Positions 1-64,000 of a DNA stretch of 64,000 nucleotides are shown here, piece after piece. Within the stretch, counting starts at the first letter, position 1; every line of letters begins with the position of its first letter. The position numbers and the translations under genes were made by a program. Source of the DNA: Niveispirillum irakense DSM 11586 (GTDB lineage Bacteria; Pseudomonadota; Alphaproteobacteria; Azospirillales; Azospirillaceae); the NCBI RefSeq assembly GCF_000429645.1, contig NZ_AUCG01000021.1:248001-312000 (forward strand), written 5' to 3'. The notes below the pieces were generated by a model that was not told where the DNA came from, did not search any database, and saw only the letters and a program-made list of their open reading frames with translations.

Positions 1-1419
1 GGCGGCCAAGGCGAAAGCCGTTTCCACCCATATCCAGCGCTGGTCGCCATGGCGCATGCGATAGGTGACAGGGGGGCAGGGCATGCCGGCGACCAGAATG
101 GTCAAAGCCCGTTCCAACCGGGGTGCATCATCCTCATGCACCCGGTCCAAGGGTGTGCTGCCAACCATGCTCTCGGCGGTGTGGCCCAGCATCCATTCCG
201 CCGAGGGGGAGATATAGAGATAGCTGCCATCCAGGGCATGCAGTGCAACCACATCGCTTCCCTGTTCCGACAACAGGCGATATTGCGCGTCACGGGTGGC
301 CAACTCGGCCGACTGGCGTTGCAGGCCGGCGGCCATTTCATTCACGGCGGCGGCCAGAACGCCGATTTCCCCAGGACCGGTCGCCGCGCGCAGGCCCAGT
401 TCCCCCTGGCCCAGACGCTGCACCGTTCCAAGCAGATGGCGCAGCGGCCAGACAACGGTTTTCGACAGGCCGACATAAAGGATCAGGACAGCCAGCACCG
501 CAACCACACCCGTAATGATCATGTGGCGGGAGAACTCGTTCTCCGCCCGGGCGAGCGCCTCATCCTGGGGAAAACTGACAATCACCTTTACACCGCTATC
601 CCGCAGCGTGGTGAACCCCATCAGCCTGGTTCGCAAGTCCACGCCAATACCGGAAACGGTCCCGGTATCATGGGCCATGACAGTGGCGACGAAGGCCAGA
701 TCCCGGACGGAAGTACCCTCCAGCCCACTGATCCGGGGAAAGCGGCTGAGCACAGAGCCGGTGCCGTCCAGCGCCATCAGGCTCAATCCCGGATTGGCCT
801 GGGTTACCCGCTCAGCGACGGCTTCCAGCCAGTCGAGCTGCAGTCCGGCAAGGGCAACGCCGATGGTTTGTCGTTCCGGCCCGATTACGGGCTGGGCATA
901 GACCATGATCGGCCGGTTGTTGGTCAATGCACGCAGATAGCCGCTAAGCGCAGGTCGGCCTGTGGCAAGGACGGTTTTGAAGTAATCCCTCTCCGCCAGA
1001 TTCCGGTTGCGATCCAGGGTTTGTGTGGCGCACAGGACCGTGCCGTCCCGTTGCGCGATGAAAATGTTCGACACCCAGGGCTGTGCGGCCTTCAGCATCG
1101 TCAGTTGTTCAGTGCAGAGGGTGGGGTTTGTATAGGCCACCCGGGTGGCAGCCACATTCACCAGCCGCTGAACATTCAGCAGCAATTCCGAATGCTGGGC
1201 GGCAATGGCCTGGGCAATGTCCATGGCGCGACGCTGCGCCAGCATGACGGCGTCGTTCTGGCGGGCGCTGTTTTCAACAATCAACACCGCTGCCATGGCG
1301 GCCACAACCGACACCACGAGAAGGGTCAATCGGCCGCGTAAGGTCAGGAAGGGAGCAAATGCCATTTTCCATCCGGCAATCCGCCCGCCGGCCTGGATGG
1401 TCCGGGGATGCGCTGTCAC
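1..1419 (-). CDS. Membrane sensor protein, dCache-HAMP-PAS (partial, C-terminus outside window)
   Basis: The frame stays open for 473 codons to the left edge, so the C-terminal output domain (kinase, cyclase or other) is not visible. A GTG start at 1419 is chosen because AAAGGGAG lies 6 bases upstream; an in-frame ATG at 1365 is the alternative. In order: a first membrane segment (about residues 23-43), a roughly 250-residue periplasmic region of double-Cache type (it contains the typical DRNLAERDYF-like stretch and a GVALAGLQLDWL-like second half), a second membrane segment (about 293-313), a HAMP linker (about 313-360), and a PAS domain from about residue 378 (ALDGSYLYISPSAEWMLG). The domain order is that of an extracellular small-ligand sensor. 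It is divergent from the MHYT kinase, so the two may share the 200-base promoter region. The missing output domain prevents a firmer call. Confidence 0.8.
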   Translation of the reverse strand, partial: MTAHPRTIQAGGRIAGWKMAFAPFLTLRGRLTLLVVSVVAAMAAVLIVENSARQNDAVMLAQRRAMDIAQAIAAQHSELLLNVQRLVNVAATRVAYTNPTLCTEQLTMLKAAQPWVSNIFIAQRDGTVLCATQTLDRNRNLAERDYFKTVLATGRPALSGYLRALTNNRPIMVYAQPVIGPERQTIGVALAGLQLDWLEAVAERVTQANPGLSLMALDGTGSVLSRFPRISGLEGTSVRDLAFVATVMAHDTGTVSGIGVDLRTRLMGFTTLRDSGVKVIVSFPQDEALARAENEFSRHMIITGVVAVLAVLILYVGLSKTVVWPLRHLLGTVQRLGQGELGLRAATGPGEIGVLAAAVNEMAAGLQRQSAELATRDAQYRLLSEQGSDVVALHALDGSYLYISPSAEWMLGHTAESMVGSTPLDRVHEDDAPRLERALTILVAGMPCPPVTYRMRHGDQRWIWVETAFALAA

Positions 1420-1623
1420 GTCATACTCCCTTTCCTGTATATGCGAATGCTGGTGCAAGTGGCACTACTACCCCGATAACCATAGGTATAGGTGTATTTA
1501 TCGTCCCTTGCACCTTCTCCCTGGGATAGGATTCCCTGGCCCTTCGGCACCGTCACCTTGGGTGCGCTATGCCCTTCGTGATACCATGCTGCATTAACAA
1601 GCGACGCCCCTGTAAACGGCACG

Positions 1624-3753
1624 TTGACCATTGCGCGACAGCGGTGGGATATCGGCCCCTTTTGGCATGGAACTATAAGTGTGGGATGGGTAGTGATCGG
1701 CCTATGCTTTACTTCCGAGGCGACAGGGGCGGCTTTTTCGCATGACCCCTGGTTGGTGCTGTTATCCTTCCTGACGGCGGCCGTTGCGGCCTTCGTCGCT
1801 CTGGATATGGTGGAGCGGTTGCGTCATGCCGCCGGCCTGTCCCGCATCTGGTGGCTTGCGGGTGCGTCGGCGGCGCTGGGTGGCGGTATCTGGGCGATGC
1901 ATTTCATTGCCATGCTGGCATTCCAACTGGATGTGCCGATCGGTTTCGACGGCGGGTTGACCGCCGTTTCCCTGATCACCGCCATCTGTGTCGTGGCTCT
2001 TGGGCTGTGGTGGGTGCGCGCGGAGCGCGGCCTGTCCCGGCTGCTGCCGGCGGGTATCCTGGTTGGCACGGGCATCGCCTCCATGCATTACATGGGGATG
2101 GCGGCTTTGCTGGTGCCGGGTCGCATCGCGTATCGCCCGGAAATGTTCATCCTTTCCGTGGTCATCGCAATGGTCGCCTCCAGCCTGGCCCTTGCCCTGG
2201 CTTTCCGGGTGCGGCGCCTGTCCCATCGTCTGCTGGCGGCCCTGGTAATGGCGGTTGCCGTCAGCAGCATGCATTATGTCGGCATGGCCGGCCTGGTCAT
2301 CACGCTTGATCCCGTTGGTCCGCCTTCGGATGGTGGCCTGTCCCGCTTCCTGCTGGCGTTGATGGTTGCCGCCATTACCTATGGTTTGCTGCTTCTGGCA
2401 CTGGGCGCAAGCATTGCCGACCGCCGCATCAACGCCGCTGCGGCACGGGAGGCTGAACAATTGCGTCTGGCCAACCGCGCCCTTGAGCGGGAGGTGGAAG
2501 AGCGGCGGCGCATGGAACTGGAGTTGGAACAGGCGCGCGCCGCCCTGGAACAGCGGGTCGAGGAACGCACCCGCGACCTTCAGGATGCCCGCTTGCGTGC
2601 CGAGGCGGCCAACCGGGCGAAATCCGAGTTCCTCGCCAGCATGAGCCATGAGTTGCGTACACCGCTCAATTCCATCATGGGCTTTGCGCAACTGCTGTTG
2701 TTCAATCGCGTGCGGGAGCCTTTGACCGCCAAGCAGGAACGGGCTGCCACCCAGATCGACAAGGCCGGCCATCTGCTGTTGCGCCTGATTGATGAGGTGC
2801 TGGATCTGGCACGGGTGGAGGCTGGCCGGATGAGCCTTTCCATGGAGGCCGTCGATCTGTCGGCGGTGGTGGCCGATCTGGTGAGCGCGATGCAACCGGC
2901 GGCGCAGACGGCCAGGATCGCTTTCCATACAGCCTTTGACCCCTCGCTCCCCCCGGTTGCGGCTGACAGGACGCGCCTGCACCAGGTTCTGTCGAATCTG
3001 GTATCCAATGCCGTCAAATATAATCGGGAGGGCGGAAGCGTCACCATAAGGGCCCATGTGCACGAAGAGTGTATCCGGCTTTCGGTCCGGGATACCGGTA
3101 TCGGCATCCCGGCAGACCGGCTGGCGGAACTGTTTCAGCCTTTCAACCGGCTGGGGCGGGAGCATGGGGCCATTGAAGGCACCGGTATCGGCCTGACCAT
3201 CTGCAAGCGTCTTCTGGAAGCGATGGGATCGGAATTACGGGTGGAAACCCACGAAGGCTGGGGCAGCGAATTTTATTTCGATCTCTTCCCTGCCGCGCAG
3301 GCTGCATCACCCTCCGGGCAGGGGCATTCCCCCCGGCGTCTGGCCGCCGGTCACCATTTCACCATGCTCTATATTGAGGATAACCCCGCGAATATCGAAC
3401 TGATGCAGGATGTGATGGCGGCGGTGGAAGGGGCGGAACTGTTCGTGGCGCCCGATCCGGGATCGGGTCTGCAGATGGCGGTCGATACCCAACCCGACAT
3501 CATCCTGCTGGACATCAATCTCCCCGGCATGGATGGCTTCGAGATGCTGCGCCGCCTGCGGGCCGACCCGTCTACCGCTGCCATTCCCGTGCTGGCGTTG
3601 AGCGCCAATGCCATGCCGGCACAGGTGGAAAAAGGGTTGGCCGCCGGCTTCCTGCGGTATCTGACCAAGCCGCTGGACATGGAAGAATTCATGGGCGCCC
3701 TGTCTTATGCGCTGGGAGAGCGCCGGCAGCCGCCCCGCCCGGTTAAGGCCTGA
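1624..3753 (+). CDS. MHYT-domain hybrid histidine kinase with C-terminal receiver
   Basis: Inner-membrane sensor kinase of 709 residues. The N-terminal third is an MHYT domain: seven predicted membrane helices carrying three diagnostic motifs, WAMHFIAM (near residue 97), SMHYMGM (near 155) and SMHYVGM (near 215), which in this family are proposed to bind copper and sense a diatomic gas. A coiled coil (about 270-330) leads to the HisKA domain with SHELRTPLN (phosphoacceptor His342), then a HATPase domain (N box [13 protein letters not shown]1 box DTGIGIP, G2 box GTGIGL). The C-terminus is a receiver with [11 protein letters not shown] (Asp630) and LTKPLD. The start is uncertain: no in-frame ATG precedes the MHYT domain, so TTG at 1624 (used here) or GTG at 1681 must serve. 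No partner regulator is adjacent; the attached receiver suggests a phosphorelay. Signal sensed is unknown. Confidence 0.88.
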
Positions 3754-3873
3754 AAGACGGCCACCGTGGATAATGTGCGGAAGCGAAAAAACTGCATAAA
3801 TATTATAAAATCGGATGCAGGGTATTAACACGGGCCGCGTATAAGAAGGGCACCCTTTGTCCTCCCTTCGTCG

Positions 3874-5253
3874 ATGACCCTGATGCAAGCTGCCAGCCAA
3901 GCCACCGCTTCCACCAAGCCGCCATCCCTGAAACGGTCCCGACGCAAGGGCGGGCGCCGTGTCCTGTATGCCGGTATCGCCCTTCTGGCCGCCGCCGGCG
4001 CCGGAATTGCCTGGTGGCTTTCCAGCGCCGGGTCGACGGGGGAAGGTCAGTACCTGACCACTGCCGTGGAGCGGGGGGACATTGAAGACAGCGTTGCTGC
4101 GCTGGGTAACCTTCAGCCGCTGGATTATGTGGATGTCGGCACCCAGGTTTCCGGCCAGCTCCGCAAAATCCATTTCCTGGTGGGCCAGGAAGTGGAGCAG
4201 GGCACCCTGCTGGCGGAAATCGACCCCACCGTCTATCAGTCCCGCGTGGATTCCGACAAAGCGCAGCTTGAAAACCTGAACGCGCAACTGGCGCAGCGGG
4301 AAGCGGAACTGGTGCTGGCCAAACAGCAGTTTGAGCGTCAGCGCAACCTGTTGAAGGATAACGCCACCAGCCAGGACAGCTTCCAGAGCGCGGAGGCCAA
4401 TCTGCGCGCTGCTGAAGCCTCGATCCGGTCTGTGAATGCACAGATCCGCCAGACAACCTCCACCCTGCGGGGGGATGAGGCGAACCTGGGCTATACCAAG
4501 ATTTACGCGCCCATGACCGGCACTGTCGTGTCGCAAAACGCCAAGCAGGGCCAGACCCTGAATGCCAACCAGTCCGCGCCGATCGTGTTGCGCATCGCCG
4601 ATCTGGCCAAGATGACGGTGACGACCCAGGTTTCGGAGGCCGATGTCTCGCGCCTGAAGATCGGCATGCCGGCTTATTTCACCACCCTTGGCCGTCCGGA
4701 TCGCCGCTGGCAGGGGACATTGCGGCAGGTGGAGCCGACACCGACGGTGGAAAATAACGTCGTCCTCTATAATGCCCTGTTCGATGTGGGCAATGAGGGC
4801 GGCCAGTTGATGACGCAGATGACCGCGCAGGTCTTCTTCGTTGTCGCCCAGGCCAAGGACACGCTGCGCATTCCGCTGGCCGCCCTGCGTGCGCCGGGCC
4901 GCCCGGAAGGGGCGCCGCCCCGTGGTGGCGATGGTGCCCCGCGTCGGCCGGGCGCTGGCTCCGAAGCGGGGCCCAGGGCTGAAGGGGCACCCCGTCAGCG
5001 CCCCGCACCGGCAGCAGACGGCGAGGCTGGCCCCGGCGGGCGCCCCCGCATGGTCACGGTCCTGAAGGCCGATGGCACGACGGAAGAGCGGCGGATCATG
5101 GTCGGTGTTGCGGACCGGGTGAATATCCAGGTTCTGTCCGGCCTGGAGGAAGGGGAGCGCGTGGTGATTGGACGTGCCTTGCCCGCAGGACAGGCCCGTA
5201 GCATGCAACAGCAGCAGCAGGGGCCGCGCATGCGTCCGCCGGGGGTGTTATGA
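3874..5253 (+). CDS. macA: MacA-like periplasmic adaptor subunit of a tripartite efflux pump
   Basis: 459-residue membrane-fusion protein. A single N-terminal membrane anchor (about residues 29-49) follows a Lys/Arg-rich cytoplasmic start. Then come the first half of the lipoyl-like domain ([19 protein letters not shown]), a long alpha-helical hairpin (about 125-205), the second lipoyl half ([18 protein letters not shown]), a beta-barrel domain and a membrane-proximal domain. It links the inner-membrane MacB to the outer-membrane channel encoded next. Its stop overlaps the macB start (ATGA), showing translational coupling. Odd feature: about 60 residues rich in Pro, Gly, Arg and Ala (about 345-395) are inserted before the last domain. 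No clear ribosome-binding site is seen; ATG at 3883 is an alternative start. The substrate is not predictable. Confidence 0.9.
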
Positions 5254-7229
5254 GCAGCCCGCAGCAGAAGCCCCAGGCCACGCCGCTGATCGAACTGGTC
5301 GACATCACCAAGACCTATGCGACTGGCGAACTGGCGGTGCAGGTGCTGAAAGGCATCTCGCTCAAGATTTATCCCGGTGAATTTGTTGCCATCATGGGGG
5401 CATCGGGGTCGGGCAAATCGACCCTGATGAATATCCTGGGCTGTCTGGACCGACCGTCCACCGGGCAGTACCTGTTCGATGGGCAGGATGTGTCCACCTT
5501 TGACCGGGATATGCTGGCGGCGCTGCGGCGCGAGGCGTTCGGCTTCGTGTTCCAGAGCTACAACCTGATCCCGATGGCCACCGCGACCGAGAATGTCGAG
5601 GTGCCGGCCATCTATGCCGGCATGTCACGGGATGCGCGGCGGGAACGGGCGGAACAGCTTCTGTCTTCTCTGGGGCTGGAAGAGCGTCTGGACCATAGGC
5701 CCAGCCAGCTTTCCGGTGGTCAGCAACAGCGTGTTTCCATCGCCCGCGCGCTGGTCAATGGCGGCCAGGTGATCCTGGCGGACGAGCCGACGGGTGCGCT
5801 GGACAGCCGCAGCGGTGTGGAGGTTATGCGCCTGCTGCGGGAACTGGCGGACCAGGGTCACACCATCATCCTGATCACCCATGACCGGGATGTGGCCAAC
5901 AATGCCCGCCGGCTGGTGGAGTTGAAGGATGGGCAGGTCATTGCTGACGGGCCGCCGGACGGCGCGCAAGCAGCCCCGCCGCCGCCCGTGCCTGCCCGAT
6001 CCGTTCATGTGCCGCAACAGGGTGAGGATGAAGGCTGGAACTTCCGTGAGTTGACGGAAGCCTTCCGTATGGCGATGCGGGCCCTGACCGCCAATCTTTA
6101 TCGCACGGTGCTGACGCTGCTGGGCATCGTCATCGGTGTGGCATCCGTGGTGGCGATGCTGGCGGTGGGCAACGGGTCCAAGCAATCCGTGATGGACCAG
6201 ATGAGTGCCATGGGCACCAACCTGCTGCTGGTCCGCCCCGGCGCGCCAGGGCAGCGCAACGCCAATGGTGTGGCAACGCTGGTTCCTGATGACGCCATCG
6301 CGATTTCAGCCTTGCCTAATGTCACTGCTGCCGTCCCGGAATATACCGGCGGCATGACGGCACGCGCCGGCAACCTGGATTACCAGACGCAGGTGAATGC
6401 GACGACGCCCGCCATGGTGGTGGCCAAAAGCTGGCCGGTGGAGAGCGGTGTTTTCTTCAGTGAGGATGACCAGCAGCGCTATGCGCCTGTGGCTGTCATC
6501 GGCAAGACGGTGGCCGCTAACCTGTTCCCCGACCAGGACCCGGTTGGTCGCTATATGCTGTTGAAGAATGTGCCGTTCCAGGTGATCGGCGTGATGTCTG
6601 CCAAGGGCGCCACGCCATTCGGCCAGGATCAGGATGACGTGGTGTTCGTGCCGCTCAGCACGGGTTCGCTGCGCCTGTTCGGCCAGCGCAACCTGCGCAC
6701 CATCACGGTGCTGGTGGATAATCTGGAACGGATTGACGAGACGCAGACCGAGGTTACCTCCCTGCTGATCGCCCGCCATCAGGCGGAAGATTTCCAGATC
6801 CGCAACACCGCTTCCATCATCGAGACGCAATCGGCGATGCGCGACACGATGACGGTGCTGCTGGGGTCCATCGCGGCCATTTCCCTGTTGGTCGGTGGCA
6901 TCGGCGTGATGAACATCATGCTGGTCAATGTGACGGAGCGGACGCGCGAAATTGGTATCCGCATGGCGACCGGCGCCCGCACCCGTCACGTGATGCAGCA
7001 ATTCATGCTGGAAGCACTGCTTGTTTCCGCCCTGGGTGGTGTCGTCGGGGTTGTTCTGGGCTTGTCCATCGGCCTGCTGCTGTCGGCTTTGGGCACACCG
7101 ATCCAGCTTTCGCTGGCGCCGGTTGCCCTGGCATTCGGCTGTGCCTTCGGTACCGGCCTGGTCTTTGGTTACACCCCCGCCCGCCGCGCCGCCATGCTCG
7201 ACCCCGTCGTTGCCCTTGCGTCCGACTGA
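5250..7229 (+). CDS. macB: MacB-like ABC transporter, fused ATPase and permease
   Basis: 659 residues, the usual MacB length (about 650). The N-terminal ATPase has Walker [10 protein letters not shown] (near residue 50), signature [14 protein letters not shown] (near 155), Walker [13 protein letters not shown] (near 173) and the switch His in LITHDRD. A linker leads to the first membrane helix (about 285-305, [15 protein letters not shown]), then a large periplasmic domain (about 310-530), and three C-terminal helices of the FtsX type ([29 protein letters not shown]). Family members use ATP hydrolysis in the cytoplasm to drive export of macrolides, lipopeptides or other periplasmic substrates through MacA and an outer-membrane factor. 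Second gene of a three-gene operon; the start overlaps the macA stop by four bases. Confidence 0.93.
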
Positions 7230-7253
7230 CGCCAGCCATTGGATGATCCACGC

Positions 7254-8675
7254 ATGATCGCCCGCCGTCTTTCCCGGCCCCTGTCCCTTGTCCTGCTGAC
7301 TGGCACCGCCCTGCTGGGCGCCTGCTCCCATGCTGGCGACATGGCGGTGCCGCAGCCTGTCACCCCCCAAGCCGCCTGGACCCAACCGGTTGATGCCGCC
7401 GCCGCCTGGCCGGCCGCTGACTGGTGGCAGGGCTTCAACTCCCCCGAATTGCTGACCCTGCTGGGCGAAGCGCGCACCGCCAATACCGATCTGGCAGCGG
7501 CGGCCCTGCGGCTGCGGCAGGCGCAACTGCGTCAGATCCAGGCCGATGCCTCCCTGCTGCCCAGCGTGGGCGGCAGTGCGGGGATCAGCCGGCAGGAGAG
7601 TGACCGTTGGGGTAATGGCTCCGGCAATGATGGCACCGGCTCCTCCTCCAGCGGGCGGACCAGTGCCAGCCTGGGCCTTTCGGCCTCTTATGAACTGGAT
7701 TTCTGGGGGCGTAACCGCGCTGGTGCCACCAGTGCCGCTGCCGCGACGGCGATCAGCGCCCTGGATCGGGAGACGGTGGCCCTGACCGTCACCGCTGATG
7801 TCGCCAATACCTATTTCCAGGTGCTTTCCCTGCGCGACCGCCGTCGTAGCGCGGAGGAGAACCTGGAACTGGCCGAACGTGTCATGTCGGTGGTGGATTC
7901 CCGCTACCGCAATGGCGCGGCCACGGCGCTGGAAGTGGCGCAGCAGCGCAATGCACTGGTATCGCAGCAGGCGACCATCCCCGCCCTGCGCCAGCAGGAA
8001 CTGGATGCAACCTTGAATCTGGCGGTGCTGCTGGGCCGCCAGCCGCAGGATATCGCGGTTGCCACCGATGGGCTGGGCGGGCTGGGCCTGCCGCGCACCG
8101 GCACCGGTGTGCCGGCTGACCTGCTGGAACGCCGGCCCGATCTTAAGGCGGCATCGCTTCAGCTTGTCGCGGCGGGGGCCGATATCGTGGCGGCGCGGGC
8201 CGCCCTTTATCCCACCACCAGCATCAGCCTGTCGGGCAATCTGTCCGGCGGCGGGTTGAGCAGTCTTGTCAACGCGCCCCTGGCCACCGCCAATCTGGGC
8301 CTGTCGCTGGCGCAAAGCCTGTTTGATGGCGGCAGCCGCCGCGCCGGGGTGGAGATTGCCGAGACGCGGAAGCTGGAACTGGTGGAGAGCTATCGTGCTT
8401 CCATCCTGACTGCCTTCTCGGACGTGGAAACGGCACTGGGCGCCGCCCGCAATGCGGAAACCCAGCGCCGCCTGCAGGAGGAATCGGTCCGGCTGGCGCG
8501 GGAGGTTTTCCGTCTGGCGGAAACCCGCTACCGGGAAGGGGCGGTTGATCTGCTGACCCTGCTGGATGCGCAGCGTTCCCTGCTGTCAGCCCAGGATCAG
8601 TTGACCCAGACCCGGCTGGCGGAGTTGCAGGCCGCCATCGCCCTGTTCCGGTCCCTGGGCGGTGGCTGGGCCTGA
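7254..8675 (+). CDS. Outer-membrane efflux lipoprotein (NodT/TolC family)
   Basis: 473 residues. The ATG at 7254 gives a typical lipoprotein signal: basic start, hydrophobic core and lipobox LLGAC with Cys24. A TTG 15 bases upstream is in frame but would only lengthen the signal. Two repeated outer-membrane-efflux domains follow, each with the long helices and beta strands that build the trimeric channel (SYELDFWGRNRAGA in the first; LSLAQSLFDGGSRRAGVE in the second). Typical landmarks include DLLERRPDLKAA and REGAVDLLTLLDAQRSLL. It begins 24 bases after macB on the same strand and completes a MacA-MacB-outer-membrane-factor pump. No separate promoter is evident. Substrate unknown. Confidence 0.92.
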   Translation: MIARRLSRPLSLVLLTGTALLGACSHAGDMAVPQPVTPQAAWTQPVDAAAAWPAADWWQGFNSPELLTLLGEARTANTDLAAAALRLRQAQLRQIQADASLLPSVGGSAGISRQESDRWGNGSGNDGTGSSSSGRTSASLGLSASYELDFWGRNRAGATSAAAATAISALDRETVALTVTADVANTYFQVLSLRDRRRSAEENLELAERVMSVVDSRYRNGAATALEVAQQRNALVSQQATIPALRQQELDATLNLAVLLGRQPQDIAVATDGLGGLGLPRTGTGVPADLLERRPDLKAASLQLVAAGADIVAARAALYPTTSISLSGNLSGGGLSSLVNAPLATANLGLSLAQSLFDGGSRRAGVEIAETRKLELVESYRASILTAFSDVETALGAARNAETQRRLQEESVRLAREVFRLAETRYREGAVDLLTLLDAQRSLLSAQDQLTQTRLAELQAAIALFRSLGGGWA

Positions 8676-8693
8676 TCAGCCCGGCTCCGGCCC

Positions 8694-10085
8694 CTATAGG
8701 TGCAGGTAAAGCTGGTAATCCAGGTCTGGCACGGCCGCCATCACGCGGGCTAACTCAGCCCGTTTGATGGCGGTGAAGGATCGGTGCAATTCCGGCCCCA
8801 GGGCTTGCTTCAGGAATGCCGAGGCCTCTGCCTTTATCAGTGCCTGATGCCAGTCACGCGGCATGGTCGCGGTGCGGGCGGTAACCGGGGCGGGTTGCGG
8901 CTGGCCGCTGCGACTGGCGGGGCCGGGCTCGATGCTGTTTTCCAGCCCATGGCTTATGCCCGCCAGCACGGTGGCGCCGACGAGATAGGGGTTGGCGTCC
9001 ACGCCTGCCGGTCGATGTTCCACCCGTCTGGCCTGTGCGGGCCCGGCAGGCACCCGCAGGGCGACGGATCGGTCATTCACGCCCCAACTGGGTTCCACCG
9101 GCGCATAGAGATTGGCGACGTAGCGTCGCCAGCTATTGGCGTGCGGCGCGAAGACCAGCATGCTTTCAGCCATGGTGTCGGCCAGTCCGCCGATGGCGTG
9201 GCGGAGAACCGGAACCAATTCACCATCTGCCTTTTCCGAAAAATGGTTGCCGCCCGCGCCATCGCCCAGCGATACGTGCAGATGCATTCCAGACCCGGCC
9301 CGCCCCTGGAACGGCTTGGCCATGAAGCAGGCGATCATCCCATGGCGGCGGGCAATGGCCCGCACCAGCCGCTTCAGCATGATCAGGTCATCGGCGGCAC
9401 GCATCAGGCAGGGGCGGTAATGCAGGGTCAACTCATACTGGCCCGGTGCATATTCTGCGATCAGGGTTTCCAGCGGCAGGCCCTGGGCTGATGCAGCCTG
9501 ATAGATGGCGGCGAAAACGGGCTGCATCCCGTCCAGATCATCCAGCCCATAGACCTGGATCTGGTCGTGACGGCGCCCGTCCAGCGCCATGGAAGCCGGG
9601 CGCGGCCTGCCATCGGGGCCGGGGGTGGCGTCCAGCAGGTAAAATTCCAGCTCGAACGCGCCGGCCGGATGGTACCCATCCTCCTTCAACGCTGCGATCT
9701 GGCGGGCCAGCGCATGGCGGGGATCGGCCCCAAAAGGCTGCCCGTCCAGCCCATAGAGCGATACCAGCACCTGTGCCCGCGCCGGGTGGGTGAAGGGCAG
9801 GGGGGCCAGGGTACCGGGGACCGGCCAGACGCGCAGGTCGGCATCGCCCATTGCCCAGACCAGCCCGGTTTCCTCCACATCCTCTCCCGTCACATCCAGT
9901 CCCAGGATGGAACTGGGCAGGTGGCGCCCCTGGCGGTAGAGGCTTTCCAATTCATGCCGGCGGATGATCTTGCCCCGGCCGACGCCATTGGCATCGACCA
10001 GCACGATATCCACCGCCTCAATCTCCGGATGGGTGGCCAGGAAGCGTTCGGCCTCCTCCCACGGGGCAAAGGGCGGCCCGCTCAT
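8694..10085 (-). CDS. Glutamine synthetase family protein, PuuA-like gamma-glutamyl ligase
   Basis: 463 residues with the glutamine synthetase beta-grasp domain (about 15-110, including DANGVGRGKIIRR) and catalytic domain (AFELEFYLLD, GQYELTLHYRP, FMAKPFQGRAGSGMHLHVS, RRVEHRPAGVDANPYL). The branch is that of gamma-glutamylputrescine synthetase and relatives, which ligate glutamate to an amine using ATP, rather than the ammonia-assimilating GlnA: the GlnA adenylylation loop is absent. Its start overlaps the stop of the upstream aminotransferase by four bases (ATGA), so the two are translationally coupled. With the aminotransferase it points to catabolism of a polyamine or other amine. The substrate is an inference; a second member of the family lies at 56292-57635. 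Confidence 0.85.
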   Translation of the reverse strand: MSGPPFAPWEEAERFLATHPEIEAVDIVLVDANGVGRGKIIRRHELESLYRQGRHLPSSILGLDVTGEDVEETGLVWAMGDADLRVWPVPGTLAPLPFTHPARAQVLVSLYGLDGQPFGADPRHALARQIAALKEDGYHPAGAFELEFYLLDATPGPDGRPRPASMALDGRRHDQIQVYGLDDLDGMQPVFAAIYQAASAQGLPLETLIAEYAPGQYELTLHYRPCLMRAADDLIMLKRLVRAIARRHGMIACFMAKPFQGRAGSGMHLHVSLGDGAGGNHFSEKADGELVPVLRHAIGGLADTMAESMLVFAPHANSWRRYVANLYAPVEPSWGVNDRSVALRVPAGPAQARRVEHRPAGVDANPYLVGATVLAGISHGLENSIEPGPASRSGQPQPAPVTARTATMPRDWHQALIKAEASAFLKQALGPELHRSFTAIKRAELARVMAAVPDLDYQLYLHL

Positions 10086-11455
10086 GCCACCCTCCGCAAC
10101 TGGCCGGTAATGTCGGTGAAGGCAGCGATCAACCGGTCCACCTGTATGGCCGTCGTCGCTGGGCAGACCAGCATCATGTTATGGAACGGGGCGATCAGGC
10201 AGCCCCGGTTCAGCAAGGCCAGATGCAACGCCGCTTCCAGTTCCGGGGCATGGGCCGCCTCAGCCGCCGTGCCATTGCGTAAAGGGCCGGGCGCGCAGAT
10301 GAACTCCACCCGGGCGCCGACGCGCGCCACATGCCAGGGCAGGGACGCAGCGGTAATGGCCGCCATCAGGCCCTTTTCCAGCCGGTCGGCCAATCGTTCC
10401 ATATGGGCATAGGCATCGGCGGTCATCACCTGTTCCAGCACGGCCCGCATGGCCGCCAGCGCCAGGGCATTGGCCGACAGGGTGGTGCCCATGCCGGAAT
10501 GGCCGGATGGTGTGGCCGCCCGCACGGCATCCAGCCGTCGGGCGATATCGTCGGTAAAGCCCCAGATACTGGCGGGAATGCCGCCGGCAATCGGCTTGCC
10601 CAGCACAAACATATCCGGTTCCAGCCCGTACCGGGCGCTGTAGCCGCCACGCGCGGTGGAAATGGTGTGCGTCTCGTCGATCAGTAGCAGCGTGCCCGTT
10701 TCCCGCGTCAGGCGACGCAAGCCCGCATGGAACCCGGGTTCGGGCAGCACCATGCAGCTATTGGTCAAAACCGGTTCTGTGATGACACAGGCGATATCGC
10801 CCGCCTTCAACGCCTGTTCCAAAGCGGTCAGATCGTTGAATTCCACCACCGCCGTGTCACGGGTCAGGTCGGTGAACTGGCCCAGAAGACCGGGACGGTT
10901 CACCGCTTGGCCCTTATCCAGTCGCACGAAGGTTTCATCCACCGTGCCATGATAGCAGCCGTTGAAAACCAGGATGCGTGGCCGCCCTGTCACCGCCCTG
11001 GCCACACGCAGGGCGAAACGGTTGGCGTCCGTGGCCGTGGTGGCAATCTGCCAATGGGGCAGGCCGAAAATTTGCGGGAGCAGGTGGCCGATGGCGGCGG
11101 CATCCGCCGTGGGCAGCATATAGGTCAGGCCGCGCTGGGCCTGCTCCGCTATGGCTTTGGCAACTGGTGGTGGTGAGTGGCCAAACATGGCCCCGGTATC
11201 ACCCAGGCAGAAATCCGCCCGTTCGTGGCCGTCAATGTCTGTCAGTGTGGCGCCGTGGGCATTTTGTACCAGGATCGGGAATGGCAGAGGCCAGTCCCGC
11301 ATCCAGTGCATCGGCACGCCTTGGTAAAACCCGGACAGGCCGTTCGCTGCCGCTTCGGCGGATCGGGGGTGTGCGGCGATGAACCGATCCTGTTCCGCCG
11401 CCATCAATGCCGCTATGGCGGCCTTTGGCACACCAGTGTGATCCTGCGCCATCAT
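10082..11455 (-). CDS. Class III (PLP-dependent) aminotransferase, GSA-like
   Basis: 457 residues of fold-type I, class III aminotransferases, closest in general form to glutamate-1-semialdehyde aminomutase and the aspartate aminotransferase family entries. Visible landmarks are GDTGAMFGHSPPPVAKAI, NGCYHGTVDE, the cofactor-binding Asp in LLIDETHT and the Schiff-base Lys in LGKPIAGGIPA. It is not likely to be hemL itself: the context is catabolic and the sequence around ATTATDANRFALR differs from the SGTEA motif of HemL. It probably moves an amino group from an amine or beta/omega-amino acid. Second gene of the leftward operon regulator, aminotransferase, glutamine-synthetase-like ligase; it lies 69 bases after the regulator. 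Two adjacent Met codons begin the frame (11455, 11452). Confidence 0.85.
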   Translation of the reverse strand: MMAQDHTGVPKAAIAALMAAEQDRFIAAHPRSAEAAANGLSGFYQGVPMHWMRDWPLPFPILVQNAHGATLTDIDGHERADFCLGDTGAMFGHSPPPVAKAIAEQAQRGLTYMLPTADAAAIGHLLPQIFGLPHWQIATTATDANRFALRVARAVTGRPRILVFNGCYHGTVDETFVRLDKGQAVNRPGLLGQFTDLTRDTAVVEFNDLTALEQALKAGDIACVITEPVLTNSCMVLPEPGFHAGLRRLTRETGTLLLIDETHTISTARGGYSARYGLEPDMFVLGKPIAGGIPASIWGFTDDIARRLDAVRAATPSGHSGMGTTLSANALALAAMRAVLEQVMTADAYAHMERLADRLEKGLMAAITAASLPWHVARVGARVEFICAPGPLRNGTAAEAAHAPELEAALHLALLNRGCLIAPFHNMMLVCPATTAIQVDRLIAAFTDITGQLRRVA

Positions 11456-11524
11456 CTACCCGGAGATCATTTATTCTCTCCGACTGTCGTCTGGCGCCCC
11501 CATGCCGTCAAGCGATCCTGCCGG

Positions 11525-12130
11525 TCATTCCCCCAGCCAGATGCCGGCCACGCGGTGCAGCTTGTCGACATCTTCCATCCGCAGATCAATCCGGCGGCGG
11601 GAAAGCGTCAGCCCGTACAGCGCACCATCATCATCCTGCCGGAGATAGAAGGCCAGGGGCGACCAGGAGAGGCGATTGATCACCAGATCACCGACACTGG
11701 CGGTGACATCGGGATTGATCTGCAATATGGCGCCCGGCGCCAGGGCCGGCGTGTTGTTCAGGTCGCTCACGGTCACGGCATAGGCGCGGGGCGCATTGCG
11801 CAACGGCGCCGGGCGCGGGCTTTTGCCGCGCGGAACAGCATTATCGCCATCGCGCGCCAGTTCACGGCCATCGAAAAGAGGCAGGTCTGTTTCCGTTCGG
11901 ACTTCACCCAGCATGGTGCGCAGCGGGCTGTTGGGTGCCAGCATATCCACGGGACCGACACCAAAAATTTTCGCCAACCGGATCACATGGTCGGGACGAA
12001 ACGGCCGAACGCCATTTTCCAGCTTCGAAATCTCGCTCTTGGACAGGCCCGCAGAGTTTGCCAAAGCCGCCAAACTCATCCCCCGCGAGGTCCGCATGGT
12101 CCGCAGATGGACGCCGTCATGGTGTTGCAC
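11525..12130 (-). CDS. XRE-family transcriptional regulator with S24/LexA-like C-terminal domain
   Basis: GTG at 12130 is chosen as the start because AGGGGAGA sits 8 bases upstream; an ATG farther out at 12166 would add residues with no family support. The 201-residue product has an XRE helix-turn-helix (about residues 8-62: MSLAALANSAGLSKSEISKLENG) and a C-terminal half resembling the S24 peptidase/LexA fold (APGAILQINPDVTASVGDLVINR, ending in VDKLHRVAGIWLG). A clear Ser-Lys catalytic pair and an Ala-Gly cleavage site are not evident, so the domain may be used for ligand or dimer contacts. It is the first gene of the operon with the aminotransferase and ligase and probably controls it. It is also divergent from mmsA. 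Confidence 0.78.
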   Translation of the reverse strand: MQHHDGVHLRTMRTSRGMSLAALANSAGLSKSEISKLENGVRPFRPDHVIRLAKIFGVGPVDMLAPNSPLRTMLGEVRTETDLPLFDGRELARDGDNAVPRGKSPRPAPLRNAPRAYAVTVSDLNNTPALAPGAILQINPDVTASVGDLVINRLSWSPLAFYLRQDDDGALYGLTLSRRRIDLRMEDVDKLHRVAGIWLGE

Positions 12131-12212
12131 TTGAAGTGTCTCCCCTTTCTGCCTCGAAAGAAACATACAGCAACAGGCGGTGCCGAAAAGGGCAGCGCCT
12201 TCGTCCAAAGGG

Positions 12213-12232
12213 TTAGGTTACATTTTATCTAA
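12213..12232. promoter_or_regulatory. Imperfect inverted repeat, possible operator of the XRE regulator
   Basis: TTAGGT, 8 bases, ATCTAA: five of six positions are complementary. It lies in an AT-rich block about 85 bases upstream of the regulator start, where autoregulatory operators of XRE proteins are often found. No second copy was found, so this is tentative. Confidence 0.3.
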
Positions 12233-12523
12233 TTTCCCAAAGGCAGCCTTCTTGGGAGGTAGCCGGCGACGCAACTCTTATCTTCATTGGTCATATAATT
12301 ACTCTGCCTACAACTTTGCTGTGGGAGGAAACTAGAGTTGTTCGCTCATCGGACAAGCCCCTGATGTTTCGCGCGGCCGCGACTATTTCGGTGTCGATCC
12401 AGAAAGCCGGGGATGAGTGTGGGCACCGTTCGCTGCCATATGGGGCTTTTTGCACAACAAGATGGGCTAAAGCGCGCCTTGTCGTGCGCATGGGCGCGTG
12501 CCACCTTGACGTTAAATCAAATC

Positions 12524-12534
12524 GGGAGGAAACG
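12524..12534 (+). promoter_or_regulatory. mmsA ribosome-binding site, perfect complement of the small-RNA anti-SD core
   Basis: GGGAGGAAACG directly abuts the ATG at 12535 and fixes the mmsA start. It is the exact reverse complement of the 11-base core CGTTTCCTCCC of both candidate small RNAs at 32587-32657 and 32874-32952, so it is a possible site of translational repression. Confidence 0.65.
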
Positions 12535-14034
12535 ATGGTGGACAGGCTTTATCACTTTGTCGGTGGCGCGCGGGTGGAGGGTAGATCCGGTCGTTTCGCA
12601 CCGGTCTTCACGCCCATGACGGGGGAGATTTCCGCCGAAGTTCCCTTGGCCAGCGCGGCGGAACTGGCGGACGCGGTGGCCAATGCCAAGGCGGCGCAGC
12701 CGGCCTGGGCTGCCACCAACCCGCAGAAGCGCGCCCGTGTGCTGATGAAGTTCCTGGAACTGCTGAACCGGGATTTCGACAAGCTGGCGCTGAAACTGGC
12801 CCTGGAACATGGCAAGACCATTCCCGACGCCAAGGGCGATATCCAGCGCGGGCTGGAGGTGGTGGAATTCGCCATCGGCATCCCGCACCTGTTGAAGGGG
12901 GAGTTCACCGAAGGGGCGGGGCCCGGCATCGACATGTATTCGATGCGCCAGCCGCTGGGCGTGGTGGCGGGTATCACCCCGTTCAATTTCCCCGCCATGA
13001 TCCCGATGTGGAAATTCGCGCCCGCCATTGCCTGCGGCAATGCCTTCATTCTGAAGCCGTCGGAGCGTGATCCGTCCGTGCCGCTGCTGCTGGCGGAATT
13101 GATGGCGGAAGCTGGGCTGCCCAAAGGCATTTTGAATGTGGTGAATGGCGACAAGGAAGTGGTGGACGCCATTCTGGACCACCCGGACATCAAAGCCGTT
13201 GGCTTTGTCGGTTCCACCCCGATTGGGGAGTACATCTATTCCCGCGGCACGGCCAACGGCAAGCGGGTGCAGGCGTTTGGCGGGGCCAAGAACCATGCGC
13301 TGATCATGCCCGATGCCGATATGGATCAGGTGGTCGATGCCCTGATCGGGGCCGGCTATGGCTCCGCCGGGGAACGCTGTATGGCCATTTCCGTGGCCGT
13401 GCCGGTGGGCCAGAAGACGGCGGATATTCTGGTCGACCGGCTGGCCAGCCGGGTGCGCACGTTGAAGGTGGGCCCCTCCACCGATCCGACGGCGGATTTC
13501 GGCCCCGTCGTCACCCGCCAGCACCTGGACAAGATCAAGGCCTATGTCGATATCGGCATCCAGGAAGGCGCTGAACTGGTGGTGGATGGCCGCGAACTGA
13601 CCCTGCAGGGCTATGAGAATGGCTTCTACATGGGCGGCGTGCTGTTTGACCGGGTAACGCCGGAGATGCGGATTTATAAGGAAGAAATCTTCGGCCCTGT
13701 GCTCTGCGTGGCGCGCGCCGATGATTATGAGGCGGCTCTGGCCCTGCCGAATGATCATGAATATGGCAATGGCGTCGCCATCTTCACCCGCGATGGCGAC
13801 ACGGCGCGTGATTTCGCCGCCCGTGTCGATGTGGGCATGGTCGGCATCAATGTGCCGATTCCGGTGCCGCTCGCCTATTACACGTTCGGCGGCTGGAAGC
13901 GGTCCAGCTTTGGCGACCTGAACCAGCATGGGCCGGACAGTGTGCGCTTCTACACCAAGACCAAGACGGTGACATCGCGCTGGCCTTCGGGCATTCGCGA
14001 CGGGGCCAGCTTCGTCATCCCCACCATGGGGTAA
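12535..14034 (+). CDS. mmsA: CoA-acylating methylmalonate-semialdehyde dehydrogenase
   Basis: 499 residues, the family's normal length. It oxidises methylmalonate (and malonate) semialdehyde to propionyl-CoA or acetyl-CoA with NAD+ and CoA, the last dedicated step of valine and inositol degradation. Landmarks: [18 protein letters not shown], the NAD-binding [26 protein letters not shown], and catalytic Cys282 in [11 protein letters not shown]. The start is fixed by GGGAGGAAACG immediately upstream of the ATG. It is followed, after a 146-base structured gap, by isobutyryl-CoA dehydrogenase and an enoyl-CoA hydratase, which supports a role in valine catabolism. The ribosome-binding site is complementary to two small RNAs in this window, suggesting post-transcriptional control. 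Confidence 0.95.
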
Positions 14035-14037
14035 GGG

Positions 14038-14119
14038 GCCAACCGCCCCGGTTCTTCTCAGAAATCGCGGCCTTATCGCGCCCTCCCAGGGCGGGCCGCA
14101 GACTGGGGCGGTGGTTGGC
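14038..14119 (+). other. Nested inverted repeats in the mmsA - acyl-CoA dehydrogenase gap
   Basis: Starting 4 bases after the mmsA stop: outer arms GCCAACCGCCCC (14038-14049) and GGGGCGGTGGTTGGC (14105-14119, with a 3-base bulge), a middle stem GCGGCC/GGCCGC (14067-14072, 14094-14099) and an inner stem GCCCT/AGGGC (14080-14084, 14088-14092). A further weak stem GGGCG/CGCCC near 14132-14153 is followed by TTTTCTTTT. The layout could be an attenuator, a partial terminator or an mRNA-processing site that sets the ratio of the two cistrons. Confidence 0.55.
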
Positions 14120-14180
14120 TGGGCCCGACAGGGGCGACAGGCGCCCACCGCCCGTTTTCTTTTGCCAAGGATCGACCGAG

Positions 14181-15320
14181 ATGGATTTCGATCTGACCGA
14201 GGACCAGCGCGCTATCCAGGATCTGGCGCGCGGATTCGCCACCGACCATATGGCGCCTTTCGCTGCCGACTGGGATGAAAACCAGATTTTCCCGGTTGAG
14301 ACCCTGCGCAAGGCCGCAGAACTGGGCTTTGCCGGGCTTTATTGCCGCGACCAGTTCGGCGGCACCGGCTTGGGCCGCCTGGATGCGGCGATATTGTTTG
14401 AGGAACTATCCGCCGCCTGTCCTTCCACCGCTGCCTATCTGTCCATCCACAACATGGCGGCCTGGATGATCGACACGTTCGGCAATGAGGAACAGCGGGC
14501 GAAATGGCTGCCGGATCTGTTCAGCATGGCCCATTTCGCCAGCTATTGCCTCACCGAACCGGGGGCGGGGTCGGATGCTGCATCGCTGCGCACCAAGGCT
14601 GAACGCGATGGTGACCATTATGTGCTGAACGGGTCCAAGGCCTTTATCTCCGGCGGCGGGTCCTCCGACATCTATGTGGTGATGGTGCGCACCGGCGGGC
14701 CGGGACCGAAGGGGATTTCCTGCCTGGTGGTGGAAAAGGGCACGCCGGGCCTCTCCTTCGGCAAGAAGGAACGCAAGATGGGTTGGAACAGCCAGCCCAC
14801 CGCGCAGGTGATGTTTGAAGATTGTCGTGTGCCCGTAGCCAACCGGCTGGGGAACGAGGGCGATGGCTTCAAGATCGCCATGAAGGGGCTGGATGGCGGG
14901 CGGCTCAACATCGCCTCCTGCTCGCTCGGTGGCGCGCGGGCCTGCCTGGAGGCGGCAAAGGCGCATATGGAGGTGCGCCAGCAGTTCGGCAAAAAGCTGA
15001 ATGAGTTCCAGGCATTGCAGTTCAAGCTGGCTGACATGGCCACAGAACTGGATGCCGCAAGGCTGATGGTGCATCGTGGGGCCGTGGCCCTGGATGCGGG
15101 CCATGCGGAGGCGACGACCTGGTGCGCCATGGCCAAGCGTTTTGCCACAGATGCCGGTTTTCAGATCGCCAATGATGCGCTGCAGCTTCATGGTGGTTAT
15201 GGTTACATCCGGGAATATCCGGTGGAACGCATCCTGCGTGATCTGCGTGTCCACCAGATACTGGAAGGCACCAACGAGATCATGCGGGTGATCATCGCGC
15301 GGCGGCTGTTGCAGCCCTGA
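14181..15320 (+). CDS. Acyl-CoA dehydrogenase, probable isobutyryl-CoA dehydrogenase
   Basis: 379 residues from ATG 14181, typical for a FAD-dependent acyl-CoA dehydrogenase. N-terminal helical domain ([19 protein letters not shown]), middle beta domain with [13 protein letters not shown] and [10 protein letters not shown], and C-terminal helical domain ending in [19 protein letters not shown]. The catalytic base is the Glu in LEGTNEIMR (Glu362). Placement between mmsA and an enoyl-CoA hydratase indicates isobutyryl-CoA to methacrylyl-CoA, the second step of valine degradation; the sequence itself shows only the acyl-CoA dehydrogenase family, so 2-methylbutyryl-CoA or another short branched substrate is possible. 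Electrons would go to electron-transfer flavoprotein, not encoded here. Confidence 0.88.
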
Positions 15321-15345
15321 TGATCGCCCGTCCAAGAATGGGGAA

Positions 15346-16128
15346 ATGACCGTGAGCTACGAGAATATCCTGGTTGAAACCAAGGGCGCCGTCGGCATCG
15401 TCACGCTGAACCGTCCCAAGGCGCTGAACGCCCTGTGCGATGCGCTGGTGACAGAGTTGGGCGATGCCCTGGACACGCTGGAAGCTGATGCCGCCATCGG
15501 CGTCATCGTCGTCACCGGGTCGGAAAAGGCGTTCGCCGCCGGGGCCGACATCAAGGAGATGGCCGGCTTCACCCATATGGACGCCTATCTGAACGATTTC
15601 ATCACCCGCAAATGGGGCCGGCTGGCCACCTGCCGCAAGCCCACCATTGCCGCTGTCGCCGGCTATGCCCTGGGCGGCGGGTGCGAATTGGCGATGATGG
15701 CGGATTTCATCATCGCGGCGGACAATGCCAAATTCGGCCAGCCGGAAATCACCATCGGCACCATCCCCGGTGCCGGCGGTACCCAGCGCCTGACCCGCGC
15801 CATCGGCAAGGCCAAGGCGATGGAAATGTGCCTGACCGGTCGCATGATGGATGCAGCGGAGGCGGAACGGTCCGGCCTTGTCGCCCGCGTGGTGCCGGTT
15901 GCTGACCTGATGGCGGAAACCGTGAGGATAGCGGAAAAGATCGCCGCCATGTCCCGCCCGGTGGCCATGATGGCGAAGGAAAGTGTGAACCGCGCCTTTG
16001 AAAGCAGCCTGGCGGAAGGCCTGCTGTTTGAGCGCCGCACCTTCCACAGCACCTTCGGCCTGGAAGACCAGAAGGAAGGCATGGCCGCCTTCGCCGAGAA
16101 ACGTCCGCCCGCCTTCAAGGGGCGTTGA
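15346..16128 (+). CDS. Enoyl-CoA hydratase
   Basis: 260-residue crotonase-fold protein. It shows the oxyanion-hole motif [12 protein letters not shown] and the two catalytic glutamates in [13 protein letters not shown] and [19 protein letters not shown]. Length and motifs fit EchA/short-chain enoyl-CoA hydratase, which adds water across 2-enoyl-CoA (here methacrylyl-CoA or crotonyl-CoA). It is too short for 3-hydroxyisobutyryl-CoA hydrolase (about 350 residues or more), which is absent from this cluster. It starts 25 bases after the dehydrogenase on the same strand and is followed by a good terminator, so the mmsA unit ends here. Confidence 0.92.
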
Positions 16129-16136
16129 GAAGAAAG

Positions 16137-16163
16137 GGGCCGGCCGCAGGGTCGGCCCTTTTT
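16137..16163 (+). terminator. Rho-independent terminator after the enoyl-CoA hydratase gene
   Basis: GGGCCGGCC, loop GCAG, GGTCGGCCC (one G-T pair), then TTTTT. It lies 8 bases after the stop codon, so the thiolase downstream should have its own promoter in 16164-16245. Confidence 0.85.
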
Positions 16164-16245
16164 GCATGTGCGAAAATTTCTTGTGTGCGCCGCAATCGGC
16201 CCATAAATTACCGTTTCGATAAAAACAAATTTCGGGAGGAACGTA

Positions 16246-17433
16246 ATGACCGGCTTGAATGATGTGGTGATCGTTGCGGGGACGCGCACGGCGGTGGGCG
16301 GCTTTGGCGGCAGCCTGAAGGACATTGCGCCTGCCGACCTGGGCGCGCTGGTGATTGCGGAGACGGTGCGCCGGGCCGGGCTGGCCCCGACCGATGTGCA
16401 GCATGTGGTGATGGGGCAGGTGATCCCGTCCGGCCCGCACGATGCCTATCTGGCCCGCGTCGCCGCCGTGAAGGCTGGCCTGCCGAAGGAGGCGCCGGCC
16501 CTGACACTGAACCGGCTTTGCGGGTCGGGCGTGCAGGCCATCATCTCCGCCGCGCAGATGATCCGGTTGGGGGAATGCGAGGTGGCGGTGGCCGGCGGGG
16601 CGGAGAGCATGAGCCGGTCGCCCTATATCATGCCCGCGGTGCGCTGGGGCCAGCGCATGGGCGACGCCGCGATGCTGGATGCGATGGTCACGGTGCTGAC
16701 CGACCCGTTCCATAATATCCATATGGGTGTGACTGCGGAGAATGTGGCCGAGCGCGAAGGCATCGACCGCGCCGCCCAGGACGCGCTGGCGCTGGAAAGC
16801 CATGCCCGCGCTGCCCGCGCCACGGCGGAAGGGCGCTTCAAGGAACAGATCCTGCCGGTGGAGGTGAAGGCCAAGGGCGGCACCCGCTTGTTCGACACGG
16901 ATGAACATGTGCGGACGGATGCCAAGTTGGAGGATTTCGCCAAGCTGAAACCCGTCTTCAAAAAGGATGGCACGGTGACAGCGGGCAATGCCTCCGGCCT
17001 TAATGATGGGGCGGCGGCTGTCACCTTGATGTCGGCTGATGCTGCGGCCGCGCGCGGGGTGAAGCCCCTGGCGCGTATCGTCGCCTGGGGCCATGCCGGC
17101 CTGGAACCGGACGTGATGGGCCTTGGCCCCGTCCATGCCGTGCCCATCGCCCTGAAGCGGGCGGGGCTGACCGTCGCTGATATGGATGTGATTGAAAGCA
17201 ACGAGGCGTTCGCCGCCCAGGCCTGCGCCGTGTCCAAGCTATTGGGCTTCGATCCGGCGAAGGTCAACCCCAATGGCAGCGGTGTGGCCCTGGGCCATCC
17301 GGTGGGGGCTACGGGCGCCATCATCACCGTGAAGGCGCTTTATGAACTGGCGCGGACAGGTGGTCGCTATGGGTTGATCACCATGTGCATCGGTGGCGGC
17401 CAGGGCATTGCCATGGTGATTGAGCGCGTGTGA
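16246..17433 (+). CDS. Acetyl-CoA C-acyltransferase (thiolase)
   Basis: 395 residues, full-length thiolase. The nucleophilic Cys92 is in NRLCGSGVQAI, the His351 motif is GHPVGATGA and the acid/base Cys381 is in CIGGGQGIAM. Thiolases of this type either condense two acetyl-CoA (entry to polyhydroxybutyrate or ketogenesis) or cleave 3-ketoacyl-CoA; sequence inspection does not settle which. The start is clear: GGGAGGAACG lies 5 bases before the ATG. Separated from the valine genes by a terminator, it probably has its own promoter (a poor -35/-10 pair TTGTGT-17-TAAATT lies near 16183-16211). Its ribosome-binding site has eight contiguous bases complementary to the small RNAs. Confidence 0.93.
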   Translation: MTGLNDVVIVAGTRTAVGGFGGSLKDIAPADLGALVIAETVRRAGLAPTDVQHVVMGQVIPSGPHDAYLARVAAVKAGLPKEAPALTLNRLCGSGVQAIISAAQMIRLGECEVAVAGGAESMSRSPYIMPAVRWGQRMGDAAMLDAMVTVLTDPFHNIHMGVTAENVAEREGIDRAAQDALALESHARAARATAEGRFKEQILPVEVKAKGGTRLFDTDEHVRTDAKLEDFAKLKPVFKKDGTVTAGNASGLNDGAAAVTLMSADAAAARGVKPLARIVAWGHAGLEPDVMGLGPVHAVPIALKRAGLTVADMDVIESNEAFAAQACAVSKLLGFDPAKVNPNGSGVALGHPVGATGAIITVKALYELARTGGRYGLITMCIGGGQGIAMVIERV

Positions 17434-17442
17434 GGTCTTTTC

Positions 17443-17464
17443 TTCTTATTGGTTGAAATAAGAA
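17443..17464. repeat. Perfect 8-base inverted repeat after the thiolase gene
   Basis: TTCTTATT, 6 bases, AATAAGAA. It sits between the thiolase stop and the ATG at 17471. It is AT-rich and lacks a T-run, so it may be an operator or a weak terminator. Confidence 0.45.
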
Positions 17465-17470
17465 CAATAT

Positions 17471-19204
17471 ATGCGCAATTTGGGCGGTATCCTCTGGGTG
17501 CCGCCTTTTTTGTTCGTGCCGATCCCGATCCGCCTGTTCCTGCTTCTTCTGCTGCTGGTCGCCCCGCCCAGCCGGGCGGCGCCCTTGCCGTCGGCTGCCC
17601 CCACCCCTTTTCTGGTCGAGGAAGGAACAGCCTGGGCGGCGATGGAATGGGACCGGGAGGGCCGGCAGGGCGTGCTGGGGCTGCAACCCCTGCAATCCGT
17701 CGCCGTGCAACTGCGGCAGGATCGGGGTGCGGATGGCGTTGGCGATGCCGACCTTCGCCTTTGGCCGGCGGGAAAGTGGCGACCGTCGCTGGTGCTGGGG
17801 GTGCGGGGGATCGGCGCGGACACGTCAAGGCGCCTGGATAGCGCCATGGCCGGCATCCGTCTTGGTTCCGTCGAACTGGGCGCGGGCATGGGCTGGGCCG
17901 GCGGCCTGTCCTGGTCGAAGCCGAAGCCTTTGGCGGCACTGCAGGTGCCCCTATGGACCGATCGGGCCTGGATCAAGGCGATAGCGGCCAGGGCCGGACC
18001 AGCGGCAGAAACGTCGGTTACGCTGGGCGCGCGGCCTCTGTCATGGCTTGATCTTTCCGTTGGATGGCAACGTTATCGCGGGGCTGTACTGGGCGTGGCG
18101 TTGCGATGGGATATGGCCGGCATGGATCGCCCCTGGCCTTTGCCCGCGCGTCAGCCGGACGGGGCTTGGTGGAGCGATGTGGATGCCGCCATGGACCCGG
18201 CGGAGAGCATCGCCGCCGCCGCATTTACGGGGCGGGTGGCAAAACCGGCAACCCATCGCCTGGGTCTTCCCGGAATCGTGGCGCATTTGCCGGCCTTGCA
18301 GGTGCAAAAGGCCGCCCGATGGGATAGCAGCGGCGCCGAAATCCGCCGGGGAACGGAATTTGCCCGCGCTGCCCGTCCCACAGCCTTGGCCCGGCATTGG
18401 GAGATGGCGTTGACCGGATGGGGAGAGATTGGCCCCGGCCCCCCTGAAACGGGCCAGTGGGGCCGGCGGGTGGGGCTGGATGCTGGGTTGACGGTGCTGC
18501 CTCTCGCCGGCCTGTTGCTGCACAGCGCGGCACGCACCAGTTTGGCCCACGATCTGGGCAATTTCCCCCAGGGGGACTTCACGGTGGGCCGCGCCGATGC
18601 CCCCCTTTATCCAAACCGGGACATCAGGTGGAACCGGGGGCAGGGCGCCTTATTGCTGACCCTGGCCCCACCGCTGGATGTGATGCTGGAGGCTGGATAT
18701 CTGGAGGAGATGTTTGGCGGGTTCGGTGGTGAACTGCGCTATCAGCCGCCGCTTGCCCGCGGGTCGGTGGGCGTGGAGGCGCACCGGTTGTGGAAGCGCC
18801 AACCGGATGGCAGCGGGCACCTGCCCAACAGCCGCATCCATACCGCCCATCTCACCCTTGGCCTGGAAGGGCCGGGAGCGGAAAGCCGCCTGTCCCTGTC
18901 TGCCGGGCGCTATCTGGCTGGCGATTGGGGGGCGGAGATAGGGGTGGAACGCTGGTTTGGCAGTGGGGTCTCCTTGACGGCGGGGATCACGATGGCCGGG
19001 GAAGCGCCCTTTGCCCGGTTGGGCGTGCGCATGCCCTTGGGCACCATCGGCGATCGCGTGTCTCTTTCCGTTCGTGGAAAGGTCCAGCCGCTGGGCCGGT
19101 GGGGCGGACAGCGGCTGGACAGGGCCTTTCTGTTGGGTGATCTGCGGCGTGACGCCGGCTATGGACGCCTGCTGGCCGGATGGGACCGCGCCTTTACACC
19201 GTAA
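17471..19204 (+). CDS. YjbH-like outer-membrane beta-barrel protein (exopolysaccharide-related)
   Basis: 577 residues. A hydrophobic N-terminus (about residues 12-36, ending SRAAP) is a probable signal peptide. The rest alternates like an outer-membrane barrel, and the stretch LEEMFGGFGGELRYQPPLARGSVGVEAHRLWKR matches the most recognisable region of the YjbH family. In E. coli YjbH belongs to yjbEFGH, linked to exopolysaccharide production. Here it stands alone, without yjbEFG, and is shorter than usual (about 700). No strong ribosome-binding site precedes the ATG; the start could be slightly downstream. The 3' end overlaps the convergent GST gene by 11 bases. Function beyond the family name is not established. 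Confidence 0.72.
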   Translation: MRNLGGILWVPPFLFVPIPIRLFLLLLLLVAPPSRAAPLPSAAPTPFLVEEGTAWAAMEWDREGRQGVLGLQPLQSVAVQLRQDRGADGVGDADLRLWPAGKWRPSLVLGVRGIGADTSRRLDSAMAGIRLGSVELGAGMGWAGGLSWSKPKPLAALQVPLWTDRAWIKAIAARAGPAAETSVTLGARPLSWLDLSVGWQRYRGAVLGVALRWDMAGMDRPWPLPARQPDGAWWSDVDAAMDPAESIAAAAFTGRVAKPATHRLGLPGIVAHLPALQVQKAARWDSSGAEIRRGTEFARAARPTALARHWEMALTGWGEIGPGPPETGQWGRRVGLDAGLTVLPLAGLLLHSAARTSLAHDLGNFPQGDFTVGRADAPLYPNRDIRWNRGQGALLLTLAPPLDVMLEAGYLEEMFGGFGGELRYQPPLARGSVGVEAHRLWKRQPDGSGHLPNSRIHTAHLTLGLEGPGAESRLSLSAGRYLAGDWGAEIGVERWFGSGVSLTAGITMAGEAPFARLGVRMPLGTIGDRVSLSVRGKVQPLGRWGGQRLDRAFLLGDLRRDAGYGRLLAGWDRAFTP

Positions 19205-19856
19205 GGTAATCAATCTCCCACGGTTCCGCCGCGGCGGCGGCGGTCCATTCCTTCATGGCGGGCAGGTCCAGGACGGCTGAGACATAGGCATCCGGCACAG
19301 GCTCCAGTTCCACCCCCCAGCCCCGCATCCGGACGCAGACCGGGGCGAACATGGCATCCGCCAGGGTGAAACGGCCGAACAGGAACGGGCCACCCTGGCC
19401 GAATCGGGTACGGCAATCGGTCCAGAGTTCCTGGATGCGGGCAATGTCGGCGGCAGCAGCGGCCACCCGTTCCGGGACGTCATGCCGGGTGCGCAGATCC
19501 ATGAACAGGTTGCGCCTTAGATCGGTGAAGCCGGAATGCATCTCCGATGCGGCCGCGCGGGCGATGGCACGCGCCTGCCGATCCGCCGGCCACAGGCCGG
19601 CATCGGGATAAAGCTCCGCCACATATTCGCAGATGGCCAGACTGTCCCAGATCACCAGCCCGTCATGTTTCAGCACCGGCACCTTGCCGGACGGGCCATG
19701 GCCCAGCAGCGTGGCCTTGGTGTCCGGCTGGCGCAGCGGCACAACAATTTCCTGAAAGTCGGCACCGGCCTGCCGCAAGGCCAGCCAGGGCCGCAGCGAC
19801 CAGGAGGAATAGCTTTTATTGCCGATGACGAGGGTGAGTTCGTTCTGTGTGCCCAT
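19194..19856 (-). CDS. Glutathione S-transferase family protein
   Basis: 220 residues, normal GST length. The N-terminal thioredoxin-fold domain contains NKSYSSWSLRPWLALR, where the SSWS segment carries the likely glutathione-activating serine, and GKVPVLKHDGLVIWDSLAICEYVAE, the cis-Pro and glutathione-binding Ser region. The C-terminal helical domain includes FLFGRFTLADAMFAPVCVR. The substrate is unknown. The ATG at 19856 is preferred because the upstream open frame resembles nothing. Convergent with the YjbH-like gene (11-base overlap). Confidence 0.9.
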   Translation of the reverse strand: MGTQNELTLVIGNKSYSSWSLRPWLALRQAGADFQEIVVPLRQPDTKATLLGHGPSGKVPVLKHDGLVIWDSLAICEYVAELYPDAGLWPADRQARAIARAAASEMHSGFTDLRRNLFMDLRTRHDVPERVAAAAADIARIQELWTDCRTRFGQGGPFLFGRFTLADAMFAPVCVRMRGWGVELEPVPDAYVSAVLDLPAMKEWTAAAAAEPWEIDYLTV

Positions 19857-19994
19857 GGAAGCTTGCCCGTTGCGCAGTTTGCCACGGGAGAGTAGGGCTG
19901 GAAGCAGAAGCCACCAAGCCCCAACTTCAAGGGGCGTGATACGAATGTGGCGCCATACATAGCCGTCCACCGCCATCTCAAGGACTGATGCACC

Positions 19995-21380
19995 GTGCTG
20001 GCCTGTCTGCTGAACGCCCCCGCCGCCGATACCGTCCCCGTCACCCTGCTGAAAAAGGCCGAGCTTGATGCCTGGCTGGCCGCAGCCCCTGCGGCGGATG
20101 CCGCCTGGGTGCGCCGCCTGGGCTTTACCGCCACCCCCGGCAGCACAGCGCTGATTGCCGCTGCTGATGGCAGTCTGGCGCGTGTGCTGGCCGGTGTTGC
20201 CGATCCGGTGGATATCTGGTCGCTGGCGGGCCTGCCAGGCAGCCTGCCCGCCGGTTCCTATGCGCTGGAAACGCCGCTGGATGCGGCGACCGCCACCGCT
20301 GTGGCCACCGGCTGGGCCCTGGCCTGCTATCAGTTCACCCGTTACAAAAAATCCACCAAGAGCTTTGCAGCGCTGGTGATCCCGGCCAATGCCGATTCTG
20401 CGGCTGTTCTGCGCTTCGCCCAGGCGGCCTATATGGTCCGCGATCTGGTGAATACCCCCGCAGAAGATATGGGGCCGCCGGAACTGGCGGCTGCGGCGGA
20501 AATGCTGGCGGCCGAATATGGCGCCCGTGTCAGCACCATCGTCGGTGACGATCTGCTGGTGAATAATTATCCCATGATCCATGCCGTGGGCCGCGCCGCT
20601 GCCAAGGCCCCACGCTTGATCGACCTGAACTGGGGTGACAAGTCCCATCCGCTGGTGACGCTGGTCGGCAAGGGTGTCTGTTTTGATACCGGCGGGCTGG
20701 ATATCAAGCCCGCCTCCTCCATGCTGATGATGAAGAAAGATATGGGTGGTGCCGCCCATGCCCTGGGCCTTGCCCGGCTGATCATGGATGCCAAGCTGCC
20801 GGTGCGCCTGCGCGTGCTGGTGCCGGCGGTGGAAAATGCGGTGGCCGGCAATGCCTTCCGCCCCATGGATATTTTCCCCACCCGCAAGGGCCTGACGGTG
20901 GAGATCGGCAATACCGATGCCGAAGGCCGTCTGGTGCTGTGCGATGCCCTGACGGAAGCCGATAGCGAGCAGCCGGCACTGCTGATCGATTTCGCCACCC
21001 TGACCGGTGCCGCCCGTGTGGCGCTGGGCCCGGAATTGCCGGCCCTGTTCAGCAATGATGACGCCCTGGCGGCGGAGATCAGCGCGGCGGCCACCACCAC
21101 CCATGATCCGTTGTGGCGCCTGCCGCTGTGGCAGGGCTATCGCAGCCAGTTGGACAGCAAGATCGCCGATCTGAACAATGCCCCCGGCGGCGGCATGGCG
21201 GGCGCCATCACGGCGGCGCTGTATCTGGAACAGTTCGTTTCCAAACAGACGCCGTGGGCGCATGTCGATCTCTATGCCTGGAACAGCAGTGCCAAGCCCG
21301 GCCGCCCGGAAGGCGGAGAGGCCATGACGCTGCGGGCCTTTTTCAACGTGATCGCGAACCGGTTTGCCGCCCAAGGGTAA
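19995..21380 (+). CDS. M17 leucyl aminopeptidase family protein
   Basis: 461-residue cytosolic metallopeptidase. The C-terminal catalytic domain shows the M17 metal-binding and catalytic segments GKGVCFDTGGLDIKP, MMKKDMGGAAHALG and NTDAEGRLVLCDAL, with two metal ions expected. The N-terminal domain is short and divergent from PepA. The start is a GTG at 19995 with AAGGA about 10 bases upstream. Members remove N-terminal residues from peptides. It is followed on the same strand by a MarR regulator and an NlpC/P60 peptidase. Divergent from the GST gene across about 140 bases. Confidence 0.92.
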   Translation: MLACLLNAPAADTVPVTLLKKAELDAWLAAAPAADAAWVRRLGFTATPGSTALIAAADGSLARVLAGVADPVDIWSLAGLPGSLPAGSYALETPLDAATATAVATGWALACYQFTRYKKSTKSFAALVIPANADSAAVLRFAQAAYMVRDLVNTPAEDMGPPELAAAAEMLAAEYGARVSTIVGDDLLVNNYPMIHAVGRAAAKAPRLIDLNWGDKSHPLVTLVGKGVCFDTGGLDIKPASSMLMMKKDMGGAAHALGLARLIMDAKLPVRLRVLVPAVENAVAGNAFRPMDIFPTRKGLTVEIGNTDAEGRLVLCDALTEADSEQPALLIDFATLTGAARVALGPELPALFSNDDALAAEISAAATTTHDPLWRLPLWQGYRSQLDSKIADLNNAPGGGMAGAITAALYLEQFVSKQTPWAHVDLYAWNSSAKPGRPEGGEAMTLRAFFNVIANRFAAQG

Positions 21381-21485
21381 GCCTGTTGGTTCCCGCCTTG
21401 CCGTAAAACACTTTATTCGGCACACTCCGTTTCGCGTCCGGTTGCGATTTCGCAAGGGGCCGGCGCGAAGCGGTCGGGGGGCGGC

Positions 21486-21938
21486 ATGTCACGAAACCTT
21501 GAGGCGCTGCAACTTTGGCGGGGGGCCTTGGTGGCCAGCGTGCGCAAGGACGGACCGGACCTGTCGGCCCGGCAACTGGCCTTGATGCTGACCGTCTATC
21601 TGACCCCGCCGCCCCATACGGTGCGGGGTCTCGCGCAGACATTGAATGTATCGAAGCCCGCCATCACCCGGGCGCTGGACCGGCTGGGCCGGCTGGGCTA
21701 CATCAAGCGCAAGCGCGACCAGCAGGATCGCCGCAACGTGCTGGTCCAGCGGACTGTCAAAGGGTCCGTCTTCCTGGCTGAATTCGGTCAGATGGTGATT
21801 GATGCGGGGCAGGCGGCGCCGGTCGGTGAAGAAGGGGGGACGCTTGATCCCGCCCTGGACAGCAATGGCGGTGTTCCCGCCGCCATGGTGGCGGCAGCGG
21901 ATGCCGCCCGACCGGAAGCCCTGGCACCATCGGCATGA
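21486..21938 (+). CDS. MarR-family transcriptional regulator
   Basis: 150 residues. The winged helix-turn-helix spans about residues 25-105: TVRGLAQTLNVSKPAITRALDRLGRLGYIKRKRDQQDRRNV is the recognition helix and wing typical of MarR. The C-terminal tail (about 110-150) is low-complexity and Ala/Gly/Pro-rich. The last codons overlap the start of the NlpC/P60 gene (ATGA), so the two are coupled. Ligand and targets unknown. Confidence 0.85.
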   Translation: MSRNLEALQLWRGALVASVRKDGPDLSARQLALMLTVYLTPPPHTVRGLAQTLNVSKPAITRALDRLGRLGYIKRKRDQQDRRNVLVQRTVKGSVFLAEFGQMVIDAGQAAPVGEEGGTLDPALDSNGGVPAAMVAAADAARPEALAPSA

Positions 21939-22786
21939 GTGACGAACAAAAGCTCGACCCCCGTATCCATCCCTATCGCGACGATCTCGCCGCCTCTTAC
22001 CTGAAAGGCAAGGTCGAGGCGGCGCGTTTCATCGACGGTGTGCCCTGCCAGATCGGCGCCGGTTTCATGGCGCTGAAGGAAGGCCCGTCTTTTGAGGCGC
22101 GCCAGGCCAGCGAACTGCTGCATGGTGAGGATTTCACCGTGCTGGAAGAACATGATGGCTGGGCCTGGGGGCATAGCGTGCGCGGTGGCTATGTTGGCTG
22201 GCTGCGGGTGGAAGGGCTTTCTGCCGAACCGGAAGCGCCAACCCACAAGGTTACGGCGCTGCGCACGCTGCTTTATCCGGCGCCGGACGTGAAGCAGCCC
22301 TTTGCCGACATTTTGCCCATGGGCGCCCTTGTCACGGTGATCGGGGAAGAGGGCTCCTGGCGGCAGGTGTCCGGCGGCGGCTGGATCTATGCCCGCCATC
22401 TGGCACCGCTGGCTGATAAGGCAGCCGATCCGGTGGCCGTGGCGTTGCGATTCGTCGGCACGCCCTATCTGTGGGGGGGGCGGACCAGCATCGGCATCGA
22501 CTGTTCCGGGCTGGTGCAGGTGGCGCTTCAGGCGGCAGGTATCGACTGTCCGCGCGACAGCGACCAGCAGGCGGCCTCGGTTGGCACGCTGGTGTCAGGT
22601 GATGGCGCTGGACTTGCGTTCCAGCGTGGCGATCTGGTGTTTTTCCCCGGCCATGTCGGTTTAATGGTCGATGGCAGCAATCTGCTGCACGCCAACGCCT
22701 TCCATATGGAAGTGGTGGTGGAACCCCTGGCCGATGTGCTGGCCCGTGCGGGGGACAAGGGGATTACGGACGTCCGCCGTCTCTGA
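21935..22786 (+). CDS. NlpC/P60-family cysteine peptidase with SH3-like domains
   Basis: 283 residues. Two bacterial SH3-like segments (about 45-95 and 105-155) precede a C40 peptidase domain (about 160-283). The catalytic Cys is in GIDCSGLVQVAL, the catalytic His in FFPGHVGLMVDG, and the third polar residue is the His in HANAFHMEV. Such enzymes cleave gamma-D-glutamyl-diaminopimelate bonds in peptidoglycan peptides. No signal peptide is seen, which suggests a cytoplasmic role in murein-peptide recycling, consistent with the neighbouring M17 aminopeptidase. The start overlaps the MarR gene by four bases. Confidence 0.9.
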   Translation: MSDEQKLDPRIHPYRDDLAASYLKGKVEAARFIDGVPCQIGAGFMALKEGPSFEARQASELLHGEDFTVLEEHDGWAWGHSVRGGYVGWLRVEGLSAEPEAPTHKVTALRTLLYPAPDVKQPFADILPMGALVTVIGEEGSWRQVSGGGWIYARHLAPLADKAADPVAVALRFVGTPYLWGGRTSIGIDCSGLVQVALQAAGIDCPRDSDQQAASVGTLVSGDGAGLAFQRGDLVFFPGHVGLMVDGSNLLHANAFHMEVVVEPLADVLARAGDKGITDVRRL

Positions 22787-22831
22787 TCTGCCCTCCCGTC
22801 GGCGGCGGTCTCGCGGCAAAACCAAGCCAAG

Positions 22832-22859
22832 AAAAAACCCGCCGGCGGCTGCCGGCGGG
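22832..22859 (-). terminator. Rho-independent terminator of the porin gene
   Basis: On the minus strand, CCCGCCGGC, loop AGCC, GCCGGCGGG, then TTTTTT. The stem is nine perfect GC-rich pairs and lies 27 bases after the porin stop. Confidence 0.92.
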
Positions 22860-22885
22860 CTCTTCCCTGATGATCGTGTGATCGA

Positions 22886-24316
22886 TCAGAACTGGAACTG
22901 CATGCGCAGGGCCAGCGCATCCAGGCCCTGTTCGGTGCCGTTCGGACGCTCGACCGTGGTGTTGACGTAGTTGACCATGAAGCGGATGGCGTTGTTGACG
23001 TACCAGTTCACGCCCAGGGTCCAGTTCTTCTCTTCACCGGTGCCGGTACCAGCGACGCCGCCGGCGCGGTCGATCAGATTGACCGTGGAGTAACGGGCCG
23101 CGATTTCCCAGGCGCCAAAGCCGCCCTGACCCACCGGCCAGGAGGGCTTCACGGTGGCCCATTCGCCGGGCTTATAGGCGCGACGCTCGCCGGTCAGGAT
23201 ATAGCCGGCGGAGACGTAGTAACCGTCAAATTCCGGGTCCTTGAAGCTGTTGGCGGTCGTCGTGCCGGGCAGGCGCTCGTCCGTGCTGGCGCCGAACTTG
23301 TAGTATTCGCCAGCGCCCCAGAAGCTCTTGAAGTTGAAGCCCAGATCGGCGCCGTAGGCGTACTGGTCATCAATGCTGTTGATGGTGCCGGTGCTGGTCA
23401 GCGACGTGCGGTTGCCGCCGATGCGAACGCCCGGACGATCACCGAAAGAAGCGGTCTTCGTGATCTGGGTGGCGCTGGTGCGGGCAGCGGTCTGCGGGGT
23501 TACCTGATAGACACCGGACAAACCGATACCGGCGCCGCCTTCATTGCTGCTGTAGAACTGATAGGCAGCGCGGCCCAGCAGGTTGACCATATCGTCGATG
23601 GTACCCGTGGTACCGGTCTGGTTGCCGGTCACGTAACCAGCCAGGAAGTAGTTGCTGCCCTTGGTGGAGATACCGAAGCCGGTACGGCTGTCGGAACCGC
23701 CAATACCGACAACGATATTGTTGATCGGCGCGCGTTCCATGAAGGCGATATCGTTGGAGGAGGTGCTGTCATCCAGCGTGAATTTCGGCTGGAACACACC
23801 CATGATCACCTGGCTATCCTTGAAGCCATTATAGGTGATGTTGGCAGCCTGGACCTGGGAAGCGCCACCACGGTCATTGGCGAAGTTGCCGGTGAACTCA
23901 TAGCCCCAGTCATTGTAGACGGTGCCTGCAACGCCCAGGAAGGCGCGACGGAGCTGGAAGCCGTCGGTGGCGTCGGTGGTGTAGTTATCCTTGTTCACCC
24001 AGGTGCCGTAATCCATGTGGATGCGGGCGCGCAGAGCGACATCGAACTTCTTGTCGGCGGTCACAACACGCATGCGGCCACCGTCGGCAGTGACCTTGGG
24101 CATATCGGCCAGCGTCTTCTGAACGGCCTTCTGCTCCTTGGTGACATTGTCCTTCAGGCTGGTCAGCTGGCTCTGCAGAGCCTGGATCTGCTGCGCCAGC
24201 GCATCAATCTGCGCCTGGGACGCGCCGCCCGCCGGGGCGGTCTGCGCCAGCGCCGGGCTGGCAATCAGGGCCGCGCCGACAATGGTGCCGGCCAGCAGGG
24301 TGGACTTGAAGTTCAT
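22886..24316 (-). CDS. OprO/OprP-type (phosphate/polyphosphate-selective) porin
   Basis: 476 residues. Signal peptide of about 24 residues ending SPALA-Q, then a coiled-coil segment (about 33-70, IDALAQQIQALQSQLTSLKDNV) as in trimeric porins of this family, then a beta-barrel with the typical FQLRRAFLGVAGTVYNDWGYEFTGNF region and ending in the C-terminal Phe of LALRMQFQF needed for outer-membrane assembly. It would form a channel for anions such as phosphate; selectivity is inferred from family only. Upstream lie two Pho-box-like sequences, which would fit phosphate control. Strong own terminator; monocistronic. Confidence 0.88.
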   Translation of the reverse strand: MNFKSTLLAGTIVGAALIASPALAQTAPAGGASQAQIDALAQQIQALQSQLTSLKDNVTKEQKAVQKTLADMPKVTADGGRMRVVTADKKFDVALRARIHMDYGTWVNKDNYTTDATDGFQLRRAFLGVAGTVYNDWGYEFTGNFANDRGGASQVQAANITYNGFKDSQVIMGVFQPKFTLDDSTSSNDIAFMERAPINNIVVGIGGSDSRTGFGISTKGSNYFLAGYVTGNQTGTTGTIDDMVNLLGRAAYQFYSSNEGGAGIGLSGVYQVTPQTAARTSATQITKTASFGDRPGVRIGGNRTSLTSTGTINSIDDQYAYGADLGFNFKSFWGAGEYYKFGASTDERLPGTTTANSFKDPEFDGYYVSAGYILTGERRAYKPGEWATVKPSWPVGQGGFGAWEIAARYSTVNLIDRAGGVAGTGTGEEKNWTLGVNWYVNNAIRFMVNYVNTTVERPNGTEQGLDALALRMQFQF

Positions 24317-24450
24317 TGTTCTTCTCCGGTGGAATGCGCCGAAAGCCGGACCTCACTGCCCAACCCGCCTAATGCCGAAGTTGTAGCCGGTGTGATCCCG
24401 TGCCCCGCCGGAGGGCTATCAAACCGTCATTACCGATTTGATGAGGTTTT

Positions 24451-24468
24451 ATTACAATGAAATGACGA
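24451..24468 (-). promoter_or_regulatory. Candidate Pho box facing the porin gene
   Basis: On the minus strand: TCGTCAT, TTCA, TTGTAAT. Each 7-base half matches 5 of 7 positions of CTGTCAT, spaced by 4 bases as in PhoB sites. It is about 135 bases upstream of the porin start. Suggestive because the gene is a phosphate-porin homologue, but the match is imperfect. Confidence 0.4.
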
Positions 24469-24535
24469 TGATCGGTTGTTGCATTATCAACACGGTTTTC
24501 CGTCTCTGGATTGGCTGTTTAATTCAGTCAGATCA

Positions 24536-24553
24536 CTGTCATAATTATTTCAT
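24536..24553 (+). promoter_or_regulatory. Candidate Pho box between porin and PAS kinase
   Basis: CTGTCAT (perfect half), AATT spacer (fits the AWAW consensus), ATTTCAT (5 of 7). It is oriented toward the PAS histidine kinase, 145 bases before its start, and about 220 bases from the porin start. Confidence 0.5.
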
Positions 24554-24697
24554 GAAAATGGAAAATATCCCTCCCCGTAATAGGGCCGGAAAGAGAGGGC
24601 GGTCCGAGGTTCCTGTTGAAGAACCGGGGGGTAAGATGAAATATAGCCGGCTTAACCTTAACAAGAATCGGCGCCACCCGTTTCTCATCCCAGGTCC

Positions 24698-26737
24698 ATG
24701 AAGCAGATGCCGCCTCTTCCCCCATCAGCCATGTTGCCACCCGCAGACATGGCCGCCTTTCACAATCTGCAAGGCGGCCATGCATCGGCGCTTGGGGCCC
24801 GGGGCTTCCCCACCCTGCTGATGGTCGGGGGGATGATGGCGATGGTAGGGCTGCTGATCCTGCTTGTTGCATGGTCTGGCCGTGGTTCCGACCATGAAGC
24901 GGCAGTCCGTGTGCAGGAGGGGGTCCGGGCCGCCCTCTCGGCCATGGAGGGCGATCTTGCCTCAACGGTGGGCGAGCATGCTGCTCTGCTGGATCAGGCG
25001 CAGGGCGTTCCCCGGTGGCTCGGACGTAATGGCGACACGGTCCTGGTGATGGATGTGGCTGGGCAATTTCGTCTGGGGTTCCGGGATGGCAAACCGCTGG
25101 CCGATTCTGACCTGCGGGATTTATCCTCTGTTGCAGAAATTAGCCGTCTGGCCACGCATGTCCGGTCGGTAACCGCCAATACCGGCCAACCGGTGACAGG
25201 CGGACTGATCTTTCAGGACAGCTATCATCTCGTCGGTGCCGCCGGCTTTGACGATGCGGAAGGGCAGGGGGCTGTTTTGCTGTTGCGGCGGCTGGATACG
25301 GCGGCTGCCCGGCAAAGCCTTGTGCCGTTGTCCTTGACTGAAGTGGCCGTCACCGCGGCTGACCCCGTTGGGGGGGCGGTTGGGCGCATTGCCCTGCCTG
25401 TTGCCCTTGGCGATGGCACGGTACAGGGCTGGCTGGTCTGGCAGGCCCCTACACCCGTGGGGGATTATCTGGCCCGTCTGGCCTGGCTTCTTCTGCCTCT
25501 GCTGCTCGTTGGGCTTGGTGCCGGGGGCCTTATGGTCGGGCGCTTCCGGCAGCGGGCCCGCCACCATGCGATCATGGCGGATCGGCTGGAACATATTGCC
25601 GCCGCCTACCGGCTTCTGGTCGATGGATTGCCCGATCTGGTGTGCCTGCTGCGTGACGGGCGGATTGTTCTGGTGAACCAGGTCGGTGCAGCGCTGCTGG
25701 GGGCTAAGGATGGCCGTGAACTGACGGGGCGGTTCTTCGCCGATTTGCTTCCCCCCTCCGCGAGGCTGACCTTTCAGCGACGTGTTCAGGGCAGTGGGCC
25801 TGTTGCCGACGGATCGGTCTGGGATGCCACCGAACTGGCGGGCGCCGGGGGGGAGCCGATGCCCGTGGAACTGGCCTTATGCCGGCTGGAGCCGTCGGGA
25901 CGTGATTTGATCATTGTTGCGCGGGACCGCCGCGAGCATATGACCAACCGTGCCCAGGTGCAGGCGGCGGAAGTGCGTGCCGCCATGGCTGACCGCGCGC
26001 GCGGCCGGTTTCTCGCCAATATCAGCCATGAATTACGCACGCCTTTGAATGCGATCATCGGCTTTTCGGAAATCCTGCGGGATGAGTTGCTGGGCGGATT
26101 GGGCGCCCCGCAATATCGCGAATATGCGATCGATATTCATGAAGGCGGCCTGCATCTGCTGCGCCTGATCAATGACCTGCTGGATATTGCCCGCATGGAT
26201 GCCGGGGAACTGGAGCTGCGCGAGGGCTGGGTTGATATGTCGGCGCTGGTGGAGCGCTGCGATCGGCTTTTGTCCCAGAAGGCGACGGCAAAGCAGGTAC
26301 GTGTTTCCACCCGCGTCAATCCCGCCGGGCTACGCCTGCTGGTGGATGAGGTCCGGATCAAGCAGTTGCTGGTCCATCTCTGGAGCAATGCCATCCGTTT
26401 CAGTGCTGAAGAGGGAGCTGTTGCTATTGAGGTCGGCGAGGACCAGGAGAGCGGTGATGTCGTGATTACCATTGCCGATAAGGGAATCGGCATGGATGTT
26501 GCCGCCATGCGTCTGGCACTGGAGCCTTTCGGACAGGTGGAGGATGGCCATGCCCGGCGGCAGCCCGGCGCCGGGCTGGGGCTGCCATTGGCGCGCGGCT
26601 ATGCGGAAGCGCATGGGGGCAGCTTGCAAATGGAAAGCTCGCCGGGGGTTGGAACGACGGTGCGCGTCCGCCTTCCCGCTGACCGCGTCCAACGCCCGCC
26701 GTCCCCTCCGCAAGCCCGGCCGGGAACGGTGGCATGA
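24698..26737 (+). CDS. PAS-domain membrane histidine kinase
   Basis: 679 residues. First membrane helix about 38-60, a periplasmic sensor region of about 205 residues with no recognised ligand motif, second membrane helix about 265-287, PAS domain about 305-410 (LVDGLPDLVCLLRDGRIVLVNQVGAALLG), HisKA with the phosphoacceptor in [17 protein letters not shown], and a HATPase with N box LLVHLWSNAIRFS, G1 IADKGIGM and G2 GAGLGLPLARGYAEAHGG. The N box has Ser in place of the usual second Asn spacing (LWSNA), still with the Mg-binding Asn. No response regulator is adjacent. A Pho-box-like site precedes it. Ends with a Pro-rich tail. Confidence 0.88.
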   Translation: MKQMPPLPPSAMLPPADMAAFHNLQGGHASALGARGFPTLLMVGGMMAMVGLLILLVAWSGRGSDHEAAVRVQEGVRAALSAMEGDLASTVGEHAALLDQAQGVPRWLGRNGDTVLVMDVAGQFRLGFRDGKPLADSDLRDLSSVAEISRLATHVRSVTANTGQPVTGGLIFQDSYHLVGAAGFDDAEGQGAVLLLRRLDTAAARQSLVPLSLTEVAVTAADPVGGAVGRIALPVALGDGTVQGWLVWQAPTPVGDYLARLAWLLLPLLLVGLGAGGLMVGRFRQRARHHAIMADRLEHIAAAYRLLVDGLPDLVCLLRDGRIVLVNQVGAALLGAKDGRELTGRFFADLLPPSARLTFQRRVQGSGPVADGSVWDATELAGAGGEPMPVELALCRLEPSGRDLIIVARDRREHMTNRAQVQAAEVRAAMADRARGRFLANISHELRTPLNAIIGFSEILRDELLGGLGAPQYREYAIDIHEGGLHLLRLINDLLDIARMDAGELELREGWVDMSALVERCDRLLSQKATAKQVRVSTRVNPAGLRLLVDEVRIKQLLVHLWSNAIRFSAEEGAVAIEVGEDQESGDVVITIADKGIGMDVAAMRLALEPFGQVEDGHARRQPGAGLGLPLARGYAEAHGGSLQMESSPGVGTTVRVRLPADRVQRPPSPPQARPGTVA

Positions 26738-26763
26738 GATGAGGAGTCAGCCCGGACGGGTAA

Positions 26764-27534
26764 TTACAAACGGGGCCGGATCGTTTGCAGTATCTTGGCA
26801 TGCAGGGACGGGTCGCCCGCTGCCACAACATTGCCGTTGGTGCCCAGCCGCAGCGGCTGGCCTTCCCAGTCGGTGATCACGCCGCCGGCGCCTTCAATCA
26901 CGGCAACAAGGGCGGCCCAGTCATAGGGTTGCAAGCCGGCTTCCACCATCAGGTCAATGAAGCCGGCGGCCAGCAGGCCGAACGCATAGGCATCGCCACC
27001 CCAGACCATGTACCGGCTGGCTGCTTCCGTCTGACGGAATTCCGGATGCGGGAACGGCATTGTGGCCGCCTGCGTCGCCATTGCCGGGTCGGGGCAGAGA
27101 CGGGTACGGATAGGGTTGCCATTCAGGGTGGTTGCCTGACCGGCCACGCCCAGCCACCGGTCACCAATCACCGGCTGGTCGATAATGCCCAGTACAGGCA
27201 CCCCGCGGTGCAGCAACGCGATAAGGGTGGTGAAAAGCGGGCGGCCGGTGATGAAGGATTTGGTGCCGTCGATCGGGTCAATCACCCAGACATATTCAGC
27301 ATTCAGGTCGCGGCTGCCATGCTCCTCGCCCAGGATACCATCCTGGGGACGTTCCGCCGTGAGAATGGCGCGAATAGCCGATTCGACTTCCCGGTCGGCA
27401 ATGGTGACCGGGGAGGTGTCTGCCTTCACATCGACCGCCACGGGGGTGCGGTAATGTTTGCGCGCAACGGCACCTGCCGCATCGGCGCAGCGCAGCGCCA
27501 GCGTTACAAGTGGGGCGAGATCGGCGGCAGACAT
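26764..27534 (-). CDS. Inositol-monophosphatase-family phosphatase (possible histidinol-phosphatase)
   Basis: 256 residues. ATG at 27534 is chosen because AGGAG lies 8 bases upstream; an ATG 21 bases earlier is less good. The metal-binding motifs of the family are present: ILGEEHG, WVIDPIDGTKSFI and YDWAALVAVIEGAGG. Related enzymes include SuhB/inositol monophosphatase, CysQ and the HisN-type histidinol-phosphatase common in alphaproteobacteria, which this most resembles in length and in PIDGTKSF. No his genes are adjacent, so the substrate is uncertain. Next to the cytochrome c gene on the same strand. Confidence 0.83.
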   Translation of the reverse strand: MSAADLAPLVTLALRCADAAGAVARKHYRTPVAVDVKADTSPVTIADREVESAIRAILTAERPQDGILGEEHGSRDLNAEYVWVIDPIDGTKSFITGRPLFTTLIALLHRGVPVLGIIDQPVIGDRWLGVAGQATTLNGNPIRTRLCPDPAMATQAATMPFPHPEFRQTEAASRYMVWGGDAYAFGLLAAGFIDLMVEAGLQPYDWAALVAVIEGAGGVITDWEGQPLRLGTNGNVVAAGDPSLHAKILQTIRPRL

Positions 27535-27636
27535 CTGCGATTCTCCTACAGGCATGCGGGGGTGCCTTGTTACCCGCCCAATGAAAAGGGGCGACCCGAA
27601 GGCCGCCCCTATATCACACCTGGCGCTGGTTGCCGA

Positions 27637-28176
27637 TTACGGCAGCGGTGCCGGGCTGTCGGACAGGGTCCGCAGATAGGCGATCAGGTTGGCGCGATCC
27701 TCAACCTTCTTGATACCGGCGAAGTTCATCTTCGTACCCGGGATCGTGGCCTTGGGGTTGGCCAGGAACTTGTTCAGATGCTCGTAATCCCAGGGACCTT
27801 CCTGGCTCTTCATCGCATCAGAATAAGCGAAGCCTTCCGCATGGGCGTGCTTGTTGTTCACGATGTTCCAGAGATTGGGGCCAACCTTGTTGGCGCCGCC
27901 CTGCTCGAACGTGTGGCAAGCCGCGCAGGCGCGCACCAGCTTCTGACCAGCCGCCGGATCGGCAGCCGCCAGGAGCGGCGTCACCGGATCGGGCTCCGCG
28001 GGGGCGGCAGGCGCATCCGCTTCGGCTGTCGCCGTTTCGGGCACTTCTACCTTATAGGCGCGCTCAGCCGGATAGGTCGGGTGCAGGAGCTTCTTGGAGA
28101 AGAAGCCGGCAAACATGGCAATGAGCGTCGCCATGAGGATAGCCATGAAAATCTTATTAAAGGTGCTGCCAGCCAT
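27637..28176 (-). CDS. Membrane-anchored class I cytochrome c (CycM-like)
   Basis: 179 residues. An N-terminal uncleaved membrane helix (about residues 8-26, MAILMATLIAMFAGFF) anchors the protein. A spacer rich in Ala, Pro and Glu leads to a single haem domain: haem-binding CAACH, conserved GPNLWNIV, and the axial Met in GTKMNF. The form matches CycM/cytochrome c552 proteins that carry electrons from the bc1 complex to terminal oxidases. The ATG at 28176 is supported by AAGGGA 9 bases upstream and by starting just before the anchor. Divergent from kdsB. Confidence 0.92.
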   Translation of the reverse strand: MAGSTFNKIFMAILMATLIAMFAGFFSKKLLHPTYPAERAYKVEVPETATAEADAPAAPAEPDPVTPLLAAADPAAGQKLVRACAACHTFEQGGANKVGPNLWNIVNNKHAHAEGFAYSDAMKSQEGPWDYEHLNKFLANPKATIPGTKMNFAGIKKVEDRANLIAYLRTLSDSPAPLP

Positions 28177-28343
28177 TAGATCTGATCCCTTGGGTACGCC
28201 GGGCGCGGGCACAATAACGCCAACCAGCGGGCACGTCCATGCCCGCTTGTCGGCAAACCATGCGGGATACATATCCCAGGACAGGCGGTCGCACATGGAG
28301 TTTACGCCTTGACCCGGCGGACCAAATGTCGCACGGACAGATC

Positions 28344-29126
28344 ATGATGACCCAGCCCCCCCCGAAAAGCCTTCCAACCAACCCTTTGATCGTCATTCCC
28401 GCCCGTATGGCGTCCACCCGGCTTCCTGACAAGCCGCTGGCGGATATCCAGGGCGTGCCGATGATTGTCCAGGTCTGGCGGCGGGCGATGGAGGCAGCCA
28501 TTGGCCCTGTCGTCGTAGCTGCGGCTGAACAGGCGATTGTGGATGCGGTGGAGACTGCCGGTGGCCGCGCGGTGCTGACCGATCCCGACCACCCATCCGG
28601 TTCCGACCGAATCTGGGAGGCGGTATGCAAGATCGACCCGGAGGGGCGGCACGATGCGATCGTCAATGTCCAGGGCGATCTGCCGACCATTGAACCTGCT
28701 GCGGTCCAGGCGGTTTTTGCGCCCTTGTCCGATCCCGCGGTCGATATTGCTACCCTGGGCGTGGTGATCTCTGATCCGGCGGAGAGGACCAATCCCAATG
28801 TCGTGAAGGCTGTGGTGGAGTTGCGGCCGGGTGACCGGCGGGGCCGGGCGCTTTATTTCACCCGCGCGACCGCACCTTGGGGTGAGGGCCCGCTATTCCA
28901 CCATATCGGGCTTTATGCCTATCGGCGCGACGCGCTGGCCCGGTTCGTCGCACTGCCCCCCGCGATCCTGGAACAGCGGGAAAAGCTGGAGCAGCTTCGG
29001 GCGCTGGCCAATGGCATGGTGATTGATCTTGCCGTGGTCGATACCGTGCCCCTGGGTGTGGACACGGCAGAGGATCTGGAACGGGCCCGGCGGATGCTGG
29101 CGCCGGTCACGGGTATAGAATCATAA
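28344..29126 (+). CDS. kdsB: 3-deoxy-manno-octulosonate cytidylyltransferase (CMP-KDO synthetase)
   Basis: 260 residues; activates KDO with CTP for lipopolysaccharide inner-core synthesis in the cytoplasm. Family motifs are [17 protein letters not shown] (nucleotide binding), [17 protein letters not shown] and [12 protein letters not shown], with [10 protein letters not shown] and [13 protein letters not shown] downstream. Two adjacent ATG codons (28344, 28347) can start the protein and no strong ribosome-binding site decides between them. It is followed 23 bases later by pheA, with which it probably forms an operon. Confidence 0.95.
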
Positions 29127-29149
29127 AGATAAGAAGGACTGATCACGTC

Positions 29150-30010
29150 ATGCCTGCCTCGACGATTGCTTATCAGGGCGCGCCCGGTGCCAATTCCGAT
29201 CTGGCCTGCCGCAGCGTCTTTCCCGAGATGACGCCGCTGCCCTGCGCATCGTTCGAGGACGCGTTTGCCGCCGTGCATGAGGGGCGGGCACGGCTGGCCA
29301 TGATCCCGGTTGAGAATTCGGTCGCCGGTCGTGTTGCCGATATTCATCACCTGTTGCCGCGCGGCGGGCTGCATATCATCGGGGAGCATTACCAGCGGGT
29401 CGTGCATTGCCTGGTGGCGCCCAAAGGGGCCAGCATGGAAAGCCTGACCCAGGTCCATTCCCATATCCAGGCCCTGTCGCAATGCCGCAATTATCTGCGG
29501 GAGCGGGGATTGACGCCGGTCAGCCACGCCGATACGGCGGGTGCCGCCGCCGATGTGGCGACCTGGAACGATCCTGGCATCGGTGCCATTGCCTCTGATC
29601 TGGCGGCAGAGATTTATGGTCTGCAGGTCCTGGCCAAAGGGATCGAGGATGCCGCGCATAATACGACCCGCTTTCTGATCCTGTCCCGTGAAGCGCAGGT
29701 GCCGGCACCCGGTACGCCCAGTGTCACCAGCTTCTTCTTCCGGGTCCGGTCAGTGCCGGCGGCGCTTTACAAGGCGTTGGGCGGATTCGCCACCAACGGT
29801 GTGAACATCACCAAGCTGGAAAGCTATATGGTGGATGGCCGTTTCATCGCGGCCCAGTTCTATGCCGATGTGGAGGGGCATCCGGAAGAGCGGTCCCTGC
29901 GTCTGGCGATGGAGGAATTGGCCTTCTATGCCCGGGAGGTGAAAATCCTGGGTGTCTATCCAGCCCACCCCTTCCGTCAGGCTGCCATCCAGCAGGACGG
30001 TCAGGATTAA
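29150..30010 (+). CDS. pheA: Prephenate dehydratase
   Basis: 286-residue monofunctional enzyme making phenylpyruvate from prephenate in phenylalanine synthesis. Catalytic domain about 1-185, starting IAYQGAPGANSDLA, with IPVENSVAGRVADIHHLL and the TTRF motif (NTTRFLILS). C-terminal ACT domain about 200-280, in which GFATNGVNITKLESYM gives the ESRP-like segment (here ESYM) that binds phenylalanine for feedback inhibition. AGAAGGAC lies upstream of the ATG. No chorismate-mutase domain. Ends at a shared terminator. Confidence 0.95.
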   Translation: MPASTIAYQGAPGANSDLACRSVFPEMTPLPCASFEDAFAAVHEGRARLAMIPVENSVAGRVADIHHLLPRGGLHIIGEHYQRVVHCLVAPKGASMESLTQVHSHIQALSQCRNYLRERGLTPVSHADTAGAAADVATWNDPGIGAIASDLAAEIYGLQVLAKGIEDAAHNTTRFLILSREAQVPAPGTPSVTSFFFRVRSVPAALYKALGGFATNGVNITKLESYMVDGRFIAAQFYADVEGHPEERSLRLAMEELAFYAREVKILGVYPAHPFRQAAIQQDGQD

Positions 30011-30012
30011 AC

Positions 30013-30056
30013 AAAGAAGGGCCAGTGACGCAGCAACGTCACTGGCCCTTCTTTTT
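30013..30056. terminator. Bidirectional terminator between pheA and tex
   Basis: AAAGAAGGGCCAGTGACG and its exact complement CGTCACTGGCCCTTCTTT with loop CAGCAA, an 18-base perfect stem. T-runs on the right for the plus strand and A-rich left arm for the minus strand serve both converging genes. Confidence 0.92.
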
Positions 30057-30098
30057 CGCAAGCGGCGGCAAGGGGCCGCCGCTTTCCCGATTGTGCGC

Positions 30099-32444
30099 TT
30101 ATTTTTTACCTTTGGCCTTTGCAGCGGCAAAGGCGGCGGCGAAAGCATTATCCTCCGCTGCCGGTGCGGGCGGGGCTTTGCGGGGTGGGGCTGCATTCTG
30201 GCGCGGGGCGGTGGCCGGGCTCCGCCGTTCATCCCGCCGTTCCGCCGGCTTATCGGTGGGGCGTGCCGGCGCGGGGCGTTCGTCCAGCTTCATGGTGAGG
30301 GCGACGCGGCGGCGCTTCAGGTCCACCTCCATCACTTTCACCTTCACGATATCGCCCGCCTTGACGACACTGTGGGGGTCTTTGACGAAGCTGTGGGAAA
30401 GCTGGCTGATATGCACCAGCCCATCCTGATGCACGCCCACATCGACGAAGGCGCCGAAATTGGTGACATTGGTCACCACCCCCTCCAGCACCATGCCGAG
30501 CTGGAGGTCTTTCAGTTCCTCCACCCCTTCCTTGAAGCTGGCGGTTTTGAATTCCGGGCGAGGATCGCGGCCGGGCTTCTCCAACTCCCGCAGGATATCG
30601 GTCACGGTGGGAATGCCGAATTTCTCATCCGTGAAATCGGCCGGGTCGAGCGATTGCAGGAAGGCAACATCGCCGATCAGCTTGTCGAGCGGTCGCCCGG
30701 TCTTTTTCAGGATGCGTTCCACCACCGGATAGGCTTCCGGATGCACGGAGGAACCGTCCAGCGGATTGTCGCCGTCGCGGATTCGCAGGAAGCCGGCGGC
30801 CTGTTCAAATGCCTTCGGCCCCAGTCGCGGCACCTCCAGCAACTGGCGGCGGGACCGGAACATGCCGTTGCGGTCGCGGAATTCCACGATGTTGCCGGCA
30901 ACCGTGCCGGACAGGCCGGAAACGCGGGCCAGTAAGGGGATGGACGCGGAATTCAGGTCCACGCCGACGCCGTTCACGCAATCCTCCACGACGGCGTCCA
31001 GCGTCCGGGCCAGTTTGGCCGGGCTGACATCGTGCTGATACTGGCCGACACCGATGGATTTCGGGTCGATCTTCACCAGCTCGGCCAGGGGGTCCTGAAG
31101 CCGGCGGGCGATGGATACGGCCCCGCGCAGGGTGACATCCAGCTTGGGGAATTCCTGCGCCGCCACTTCGGAGGCGGAATAAACGGACGCGCCGGCTTCC
31201 GACACCATCACCTTGGTCGGCTTCGCTCCCGGCAGTTTTTCCAGCAATTCTGCGGCCAGCTTGTCCGTCTCCCGGCTGGCGGTTCCATTGCCGATGGCGA
31301 TCAGATCGACATCATGGCGTTTCACCAGCACAGCCAGGGTGGCCAGGGAGCCATCCCAGTCACGCCGCGGCTCATGGGGATAGATGGTTACCGTTTCCAG
31401 CAGCTTGCCGGTGGCATCTACCACTGCGGCCTTTACGCCTGTCCGGATGCCGGGATCCAGGCCCAGGGTGGCGCGCTGGCCGGCGGGTGGTGCCAGCAGC
31501 AGATCCTTCAGATTGCGCCCGAAAACCGTAATCGCTTCATCCTCTGCCTTCTCGCGCAGGACGCTCATCAGATCGGTTTCGATATGCAGGGCGATCTTGG
31601 TCCGCCAGGCCCAGCGGCAGCAATCCAGCAGCCAGCGGTCGGCGGGACGGGACCGGTTTGCAATGCTGAAGGCGTTGGCAATGATCTGTTCGGCCGGGTG
31701 GGCTTCACCGGCCACCGGTTCATTACCCACCACCAGCTTCAGGTCCAGGATACCGGCTGCCCGTCCGCGGAACAGCGCCAGGGCCCGGTGGGAGGCGATG
31801 CGGGTCAGGGCCTCGCTCGAATCGAAATAGTCGCTGAACTTGGCGCCTTCTTCCGCCTTGCCCTCGATCAGGGTGGAGACGATGCGGCCCTGATCATGGG
31901 CCAACTGGCGCAGACGTCCGACCAGGGTGGCATCTTCCGCCATGCGCTCCACCAGGATGGCGCGGGCTCCCTCCAGTGCGGCCTTGGTATCGGCGATCCC
32001 CTTGTCGATGGCGATGAAGCCGGCGGCTTCCTTTTCCGGGTCGCGGGATGGATCAGCCAGCAGCAGGGTGGCCAAGGGCTCCAGCCCCGCTTCCCGCGCG
32101 ATCATACCCTTTGTCCGCCGCTTCGGCCGGAAGGGCAGGTAAAGATCTTCCAGCCGGGTTTTGCTGTCCGCCGCCTCCAGGTCGCGCAGCAGCTCCGGGG
32201 TCATCTTGCCCTGGTCGGTAATGGACTGCTTGATCGTTGCCCGGCGCTCTTCCATCTCCCGCAGATAGCGCAGCCGCTCATCCAGCGTGCGCAACTGGGT
32301 ATCATCCAGGCCGCCCGTCACTTCCTTGCGATAACGGGCGATGAAGGGGACGGTGCTGCCCTCATCCAGAAGGGCTGCCGCGGCTTCCACCTGCTGCGAC
32401 CGGACGCCCAATTCTTGCGCGATGCGGGCGGGAATGCTGGTCAT
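30099..32444 (-). CDS. tex: Tex-family RNA-binding transcription accessory protein
   Basis: 781 residues, close to E. coli/P. aeruginosa Tex (about 775-785). N-terminal helical Tex domain ([23 protein letters not shown]), YqgF/RuvC-like domain ([18 protein letters not shown]), helix-hairpin-helix repeats ([47 protein letters not shown]) and a C-terminal S1 RNA-binding domain ([33 protein letters not shown]). A basic, Ala/Pro-rich tail of about 60 residues follows. The Met at 32444 matches the family N-terminus ([13 protein letters not shown]); an earlier in-frame ATG (32483) adds unrelated residues. Single gene. Confidence 0.95.
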
Positions 32445-32550
32445 GGACTGGAACCTGATCTGACTTTGGAAGGTTGGCTGCATAGCGCATCCCCCCGTCT
32501 GCCGCCAGTCCCGAGCCTGATCTAAAAAAGGACAAGATTCGGCGTTCGCG

Positions 32551-32580
32551 TTAACCAAATCTTAGGTGCAATGCGATATT
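32551..32580 (+). promoter_or_regulatory. Possible promoter of the rightward small RNA
   Basis: TTAACC (32551-32556), 18 bases, GATATT (32575-32580): four of six matches in each hexamer. Placed correctly for a transcript beginning near 32587. Confidence 0.35.
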
Positions 32581-32586
32581 TCTGAA

Positions 32587-32657
32587 ATCCGCGACATTTT
32601 GTTGCGTTTCCTCCCAAGACTGAAACCCCCGGCGCCTTACGGCGACGGGGTTTTTTT
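32587..32657 (+). ncRNA. Candidate suhB/mmgR-like trans-acting small RNA (copy A)
   Basis: About 70 nucleotides. Order of elements: 5' hairpin CGCGAC-ATTTT-GTTGCG (32590-32606), single-stranded anti-Shine-Dalgarno motif TTTCCTCCC (32607-32615) followed by AAGACTGAAA, then a GC-rich terminator hairpin (32624-32650) and TTTTTTT. Neither neighbouring protein gene reads into this terminator from the left on the plus strand, so it must end a separate transcript. The architecture and the UUUCCUCCC core are those of the multicopy alphaproteobacterial family known as suhB/mmgR (cuckoo-type RNAs); assignment is from memory of the family, not from a covariance search. The 5' end is approximate. Confidence 0.62.
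32624..32657 (+). terminator. Rho-independent terminator of small RNA A
   Basis: ACCCCCGGCGCC, loop TTAC, GGCGACGGGGT with one internal G-A mismatch, followed by seven T. Confidence 0.85.
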
Positions 32658-32858
32658 GTGCTGTTTGCTCCTAAAAAGCAGCCATTCCATGGGGTTGCGC
32701 CGATATGGTGCGCTTATCTGAAATAGAACGGTCGTGCCATCTGCAACAATTTTGTCCGACAGGCAGAAAATGCCTTGACCTGTCGTTCCAGATGAAAGAA
32801 ATAGTCTTCACAAGAACGGTGCCGCTGACGCAACCTTCGGAAATAAGAAGGGGCGATG

Positions 32859-32869
32859 GGGAGGAAACG
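32859..32869 (-). repeat. Third copy of the anti-SD motif, without small-RNA architecture
   Basis: On the minus strand CGTTTCCTCCC, 5 bases past the terminator of small RNA B. It has no own terminator or 5' hairpin, so it may be a remnant of a duplicated small-RNA gene or be exposed only in read-through transcripts. Confidence 0.4.
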
Positions 32870-32873
32870 GCCC

Positions 32874-32952
32874 AAAAGAAAAGGCCGCTACAAGAGCGGC
32901 CTGAGTTTAGGGAGGAAACGCCCGAAAGGGCATGCAGCAACGTGTGCTGCGA
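32874..32952 (-). ncRNA. Candidate suhB/mmgR-like trans-acting small RNA (copy B)
   Basis: About 79 nucleotides on the minus strand. A 5' hairpin GCAGCA/TGCTGC and a second GCCC-TTTC-GGGC (forward 32920-32931) precede TTTCCTCCCT (forward 32909-32918), then AAACTCA and the terminator stem GGCCGCT/AGCGGCC (forward 32883-32889, 32895-32901) with TTTTCTTTT. A well-spaced sigma-70-type promoter lies just upstream, predicting a start at about 32950-32953 and an RNA of nearly the 77-79 nucleotides usual for mmgR. It is a paralogue in architecture of copy A, in convergent orientation 217 bases away. Family name is an inference. Confidence 0.7.
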
Positions 32953-32957
32953 TGCAC

Positions 32958-32986
32958 AATATGATCCCGGCCAACGGGATTGGCAA
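32958..32986 (-). promoter_or_regulatory. Sigma-70-type promoter of small RNA B
   Basis: On the minus strand -35 TTGCCA (5 of 6), 17-base spacer, -10 CATATT (4 of 6), with the predicted start 6-8 bases beyond. The spacing is optimal. Confidence 0.6.
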
Positions 32987-32991
32987 GTGGT

Positions 32992-33027
32992 AAAAGGCGG
33001 CCCCCTTTGCGGGGCCGTCGCCATTTT
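32992..33027. terminator. GC-rich hairpin flanked by A-run and T-run
   Basis: AAAAGGC, GGCCCC, loop CTTTGC, GGGGCC, 3-base bulge, GCC, ATTTT. It could stop transcription in either direction; it isolates otsB from the small-RNA genes. Confidence 0.6.
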
Positions 33028-33123
33028 GGCTCTTATGCTTCCATAATTCTGGTTGGACGCGCCCTTTCCTTACGGCACAAAATGCAGCTTCAAAGCGTTA
33101 AGCTGTTATTTCGGCGAAGGAAA

Positions 33124-33954
33124 ATGGGACCAATGGTCGATATATCATATCAAACGACGAGCGCTGTCGGCGGCACCGATATGCATTATGTTGATGTCTG
33201 CCTTGCTGAAACTGAAAGCTTGGTGGGCGCTGCCGATGGGCGGAAGCCGGTCTTGTTTCTGGACTATGATGGCACTTTGACGCCGATCATGCCGCGACCG
33301 GAAGATGCTGTTCTTTCTGACCGGATGCGTGAACAAGTGCGGGCGATTGCGGCCCTGTGCCCTGTCGCCATCGTTTCCGGGCGCGATATGGCGGATGTTC
33401 GGTCCCTGGTTGATATTGATGGGCTGGCCTATGTCGGCAGTCACGGGCTGGATATCAGCACGACCGCCGGCTTCCATGCAGTTGGGGAGCCTTTCCGTCC
33501 TGCTATTTTACGGGCTGTGGCAGCACTGGAAAAGGCGCTGACATCCATTCCCGGTGCATATGTCCAACCCAAACGTTATGCGATTACGGTCCATACCAGG
33601 CTGGTGGCTCCGGACCACAAGGCCCAGGTTGTTGACACGGTTCATGCCGTTCTGTCGGGGGAGCCGACCCTGCGCTACATGTCCGGCAAGGAAATGCATG
33701 AACTGCGTCCCGATATGGATTGGCATAAGGGAAGTGCCGTCGTCCATCTGGCCCGGATGGAAGGGTGGCAGGACCATCCCTGGATTTTCATCGGGGATGA
33801 TGTGACGGACGAAGATGGCTTCCGCGCGGTCGCGGAAAAAGGCTTAGGCATTCGCGTGGGTGAGTTGGGGGCGACGACAGCCGCGCGCTTGTCCCTGCCG
33901 GATGTCGATGCCGTCCTGGCCTATCTTTCCAGGCTTCAAGCGACGCTGTCCTGA
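33124..33954 (+). CDS. otsB: Trehalose-6-phosphate phosphatase
   Basis: 276 residues from ATG 33124; 33133 and 33082 are possible alternatives, the first two sharing an AAGGAAA just upstream. HAD-superfamily enzyme: motif I FLDYDGTLTPI (nucleophile first Asp), motif II IVSGRD, the cap region with VGSHGLDIS, and the last motif FIGDDVTDEDGF. It removes phosphate from trehalose-6-phosphate made by OtsA, giving the osmoprotectant trehalose. No otsA is in the window. It stands alone, between the small-RNA region and a hairpin at 33989. Confidence 0.92.
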   Translation: MGPMVDISYQTTSAVGGTDMHYVDVCLAETESLVGAADGRKPVLFLDYDGTLTPIMPRPEDAVLSDRMREQVRAIAALCPVAIVSGRDMADVRSLVDIDGLAYVGSHGLDISTTAGFHAVGEPFRPAILRAVAALEKALTSIPGAYVQPKRYAITVHTRLVAPDHKAQVVDTVHAVLSGEPTLRYMSGKEMHELRPDMDWHKGSAVVHLARMEGWQDHPWIFIGDDVTDEDGFRAVAEKGLGIRVGELGATTAARLSLPDVDAVLAYLSRLQATLS

Positions 33955-33988
33955 CCCTTTTTGCGCCTCTGTTAATCGGGTCTCATAT

Positions 33989-34027
33989 CCAAAGGCTTAT
34001 CCCGAACGGTCTGGGGTAAGCCTTTGG
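33989..34027 (+). terminator. Long hairpin after otsB
   Basis: CCAAAGGCTTATCCC and GGGGTAAGCCTTTGG, 15 pairs with one T-G, loop of 9. It has no T-run, so termination may need Rho or the hairpin may protect the 3' end. Confidence 0.5.
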
Positions 34028-34272
34028 CGTCTGGGGCATTATTGGGACGTTTTTGGGGCGAAAGGGAGAAATTTCTCTTTTTAGTCACATTGCATCTGTC
34101 GAATATAATCTGAAGCTGTTTCCAAATTGAAGCGCATTTTTCTGTTCAACTGCAAAGCCAATTTTAATTTTTATTTGAAAAAATTGTTGATAATTTATTA
34201 ATTATTAAAAGTTCACAATGAAATGTCGAAATTTTCTCTGTAACGCTCCTCCGTAAAATGAGAGGAAACAGA

Positions 34273-34299
34273 ATGAATTTAGAAGTTTTTAGGGCATAA
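34273..34299 (+). CDS. Possible 8-codon leader peptide upstream of the LuxR-type gene
   Basis: AGAGGAAACAGA precedes ATG AAT TTA and the frame stops after eight codons (MNLEVFRA). The ribosome-binding site is good, but a frame this short may occur by chance. It lies in the AT-rich region 220 bases before the regulator gene. Confidence 0.2.
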   Translation: MNLEVFRA

Positions 34300-34372
34300 T
34301 AAGGACACTATATCCGGCATATGCCTAAAAGGCTCACATCTTTACTGCCTTCGAGAGATGTTAAACCCAAGC

Positions 34373-34444
34373 CACCGGGAGTAACTTCCCACTCTAAAGA
34401 GAGCCGGCCATTCGGCTCCCGGTGTCGCCCAAGATGGTGGGAAG
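34373..34444 (+). promoter_or_regulatory. Structured leader with mutually exclusive stems
   Basis: Three perfect stems are possible: I, CACCGGGAG (34373-34381) with CTCCCGGTG (34416-34424); II, GAGCCG (34401-34406) with CGGCTC (34413-34418); III, CTTCCCAC (34385-34392) with GTGGGAAG (34437-34444). II nests within III, but I shares bases with II and crosses III, so I excludes II plus III. Such a switch 75 bases before the LuxR-type start may be a regulatory leader or a separate small RNA. It does not match a riboswitch class I can recall. Confidence 0.45.
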
Positions 34445-34520
34445 CTATCGGGGGATCATCCGAATGGTGCTGTTAAAGCGGCGCCAGGATTGAAACGGAA
34501 TGCAGCGCGGGAGTGATGAG

Positions 34521-35225
34521 ATGGAAAATGTGAGCACTTTTCTGATCGATGCGAACAAACTGTTCCGCGAAGGGCTGAAGCGCCTGCTGGAAGAGTCGCC
34601 GTTCCAGATCGCGGCAGAAGCCGGAAATATGCGTGAAGGGGTGGTTCTGGTAGAGCAGGGTGCCCAGCCTAAACTGGTCCTGCTGGACCTGGCGTCAGGT
34701 GCGGAGGACGAGGCTGATGCGTTGCGTCGCCTGCGTCAGCTTTTGCCGGAAGCGCGTATTGTCATCCTGACATCCGATCTCTGCACCCGCCGTCTCTCCA
34801 GTGCACTGGAAGCGGGCGCTGATGGCTATCTGATGAAAGACCTGTCGTCCGACGCCCTGACACAGTCCCTGCGGCTGGTCATGCTGGGCGAGAAAGTATT
34901 TCCCACCCATCTGGCTGCGCTGTTGATCACGGGCCGTGTGGCGACCGCCGCGCCAACCCCAGAAATTCCGGCCAGCCGCAAAGGCCTGTCCCAGCGTGAG
35001 ATGCAAATTCTCCGCTGCCTGTTGAGTGGTGACAGCAACAAGATGATCGCCAACCAGCTTTCGATTACCGAAGCGACAGTCAAGGTTCATCTCAAGAGTC
35101 TGCTGCGGAAGATCAATGCCTCCAACCGCACACAAGCGGCCATATGGGCGCTGAATAACGGCGTGGGCGGCGATTTCAACAGCGCTGGCGCTTCCGACAC
35201 GATGCCGATCGCCGCCGCTGGCTGA
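34521..35225 (+). CDS. LuxR/NarL-type response regulator (first of three)
   Basis: 234 residues. ATG 34521 is preferred to ATG 34500 because GGGAG lies 7 bases upstream and the receiver domain begins right after (STFLIDANKLFREGL). The receiver (about 5-125) retains the phosphoacceptor Asp56 in LVLLDLAS, the switch Thr in ILTSD and Lys106 in LMKD, but the acidic pair near the N-terminus is reduced to one Asp (LIDAN instead of DD). The C-terminal LuxR helix-turn-helix is about 155-212 (LSQREMQILRCLLSGDSNKMIANQLSI). No sensor kinase is adjacent. A long AT-rich leader with alternative RNA stems precedes it. Confidence 0.88.
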   Translation: MENVSTFLIDANKLFREGLKRLLEESPFQIAAEAGNMREGVVLVEQGAQPKLVLLDLASGAEDEADALRRLRQLLPEARIVILTSDLCTRRLSSALEAGADGYLMKDLSSDALTQSLRLVMLGEKVFPTHLAALLITGRVATAAPTPEIPASRKGLSQREMQILRCLLSGDSNKMIANQLSITEATVKVHLKSLLRKINASNRTQAAIWALNNGVGGDFNSAGASDTMPIAAAG

Positions 35226-35306
35226 TCCGTTTTGACGGGCGGGGTGTCCTGCAACGGACACCTCCGTCGCCTGATGCCAGCCCGAGCGCTTTGGCGGCCA
35301 GATTGG

Positions 35307-35924
35307 TTATGCCGATTGACGCACCAGATCATCGGCTTTGCGGGCGGCAAAAACGCCCGCTTCCGTGCGATTGCGGAAGTGCATTTTTGTGAGGGTAGCG
35401 CGCACGGTGGATTTCACCGTTGGCTCGCTCATGGTCAGGCGTTGAGCGATATCCCTGTTGTTCAGCCCTCGCCCCAGTTCCAGCAGGCATCGATATTCAG
35501 TATCGCTGAGTCGTGGCAGCAATGCCAGCCGGATGCGATCAATCCCATCCTGGGAGAGGAATTGCGCCGGGAGAAGGCAGTGGCCTTCCTTGCCCAGTCG
35601 GAGCAGCGCCGGCACCTTGTCCAAATTCTCGTCGGTGAAAATCCAGGCATCGGCGAAGGGCAGGATATCTGCTGTGTCCAGAACCTCTCCCAGAGACAGG
35701 ATAAAGATGAAATGCGCCTGCCGGGACAAGCGCAATGAGGCAACAGGGTCGCGATCACGAAGCAAGGAGAAGTTGCGGGGGTCAATGAGAATCGCATCCG
35801 CCGACCCGGCGGCCAGCCCCGCCACATCACCATGAAGAACGGGGGTGACCCCCGCCTCCCGGGCCAAAATCATCATCAGGCGCCGCCGGACCATAACGTC
35901 GTCGGTGAGAACGGCCACACGCAT
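35307..35924 (-). CDS. LuxR-type response regulator (second of three)
   Basis: 205 residues from ATG 35924, chosen because the receiver begins immediately (MRVAVLTDDVMVRRRL) and CAGGGG lies about 10 bases upstream. The acidic pair (DD, 8-9) and phosphoacceptor Asp48 (ILIDPRN) are present, but the conserved Lys is Thr97 (WIFTDEN), so phosphorylation-dependent switching may be altered. The LuxR-type helix-turn-helix is about 138-195 (LSDTEYRCLLELGRGLNNRDIAQRLTMSEPTVKS). Convergent with the first regulator (81-base gap) and divergent from the third. Confidence 0.83.
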   Translation of the reverse strand: MRVAVLTDDVMVRRRLMMILAREAGVTPVLHGDVAGLAAGSADAILIDPRNFSLLRDRDPVASLRLSRQAHFIFILSLGEVLDTADILPFADAWIFTDENLDKVPALLRLGKEGHCLLPAQFLSQDGIDRIRLALLPRLSDTEYRCLLELGRGLNNRDIAQRLTMSEPTVKSTVRATLTKMHFRNRTEAGVFAARKADDLVRQSA

Positions 35925-36395
35925 GATCAGCACACCCCTGTGCAGGGGATGGGTAAACGGGAGGGGAGTACCAGCGGCGGGCAACCCTCTCGGCCCGCTT
36001 TACATAGATGCCGATGATGTTCCCGCGAGTGCTTTTGCATCACGATCCCTGTTTTTTAGGTCCATATCATAAAACTGTAAGTTATGAAGGTGCGCAATAT
36101 ATGAAAGGGATCTTTCTCGTCTACGATGAATTAACCCCGTGGCACGGAAAGGCAAACCTAAACTATTGTGGTAACATGAAGAGAGGGCAAATCCCAATTT
36201 GCGCAATAATTTATTGGATGATGTATGCATGCTCCGCTTCCTCGGACAAAAAAGCCCCCAAAAGTTGTGGTCCAAGTTTTTTGCGCCGGGCGCTGCATAA
36301 AATTGTAGGAAGCGATGCTCCCGTGTATAGTCGGGAAATCACATCCCTCACCATCCATGATTGGTTGCGGGGATGAGCCCAGGGGCGTGAACCGA
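35925..36395. other. Divergent 471-base region between two LuxR-type regulators
   Basis: No supported gene. The block 36061-36240 is about 41% G+C by hand count. It contains the 16-base palindrome GCAAAT-CCCA-ATTTGC (36187-36202), a possible regulator-binding site. A 122-codon frame (36008-36376) has atypical composition, no ribosome-binding site and no recognisable features, and is not accepted as a gene. Confidence 0.55.
36187..36202. promoter_or_regulatory. Palindrome GCAAAT-N4-ATTTGC, candidate operator
   Basis: Perfect 6-base arms with a 4-base spacer, midway between the divergent second and third LuxR-type genes. LuxR/NarL-type dimers bind short palindromes; no second copy was located. 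Confidence 0.35.
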
Positions 36396-37070
36396 ATGCG
36401 TCTGTTTTTGATAGATCACGAGCCAGCTTTTTGTGTCCGTCTGCGCCAGATTGCGCGCCGGGTGGAGGGGGTGGGTTCCTTGGAGGATGTTGCCAACCTG
36501 TCGGAGTTGGGCCATCAGGCCCTTAAAGCACCGACGGAACCCATGGCGGCTATTGTTTCCATTGCCATTCTTTCCCGCGGTGCGGTGCGCGACTTCATGG
36601 CCCAATGTCCTAACGTTGCCATCATCATGGTGGGGGGCAATGATCCGGAGCGGATGCGCGCGGCCCTGGGCGAGGGCGCCCGCGCCTATGTTCGCCGTTC
36701 CGATATCGATGATGAATTGCCGGCAGCGCTGAGGGTGTTGTTGGAAGGGGGGATTTTTGTGCCCCCCGTTGTGGCCATGCGCCCTGCGGGAGAGCCACTG
36801 ATGACGGTGGCGGGGCCGGTTCCTGCCGGATTCTTCCGCGAAGATGCGGGGCAGCAGCTTACCCCCCGCCAACGGGAAATCCTGGCGATGATCCGGAATG
36901 GCCGCAGCAACATCGAAATTGCTGACGCGCTGGACCTGACGGTGGGAACAGTGAAAATCCATATCACAGCCATCTTCAAGGCGCTCGGCGTCCGCAATCG
37001 TACCCAGGCCATGGTGGCGGCAGATTGGTTGAACCTTCCTTCGGGGCAGGCCGCGAACAGTGTCGGGTGA
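36396..37070 (+). CDS. LuxR-type regulator with degenerate receiver (third of three)
   Basis: 224 residues from ATG 36396; a GTG nine bases earlier is an alternative. The N-terminal domain has the receiver fold (MRLFLIDHEPAFCVRL) but the phosphoacceptor Asp is replaced (Ser55 in AAIVSIAIL) and the conserved Lys is Arg101 (AYVRRSD), so it is probably a pseudo-receiver not controlled by phosphorylation. The LuxR helix-turn-helix is clear (about 155-212, LTPRQREILAMIRNGRSNIEIADALDLTVGTVKIH). No kinase adjacent. Role unknown. Confidence 0.83.
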   Translation: MRLFLIDHEPAFCVRLRQIARRVEGVGSLEDVANLSELGHQALKAPTEPMAAIVSIAILSRGAVRDFMAQCPNVAIIMVGGNDPERMRAALGEGARAYVRRSDIDDELPAALRVLLEGGIFVPPVVAMRPAGEPLMTVAGPVPAGFFREDAGQQLTPRQREILAMIRNGRSNIEIADALDLTVGTVKIHITAIFKALGVRNRTQAMVAADWLNLPSGQAANSVG

Positions 37071-37124
37071 TCCCAGCAAGAAGGAAGGTTCCGGCGGGCG
37101 GCTGTTTTGCGCTTTTCCGCGTCT

Positions 37125-37142
37125 CGGGGCATTTTTGCCCCG
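37125..37142 (+). terminator. Weak hairpin after the third LuxR-type gene
   Basis: CGGGGCA-TTTT-TGCCCCG, seven perfect pairs, followed by CATTTG with no continuous T-run; lies 54 bases after the stop. Confidence 0.4.
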
Positions 37143-37317
37143 CATTTGCCAGAAAGCATCGTATAACCATCCGGCATGATACGGATTTTCCGCCGCTTGG
37201 GTGTCGGCCTGACCGGCGTGGAAGATGCCGGGCGGGGCAGCTGCCTTGACCGGCGGCGGGGGGTCTGCTATCGCCGCTTTTTGTTTATTCGGTTCGGCGA
37301 CCGGCCGAGGGTGAAGC

Positions 37318-37986
37318 ATGTCCGACATCTTTCGCGAAGTAGACGAGGATATCCGCCGCGATAAGCTCGTATCGTTTTGGCAGCGCTATGGTGGCGCCGT
37401 CGTGGCGTCGGCGGTGCTGATCGTCGTGGGAACGGCGGGCTATGTGGGCTGGAAACATTGGCGCACTGGCCAGATGGAAGAGCGCACTGCCGTTTTGAGC
37501 ACGGCCCTGTCCAAAATCCGGCCGGAACAGAATGCCGCGCCCGTCGACACCAAGGCCGGTGCGGATGCCCTGGCCCAGGCTGCCCAGCAGTTGGGTGGCG
37601 GTCATGCCACGATCGCCCGTCTGTACGAGGCGGGTCTGCGTGCCCGTGACGGTCAGCGCGACCAGGCGATTGCGCTTTATGACAGCCTTGCCGGCGACAG
37701 TGAGGCGACGCCTCTTCTTCGCGATCTGGCCCTGTTGATGTCCATCCAGCTTCAGGTCGATACCGGCGATATTGCTGCCCTTCAGGGGCGGCTGGCACCG
37801 TTGCTTGCCACAGGCAATGCATGGCGTGCCTCTGCCGCGGAACTGGCCGGACTTTTGGCTATCCGTAGTGGTGATAATGCCCGTGCAGCGGAACTTTTCC
37901 GCGGTCTGGCTGAGGATGCTGATGCCCCGCAGGGCGTTCGTGCCCGTGCCACTGAACTCGCCGCCTTTTACGCGGCGCCGAAATGA
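37318..37986 (+). CDS. yfgM: YfgM-like tetratricopeptide-repeat membrane protein
   Basis: 222 residues. A cytoplasmic N-terminus of about 27 residues (MSDIFREVDEDIRRDKLVSFWQRYG), one membrane helix (about 28-47), and a periplasmic helical domain with degenerate TPR units. This is the layout of E. coli YfgM, a SecYEG-associated periplasmic chaperone-network protein of about 206 residues. The gene order yfgM-bamB-der is the same as in E. coli, which strengthens the call. The stop overlaps the bamB start (ATGA), so the two are translationally coupled. Confidence 0.85.
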   Translation: MSDIFREVDEDIRRDKLVSFWQRYGGAVVASAVLIVVGTAGYVGWKHWRTGQMEERTAVLSTALSKIRPEQNAAPVDTKAGADALAQAAQQLGGGHATIARLYEAGLRARDGQRDQAIALYDSLAGDSEATPLLRDLALLMSIQLQVDTGDIAALQGRLAPLLATGNAWRASAAELAGLLAIRSGDNARAAELFRGLAEDADAPQGVRARATELAAFYAAPK

Positions 37987-39395
37987 CGCCCAAGAACCAG
38001 GATACCATGGTCAGCAGCAACCGTTTCGGCGCCCTGCGCGCCACCGTCACCGCCCCCAGCGCCCGTTATCGCAATGCCCGCCGTGTCGCGGTTTCTCTCG
38101 TGGCATGCCTCATGCTGTCGGGTTGCGGCATCACGGATTGGTTCAGCAGCGAGGATGAAGGGCCGAAGCTGGGGGGGAATCGTATTTCCGTCCTGCAGCT
38201 TCAGCAGCAATTAGAGGTGGACCCCCAGGTCTCCGAAGCCGCTGTCACGCTGCCGGACGCCATCGCCAATGCGGATTGGGCCCAGCCCGGCGGCAACGCG
38301 GCGCATAATGCCGGCCATGTTGCCCTAGGTGCTTCCCTGAAGCGCATTTGGTCGGCCAGCGTTTCCGGCTCCAGCTCTTCCGCCCGCCTGCTGGCAGGGC
38401 CGGTGATTGCCGGGGGGCGGGCTTTTGTTCTCGATACCGATAACGAGCTTCACGCCTTCGATGCCAATACCGGCAAAAGGCTGTGGCGCCGCTCCATCCT
38501 GCGCGATGGACAGAAGGGCACGGCATTCGGTGGCGGCGTGACCTTCCATGAAGGTCGCCTGTTCGTCACCAACGGATTTGGCGAGGCGGTTGCCGTTGCC
38601 CCGGATAATGGCGAGGTGATCTGGCGTCGGCGTATTGCCGGTCCGATCCGGTCCGCGCCGACGGCGCTGGATGGCCGCGTTTTCGTGTCGGCGATCGATA
38701 ACCAGCTCATTGCCCTGAACGCCGAAACCGGCGCGCTGGAATGGTATCATACCGGCTTCCTGGAACCGGCGGCCCTGCTGGGCGGCTCGGCGGCAGCCGT
38801 TGAAGGCGATACGGCCATCACGCCCTATTCTTCGGGCGAAATCTTCGCCCTGCGCACGCAGAATGGACGCCAGGCCTGGCAGGACAGCCTTGCTGCTGTT
38901 CGCCGGGGTGAGAACCTGACCGGCCTTGCTGATATTCGCGGTCTGCCCGTCATTGCCGATGGTGTCGTCTATGCCATCAGCCATTCCGGGCGCATGGCGG
39001 CGATTGATATCCGCTCCGGCCAGCGCGTCTGGGAGCAGGATATTGGCGGCATCACCACCCCGGCTGTGGTGGGGGACTGGGTTTTTGTCACGACCAACGA
39101 TGGCCAGGTGGTCGCCCTGACCCGCAAGGATGGCCGTGTGCGCTGGATTTCCCAGCTTGAGCGCTATGAGGACCCGGAGGACCGCGAGGATGCGATCCTG
39201 TGGACCGGTCCCCTGGTCGCGGGCGGGCGTCTGTTGTTGAGCAATAATCTGGGGGAACTGGTGGAGATGTCGGTCGCCGATGGCTCGGTTACCCGTCGCA
39301 CAGAGCTGCCCGGCCCTGCCATTCAGCCGCTGGTCGCAGCGGGCGAAACCCTATATGTCCTGACGGAAGACGGCGATCTGGCCGCCTATCGGTAA
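37983..39395 (+). CDS. bamB: Outer-membrane protein assembly factor BamB (lipoprotein)
   Basis: 470 residues, longer than E. coli BamB (about 390) because of an N-terminal extension of about 30 residues before the signal sequence and a linker after it. The lipobox LSGC is at about residues 41-44. The remainder is an eight-bladed PQQ-like beta-propeller with repeated blade motifs such as VLDTDNELHAFDANTGKRLWRR and VSAIDNQLIALNAETGALEWYH. It acts in the periplasm with BamA to insert beta-barrel proteins. An internal Met (38010) may be the true start. It is 14 bases from der. Confidence 0.93.
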   Translation: MTPKNQDTMVSSNRFGALRATVTAPSARYRNARRVAVSLVACLMLSGCGITDWFSSEDEGPKLGGNRISVLQLQQQLEVDPQVSEAAVTLPDAIANADWAQPGGNAAHNAGHVALGASLKRIWSASVSGSSSSARLLAGPVIAGGRAFVLDTDNELHAFDANTGKRLWRRSILRDGQKGTAFGGGVTFHEGRLFVTNGFGEAVAVAPDNGEVIWRRRIAGPIRSAPTALDGRVFVSAIDNQLIALNAETGALEWYHTGFLEPAALLGGSAAAVEGDTAITPYSSGEIFALRTQNGRQAWQDSLAAVRRGENLTGLADIRGLPVIADGVVYAISHSGRMAAIDIRSGQRVWEQDIGGITTPAVVGDWVFVTTNDGQVVALTRKDGRVRWISQLERYEDPEDREDAILWTGPLVAGGRLLLSNNLGELVEMSVADGSVTRRTELPGPAIQPLVAAGETLYVLTEDGDLAAYR

Positions 39396-39409
39396 CGGAG
39401 TAAGTGTAA

Positions 39410-40834
39410 GTGATTAAGGCCACGCACCGGCTGACGGTCGCCATTGTCGGGCGGCCGAATGTCGGCAAGTCCACCTTGTTCAACCGGTTGGTCGGCAAGA
39501 AGATCGCCCTGGTTGACGATACGCCCGGCGTGACGCGCGACTGGCGCGCCGCCGATGGCCGTGTCGGGGGGCTGGAATTTACCGTGGTCGATACGGCGGG
39601 CCTGGAGGATGTCTTTGATGGCAGCCTGGAGGCCCGCATGCGGGTACAGACGGAGCGGGCGATCCAGCGCGCCGATGTCTGCCTGTTTCTGATCGACGCC
39701 CGCGCCGGTGTAACGGCGATGGACAAGCATTTCGCTGCGTGGCTGCGTGCCCGGGTGAAGACGCCGACCATCCTGGTTGCCAATAAGTGCGAGGGGGCGG
39801 CCAGCCAGCCCGGCTTGATCGAAGCGTTTGAACTGGGTCTGGGGGAGCCCGTGCCCCTGTCTGCCGAACATGGCGAGGGCATGGCCGATCTGGTGGAATC
39901 CCTGCTGCCGCATATGCCCAAGGATGAGCCGGTGGAAGAGCCGGATCAGGCCGACGAGGATAGCATCGCGGTTGCTGATGAGGCGGCAGAGCCGGATGCA
40001 GACATGCCGGTGGACGAGACGGAGCCGAAATCGCTCCAGCTTGCCATTGTCGGTCGTCCCAATGTTGGCAAATCCACTCTGTTGAATGCCCTGGTGGGGG
40101 AAGAGCGGGTTTTGACCGGGCCTGAAGCCGGCATGACCCGTGATGCTATTTCTGTGGAATGGACCTGGAAGGGCCGTCCGATCCGTCTGGTTGACACGGC
40201 CGGCCTGCGCCGTCGGGCCCGTGTTGAGGCCAAGCTGGAGAAGATGGCCAATCAGGATACGCTCCGCGTCATCCGGATGGCGCATGTCGTGGTCCTGGTT
40301 CTGGATGCGGATGGTATCCTGGACAAGCAGGACCTGACCATCGCCCGGCTGGTGATCGAGGAAGGGCGCGCCCTGATCATCGCGCTGAACAAGTGGGATG
40401 CGGTTGCCGACAAGAATGCGGCGTTGAAACAGCTTTCTGACCGGCTGCAGACGTCCTTGCCGCAGGTGAAGGGTATTCCGACCGTCACCATCTCCGCCCT
40501 CAAAGGGCAGAGGCTGGAAGAGCTGCTGGACACGGTCGTGACCACCTATAATGTGTGGAATCGCCGTATTCCCACATCCCAGCTTAATCGCTGGCTGAGC
40601 GCCATGACGGAATCCCACCCGCCGCCGCTGGTTGATGGCCGCCGGTTGAAGATCCGCTATATGACCCAGGTGAAAAGCCGTCCGCCTACTTTTGCGCTGT
40701 TTGTCAGCAAGCCGGTGGACCTGCCGGATAACTACTCCCGTTATCTGGTTAATGGCCTGCGGGAAACGTTTGAGCTGCCGGGTGTGCCCATTCGCATGTT
40801 GCTTCGTAAGGGCAGCACGAATCCGTTCGATTGA
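39410..40834 (+). CDS. der: Ribosome-assembly GTPase Der (EngA)
   Basis: 474 residues with two tandem GTPase domains. First: [37 protein letters not shown]. An acidic linker (about 175-205) separates the second: [40 protein letters not shown]-terminal KH-like domain (about 385-470) includes [24 protein letters not shown]. Essential for 50S ribosome maturation. The start is a GTG at 39410 with ACGGAG upstream. Third gene of the yfgM-bamB-der unit. Confidence 0.96.
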
Positions 40835-40914
40835 AGAACGGATACTGACCTTAAGAAAACTTTTGCAATTAATCCCTATCCATTAGCCTATACCCATCGG
40901 GTAGAGGGGTGTGG

Positions 40915-42123
40915 ATGTTCTTTGGGCTGGGCTTCTGGAACAAGCGACTGGTTTTTGAGGTCTTCCTGAAGGTGGAAGACCGGTGGGAGCTGCACGCCCT
41001 CTGGGACCGGGAAGAGGATGCGATTGAGGATAGCCGGCGTCTTCTGCTGGCCGGAAAAACCCTTTCGGTCAAGGTGGTCCGCCTGCGCACCCTGTCCAAC
41101 GGTGTGAGTTCTGAGACTGTTGTTTACGAGCAGGAAGTCCAGCCGCGCAAAAATCGACCCGTCACCATTTCCACCCCGCAAGGTGACGTTGCCATCTGCG
41201 CCACGGTGGATGATCTGTTCGCCGTGGAGGCGCGCCGCACCATCAGCCAGGTGATGCGGGATTATCTTTTCCGCGCCAATATCTGTACGAGCGAGTTGCT
41301 GCACAGCTACAGCCATATGCGCAAGTTGCAGGATGCGCAGGGGTTGGTGAATGCCGCCATGCACCGTATTGCCATGGCGCAGGCCAATGAGGCTAAGGTG
41401 GCGCCAAAGCAACGCATACAGTTGCTGGATACCTTGCTGTCGCAGGCGCAGGCAAAAGCGCGCACCATGGCGGCCGACCGTGCCGCCTACCCCGTCTTCA
41501 AGGGTGAAGATCTCGCAGCCCTTAGCGACCTGATCCTGTCGCGCTCCTCGCTGGAGCATCATGATTATATATTAACATCGCTGCTGACAGTCTGGCTTTT
41601 CGACTTCCGGTCTCTGGCTGCGAAGGTCGAAGCCTTGACCCTGCTGGCACAGGCAAATGTGGAAAATGGCCTGATCCGGCAGGTGGATGCGATCCTGTCT
41701 GACATGCTGATTTTTGCCGATGTGGTGCAGGACCTCTTTGCTCTCCACCCTAATCTGGGCACGGCCCTGATGCAGATGGGCGATGTTGTGCTGCGTCGGA
41801 AGGGGGCTGTGGAAAGTGTTGCCAACCCGACGATGCGCACGATGGCCGCTCTGATCATCCAGGGACATATGCCGCATTGTCAGGCGGCGCTCGCAGACAG
41901 GCTGCTGCGGGAGATCAATGGCGACCGACCGCTGGATGCACGCGCTCCGGAGAATGAAAATGCTCTGCTCGACCGTCTGGTCAAGACATTGACTGGGGAG
42001 GATGGCACCATCCTGGGTGGGGAACGTACCCGTCAGTCGGTAGAGAAAAGGCGCCTGCGCCAGCGGGAGCAGTTGCTGCGCGCGCACGGGCTGCACAGCG
42101 TGGCAGACAATCTACGCTCCTGA
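40915..42123 (+). CDS. Conserved-looking protein of unknown function, 402 residues
   Basis: I do not recognise this protein. ATG 40915 is chosen because AGAGGGG lies 5 bases upstream; a GTG at 40909 is in frame. No signal peptide or membrane helix is seen. The N-terminal 75 residues (FEVFLKVEDRWELHALWDREEDAIEDSRRLL, then VVRLRTLSNGVSSETVVYEQE) look like a small alpha/beta domain. The middle and C-terminal parts are helix-rich, with charged amphipathic segments (residues about 100-200) and a basic C-terminus (RQSVEKRRLRQREQLLRAHG). Codon use resembles its neighbours. It follows der but is separated by 80 bases and ends at its own terminator, so it is probably transcribed separately. Confidence 0.8.
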   Translation: MFFGLGFWNKRLVFEVFLKVEDRWELHALWDREEDAIEDSRRLLLAGKTLSVKVVRLRTLSNGVSSETVVYEQEVQPRKNRPVTISTPQGDVAICATVDDLFAVEARRTISQVMRDYLFRANICTSELLHSYSHMRKLQDAQGLVNAAMHRIAMAQANEAKVAPKQRIQLLDTLLSQAQAKARTMAADRAAYPVFKGEDLAALSDLILSRSSLEHHDYILTSLLTVWLFDFRSLAAKVEALTLLAQANVENGLIRQVDAILSDMLIFADVVQDLFALHPNLGTALMQMGDVVLRRKGAVESVANPTMRTMAALIIQGHMPHCQAALADRLLREINGDRPLDARAPENENALLDRLVKTLTGEDGTILGGERTRQSVEKRRLRQREQLLRAHGLHSVADNLRS

Positions 42124-42128
42124 TCGGC

Positions 42129-42168
42129 AAGAAAGGGCGGGACATGATGATCATGCCCGCCCTTTCTT
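42129..42168. terminator. Bidirectional terminator
   Basis: AAGAAAGGGCGGG and CCCGCCCTTTCTT, 13 perfect pairs, capped by CATGA/TCATG. It lies 5 bases after the 402-residue gene and 12 bases after the convergent permease stop. Confidence 0.85.
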
Positions 42169-42180
42169 CATATCTCCCAA

Positions 42181-43581
42181 TCAGCTCTGCGTGCCAGTTT
42201 TCCGGCGACGATATTCATAGATGGCGATGCCGATCCCCAGCCAGATGACCAACCGCCACCAGGTATCCCCCGGCAGGCCCCACATCAGGTAGAGGCAGAC
42301 AGCCACGCTGACGATGGGGACCACCGGCACCAGCGGCACCCGGAAGGGGCGCGGCAAATGCGGATGGGTACGGCGCATCACCAGCACGCTGGCGGATACG
42401 GCCATGAAAGCGGTCAATGTGCCGATGGAGACCAGTTCAGCCAGCAGGTCGATGGGGAACAGGCCAGCCAGCGCCATGGCGACCAGGCCGGTGGTAATAG
42501 TGCCCACATGCGGTGTCCGCCAAGTGGGATGCACCTTGCCGAAGACCGATGGCAGAATGCCATGCTTGGACATGGCGAAGAAAACGCGCGGCTGCGCCAC
42601 CAGAAGAACCAGGATCACGGAAGTCAGACCGGCGATGGCACCCAGCGATACCAGCGGTTCCAGCCATCCCATGGCAGGGCCCATCCGTTCCACGGCCAGC
42701 GCGACGGGGCTTGGCACATTCAGTTCCGTGAAGGGCACGATACCGGTGAGAACCAGGGCCATCCCGACATAGAGCAGGGTGCAGATGACCAGGGAGCCCA
42801 GAATGCCGATGGGAACATCGCGCTGGGGGTTGCGGGCTTCCAGTGCCGTCGTGGCGACGGCATCAAAACCGATATAGGCGATGAAGACGACCGCGGCGGC
42901 GCGCAGCACCCCGCTATAGCCGTAATGGCCAAACTCCCCCGTATTCTGCGGCACGAACGGTACCCAGAGGTCCGGATTGACGTAAAACGCGCCGACAGCG
43001 ATCACCACCAGGATCACCGCCACCTTCGTGATCACGACAGCCGTGTTCGCCCATGCCGACCGGCGCACGCCAATGACGGCGCAGAAGGTGGCAAAAGCGA
43101 TGATGAACATGGCGGGCAGGTTAATTAGCGCGCCCGTGGTGACCAGCTTGCCCTTCTCCATGGCAAAGGGGGCGGAGGAAAAGGCTTCCGGCAAAGGCAT
43201 GCCGATGGATGAGAAGAGGGCTGACAGGTAGCCCGACCAGCCGACCGCCACGAAGGAGGCGGCGACCAGATATTCCATGATCAGGTTCCAGCCGACCAGC
43301 CATCCGATGCGCGGGCCCATGGCCTGACGGGTATAGCTGTAGGCGCCCCCCGATTCCTGTGACATGGCGGCCATTTCCGCATAGCACAGGCCGGCACAGG
43401 CACAGGCGACCGCTGCAAAGATGAAGGACAGCACCACGGCCGGCCCTGCATATTGCGCGGCTGCCGATCCGGTAATGACGAAGATGCCGGCGCCGATGAT
43501 ACAGCCGACACCCAACATGACCAGTTGAACCGGCCCCAGCGCCGGCAGAAGCCCGACCGCTGCTTCCTGTTCCACTTTCAT
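42181..43581 (-). CDS. APC-family amino-acid permease (cationic amino-acid transporter type)
   Basis: 466 residues with about 12 membrane helices. The first helix has the substrate/Na-site motif LGVGCIIGAGIFVITG. Other family landmarks are CAGLCYAEMAAMSQESGGAYSYTRQAMG and FIAYIGFDAVATTALEARNPQRDVPIGI. ATG 43581 is selected because AAGGGGG lies 6 bases upstream; longer frames add unrelated residues. Imports one or more amino acids across the inner membrane, probably with protons; substrate not predictable. Single gene, divergent from kup. Confidence 0.9.
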   Translation of the reverse strand: MKVEQEAAVGLLPALGPVQLVMLGVGCIIGAGIFVITGSAAAQYAGPAVVLSFIFAAVACACAGLCYAEMAAMSQESGGAYSYTRQAMGPRIGWLVGWNLIMEYLVAASFVAVGWSGYLSALFSSIGMPLPEAFSSAPFAMEKGKLVTTGALINLPAMFIIAFATFCAVIGVRRSAWANTAVVITKVAVILVVIAVGAFYVNPDLWVPFVPQNTGEFGHYGYSGVLRAAAVVFIAYIGFDAVATTALEARNPQRDVPIGILGSLVICTLLYVGMALVLTGIVPFTELNVPSPVALAVERMGPAMGWLEPLVSLGAIAGLTSVILVLLVAQPRVFFAMSKHGILPSVFGKVHPTWRTPHVGTITTGLVAMALAGLFPIDLLAELVSIGTLTAFMAVSASVLVMRRTHPHLPRPFRVPLVPVVPIVSVAVCLYLMWGLPGDTWWRLVIWLGIGIAIYEYRRRKTGTQS

Positions 43582-43838
43582 CCGTAACCCCCTTGTTCGT
43601 CCGATTTCCATTTTTCCAGGGGTGCGGGACAGTTGGATCCGCACTTGGTTATTTTGTCCTGGTTGGTCACTATTCTGGGGTGGGAGGTGCCATGAATGCA
43701 ATGCTGAAATGCCCTTTGCCGGCGTAAACCATTCCGCTTTCCGGCATTGAAGGGCAAATCCGCACCGACAGGCCTGCTTGCGCACCGCAGCATGATTGGT
43801 TAGCGTCAAAAGCGTCATTCCCTGGGGGACAAGGCATA

Positions 43839-45740
43839 ATGGCAAGCGCGGCTTCGGCGGCGGGGCATCCGGTACGGCAATCCTCCTTCGGGATGCTGTT
43901 CATTTCTGCAATTGGCGTGGTGTTTGGCGATATCGGCACCAGCCCGCTTTACGCGATGAAAGAGGTTTTCGCGGGCCCGCATCCATTGCCGGTGGACCGG
44001 CTGCATGTGCTGGGTGTCCTGTCCCTGGTGTTCTGGACAGTTCTGCTGGTCGTATCGCTGAAATATGTCGCCATCATTATGCGCGCCGATAATGATGGCG
44101 AGGGCAGCAGTTTCGCCATGCTGGCCCTGCTGCAACGGACCCTGGCCAATAGACCGAAGCTGTTGACAATTGCTGGCAGCTTGGGTGTGTTCGCGGCCGC
44201 CTTGTTTTATGGGGACAGTGCGATCACCCCCGCCATTTCGGTATTAAGCGCGGTGGAAGGGCTGCAGGTGGCGGCACCGGAACTGGCGCAATGGGCGGTT
44301 CCGCTGGCCATTGCCATCCTGGTGCTGCTGTTCACGGTACAATCCAAAGGCTCGGCGGCCGTAGGGGGGCTGTTCGGCACCATCATGATCGTCTGGTTCG
44401 TGTTGCTGGCGGTCTTGGGGATCAGCAATATCGGCCAGGCCCCCGGCGTTCTGGCAGCGCTGAGCCCGCATTGGGCGATCATGTTCATCGCCAATGATGG
44501 CTGGATCGGCTTTCTGGCGCTGGGATCCGTGGTGCTGGCGGTGACGGGTGCGGAAGCACTTTATGCCGATATGGGCCATTTCGGCCGGCTGCCGATCCGG
44601 CTTGCCTGGTATCTACTGGTCTGGCCGGCCTTGATCCTGAATTATTTCGGCCAGGGTGCCATGTTGCTGACACGCCCGGAAGCAGCGGTGAATCCCTTTT
44701 TCCTCATGGGCCCCACCTGGGCCGCCTTGCCCCTGGTTGTTCTGGCGACGGCGGCGACCATCATCGCCAGTCAGGCGGTGATTTCCGGTGCGTTCTCGGT
44801 CACCCGTCAGGCGATCCAGTTGGGTTATCTGCCCCGGATGGAGATTATCCACACATCAGAACGGGAGATCGGCCAGATCTATATCCCGTTCGTGAACTGG
44901 GCGCTGATGGTGGCGGTGGTGGCGCTGGTCATCGGCTTTGGCAATTCCATGAATCTGGCAGCGGCCTATGGCGTCGCCGTGACGGGGACGATGCTGATCA
45001 CCACGACCCTGGTTTCCATGCTGGCCTTCAACCATTGGGGCTGGCGGGGGATATGGGCCTGGGGTTTGGTTATCCTGCTTCTTTGCGTCGACATTGCCTA
45101 TTTCATGGCAACGGCAACCAAGATCACCCATGGCGGCTGGTTCCCCCTGGCGGCGGGCATCGCTGCCTTCCTCGTCATGACCACCTGGAAGCAGGGAAGG
45201 CTGCTGGTGCAGGCCAAGCTGCGGGAGAATGCGCTGCCGGTGGTCGAGTTTCTGGGCAGCCTGTCGGAGCGGGTGAGCCGGGTGCCCGGCACGGCCGTCT
45301 TCCTGACGGCGGAAACGGAGGGTGTGCCGCTCGCCCTGCTGCATAATCTCAAACATAATCATGTCCTGCATGAGCGGGTGGTGTTGCTGACCGTCAAGGT
45401 TGAGGCCGTGCCGCGCGTGCCGGCGGATCAGCGCATTACCGCTGAAGCCCTGCGGGAGGATATTTTCCGTGTCATCGTTCGCTATGGTTTCATGGAAGAC
45501 CCGGATGTGCCGAAGGCATTGGCGAATGCCCGGCGGGCTGACCTGGGCTTTGATTATGAACCCATGCGCTTTTCCTACTTCCTGACGCGGGAGACGGTTG
45601 TTCCTGGTGCCGATAGCGGCATGGCGCCTTGGCGCGGGCACCTGTTTTCCTTCCTGTCGCGCAGCGCGACGCGCACGGCAGATTTCTTCCAGTTGCCCGT
45701 GAACCGCGTGGTGGAACTGGGGGGGCATGTTGAGATCTGA
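43839..45740 (+). CDS. kup: Low-affinity potassium uptake protein Kup
   Basis: 633 residues, normal for Kup/HAK transporters. It has about 12 membrane helices (to about residue 440) and a cytoplasmic C-terminal domain. Signature segments are IGVVFGDIGTSPLYAMKEVF, VVSLKYVAIIMRADNDGEGSSFA and YGDSAITPAISVLSAVEGL. It takes up K+ with protons, useful under osmotic or acid stress. ACAAGGC lies 7 bases before the ATG. Probably monocistronic. Confidence 0.95.
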   Translation: MASAASAAGHPVRQSSFGMLFISAIGVVFGDIGTSPLYAMKEVFAGPHPLPVDRLHVLGVLSLVFWTVLLVVSLKYVAIIMRADNDGEGSSFAMLALLQRTLANRPKLLTIAGSLGVFAAALFYGDSAITPAISVLSAVEGLQVAAPELAQWAVPLAIAILVLLFTVQSKGSAAVGGLFGTIMIVWFVLLAVLGISNIGQAPGVLAALSPHWAIMFIANDGWIGFLALGSVVLAVTGAEALYADMGHFGRLPIRLAWYLLVWPALILNYFGQGAMLLTRPEAAVNPFFLMGPTWAALPLVVLATAATIIASQAVISGAFSVTRQAIQLGYLPRMEIIHTSEREIGQIYIPFVNWALMVAVVALVIGFGNSMNLAAAYGVAVTGTMLITTTLVSMLAFNHWGWRGIWAWGLVILLLCVDIAYFMATATKITHGGWFPLAAGIAAFLVMTTWKQGRLLVQAKLRENALPVVEFLGSLSERVSRVPGTAVFLTAETEGVPLALLHNLKHNHVLHERVVLLTVKVEAVPRVPADQRITAEALREDIFRVIVRYGFMEDPDVPKALANARRADLGFDYEPMRFSYFLTRETVVPGADSGMAPWRGHLFSFLSRSATRTADFFQLPVNRVVELGGHVEI

Positions 45741-45859
45741 CCCGGCGATCCCACAGCCTTGAGGCTTTATAGGGGATAGGAAACCGGTGTCATTTATGGT
45801 TATCTTCAGGCGGGAGGTGGCCGGCAGAGCCGCCCCTATGGGAAACGTCTGGAGATTTC

Positions 45860-47521
45860 ATGATGAACCGGTCCGCGCTGCGCCGCGCGCTTTTGTCCGC
45901 CTGCGCCCTCTATTTTCTTTTTCCCGCAATCCCATCCGCCGCGCGCGAGCCCTCGGCGGCGACCACTACAATGGTTGCCCAGGTGCCGGAAAAGCAGACG
46001 ATCCTGGACACCATGAAGCGGGCGACCCGTTTCATGGTGGAGAAGGCGGCCGTTCAGGGCGGCTATGTCTGGACCTACCTGCCCGACCTGTCCCGCCGCT
46101 GGGGTGAGATGGAGGCCTCGCCCACAATGATCTGGGTACAGCCGCCGGGTACGCCCACGATGGGGCATCTGTTTTTGGACGCTTATCGCGCAACGGGGGA
46201 TGAATATTATTACGACGCAGCGCGCCAGGCGGTCGACGCGCTGGTGCGCGGGCAATTGCCCGGCGGTGGCTGGAATTATCTGATCGACACCGCAGGGCCT
46301 GCGGCGGAAAAGCGCTGGTATGAAACCTATGGCCGCAATGCCTGGCGGATGGAAGAGTTCCAGCATTACTACGGCAATGCGACATTCGACGATGCTGGCA
46401 CATCCGAAGCGGCGCAACTTCTGCTGCGGCTTTATCTGGAAAAGCGGGACGAGACCTATCGCGCCCCGCTGGAGAAGGTGATCCAGTTCATGCTGGATGC
46501 GCAGCTTCCCAATGGGGGATGGCCCCAGCGTTTTCCCCATGTCGATCATGGCGGCCTGCACGGGCGGCCCGATTATACCGGCCATGTCACCTTCAACGAT
46601 GATGTGATCGGTGAAAACCTGGAATTTCTGATTTTCGCCTACCAGACCCTGGGGGATGAGCGGTTGCCCGCCGCTATCCGGCGCGGAATGGATATTTTCA
46701 TCGCCACCCAGCAGCCAAAACCGCAGGCCGGCTGGGGGCTGCAACATGATGTGAAGACGCTGAAGCCGGTTGGCGCGCGCACTTACGAGCCGGAAGCCCT
46801 GGCCACCCACACCACGGCCAGCAACATCCGGGCGCTGATCAGCTTTTACCAACTGACCGGTGATCGTAAATATCTGGCGCGGGTGGAAGAGGCGATTGAC
46901 TGGCTGGACAGTGTGCGGGCGCCGGCTGACATGGTCAAAGGGCGCGACAGCCACCCGACCTTTATTGAGATCGGTACCGGCAGGCCCCTATTCCTGCATC
47001 GCCGTGGCTCGAATGTCGTCAACGGCAGCTATTACACCAACCAGAATCCCAAGGATGTGATTATCCATTATCAGTCCTTCCGGGCCATCGATGTTGATGG
47101 GTTGCGCAAGGCCTATGCGGCGGCCCTGACGCTGGATCCGGCGGAACTGGCACGCAACTCCCCCCTCCTGGCCAAGGCCGGGACGTATAAGCTGCCGGCC
47201 TATTTCAGCCTTCGGGATGTCAGTGTAGCCGATATGGCCAAACCGGCTGCGGAAAAGGCCCCCGTTGATGCCGCCGTGTCCGATATTCTGACCACGCTGA
47301 ATGACGCTGGCTACTGGCCGGCACCGCTGACCTTCACCACCAATCCCTATAAGGGCGATGGTCCGGAAACCCCGGTGGGGGGTGAATATCGCACCACCAA
47401 TGTCGGTGACCTGTCCGACACCTCCCCTTATGTGACTGACTTTCCTGTCCAGGGCATTTCCACCCGCACCTATGTTCGCAATATGGGTGACCTGATCCGG
47501 ACGCTGGTGGGTAATCGTTAA
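45860..47521 (+). CDS. Secreted pectate lyase, PL10-type
   Basis: 553 residues. Signal peptide of about 28 residues (hydrophobic ALLSACALYFLFPAIPSAA). The mature part matches the pectic-acid-lyase (PL10) fold, an (alpha/alpha) toroid: LPNGGWPQRFP, HVTFNDDVIGENLEFL, GWGLQHDVKTLKPVGARTYEPEALATHTTASNI and the DSHPTFIEIGTGRPLFLHRRGSN region. These enzymes cleave polygalacturonate by beta-elimination in a calcium-dependent way. GGAG precedes the first of two ATG codons. It lies convergently to the LamG protein gene; with the TonB receptor and epimerase it forms a pectin-use locus. Exact activity is unproven. Confidence 0.85.
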   Translation: MMNRSALRRALLSACALYFLFPAIPSAAREPSAATTTMVAQVPEKQTILDTMKRATRFMVEKAAVQGGYVWTYLPDLSRRWGEMEASPTMIWVQPPGTPTMGHLFLDAYRATGDEYYYDAARQAVDALVRGQLPGGGWNYLIDTAGPAAEKRWYETYGRNAWRMEEFQHYYGNATFDDAGTSEAAQLLLRLYLEKRDETYRAPLEKVIQFMLDAQLPNGGWPQRFPHVDHGGLHGRPDYTGHVTFNDDVIGENLEFLIFAYQTLGDERLPAAIRRGMDIFIATQQPKPQAGWGLQHDVKTLKPVGARTYEPEALATHTTASNIRALISFYQLTGDRKYLARVEEAIDWLDSVRAPADMVKGRDSHPTFIEIGTGRPLFLHRRGSNVVNGSYYTNQNPKDVIIHYQSFRAIDVDGLRKAYAAALTLDPAELARNSPLLAKAGTYKLPAYFSLRDVSVADMAKPAAEKAPVDAAVSDILTTLNDAGYWPAPLTFTTNPYKGDGPETPVGGEYRTTNVGDLSDTSPYVTDFPVQGISTRTYVRNMGDLIRTLVGNR

Positions 47522-47524
47522 GGC

Positions 47525-47554
47525 GAAGGGCGGCCCGGAAGGGAGCCGCCCTTC
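47525..47554. terminator. Hairpin after the pectate lyase gene
   Basis: GAAGGGCGGC, 10-base loop, GCCGCCCTTC; begins 3 bases after the stop. No T-run. Confidence 0.6.
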
Positions 47555-47563
47555 ATGATCGGT

Positions 47564-47595
47564 GCGGCCGCCGGACCTTCACCGGCGGCCGCTTT
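47564..47595. terminator. Second GC-rich hairpin between convergent genes
   Basis: GCGGCCGCCGG, loop of 7, CCGGCGGCCGC, then TTT on the plus strand. Together with the first hairpin it separates the pectate lyase and LamG genes. Confidence 0.6.
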
Positions 47596-47599
47596 GCTG

Positions 47600-50500
47600 T
47601 CAGGGCCGTTGCGGGACCTGGGCCTGATTATTGGTATCGGTGATCTCCACCGGATCGCCATCAAGCACCAGTTCCACCCGCACGCCCTGCTGTCCTTTCC
47701 CGACCGGGATCAGGATGTCAGCGGTTTTCGCCAGCAGGTCATTGGGGGCGGCCAGGGCAGGAATGGGGGCTTCGGCCAGAACCTTGCCATCGGCATCCAG
47801 AAGCCGTGCCCGTCCGGTGGGCGTGGGCTGGCTGCCCAGGGAATGCACCTTCACCTTCAATCCCTGGCGATCCCAAGACAGGTCGCGGCTGGCAATGGCG
47901 ATATCGGGACGGTTACGTGTCTCGATCTCCTCACCGGCAAGGGTGAATTCCAGCACTTTGGTTTGCCGGGGGGCGAACTGAACGTCAGTTCCAATCCCGT
48001 CGCCGAAGCGGATGGTCCGGGTATCGATACTCGTGTCGGCCTTGTCGTCACCGTTCGTGTCGATCCCCTGGCTCAGCCGCCAGTTCCCCTTTGCCACATC
48101 GCCGCCCTGGATGGTGGCGGTAATCGGGGCATCAGACAGGTTATAGGCAATGACGCGGAAGCCGGTGCGCGTCGGCTCCCGCACCAGGATCGCCAGTTTG
48201 GTGGCGTCGTCAGGCTGGGCGAATTGCCAGCTTATGCGATGCCCCCGCACGATGGCGTTGCGCCACAGGGCGACCCCGCCCATACGCTGGCGCTGCAGCT
48301 CCTGCGCCGGCAACTCCACCCGGTCGACCCACCAATGGTCTTCCGTCATCATCGACCAGCGCCACGTCGCCCAGCGCCGCTGCTGGTCATATTGCTGTTC
48401 CAGGTAACGCTTATCACCCGTGGCGGTCCAGGCCGTATGCAGGGTGAAGGGGTTGGCGTCGCGCTGGCCGGCGGCGGTTACCAGGGGAGTGCGCAAGTCT
48501 GGCCGCTTCAAGTCCAGGGCCAGATCGCTGTTGACGATGCCGGATAGCCCGCCCAGGCCGCTGCGGCGCAGAACATGGTCGAGCGGTCGCAGATATTTCT
48601 CGTCGCCTGTCCAGCGCCATGCCGCCCACATCAGCAGGTTGGTCTGTTCCGGACCGGCCGTGCCGCGGGTGGCGCCGTCCGGCCAGTTGATTTCCGACGG
48701 GAAATCCCATCGCCCCTGCGCATCCTGCTTGCCATGGGCCAGATAACCATCCGCCAGTTCCAGCAGCAGCTTTTTCAGCGCGGGGGAGCCGTTATAATCC
48801 ACCAGCAGCACGCCGGGATGGAAGATCATATAGGAGTAAGGCTTCGACCATTGCCAGGGTGTCTCCCGCACGATGCGGTCGCCACCGAAATAATTGCTGA
48901 CCAGCAGCCGGTTGCCCTTTGGATTCACCTCTGTCAGGCGGCTGTAATTGATGGCTGTTTCCATCAACCGTTCCATCGTCAGCGGGTCGCCCCAATTCAT
49001 GTAGGCGGACTGGCTGATGGCGTTGATGCCTTCCTCATAAACATGCAATTCGTCGGTGACGATGGTGCCCAGCCCCTTGGTGAACATGCCGTTGGCATAG
49101 ATCGCCTCAATCATCTCCGACAGGGACGTGTTGATCTTGTCCGGCGTCACCCCCATCAGGGCCAGGCCCGGCCACTGGTTGGTCAGATCCGTGTCGTCCG
49201 ACAGGCCGCCGCCAAATTCACCATCCACCTGCCGGTGGTCGATCCACCAATGCACAAAGTCACGAACCTGTGCCAGATACTGGGTCTGTCCCCACGCCCA
49301 GGCCGGGACGCCAGCCGGGGCGGGTTCAATCTGCACCGCCGGCAAGGGTTGTTGCGGGTTCCATTCCGACCAATAGGCCAGTGCGCCCTTATGGGTTGGG
49401 TCAGCGCGCAGCAGGTCGGTCAGGTCTTCATAGAAGCGGTTGAACAGGCCCAGTTCCCGTGTGCTCTGCCGTTCTTCCACCAGGAAGCCGTAATTATCGC
49501 GGACCTGTTCAAACCGGTCGGCCACATGTTCGGCCAGTGCCTCTTCCCGGCTTTTGAACAGCAGCCGCACATCCATTCCATCCAGGCTGGCAAGGCCGAA
49601 GCCCGGGGCCACGGTGGCGATGGTCAGATAGACGCTGCCATCCGGCGGCAGGATGCGGTCGCGCGTGTCCAACCAGAGGGTTCGCGCTTCTCCCGGTTTG
49701 ACGGCGACATTCACATCTGCCAAGTCCCGCTCGGGGGTTAGCGGGTCCTTGATCCGGATATTCAGCGGGATCAGCCCCTTATGCGTGGCCGGCAGGTTCA
49801 GAGCCGGGATGGTCAGTTCAACCCCATCCAGGCCACCGGCATTCTCATAGCCCTGGGTGGTGCCGCGCCGCAGGGCTTTGCCCGGCCCCTGGCGGCGGAA
49901 ATCCATGGGAATGGCTATATGGACCAGCGGCCTTTGGCTGGTCGTGGCCGGCACGGTGCGGGGTTCCATCGGCCCCCCCTTGGGCAGCGCTACGGCCAGC
50001 GCGCGTTCCGCAGCCGGATAGCGACCGTCGATGAAACGGGAAATATGGGCAATGGCGGGATAGTCGGGTTCGGCCTCGGCGCGCACGGTGAAACTGTAAG
50101 CGTTGCCCGCCTCCGGCGCCTTGCCGGGGCCGACATGATAGACCCCGATCTCCTGGATCGGCACCTCCTGGGCATCGTTGGTGAAGCGGACGGCGCCGCC
50201 TTGTTCATCCTTGGCCAGTTGGGTGGTGCTGCGCTCCGTGCCCTCGCGGCGGCGGGCCAGTTCCGTGGCAGGGGCCGTCACCGGCTCTTTTGCTTCTGGC
50301 ACCGTGGCGCCGCGCAGCACGGAAAGCCGTCCATGTGCCGCCCCCTGGATTTCCACACGGTTCCACGGCTCATCAGGGAGGAACCATGTTCCTTCCTTGC
50401 CACCCGCTGAATAGACATTCCAGTCGGGCAGGATGAAATAATCGGTCCGGCCGGGCAGGCGGGAGCGATTATAGACCCCGGGCCAGGTTGTCTCCCGGAT

Positions 50501-51418
50501 GCCGTCATTTCCCTTCCACATACGCTGAGCGATGTCGCGCTGGTCCTTGATTTCCACTTTGCGGATGCGCGTATGGCTGCTGGCCAGATAGGGCGGGGCC
50601 GGGTCTTTCGGCCCGAAACCCAGGCGGAGGGCCCAGGGCTGCTGCCAGTCCGGTTCGGGTTTTGTGATTCTGGGTTCTTGTGCACGGGCCAATGTAGCCA
50701 CAGCATCCGGCGCCAAAGCATGATCATAAATCCGGATTTCATCCAGATCGCCGCCGCGCAGGAAATTGTACCGGCTTTGCACCTGGATCGGCGCGATGAT
50801 CCGGCTATGCGGCCCGAACTGGTCCAGCCCGGCATCCAATGTCGCCGGCTGGTCCTTCCGTTCCGCCAAGGTGCCGTTGATATAGAGCTGTATGCCTGCC
50901 GCCTCATCCCAGGCGAACGCGATATGGGTCCAGGCGTCCGGTGCGGGAATGGCGGGTGCCTTCCAGGAAACCCGCACCCGGGCCAGATTGGCATCGGTCA
51001 CGAAAGCGTCAAAACCGTGGCCGTTCCAATCAATCCGCAGGAAGACCATGTCCCAGCTTGAATGATTGGCATACGCCACCCGGAAAAGCGGGAATTCCGT
51101 GCTGCCCAGGGGATAGCGCGCGCGCCAGAAGAAGGAGAGGGTGCCGCGCTGGGCCTGGATATTGCCGGGGGCGGACCAAGCCAGCACCTGATCGTCCGGT
51201 GCCTGCAGATAGCCGCCTGCCACCCCGCCCCGGCCAATGATCTTCACCTTGTCGGCGAAGGTTGGTTCTGCCTGGCCGCCGGCATAATCAGCGGTCAGGT
51301 TCTGGTCTGCGGAGAAGCGGAAAAGCAATCCGTCTTCTGGTTGCTGGGCGAGTGCCGGCCCGGAGATGACCATGGCGATACAGGCAGTCGCTGCCAATAG
51401 GTTGTTTTTCAAAGACAT
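47600..51418 (-). CDS. Large secreted LamG- and CARDB-domain protein, putative polysaccharide-active enzyme
   Basis: 1272 residues. Signal peptide about 1-24 (ending GPALA-Q). LamG/concanavalin-like jelly roll about 60-235 (LSFFWRARYPLGSTEFPLF; AWTHIAFAWDEAAGIQLYINGTLAE; LDEIRIYDHALAPDA). A middle region of beta-rich character (about 290-640) has no family I can name. A helix-rich region about 650-1060 contains WWIDHRQVDGEFGGGLSDDTDL and WDFPSEINWPDGATRGTAGPEQTNLLMWAAWRW, which look like an (alpha/alpha) toroid active-site cleft with Asp, Glu and His. A CARDB-like Ig domain ends the protein (about 1165-1272). It is divergent from the TonB receptor with a LacI-type operator between. Likely an extracellular or periplasmic lyase or hydrolase acting on pectin side chains; the catalytic family is not recognised. 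Confidence 0.8.
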   Translation of the reverse strand: MSLKNNLLAATACIAMVISGPALAQQPEDGLLFRFSADQNLTADYAGGQAEPTFADKVKIIGRGGVAGGYLQAPDDQVLAWSAPGNIQAQRGTLSFFWRARYPLGSTEFPLFRVAYANHSSWDMVFLRIDWNGHGFDAFVTDANLARVRVSWKAPAIPAPDAWTHIAFAWDEAAGIQLYINGTLAERKDQPATLDAGLDQFGPHSRIIAPIQVQSRYNFLRGGDLDEIRIYDHALAPDAVATLARAQEPRITKPEPDWQQPWALRLGFGPKDPAPPYLASSHTRIRKVEIKDQRDIAQRMWKGNDGIRETTWPGVYNRSRLPGRTDYFILPDWNVYSAGGKEGTWFLPDEPWNRVEIQGAAHGRLSVLRGATVPEAKEPVTAPATELARRREGTERSTTQLAKDEQGGAVRFTNDAQEVPIQEIGVYHVGPGKAPEAGNAYSFTVRAEAEPDYPAIAHISRFIDGRYPAAERALAVALPKGGPMEPRTVPATTSQRPLVHIAIPMDFRRQGPGKALRRGTTQGYENAGGLDGVELTIPALNLPATHKGLIPLNIRIKDPLTPERDLADVNVAVKPGEARTLWLDTRDRILPPDGSVYLTIATVAPGFGLASLDGMDVRLLFKSREEALAEHVADRFEQVRDNYGFLVEERQSTRELGLFNRFYEDLTDLLRADPTHKGALAYWSEWNPQQPLPAVQIEPAPAGVPAWAWGQTQYLAQVRDFVHWWIDHRQVDGEFGGGLSDDTDLTNQWPGLALMGVTPDKINTSLSEMIEAIYANGMFTKGLGTIVTDELHVYEEGINAISQSAYMNWGDPLTMERLMETAINYSRLTEVNPKGNRLLVSNYFGGDRIVRETPWQWSKPYSYMIFHPGVLLVDYNGSPALKKLLLELADGYLAHGKQDAQGRWDFPSEINWPDGATRGTAGPEQTNLLMWAAWRWTGDEKYLRPLDHVLRRSGLGGLSGIVNSDLALDLKRPDLRTPLVTAAGQRDANPFTLHTAWTATGDKRYLEQQYDQQRRWATWRWSMMTEDHWWVDRVELPAQELQRQRMGGVALWRNAIVRGHRISWQFAQPDDATKLAILVREPTRTGFRVIAYNLSDAPITATIQGGDVAKGNWRLSQGIDTNGDDKADTSIDTRTIRFGDGIGTDVQFAPRQTKVLEFTLAGEEIETRNRPDIAIASRDLSWDRQGLKVKVHSLGSQPTPTGRARLLDADGKVLAEAPIPALAAPNDLLAKTADILIPVGKGQQGVRVELVLDGDPVEITDTNNQAQVPQRP

Positions 51419-51549
51419 TTCCGTCCCCTATTCATTTTATCCGGCGCCGGGCGCCATCTTTGGTGCCGTTCATTCCATCTCGGTGCTGTGGTCCTAACCC
51501 TGAAGAGTGACCAGAAAGTCGCGCCCGGACAGGAATGTTCGGGAAAATC

Positions 51550-51586
51550 CGCAAGCGCGGCGGTTTGTCGCGGTAAAGCGCTTGCG
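51550..51586. promoter_or_regulatory. Inverted repeat CGCAAGCGC ... GCGCTTGCG
   Basis: Nine-base perfect arms 19 bases apart; the right arm overlaps the palindrome AAGCGCTT (51576-51583), which is centred on CG as in LacI-family sites. It may be a second operator or a paired site for looping. Confidence 0.45.
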
Positions 51587-51614
51587 CAGATCGACATCCG
51601 GGCTTAGTTTTGCA

Positions 51615-51628
51615 TGACACCGGTGGCA
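51615..51628. promoter_or_regulatory. LacI-family operator candidate
   Basis: TGACACCGGTGGCA fits TGNNANCGNTNNCA at every fixed position and is a near-perfect palindrome. LacI-type repressors often control TonB-receptor sugar loci in proteobacteria. It lies 102 bases before the receptor start. No LacI gene is in the window. Confidence 0.6.
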
Positions 51629-51729
51629 ATCGCCAGACAAAACTTGTGCGAAGCCGATGCCCGCGAGCCGCGGGGAAAGCTTGAAAAGGGGGTCAACCCC
51701 TGAAAAGCAACCTTTGGAGGAGGAAACAT

Positions 51730-54582
51730 ATGTCCCGGAATTTTAGCCGCGCCCGGCGCTTATTGGCTTTTGGTGCCTCTATTACCGCTTTGACCTTGGG
51801 GGCAGGTCTTGCGCAGGCGCAGGAAACCGCTGCGACGGAGAGCCTGGAAGAAATTGTTGTCACCGGTTTCCGTGCCAGCCTTGCCAACGCGCTGAACATC
51901 AAGCGCAACGCTGCCGGTGTTGTCGATGCGATTTCCGCTGAGGACATCGCGGATTTCCCCGATACCAATCTGGCGGAATCCATCCAGCGTATTCCCGGTG
52001 TGTCGATTGACAGGGACGCTGGCGAGGGGCGGTCGCTGACCGTGCGCGGGCTTTCATCGGAATTCACCCGTACCCGCATCAACGGGATTGAGGCGCAAGC
52101 CACGACGGGCGCGACGGACAGTTCCGGCGGCACTAACCGGGGCCGTGGTTTCGACTTCAATGTCTTTGCCTCTGAACTCTTCAATAACATCACTGTGCGC
52201 AAGACCGCTTCGGCGGAAGTGGAGGAGGGCTCTCTCGGCGCTACAGTCGATCTGCGCACCTCCCGCCCGTTTGATTTCGACGGTTTCACTGCCGCCGCGT
52301 CCGGTCAGATCGGTTATAATGACCTGTCGAAGAAGGCGAACCCGCGCGGCGCTGTCTTGCTGTCCAACACCTGGCTGGATAACCAGATCGGGGCGCTGCT
52401 TTCCGTCGCCTATTCGGAGCGCGATCTGCTGGAAGAAGGGTTCAGTTCGGTTCGCTGGGGCCCGGCCAATGGCGATAACGGCTTCCAGAACCCTGCTGCC
52501 CTGCCCGGTGGGGCGGCGGCTGCCGGCGGCATCTTCCATCCGCGTATCCCGCGCTATGGCCGCCTGGTTCACGACCAGGAACGCACCGGCGCCACGCTGT
52601 CGCTTCAGGCGCGCCCGGCGGAAGGCAACACGACCGTCACGTTCGATGCGCTTTATTCCAAGCTGAATAATACCCGCCAGGAAAACTTCCTGGAGGCTTG
52701 GTCCTTGAGCCGCAATGCCTCCCAGGGCGGCAAGCCGCAGGTGGATATCGTTTCGGCTGAGGTCGATCCGCGTACCGGGGAAATGGTCTATGCCGTGCTT
52801 GACGACATGGATATCCGCTCCGAACAGCGTTTCGATAAGCTGACGACGGAATTCCAGCAATATACGCTGAATGTGGAGCATGAATTCTCCGAGGCTTTCC
52901 GTGCCAGTGCCACGGGCGGCCGCGCCAAGTCTGATTTTGCAAACCCGATCCAGACCACGGTGCTGATGGATCGCCAGAATACGGATGGCTATAGCTGGGA
53001 CTTCCGGAACAACCGTAACCTGCCGCTGATTTCCTACGGTTTCGACGTTACCGATCCGGCAGCCTGGACGATTGTGGGGCCGACCGGCGCGGTTCCGCGT
53101 TCGGAAATCCGGATGAATCCCAATTATCAGGTCAATATCTATGACACCGCGCAGGGCGGTTTCGAGTGGGATGCCACCGATGCGCTGACCCTGAAGGCTG
53201 GCGTGAACTGGAAGCGCTTCAAGTCCGACACCTCGGCCTATTCGCGTCCTTCGGCCACTTCCAATGTCGCGCCCGCACTGCCCGCAGGCACCAGCCTTGC
53301 CAGCATCACGACGCTGCTGAAAGGGTTCGGCAAGGGGCTTAACCTGCCCGATGGCACGCCGACCTCGTGGCTGGTGCCGGATCTGGAAGCATTTGCCCGC
53401 CTCTATAATTTCAACTGCAACTGCGATACCGGCGTACCGGGGGGTGATTTCCGCCTTCAGGGGCTGGAAAACACGTCCACCCTCGCCAACTGGCGCAATG
53501 TGAAAGAGGAATCGCTGGGCTTCTACGTCCAGGCGGACTGGGACATTTCGCTGGGCGACATGCCTTTCCGGGGTAATGTCGGCGTTCGCCGTGTTGATAC
53601 GGACGTGACAGCAACCGGCTACTCCGCCGTTGCCGGCGTGGCGACCGCTGCCACGGGCAAGAACTCCTATAAGGACACGCTGCCCTCCATCAACCTGTCG
53701 CTGGAGCCGGTGGATGATCTGGTGCTGCGCGCTGCTGCGGCGAAGGTGATGTCTCGTCCGCCGGTCTCCAACCTGATCCCCGTCTTCACCCTGTCGGCGC
53801 TGAGTGCACCCAACCCCAGCGCATCGTTGGGGAACATTAATCTGGAGCCCTACCGGGCCAACACTTTCGACGCCTCTGTGGAATGGTATTTCGCCAAGGA
53901 ATCGCTGATCTCCTTCGCTTATTTCTACAAGGATATCTCCACCTTCGTTCAGACGACGCAGCAGGTGATGACGTATGCCCAGTTGACGGCGCTCAACCCC
54001 ACAGCCTTCCCGGCCGGTGGCGGACGTGACCCGAACCTGGAATATGTTTTCAGCACACCCACCAACACGCCGGGCGGCCCGCTGAAAGGGTTTGAAATCA
54101 GCTATCAGCAGCCGCTGACTTTCCTGCCGGACCTGTTATCCAATCTGGGCCTGCAGGTTAACTACACCCATGTGTCATCCAAGATCGACTACTGCCCGAA
54201 TGCGGCCTGCGCCACCTTCGTGACCGCGGATCTTGTCAACCTGTCGCCCAATGCCTGGAACGCGACGCTTTATTATGATGATGGGGAGAAGTGGAACGCC
54301 CGTGTTTCCGCTGCTTACCGTTCCGGTTACTTCCAGCAGGTTCCGGCGGCCAATGCCGGCACCCGTGGCATCGTCGCCAATGGTAAATCCGCGACCACGA
54401 CGATTGATGCCTCTGCCTCCTATAATGTGACGGAGAATTTCACCATCACGCTGGAAGCGCTCAACCTCACCGATGAGGCGAACCGTCAATATCATGGTGA
54501 ACTGGATGGGGTGCGGAACAGCACCTATGTCTATCACCATACCGGTCGCCAGTTCTTCCTGGGTGCTCGATACAAGATGTAA
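51730..54582 (+). CDS. TonB-dependent receptor (Caulobacter-type, carbohydrate uptake)
   Basis: 950 residues. Signal peptide about 1-30 (ending GLAQA-Q). The TonB box region is EEIVVTGFRASLANAL. Plug domain about 50-200 (ISAEDIADFPDTNLAESIQRIPGVSIDRDAGEGRSLTVRGLSSEF), then a 22-strand barrel ending in FFLGARYKM. The N-terminal plug sequence is typical of the Caulobacter TonB-receptor group that imports plant oligosaccharides. AGGAGGAAAC precedes the ATG by two bases. With the pectate lyase, LamG protein and epimerase it probably takes up oligogalacturonides or related products; substrate is inferred from context. Confidence 0.92.
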   Translation: MSRNFSRARRLLAFGASITALTLGAGLAQAQETAATESLEEIVVTGFRASLANALNIKRNAAGVVDAISAEDIADFPDTNLAESIQRIPGVSIDRDAGEGRSLTVRGLSSEFTRTRINGIEAQATTGATDSSGGTNRGRGFDFNVFASELFNNITVRKTASAEVEEGSLGATVDLRTSRPFDFDGFTAAASGQIGYNDLSKKANPRGAVLLSNTWLDNQIGALLSVAYSERDLLEEGFSSVRWGPANGDNGFQNPAALPGGAAAAGGIFHPRIPRYGRLVHDQERTGATLSLQARPAEGNTTVTFDALYSKLNNTRQENFLEAWSLSRNASQGGKPQVDIVSAEVDPRTGEMVYAVLDDMDIRSEQRFDKLTTEFQQYTLNVEHEFSEAFRASATGGRAKSDFANPIQTTVLMDRQNTDGYSWDFRNNRNLPLISYGFDVTDPAAWTIVGPTGAVPRSEIRMNPNYQVNIYDTAQGGFEWDATDALTLKAGVNWKRFKSDTSAYSRPSATSNVAPALPAGTSLASITTLLKGFGKGLNLPDGTPTSWLVPDLEAFARLYNFNCNCDTGVPGGDFRLQGLENTSTLANWRNVKEESLGFYVQADWDISLGDMPFRGNVGVRRVDTDVTATGYSAVAGVATAATGKNSYKDTLPSINLSLEPVDDLVLRAAAAKVMSRPPVSNLIPVFTLSALSAPNPSASLGNINLEPYRANTFDASVEWYFAKESLISFAYFYKDISTFVQTTQQVMTYAQLTALNPTAFPAGGGRDPNLEYVFSTPTNTPGGPLKGFEISYQQPLTFLPDLLSNLGLQVNYTHVSSKIDYCPNAACATFVTADLVNLSPNAWNATLYYDDGEKWNARVSAAYRSGYFQQVPAANAGTRGIVANGKSATTTIDASASYNVTENFTITLEALNLTDEANRQYHGELDGVRNSTYVYHHTGRQFFLGARYKM

Positions 54583-54587
54583 TGTTA

Positions 54588-54622
54588 AGGGTGCGGCGGG
54601 CATCTTAGTCCCGCCGCACCCT
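54588..54622 (+). terminator. Terminator-like hairpin after the TonB receptor gene
   Basis: AGGGTGCGGCGGG, loop of 9, CCCGCCGCACCCT: 13 perfect pairs. The T-run is weak (GCCTTT). It lies only 18 bases before the epimerase start, so read-through at reduced level is likely. Confidence 0.7.
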
Positions 54623-54639
54623 GCCTTTCCGGGGTGCTG

Positions 54640-55785
54640 ATGCCGGGCTCCATTCTCAACCGTCGTTTATTCCTTCTGGGCTGTACCGCGCTTGCCGGCT
54701 GCCAGACTCTGCCGCCATCGTCCGCCGGACAGGTGCGGCGTGAGGAATGGGGGCGCATGCCGGATGGCGACCCTGTCTACCGCTTTACCCTGACGAACCG
54801 CCGCGGCAGCAGTGCCGCCGTCATGACATATGGGGCGGCGGTCACTTCCCTGCATATGCCCGACCGTGCCGGTCGTCACGGGGAGGTCGTTCTCGGTCTG
54901 GATGATTTTGAAGCCTACCGGACGCGGTCGCGGAATTTCGGAACCCTGGTTGGACGCTATGCCGGCCGTATCGCCAATGGCCGCTTTCCGCTGGACGGGC
55001 GGATGGTGCAACTGGAAACCGGCAGCAGTCGCCATAGCTCCCATGGGGGCCCCGTGGGTTTCGCCAAGCGGAACTGGCAGGGCGAGGCCGCTGATAACAA
55101 GGCCGGGCCGGCCGTGCGCTTCTCCCTGATAAGCGCTGATGGTGACCAGGGGTTCCCCGGCACCCTTTCCATCCAGGTCACCTATTGCCTGACGGATGAT
55201 GACAGGTTGGCCCTGACAATCGAGGCCACCACCAGTGCCCCCACGGTCCTGAACCCGACCCATCATGGCTATTTCAACCTGGGTTATGACCATTCAAGGC
55301 CAGTCCACGATCATTTGCTGCGGGTGGAGGCGGATGGTTTCACCGCTTTTGGTCCCGATAAGCTGGTGACGGGGGAGATAAGACCGGTCGCGGGCACGGC
55401 GCTGGATTTTCGGGTGCCGAAACCCATCGGTCGGGACATTGGCTCATCAGAAGAGCAGATGCGTATCGGCAATGGCTATGACCATTGCTTCGTGATCCGG
55501 GGCCGATCTGGTGATTTGCGCCAAGCCGCGCGGGTTTTGGAGCCGCAAAGCGGCCGTGTCCTGGAATTATGGACGACGGAGCCAGGTGTGCAGTTCTTTA
55601 CGGCCAACTCTGTTGATATGCCGGGCCGGAATGGTGTGCCTTACAGGCCGCATTGCGGCTTCTGCCTGGAACCCCAGCATTTCCAGGATAGTCCCAACCG
55701 GCCTGAATTTCCGTCCACGCTTCTGCGGCCGGGGCAAACCTTTCGCTCCCACAGCGAATATCGCTTCTCCACCTATGCAGTTTAA
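54640..55785 (+). CDS. Exported aldose 1-epimerase (galactose mutarotase family)
   Basis: 381 residues from ATG 54640; GTG 54634 is also possible. The N-terminus has a lipoprotein-type signal (RRLFLLGCTALAGC, lipobox ALAGC), so this mutarotase should be periplasmic or outer-membrane-anchored rather than cytosolic. Active-site motifs are present: VGRYAGRIANGRF, LNPTHHGYFNL (catalytic His), YDHCFVI and the catalytic Glu in FCLEPQHFQDSPN. It interconverts alpha and beta anomers of galactose or similar sugars. It follows the TonB receptor and belongs to the pectin locus, since pectin side chains are rich in galactose and arabinose. Confidence 0.9.
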   Translation: MPGSILNRRLFLLGCTALAGCQTLPPSSAGQVRREEWGRMPDGDPVYRFTLTNRRGSSAAVMTYGAAVTSLHMPDRAGRHGEVVLGLDDFEAYRTRSRNFGTLVGRYAGRIANGRFPLDGRMVQLETGSSRHSSHGGPVGFAKRNWQGEAADNKAGPAVRFSLISADGDQGFPGTLSIQVTYCLTDDDRLALTIEATTSAPTVLNPTHHGYFNLGYDHSRPVHDHLLRVEADGFTAFGPDKLVTGEIRPVAGTALDFRVPKPIGRDIGSSEEQMRIGNGYDHCFVIRGRSGDLRQAARVLEPQSGRVLELWTTEPGVQFFTANSVDMPGRNGVPYRPHCGFCLEPQHFQDSPNRPEFPSTLLRPGQTFRSHSEYRFSTYAV

Positions 55786-56096
55786 GCGCCTGGGCGCGGC
55801 ACCCTGACGGGTATCGGCTTCAGTTGCGGCACTGGGATGATGCGCCTCGGTTTACCACCAGAGGGTGGCGCATCATCATAAGGCAGCAGCATCACGGCAA
55901 AGCCGATCTGCAGCCCGCCAATGGTCAAGCCAGTCAGGAAGGCGAAGGCCGATAACCCAACCCAGCCCATATCCGACAAGGCGGCCAAACTGCGCAGTCC
56001 AGCGAAATCAGCGGCGATGGCGGCACCTGCACCCATAATCCCCAGCAGAAAACCCAGGGCCGCATGGCGCAGCATGAAGCGGATGAGAAAAGGCAT
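55782..56096 (-). CDS. Small membrane protein of unknown function, 104 residues
   Basis: Start at 56096 is supported by AAGGGAGGG about 6 bases upstream. Two predicted membrane helices (about residues 8-30 and 45-70) and a short Pro-rich, basic C-terminal tail (PSGGKPRRIIPVPQLKPIPVRVPRP). No family recognised. Its 3' end overlaps the epimerase stop by four bases on the opposite strand. Small two-helix proteins of this form are common and seldom informative. Confidence 0.6.
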   Translation of the reverse strand: MPFLIRFMLRHAALGFLLGIMGAGAAIAADFAGLRSLAALSDMGWVGLSAFAFLTGLTIGGLQIGFAVMLLPYDDAPPSGGKPRRIIPVPQLKPIPVRVPRPGA

Positions 56097-56207
56097 GGCA
56101 CACCCTCCCTTTGCATCAACGAAGCACCCGTCAGCATAGGCCGGCCCGAGAACGGCGCCCTATGCCGGATTCCCGTGGGGGCAATGCCATAAACTCATCT
56201 TCTCCCC

Positions 56208-56251
56208 AAACCGTTCCGCCACTGTCCCACGGAGCAGTGGCAGAACGGTTT
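56208..56251 (-). terminator. Long hairpin downstream of the second glutamine-synthetase-like gene
   Basis: AAACCGTTC-C-GCCACTG pairs with CAGTGGC-A-GAACGGTTT: 17 positions with one C-A mismatch, loop of 10. It lies about 40 bases after the gene's stop. No good T-run on either strand. Confidence 0.55.
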
Positions 56252-56291
56252 GATGCGACCAGGCGTGCCGCCTTGACACGTCTGGCCAGGC

Positions 56292-57635
56292 TCACACGTT
56301 CAGCAGCAGGTTCTCCCGCTCCCAGGAACTGATCACCCGCTGGTAGGCATCATATTCTGCCTGCTTGACATAGCCGACGGCAGAAACGAACCGGTCGCCC
56401 AACACTTCCTTCAACGGCTTGCAGCTATTGAATTTGGACAGCGCGTCGCCCTGATGGCGGGGCAGGGAGAAGGCCAGACGATGGGCGGAGCCTTTCACCG
56501 GGTCACTCGGCTCCAGCCCCTGGGCGATGCCGAGATAGCCGCAGGCCAGCGAAGCCGCAAGAGCGAGATAGGGGTTGGCATCGGCCCCGGCGACGCGGTT
56601 TTCCACCCGGCGCGCTTCCGGCGGGCTGACGGGAACCCGGAAACCGGTGGTGCGATTGTCCCGCCCCCAATGGACATTGATCGGGGCATCCGACCCCTGG
56701 ACCAGCCGGCGGTAGGAATTGACGTTCGGGGCCAGCAGCGGCATCGCATAGGGCAGGAACTTCTGCAGCCCGGCAATGAAGCTCATGAACATGGGCGTGT
56801 CGGCGCCGTCGCTTGTGCTGAACAGATTCTGCCCCGTCTGGATATCCACCAGCGATTGATGGACATGCATGGCGCTGCCGGGCTCATTCTGCATCGGCTT
56901 GGCCATGAACGTGGCATAGACCTGATGCCGGATCGCCGCCTCGCGCACCGTGCGCTTGAACAGGAAGACCTGATCGGCCAGTTCCAGCGCATCACCGTGG
57001 TTGAAATTGATTTCAATCTGCGCGGCGCCGGCCTCATGGCTCATCGTATCGACGTCGATCTCCTGCTTTTCGCAGAAATCATAGACATCCTCGAAGATCG
57101 GATCGAACTCGTTCACGGCGTCGATGCCATAGGCCTGCCGCCCGCTTTCCTGCCGGCCGGATCGACCGATCGGGGGTACCAGCGGATAATCGGGGTCCTT
57201 ATTCACCGCGACCAGGAAGAATTCCAGCTCCGGCGCTACGATGGGCTTCCAGCCGCGATCCTCGTACAATTTCAGGACGCGCTTCAGCACCGACCGGGGG
57301 GAGATATCGACGATGGAACCATCGGCGTAAAAACAGTCGCAGATCACCTGCGCCGTTGGTTCCGTATACCAGGGCACAACGCGGATCGTCTGGGGATCAG
57401 GCGCCATATAGACATCCCAATTCTCCACCGACGTTACATCCTCATCCTCCGGATATTCACCGGTCACGGTCTGGATGAAAATGGATTCCGGCAGGCGCAG
57501 CCCGCGATCCCGCATGATACGCAGGAACTTGTCTGCCGGGACGATCTTGCCCCGGGCAATACCGGACAGATCGGGGACCAGACATTCCACCTCGGTGATA
57601 TGCCGGGCACGGATGAAATCTTCCAATGTACTCAT
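56292..57635 (-). CDS. puuA: Glutamine synthetase family protein, gamma-glutamylpolyamine synthetase-like
   Basis: 447 residues from ATG 57635 (MSTLEDFIRARHITEVE); an upstream ATG adds an unrelated 11 residues. Domains: beta-grasp about 10-105 (PDLSGIARGKIVPADKFLR), catalytic about 120-447 with APELEFFLVAVN, DTMSHEAGAAQIEINFNHGD, FMAKPMQNEPGSAMHVHQS and RRVENRVAGADANPYLALA. It lacks the adenylylation region of GlnA. It closely follows the pattern of PuuA, which makes gamma-glutamylputrescine in the cytoplasm as the first step of putrescine breakdown, but the rest of the puu pathway is not adjacent. Monocistronic, second such enzyme in the window. Confidence 0.85.
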   Translation of the reverse strand: MSTLEDFIRARHITEVECLVPDLSGIARGKIVPADKFLRIMRDRGLRLPESIFIQTVTGEYPEDEDVTSVENWDVYMAPDPQTIRVVPWYTEPTAQVICDCFYADGSIVDISPRSVLKRVLKLYEDRGWKPIVAPELEFFLVAVNKDPDYPLVPPIGRSGRQESGRQAYGIDAVNEFDPIFEDVYDFCEKQEIDVDTMSHEAGAAQIEINFNHGDALELADQVFLFKRTVREAAIRHQVYATFMAKPMQNEPGSAMHVHQSLVDIQTGQNLFSTSDGADTPMFMSFIAGLQKFLPYAMPLLAPNVNSYRRLVQGSDAPINVHWGRDNRTTGFRVPVSPPEARRVENRVAGADANPYLALAASLACGYLGIAQGLEPSDPVKGSAHRLAFSLPRHQGDALSKFNSCKPLKEVLGDRFVSAVGYVKQAEYDAYQRVISSWERENLLLNV

Positions 57636-57882
57636 GTTAACGCCGCGGGTTGGCGGCCCGGCTGCCACCGGCTGTCAGCCGGGCAGGCAATCCGATCCAT
57701 GATGGTGCTACGCCCGCGACCCTCCGCGTTGTTGCAGCTTCGTCAGTATAGGCAGACGCGATGGGGGCGCGGCAAGGGGGGAATGCGCCAGGGCAAAGCC
57801 GCCAGCCATGGCGTTTATGGCGATGATCGGATAGAGAGGGCGATGAAAACCGATCTGGCGAATGGTGGGAGAGACGGGGGCG

Positions 57883-58656
57883 ATGCAGCCGAAGCGGCCT
57901 GTGGCATTGGTGACGGGTGCGGCCAAGCGCATGGGCCGGCACATTGCCGAACGGCTGGTGAAGGCTGGCTGGGATGTCGGCGTCCATTATAACAGCGCGG
58001 CTGGCGAGGCTGAGGAGACAGTGCGCGCCCTGCAAGCGCTGGGGGGTTGCGCCGTCGCCTTGAAGGCAGAACTGGCAGACGCTGCCGAAACCGCGTCGCT
58101 ACCGGAACGATTGGCCCGTGCGCTTGGCCCCCCCCGTCTGCTGGTCAACAATGCCAGCCTGTTCGAATATGACCGGATGGAGGATATGACGCCTGATGGT
58201 CTGGACCGGCTGCTGGCGGTTAACCTGAAAGCGCCGATCCTGCTGGCCCAGTCTTTCGCCGCCTGCTGCGACAGGCGGGATGATCCTGTGGTCATCAATC
58301 TGTTGGATCAGAAGGTGGTCAACCTGAACCCGGATTTTTTCAGCTATACGATCAGCAAGGCGGGCTTGAACGCGGCGACCCAGGTGATGGCCTGTGCTCT
58401 GGAAGGGCGGGTTCGGGTGCATGGGGTGGCACCGGGCCTGACCTTACCATCGGCCGACCAGACGGAAGAGGAGTTTCAGCGTGCCCATCGTCTGGCGCCG
58501 CTGGGCCGGGGCTCCACCCCCGACGATATCGCCAATGCCATCCTGTTCATCGCCGCTGTTCCCGGCTATGCCAGCGATCTGCTGGTGGTGGATGGCGGGC
58601 AGCATCTGCTGCCCAGTAAACGTGACGTGATGTATGTTGTTCGAGGAGAAAATTAA
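57883..58656 (+). CDS. Short-chain dehydrogenase/reductase, pteridine reductase (FolM)-like
   Basis: 257 residues. NAD(P)-binding motif TGAAKRMGR; the replacement of the usual TGxxxGIG glycine pattern and the Arg/His around VHYNSAAGEAEE are typical of FolM/PTR1-type pteridine reductases. NNASLFEYD follows, and the catalytic Tyr-x3-Lys is YTISKAG (Tyr and Lys present). FolM reduces dihydromonapterin or dihydrofolate. ATG 57883 (MQPKRPVALVTG) is preferred; ATG 57862 is possible. Its TAA shares one base with the folB ATG, so the genes are coupled, which supports a pterin substrate. Confidence 0.83.
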   Translation: MQPKRPVALVTGAAKRMGRHIAERLVKAGWDVGVHYNSAAGEAEETVRALQALGGCAVALKAELADAAETASLPERLARALGPPRLLVNNASLFEYDRMEDMTPDGLDRLLAVNLKAPILLAQSFAACCDRRDDPVVINLLDQKVVNLNPDFFSYTISKAGLNAATQVMACALEGRVRVHGVAPGLTLPSADQTEEEFQRAHRLAPLGRGSTPDDIANAILFIAAVPGYASDLLVVDGGQHLLPSKRDVMYVVRGEN

Positions 58657-59069
58657 TGTTCGCGCCTGCGCTTGACGAGGCTCGCCTGAAGCTCATCTCA
58701 GCCATGGGCGAGTCAAGGGTGATCTATCTGCGGAACCTCTCCATCCCGACCTCGATCGGCATTCACGATTTCGAGAAGGCGGCGCCGCAGCGGATTATTA
58801 TCAATGCGGAACTGTTCCTGCGTCCTCTCACCCTGACCCGGGACGAGATTGACGAGGTGCTGGATTATGACGCCCTGCGCCGGGGTATCACGACCCTGGC
58901 CATGAGCCGTCACTGGAACCTGCAGGAAACGCTGGTGGAGCAGATCCTTCAGCTTTGTCTCGGTTACGAAATGGTGATTGGTGCCCGGATCAGCACCGAA
59001 AAGCCGGATGTCTATCCAGATTGCGATGCCGTGGGCCTGGAATTCATCCGTTTCAAGTCGTTGGGGTGA
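58656..59069 (+). CDS. folB: Dihydroneopterin aldolase family protein
   Basis: 137 residues. A T-fold domain begins at about residue 22 (VIYLRNLSIPTSIGIHDFEKAAPQRIIINAELFL). The Glu that binds the pterin is in LQETLVEQI and the Lys in ISTEKPDVYPDCDAVGLEF. FolB splits dihydroneopterin to 6-hydroxymethyl-dihydropterin in folate synthesis; related proteins act on dihydromonapterin. GAGGAG lies 7 bases before the ATG. Paired with the FolM-like gene; folP and folK are not adjacent, so this may be a second, specialised pterin pair and not the main folate operon. Confidence 0.87.
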   Translation: MFAPALDEARLKLISAMGESRVIYLRNLSIPTSIGIHDFEKAAPQRIIINAELFLRPLTLTRDEIDEVLDYDALRRGITTLAMSRHWNLQETLVEQILQLCLGYEMVIGARISTEKPDVYPDCDAVGLEFIRFKSLG

Positions 59070-59129
59070 CAGACGCAGCGGCGGCGGGTAGCATCGCCCG
59101 GCTTGCGTTCGTTTAGGGAATGTCGAACC

Positions 59130-60131
59130 ATGTCCGCTCTCCGCCTGCCTGTTCTGCTCGCTGGCCTGATCGCCGCCACGCTCTCGGTGCTGCCTGTTCG
59201 GGCGGCCGAGAAATTCGTCTTCATGACCGACTGGGTGGCGCAGGCAGAACAGGGCGGATTTTATCAGGCGCTGGCCACCGGCCTTTATGCCAAACGGGGG
59301 CTGACGGTGGAAATCCGCCCCGGTGGCACGGGGGTTGAGCCGCAGCGCCTGCTGGCGGCGGGTGCCATTGACGGGGCGATGGGGTCCAGCGGCTTTTTCC
59401 CGCTTAATCTGGTGCAGATTGGTGCGCCCGTCGTCACTGTGGCCGCCCTGTTCCAGAAAGACCCCTGGATGCTGATGACGCATCCTCGCGACGACGTCAA
59501 AAATCTGGCGGATATGAAAGGAAAGCCGATCCATATCGGTGATCCCTCCGTGAATACCATCTGGCGCTGGCTGGCATCGCGCTATGGTTTTACGGATAAT
59601 CAGATCCGGAAATACAGCTTCAATATCGCGCCCTTCCTTGTTGATAAAAAGGCCATTCAACAGGGCTATATCACGTCTGAACCTTTCACCGCCGAAAAGG
59701 CGGGCGTGAAGCCGCAGACATTTCTGCTGGCTGATTACGGCTATGGTTCTTATTCCGCCCTGATCATGGTGCGGCGGGATACGCTGGAAAAGCGGGAGGC
59801 GGTGGTTAAGGCCTTTGTCGAGGCCAGCATAGAAGGCTGGTACGCCTATCTGACGGGCGATCCGGCGCCGGCCCATGCCCTGATCAAAAAACAGAACCCG
59901 GATATTGATGATGCCACGCTGGCCTATGCCCGCCAGAAGATGATCGATTACGGGTTGGTCCTGGGTGGGGATGCCGAAAGCCGCGGCGTTGGCACAATGG
60001 ATGCTGACCGCTGGGAAGATTTCACGAATGAAATGAAAAATTTGGGGATTTATCCGGCAGATCTGGATTGGCGGCGGGGCGTGGATTTTCGCTTCGTTGG
60101 GGACGGACAGGGACTGGCGTTGAAGCCGTGA
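59130..60131 (+). CDS. NMT1/THI5-type ABC transporter substrate-binding protein
   Basis: 333 residues from ATG 59130. Signal peptide about 24 residues (LLAGLIAATLSVLPVRA-A). The mature protein begins KFVFMTDWVAQAEQGGFYQAL, the hallmark of the NMT1/THI5-like family that binds thiamine pyrimidine precursors, riboflavin or aromatic sulfonates. Other features: TGLYAKRGLTVEIRPGG and ITSEPFTAEKAG. Its stop overlaps the next start (GTGA). It forms a binding protein, ATPase and permease set directly after folM/folB-like genes, so a pterin or flavin-like ligand is conceivable, but this is inference. Confidence 0.88.
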   Translation: MSALRLPVLLAGLIAATLSVLPVRAAEKFVFMTDWVAQAEQGGFYQALATGLYAKRGLTVEIRPGGTGVEPQRLLAAGAIDGAMGSSGFFPLNLVQIGAPVVTVAALFQKDPWMLMTHPRDDVKNLADMKGKPIHIGDPSVNTIWRWLASRYGFTDNQIRKYSFNIAPFLVDKKAIQQGYITSEPFTAEKAGVKPQTFLLADYGYGSYSALIMVRRDTLEKREAVVKAFVEASIEGWYAYLTGDPAPAHALIKKQNPDIDDATLAYARQKMIDYGLVLGGDAESRGVGTMDADRWEDFTNEMKNLGIYPADLDWRRGVDFRFVGDGQGLALKP

Positions 60132-60910
60132 GTGCTGATCCCCTTCTGAGACTGGATGCCGTCACGCTGTCCTACCCTAATGGCACCAGGGCCCTGGCGG
60201 GGGTTGATCTGACGGTCGCAGCGGGAGAGTTCCTGTCCCTGCTGGGGCCGTCTGGTTGTGGCAAAAGCACGGTCCTGCGTCTGGTGGCCGGTCTTTTGTC
60301 CCCCACCTCAGGGCAGGTTGAATGGACCCGGCCAGCCGCACGTGGCGATATCGGTTTCGTCTTTCAGGAACCAACATTGATGCCCTGGGCCACGATCCGC
60401 GCCAATGTCCGCTTGCCACTGGACCTGGCGGGTGTTGGACGGGCGGAAGGTGATAGCAGGGCGTTGGCAGAGCTGGAAAAAGTCGGTCTGTCCGATTTTG
60501 CCGATGCCTATCCGCGCGAACTGTCCGGCGGGATGAAGATGCGGGCCGCCCTGGCGCGGGCCTTGGTGACGCGGCCTGGCCTGTTGTTGCTGGACGAACC
60601 TTTCGCTGCTCTGGATGAGATCACCCGTTTGAAGTTGAACGATGATCTGCTGGCGCTCTGGCGGCATGGCGGTTTCACCGTCCTGTTCGTCACCCATAGT
60701 GTTTTTGAGAGCGTGTACCTGTCCAGCCGCATTGCGGTGATGGGCCCGCGGCCAGGTCGTATCGTTGGCGAAATGATGGTCGATCTGCCGCCGGAGCGCG
60801 ATCTGGCGACCCGCACCGGCACCCTTTATGGCGCGCAGTGCCGGGCCGTGTCAGCCTTGCTGGAAACAGCCATGGCACCGGCCAGCAATACCGGCAGAGG
60901 GGCGGGATGA
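60128..60910 (+). CDS. ABC transporter ATP-binding protein (SsuB/TauB/ThiZ type)
   Basis: 260 residues from GTG 60128, which overlaps the binding-protein stop. Walker A GPSGCGKST, Q-loop VFQEPTLMPW, signature LSGGMKMRAALARAL, Walker B LLLLDEPFAALDE, switch His in FVTHSVFES. Energises the importer with the neighbouring permease. Its last codons overlap the permease start (ATGA). Confidence 0.93.
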   Translation: MSADPLLRLDAVTLSYPNGTRALAGVDLTVAAGEFLSLLGPSGCGKSTVLRLVAGLLSPTSGQVEWTRPAARGDIGFVFQEPTLMPWATIRANVRLPLDLAGVGRAEGDSRALAELEKVGLSDFADAYPRELSGGMKMRAALARALVTRPGLLLLDEPFAALDEITRLKLNDDLLALWRHGGFTVLFVTHSVFESVYLSSRIAVMGPRPGRIVGEMMVDLPPERDLATRTGTLYGAQCRAVSALLETAMAPASNTGRGAG

Positions 60911-61707
60911 AGGAATTGATCCAGCGTTCCGGCCTTTGGCTGCTCCCGCCGCTTTTCGGGTTGATCTTGCTGGGCGCCTGGGAAGGGGCGATCCGGTATT
61001 GGGAAGTGCCGCCTTATCTGATGCCAGCGCCCAGCGCCGTGCTGGCCGCCCTTTGGGGTGACGCGGCTTTGTTGCTTGGCTCGCTCTGGTTGACCCTTGT
61101 GATCACCTTGCAGGCTTTCCTGCTGGCGGTGGTCAGCGGTGTCGCGCTGGCGCTGCTGTTCAGCCAGTCGCGGCTGGCAGCGGCGGCGCTTTATCCCTAT
61201 GCCGTCATCTTGCAGGTAACGCCGATTGTCGCTATCGCGCCACTCGTCGTGATCTGGGTGGGTTATGAGCGGGTCAATCTGGCCTTGCTGATTCTGGCCT
61301 GGATTGTCGCGTTTTTCCCCATTCTCTCCAACATGACCCTGGGCTTGCGGGCGGTGGACCCCAATCTGCGCGATCTGTTCCACCTGTATGGTGCCAGCCG
61401 CTGGCAAATATTGTGGCGACTGCAACTGCCTTCGGCCTTGCCCTATCTGCTGGCGGGTATGAAAATTTCCGGCGGGTTGGCGCTGATTGGTGCCGTGGTC
61501 GCAGAATTCGTGGCGGGATCGGGCACGGCATCTGGTCTCGCATGGCGCATCATTGAATCCGGGAACCGGTTGAACATGCCCCGTCTATTCGCGGCATTGA
61601 CACTGCTTTCCCTGTTGGGCATGACGATTTTCGGGTTGCTTTCGCTGATCCAGCGTCTGTTGCTGGCACGGTGGCATGAAAGCGAGCTTTCCAAGGCGGG
61701 GCGGTAG
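60907..61707 (+). CDS. ABC transporter permease (binding-protein-dependent, SsuC/ThiX type)
   Basis: 266 residues with about six membrane helices. The ATPase-contact (EAA) loop is LRAVDPNLRDLFHLYGASRWQILWRLQLPSALPYLLAG. Start ATG 60907 overlaps the ATPase stop. Last gene of the folM-folB-importer run. The family moves small organic ligands, consistent with the NMT1-type binding protein. Confidence 0.92.
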   Translation: MKELIQRSGLWLLPPLFGLILLGAWEGAIRYWEVPPYLMPAPSAVLAALWGDAALLLGSLWLTLVITLQAFLLAVVSGVALALLFSQSRLAAAALYPYAVILQVTPIVAIAPLVVIWVGYERVNLALLILAWIVAFFPILSNMTLGLRAVDPNLRDLFHLYGASRWQILWRLQLPSALPYLLAGMKISGGLALIGAVVAEFVAGSGTASGLAWRIIESGNRLNMPRLFAALTLLSLLGMTIFGLLSLIQRLLLARWHESELSKAGR

Positions 61708-61839
61708 CGAAAGGTTGAAAGCCTTTTCAAGCCCGCCTCATCCTACCTCCTTGGCGGTATTCAGGTATTGACCCATCACGGCCTGTGATATCAAGTGGAC
61801 CGACCGTATCCATTTCGGTGCGCAGCAGATAGGGCCAGG

Positions 61840-62970
61840 GTGCAAACGGGAACCATCAGATCGGCATGGGAAGAGGGCCAGTTTGTGCTGGCCGCTGCCG
61901 GGCGATGGGATATCGCGTCGGCACAAAGCCTGGAGCCGCAATTAAGGGTTCAAGACCCCGGCAAGCGTAACAGTTCCATCTGCCTTGATCTGGCGGATAT
62001 GACGGCTCTCGACACCGCCGGCGCCTTGTTGCTGGACCGGCTGATCCGCCGCCTGCGGGGGCAGGGGCACAAGGTTGCCATCGTCGGCGCGCGGAGCGAT
62101 CTCTGCCAGCTTCTGATGGATGTGCAGCGTATCACCAATGGGGAGCCGCGACCGGAGATACCGGAAGGCCCCCGTTTTCCCGCCCTCTATCAGCTCGGTT
62201 TCGTAACGGTCAGCCTTTGGCATGGGGTCTTGTCCATGCTGAACTTTCTCGGGCTGGTCATGGTCACGCTCGGGCGCCTGCTGCTGCAACCCTCGCGTAT
62301 CCGGTGGAAACCCTTCATTTTCCATCTCCAGCAGACGGGGCTGAATTCGCTTCCGATCATCGGGCTGCTCTCTTTCCTCATCGGCATTGTTTTGGCCTAT
62401 CAGGGCGCGGATCAGCTTCGTCGTTTCGGTGCCGAAATCTATGTCGTCAATCTGCTGGGGATCGGCGTTCTGCGCGAAATCGGCATCCTGATGACGTCGA
62501 TCATCGTGGCCGGGCGATCGGGATCGGCCTTCACGGCCCAGATCGGGACGATGAAGGTCAATCAGGAGATTGATGCCATGCGGACCCTGGGCCTGGACCC
62601 GTTGGAACTGCTGGTATTGCCGCGCATGATTGCCCTGTTGATCGCGCTGCCCCTGGTGGCCTTCTATGCCAATATCGTTGCCCTGACGGGGGGGGCGGTG
62701 ATGGCCTACTCCTATCTCGATATCGGTTTTGTCCAGTTTACCCGCCAGCTACAGATCGCGGTCACCCCCTCCACCCTGTTCGTGGGGATGGTCAAGGCAC
62801 CGGTCTTTGCCGTGGTCATCGCGCTGGTCGGTTGCTATCAGGGCCTGCGGGTCACGGGCAGCGCGGAATCGGTTGGCCTGCTGACAACGAAGTCGGTCGT
62901 GCTGTCGATCTTCCTGGTCATTGTGCTTGATGCCGTCTTCTCCATCCTTTTCTCTTATCTCGGGGTGTGA
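61840..62970 (+). CDS. mlaE: MlaE-type phospholipid-transport permease with N-terminal STAS domain
   Basis: 376 residues from GTG 61840, chosen because AGGG lies 5 bases upstream and the STAS domain follows at once; a GTG at 61795 would add 15 residues. STAS domain about 5-95 (ICLDLADMTALDTAGALLLDRLIRR), then the MlaE permease domain (about 110-376) with GLLSFLIGIVLAYQGADQLRRFGAEIYVVNLLGIGVLREIG and the Arg/Gly-rich VAGRSGSAFTAQIGTMKVNQEIDAM. In alphaproteobacteria the STAS domain is fused here, whereas in E. coli it is the separate MlaB. Maintains outer-membrane lipid asymmetry. Confidence 0.92.
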   Translation: MQTGTIRSAWEEGQFVLAAAGRWDIASAQSLEPQLRVQDPGKRNSSICLDLADMTALDTAGALLLDRLIRRLRGQGHKVAIVGARSDLCQLLMDVQRITNGEPRPEIPEGPRFPALYQLGFVTVSLWHGVLSMLNFLGLVMVTLGRLLLQPSRIRWKPFIFHLQQTGLNSLPIIGLLSFLIGIVLAYQGADQLRRFGAEIYVVNLLGIGVLREIGILMTSIIVAGRSGSAFTAQIGTMKVNQEIDAMRTLGLDPLELLVLPRMIALLIALPLVAFYANIVALTGGAVMAYSYLDIGFVQFTRQLQIAVTPSTLFVGMVKAPVFAVVIALVGCYQGLRVTGSAESVGLLTTKSVVLSIFLVIVLDAVFSILFSYLGV

Positions 62971-62971
62971 T

Positions 62972-63754
62972 GTGACGGTGGTCCCCCCGCAACAGCCCCC
63001 AGTCATTCGGATCAAGGGTCTGCGTACGGCCTTCGGTCGACAGATTGTGCATGATGGTGTCGATCTGACGGTGCGGAAGGGCGAAGTCCTGGGTCTTGTC
63101 GGCGGGTCTGGTACGGGCAAGTCCGTTCTGCTGCGCGAAATTGTCGGCCTGATGGAGCCAACTGCGGGGACTGTGGAGGTGCTGGGCAAGGACACGCGCC
63201 GCATCCCTGAGCGGGAGCGTATCGCCCTCCAGGCCCGCTGGGGCATGCTGTTCCAGGATGGGGCGCTGTTCAGCTCGCTGACCGTGCTGGAGAATATCCA
63301 GGTGCCGTTGAAGGAGCATACTGCCCTTCCCCGGGAGATGATTGAGGAGATTGCCCGCATCAAGGTTGCCATGGTGGGGCTGCCGGCCGATGCGGGTGTC
63401 AAATATCCATCCCAGCTTTCCGGCGGCATGCGCAAGCGTGCCGGCTTGGCGCGGGCCCTGGCGATGGACCCGGAAATCCTGTTCCTGGACGAACCCACGG
63501 CCGGGCTGGACCCGATCAGCGCCAATGCTTTTGACGAGTTGATCGGCAACCTGCAGAAAAGCCTGGGTCTGACGGTCGTTATGGTGACCCACGATCTCGA
63601 CAGCCTTTATGCCATCTGCGACCGTGTGGCCGTGCTGGTGGATAAAAAAGTTGTCGTCGGTACGATCAATGATTTGCTGGGCCAGGATCATCCCTGGATC
63701 CGGGATTATTTCCATGGACCGCGCGGCCGCGCGGCCAGCGCGGCGAAGGGATGA
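62972..63754 (+). CDS. mlaF: MlaF-type ATPase of the phospholipid-transport ABC system
   Basis: 260 residues from GTG 62972, which starts one base after the mlaE stop. Walker A GGSGTGKSVLLREIVG, Q-loop MLFQDGALFSSLTV, signature LSGGMRKRAGLARALAMDP, Walker B ILFLDEPTAGLDPIS, switch His VTHDLDS. The MRKRAGLARA form and the SLTV segment are typical of MlaF. Works with MlaE and MlaD. Confidence 0.95.
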   Translation: MTVVPPQQPPVIRIKGLRTAFGRQIVHDGVDLTVRKGEVLGLVGGSGTGKSVLLREIVGLMEPTAGTVEVLGKDTRRIPERERIALQARWGMLFQDGALFSSLTVLENIQVPLKEHTALPREMIEEIARIKVAMVGLPADAGVKYPSQLSGGMRKRAGLARALAMDPEILFLDEPTAGLDPISANAFDELIGNLQKSLGLTVVMVTHDLDSLYAICDRVAVLVDKKVVVGTINDLLGQDHPWIRDYFHGPRGRAASAAKG

Positions 63755-63757
63755 GGC

Positions 63758-64000
63758 ATGGAAACGAAGGCCAACTATACGGCGGTCGGCGCCTTTGTGC
63801 TGGCCCTGGCGGCCGGGGTCATGTTCTTCGTGATCTGGCTGGCAAAAATCCAGTTCGATAAGGATGTGCAGCCCTATTACATCATGATGTCGGGTACCGT
63901 GACCGGCCTGCTGGAAGGCAGCCCTGTGCGTTATCGCGGAGTCAGTGTGGGCAGCGTCACCGATATCCGCATCAATCCGGAGAATGTGGAGCAGGTGCGG
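63758..64000 (+). CDS. mlaD: MlaD-like MCE-domain protein (partial, cut by window end)
   Basis: 81 codons visible from ATG 63758, three bases after the mlaF stop. An N-terminal membrane helix (about residues 8-29, AVGAFVLALAAGVMFFVIWLA) and the start of an MCE domain (YYIMMSGTVTGLLEGSPVRYRGVSVGSVTDIRI). MCE proteins form a hexameric periplasmic ring that carries lipids between membranes. The rest lies outside the window. Confidence 0.9.
   Translation, partial: METKANYTAVGAFVLALAAGVMFFVIWLAKIQFDKDVQPYYIMMSGTVTGLLEGSPVRYRGVSVGSVTDIRINPENVEQVR

Follow-up and report, generated by a model that had tools for sequence, protein, structure and literature searches.

A short leftward RNA gene lies between tex and otsB in Niveispirillum irakense DSM 11586, raising the question of whether it encodes a free-standing small RNA, to which family that RNA belongs and with which other genes it might work. 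The stretch of DNA analysed here (the window) comprises 64,000 nucleotides, and a first-pass annotation made from its letters had described a promoter, a 5' hairpin, an anti-Shine-Dalgarno (anti-SD) core and a terminator at this locus. It had also assigned the RNA to the suhB/MmgR family, together with the label 'cuckoo', and had pointed to a covariance-model search and to conservation in related genomes as checks. The phylogeny of the alpha-r8 RNAs is reportedly the work of Lagares in 2016, the cuckoo RNAs that of Reinkensmeier in 2015 and CrfA that of Landt in 2010.

An alpha-r8 small RNA gene between tex and otsB

Only one Rfam family exceeded its cut-off in the 64 kb window. This was RF00519 (suhB, MmgR = alpha-r8), which aligned over its full length (model positions 1-77) to positions 32867-32938 of the minus strand with 56.9 bits, where the gathering score is 41 (E 4.7e-9). 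The features of the locus are collected in Table 1. The -35/-10 pair with its 17-base spacer, the anti-SD core and the terminator stem with its T-rich tail were all found where the first-pass annotation had placed them; the 5' hairpin is likewise present, but there are two such hairpins rather than the one described.

Table 1 Features of the alpha-r8 locus and of the associated loci (window positions unless another locus is named).
Feature	Position	Strand	Remarks
tex (RNA-binding, S1 domain)	30099..32444	-	divergent from sibling; start codon provisional
CtrA-like box TTAA-N7-TTAG	32551..32565	+	sibling promoter region
alpha-r8-like sibling	32590..32657	+	hairpin 32590-32606, seed UUUCCUCCC 32607-32615, terminator-like hairpin and U tract to 32657
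alpha-r8 (RF00519) sRNA	32874..32952	-	about 79 nt; 5' end near 32952 predicted from -10 box
intrinsic terminator	32874..32902	-	stem 32902-32882, then T-rich tail to 32874
seed UUUCCUCCCU (anti-SD core; DNA TTTCCTCCCT)	32909..32918	-	from sequence and conservation
second 5' hairpin	about 32933-32918	-	from the fold
outer 5' hairpin GCAGCA..UGCUGC	32934..32950	-	mostly beyond the Rfam model
promoter TTGCCA-N17-CATATT	32958..32986	-	-35 TTGCCA 32986-32981, -10 CATATT 32963-32958
otsB (trehalose-phosphatase)	33178..33954	+	Pfam PF02358; divergent from alpha-r8 gene; start codon provisional
candidate CrfA-like sponge RNA	G000:C3:492243-492405 (L184 1501-1663)	+	opposite weak RF00519 match

The predicted 79-nt RNA folds at -32.2 kcal/mol (z -4.72, with 1 of 200 shuffles as good), and in the minimum-energy fold the seed lies single-stranded just 3' of the hairpin, with at most its first U paired. 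Taken alone, scans for promoter consensus sequences (2 found against a mean of 0.7, sd 0.9) and for terminators (1 found against a mean of 1.0, sd 0.9) were at chance level; the above-chance evidence is the RF00519 match together with the fact that related genomes preserve the whole unit along with its promoter. On these grounds the window RNA is near certain to be an alpha-r8 RNA.

The label 'cuckoo' fared differently. The window RNA has the CCUCC anti-SD core in common with the cuckoo/alpha-r14 RNAs (CcsR1-4, NfeR1), and might on that account be read as one of them. However, alpha-r14 is a different family: its RNAs, to which the cuckoo paper is tied, have three hairpins, each with a CCUCCUCCC (PMC10746234), and CcsR-like RNAs are DUF1127-linked (PMC10253847), whereas the window RNA contains UUUCCUCCCU once and lacks CCUCCUCCC, with one TTTCCTCCCT and zero CCTCCTCCC in 32867-32952. 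Membership of the cuckoo family, already contradicted by this motif and by an RF00519 score with no other family over its cut-off, therefore deserves almost no credence.

Two further candidates at the locus were set aside. Open reading frames of 117 and 113 aa that lie over it gave no Pfam match at E <= 0.1, and a protein-coding reading was rejected. A further TTTCCTCCC (CGTTTCCTCCC) at 32869-32859 on the minus strand, just past the alpha-r8 terminator, has no terminator of its own, is missing from six other loci compared and was not counted as a gene. We also noted an inverted repeat, GGCCCC..GGGGCC, immediately upstream of the alpha-r8 promoter (window about 32998-33020), which is kept in the aligned copies and reads CAGCCCC..GGGGCTG in relatives.

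Conservation of the alpha-r8 unit

Within a set of 40 genomes, own genome counted, RF00519 matched at E <= 0.001 in 34 and over its cut-off in 33; in a class-wide draw of 289 genomes the corresponding counts were 159 and 126. This conservation in relatives, together with the score in the window, supports the family assignment of the first-pass annotation. The promoter, the 5' hairpins, the seed and the terminator are all conserved across 12 aligned copies, of which nine come from the same genus and three from other genera of the family, and which so do not represent 12 independent cases. GTTTCCTCCCTA and, one base further, ACTCAGGCCGCTC are unchanged in all 12, as is the -10 ATAT, and TTGCCA is found in 11. 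Because the aligned copies are so alike there is little covariation, with two-sided changes at 1 of 19 pairs. Family membership and the conservation of promoter, seed and terminator were established in silico, and the window RNA is an ordinary, well-made representative of a known family, to which it adds one genome. The main text of a paper on A. brasilense sRNAs (PMC7685610) does not mention suhB, mmgR or RF00519.

A convergent alpha-r8-like sibling beside tex

Between the alpha-r8 gene and tex lies a second putative RNA gene, on the opposite strand, that was missed in the first-pass annotation. It has the element order hairpin, seed, terminator, being made up of a CGCGACA-UUU-UGUUGCG hairpin, a free UUUCCUCCC and a terminator-like hairpin followed by seven U. 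RF00519 scores it at 31.8 bits (32597-32665, plus strand) against the cut-off of 41, and because this falls below the gathering score we call it alpha-r8-like and do not file it as a member. When folded with its 5' hairpin (32587-32657) it reaches a z of -3.20, with none of 200 shuffles as good, whereas shorter cuts without that hairpin reach just -1.37 and -1.81. Its terminator is absent from the output of the window terminator scan.

Twelve genomes, drawn from four genera, have an orthologue of the sibling next to tex (G000-G003, G005-G008 and G010 of the same genus, together with G012, G019 and G022); G004 and G009 have neither tex nor the sibling in the stretches examined. The sibling is convergent with an alpha-r8 gene in 11 of the genomes, at a distance of up to about 1 kb in seven (G000, G001, G002, G005, G006, G008, G010), up to about 2.6 kb in G003, G019 and G022, and about 10 kb in G012; in G007 there is no over-cut-off alpha-r8 gene near the sibling. 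The seed of the sibling reads UUUCCCUCCC in five same-genus genomes and GUUCCUCCC in G019. In five same-genus genomes a further ORF that appears MerR-like by eye follows the sibling and lies between the two RNAs (L048 about 5150-5680 in G005, and the same place in G002, G006, G008 and G010), and its ribosome-binding site, GGGAGGGAA in G005, complements the changed seed UUUCCCUCCC of the sibling there.

This arrangement bears on whether the window RNA might be a leader or attenuator that acts in cis on tex rather than a free sRNA. Tex is the next large minus-strand gene, about 0.4 kb downstream, and the gene order is kept in same-genus relatives, both of which speak for such a leader. Yet the RNA ends in a terminator, the sibling gene intervenes on the opposite strand (as does the further ORF in five relatives), and another copy of alpha-r8, on contig 1, is not adjacent to tex. 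For these reasons we rejected a tex leader, which we regard as improbable, in favour of a free sRNA.

The promoter region of the sibling contains a box that we take to resemble the CtrA consensus. The pattern TTAA-N7-[TA]TA[AG] occurs once in the window, both strands considered, and that occurrence is at the sibling. It is present in all 12 sibling orthologues, 53-57 nt before the seed, with the seven spacer bases varying; its second half is TTA[AG] in six of the first 11 orthologues and ATAA in five, and is TTAA in G019. If bound by CtrA, this box would place the sibling within the programme that governs motility and the cell cycle.

alpha-r8 genes face trehalose genes

In its own genome, the window alpha-r8 gene lies head to head with the single otsB, and the single otsA (contig 1, L056 3417-5165) lies head to head with a second canonical alpha-r8 gene, which scores 56.2 bits with RF00519. 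Across the 40-genome set, a divergent alpha-r8 gene lies no more than 600 nt from otsB in 10 of the 19 genomes that possess otsB, and from otsA in 8 of 18. One or the other is linked in 12 of the 19 genomes with either gene, including one genome (G038) of a different family; this is a raw count in which relatives are not independent. Among the seven ots genomes that lack the link, G016 exceeds the distance limit at 866 nt and G039 has no alpha-r8 match.

The frequency of this head-to-head arrangement could mean that the window RNA is a by-product of a divergent promoter, or a cis-regulator of otsB or otsA, and does not act in trans. We consider this highly improbable, as six same-genus genomes in which no otsA or otsB match was found (G002, G004, G005, G006, G008, G010) still carry alpha-r8, and conservation of the seed extends well past the genomes that have ots genes. 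These six genomes, together with the seven of 19 ots genomes without the link, also argue against any strict dependence of the two on one another. The pairing of each of the split trehalose genes with an alpha-r8 gene suggests shared control of a stress and storage sugar and a carbon-economy sRNA. Among the literature matches listed there was no report joining alpha-r8 to a trehalose gene or to CtrA, which is weak evidence of absence, and the words 'trehalose' and 'CtrA' each occur zero times in the main text of PMC12559287.

A candidate CrfA-like sponge RNA on contig 3

A weak RF00519 match (34.5 bits) was also found on the minus strand of contig 3 of the same genome, and its sequence suggests that a CrfA-like sponge may be encoded on the strand opposite to it. 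Along that plus strand come TATAGT (which relatives have as TATACT), an A-rich start, a hairpin and TGAGTTTAGGGAGGAATCGCCACCAGGCG, with a terminator, GGCAAGCCG..CGGCTTGCC-TTTTT, farther downstream. The core of the candidate is nearly invariant in 13 aligned loci, 11 of which were used to build a sponge model (G013 and G021, with no clear terminator, were left out). The model matched at E <= 0.001 in 49 of the 289 class genomes. Several weak matches overlap RF00519 genes of opposite orientation, and for this reason only those at E <= 1.2e-9 were counted. These strong matches were found in 20 of the 289 genomes, four of which (G000, G005, G008, G038) had contributed to the model.

An antisense terminator is found in 15 of the 20 strong loci, a partly circular count in that the terminator is part of the model, and none was found by pattern in the other five. 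The promoter lies outside the model: using a pattern written after viewing 19 of the 20 strong loci, a TGAC..TATACT-like promoter was found in 10 of the 20, and the contig-3 locus itself fails this pattern, reading TGGACG..TATAGT. As a control we took canonical alpha-r8 loci, using 26 of 31 (L001, L002, L005-L033; L006, L016, L026, L029 and L033, cut by contig ends, were excluded) and dropping one more that was without the core. On the antisense strand of the remaining 25 there were zero sponge promoters and zero terminators.

The candidate is complementary to the alpha-r8 seed, with 22 nt uninterrupted against the window RNA. Raw duplex energies, computed without a shuffled or accessibility control, are -85.6 kcal/mol with the window RNA, -64.3 with the sibling and -46.5 with the sibling of G005. 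Against the sponge reading, in all 11 loci the core folds more favourably when read on the RF00519 strand than on the antisense strand, so the RF00519 strand, or both strands, may be transcribed. No Rfam family besides suhB covers the contig-3 locus at E <= 0.5. Four RF00519 matches over the cut-off (44.3 to 45.5 bits, in G058, G138, G149 and G241) overlap strong sponge matches on the opposite strand; by our patterns, the sponge terminator is present in G138 and G241, and neither promoter nor terminator is found in G058 and G149. Some RF00519 matches may therefore mark a sponge gene read on its opposite strand. If the sponge is true, the Caulobacter feast/famine circuit would reach well beyond Caulobacter, and no report of CrfA outside that genus appeared among the literature matches listed (weak evidence of absence).

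A proposed mode of action and candidate targets

The best explanation of the locus, in which we have high confidence, is a stand-alone alpha-r8 (MmgR/SisA-type) sRNA that would act by Hfq-assisted anti-SD repression, tuned by dose and perhaps sponged. By analogy, it would most likely work as an independent sRNA with the help of Hfq, its anti-SD seed pairing with ribosome-binding sites as in Caulobacter SisA, the system in which this mechanism was shown and from which it is carried over (PMC12559287). On Hfq, UUUCCUCCCU would pair with purine-rich Shine-Dalgarno regions and so lower the translation of numerous mRNAs, most of them concerned with uptake and the use of carbon, as in Caulobacter. 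Dose could be tuned by the second canonical copy beside otsA and by the alpha-r8-like sibling beside tex, each with a different promoter, and perhaps also by the CrfA-like candidate with its uninterrupted complement to the seed region.

The pattern AGGGAGGAAA-N0-8-ATG, in which a perfect complement of the 10-mer stands 0-8 nt ahead of an ATG, occurs at seven sites in the genome against zero for the reversed pattern, a control by reversal that is not matched for ribosome-binding sites. Five of the seven precede ORFs that are 249 aa or longer and contain Pfam domains, which would make candidate targets of a TonB receptor, an enoyl-CoA hydratase, a GH43 glycosidase, a FAD/2Fe-2S oxidoreductase and FlgK; the other two head ORFs of only 33 and 2 aa. 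Strong Shine-Dalgarno sequences are common in any case, which counts against these being target sites. Separately, the ribosome-binding site of an aldehyde dehydrogenase gene in the window, GGGAGGAAACGATG (12524-12534), complements most of the alpha-r8 seed. It came from another pattern, with 10 sites against one for the reversed control, four of the 10 in or beside alpha-r8 genes.

Taken together, the sibling, the trehalose link and the sponge candidate, all inferred from sequence, form the less ordinary part of this system, and they matter more than the sRNA itself. They could belong to a conserved three-part RNA circuit in the Azospirillaceae and beyond, with canonical alpha-r8 genes facing otsA and otsB, an alpha-r8-like sibling beside tex under CtrA-type control, and a CrfA-type sponge whose gene would be a copy of its own target, an alpha-r8 gene, transcribed from the other strand; we put this forward tentatively, as a possibility we would not yet favour.

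Comparison with known systems

Like the contig-3 RNA, Caulobacter CrfA (gene CCNA_R0093) is seed-complementary. It is described as protected at G49-C63 and mutated at G49-G54, and SisA as protected at G33-C45 and mutated at C40 (PMC12559287). Residues G49, G54 and C63 of CrfA fit the contig-3 letters, and the CrfA and SisA residue letters fit GGGAGGAAUCGCCAC and GGCGUUUCCUCCC, in a consistency check by letters and numbers and not by alignment. MmgR of Sinorhizobium meliloti falls in the same Rfam family, RF00519, with a length of 77 nt against about 79 here and an anti-SD motif (PMC7143759). Its control by NtrC and AniA has been reported, and it is the only alpha-R8 copy in S. meliloti, unlike the several found here.

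There is also a close likeness in seed and architecture to SisA-D (alpha-R8) of Caulobacter crescentus. Compensatory mutation showed that these RNAs pair with a TonB-receptor leader, and TonB receptors and other transporters are prominent among the Caulobacter targets of SisA (PMC12559287). According to the same source, an alpha-R8 copy adjoins an N-formylglutamate amidohydrolase gene in most species; here, by contrast, the genes next to alpha-r8 are tex, otsB and otsA, two of the RNA genes converge, and the function is predicted from sequence. The window seed is identical to that of SisA-D, and both RNAs carry the 10-mer UUUCCUCCCU past a hairpin, followed by a terminator. In Caulobacter, SisA-D has several siblings with unrelated promoters and a TonB receptor among its candidate targets, and the same holds for the alpha-r8 RNA described here.
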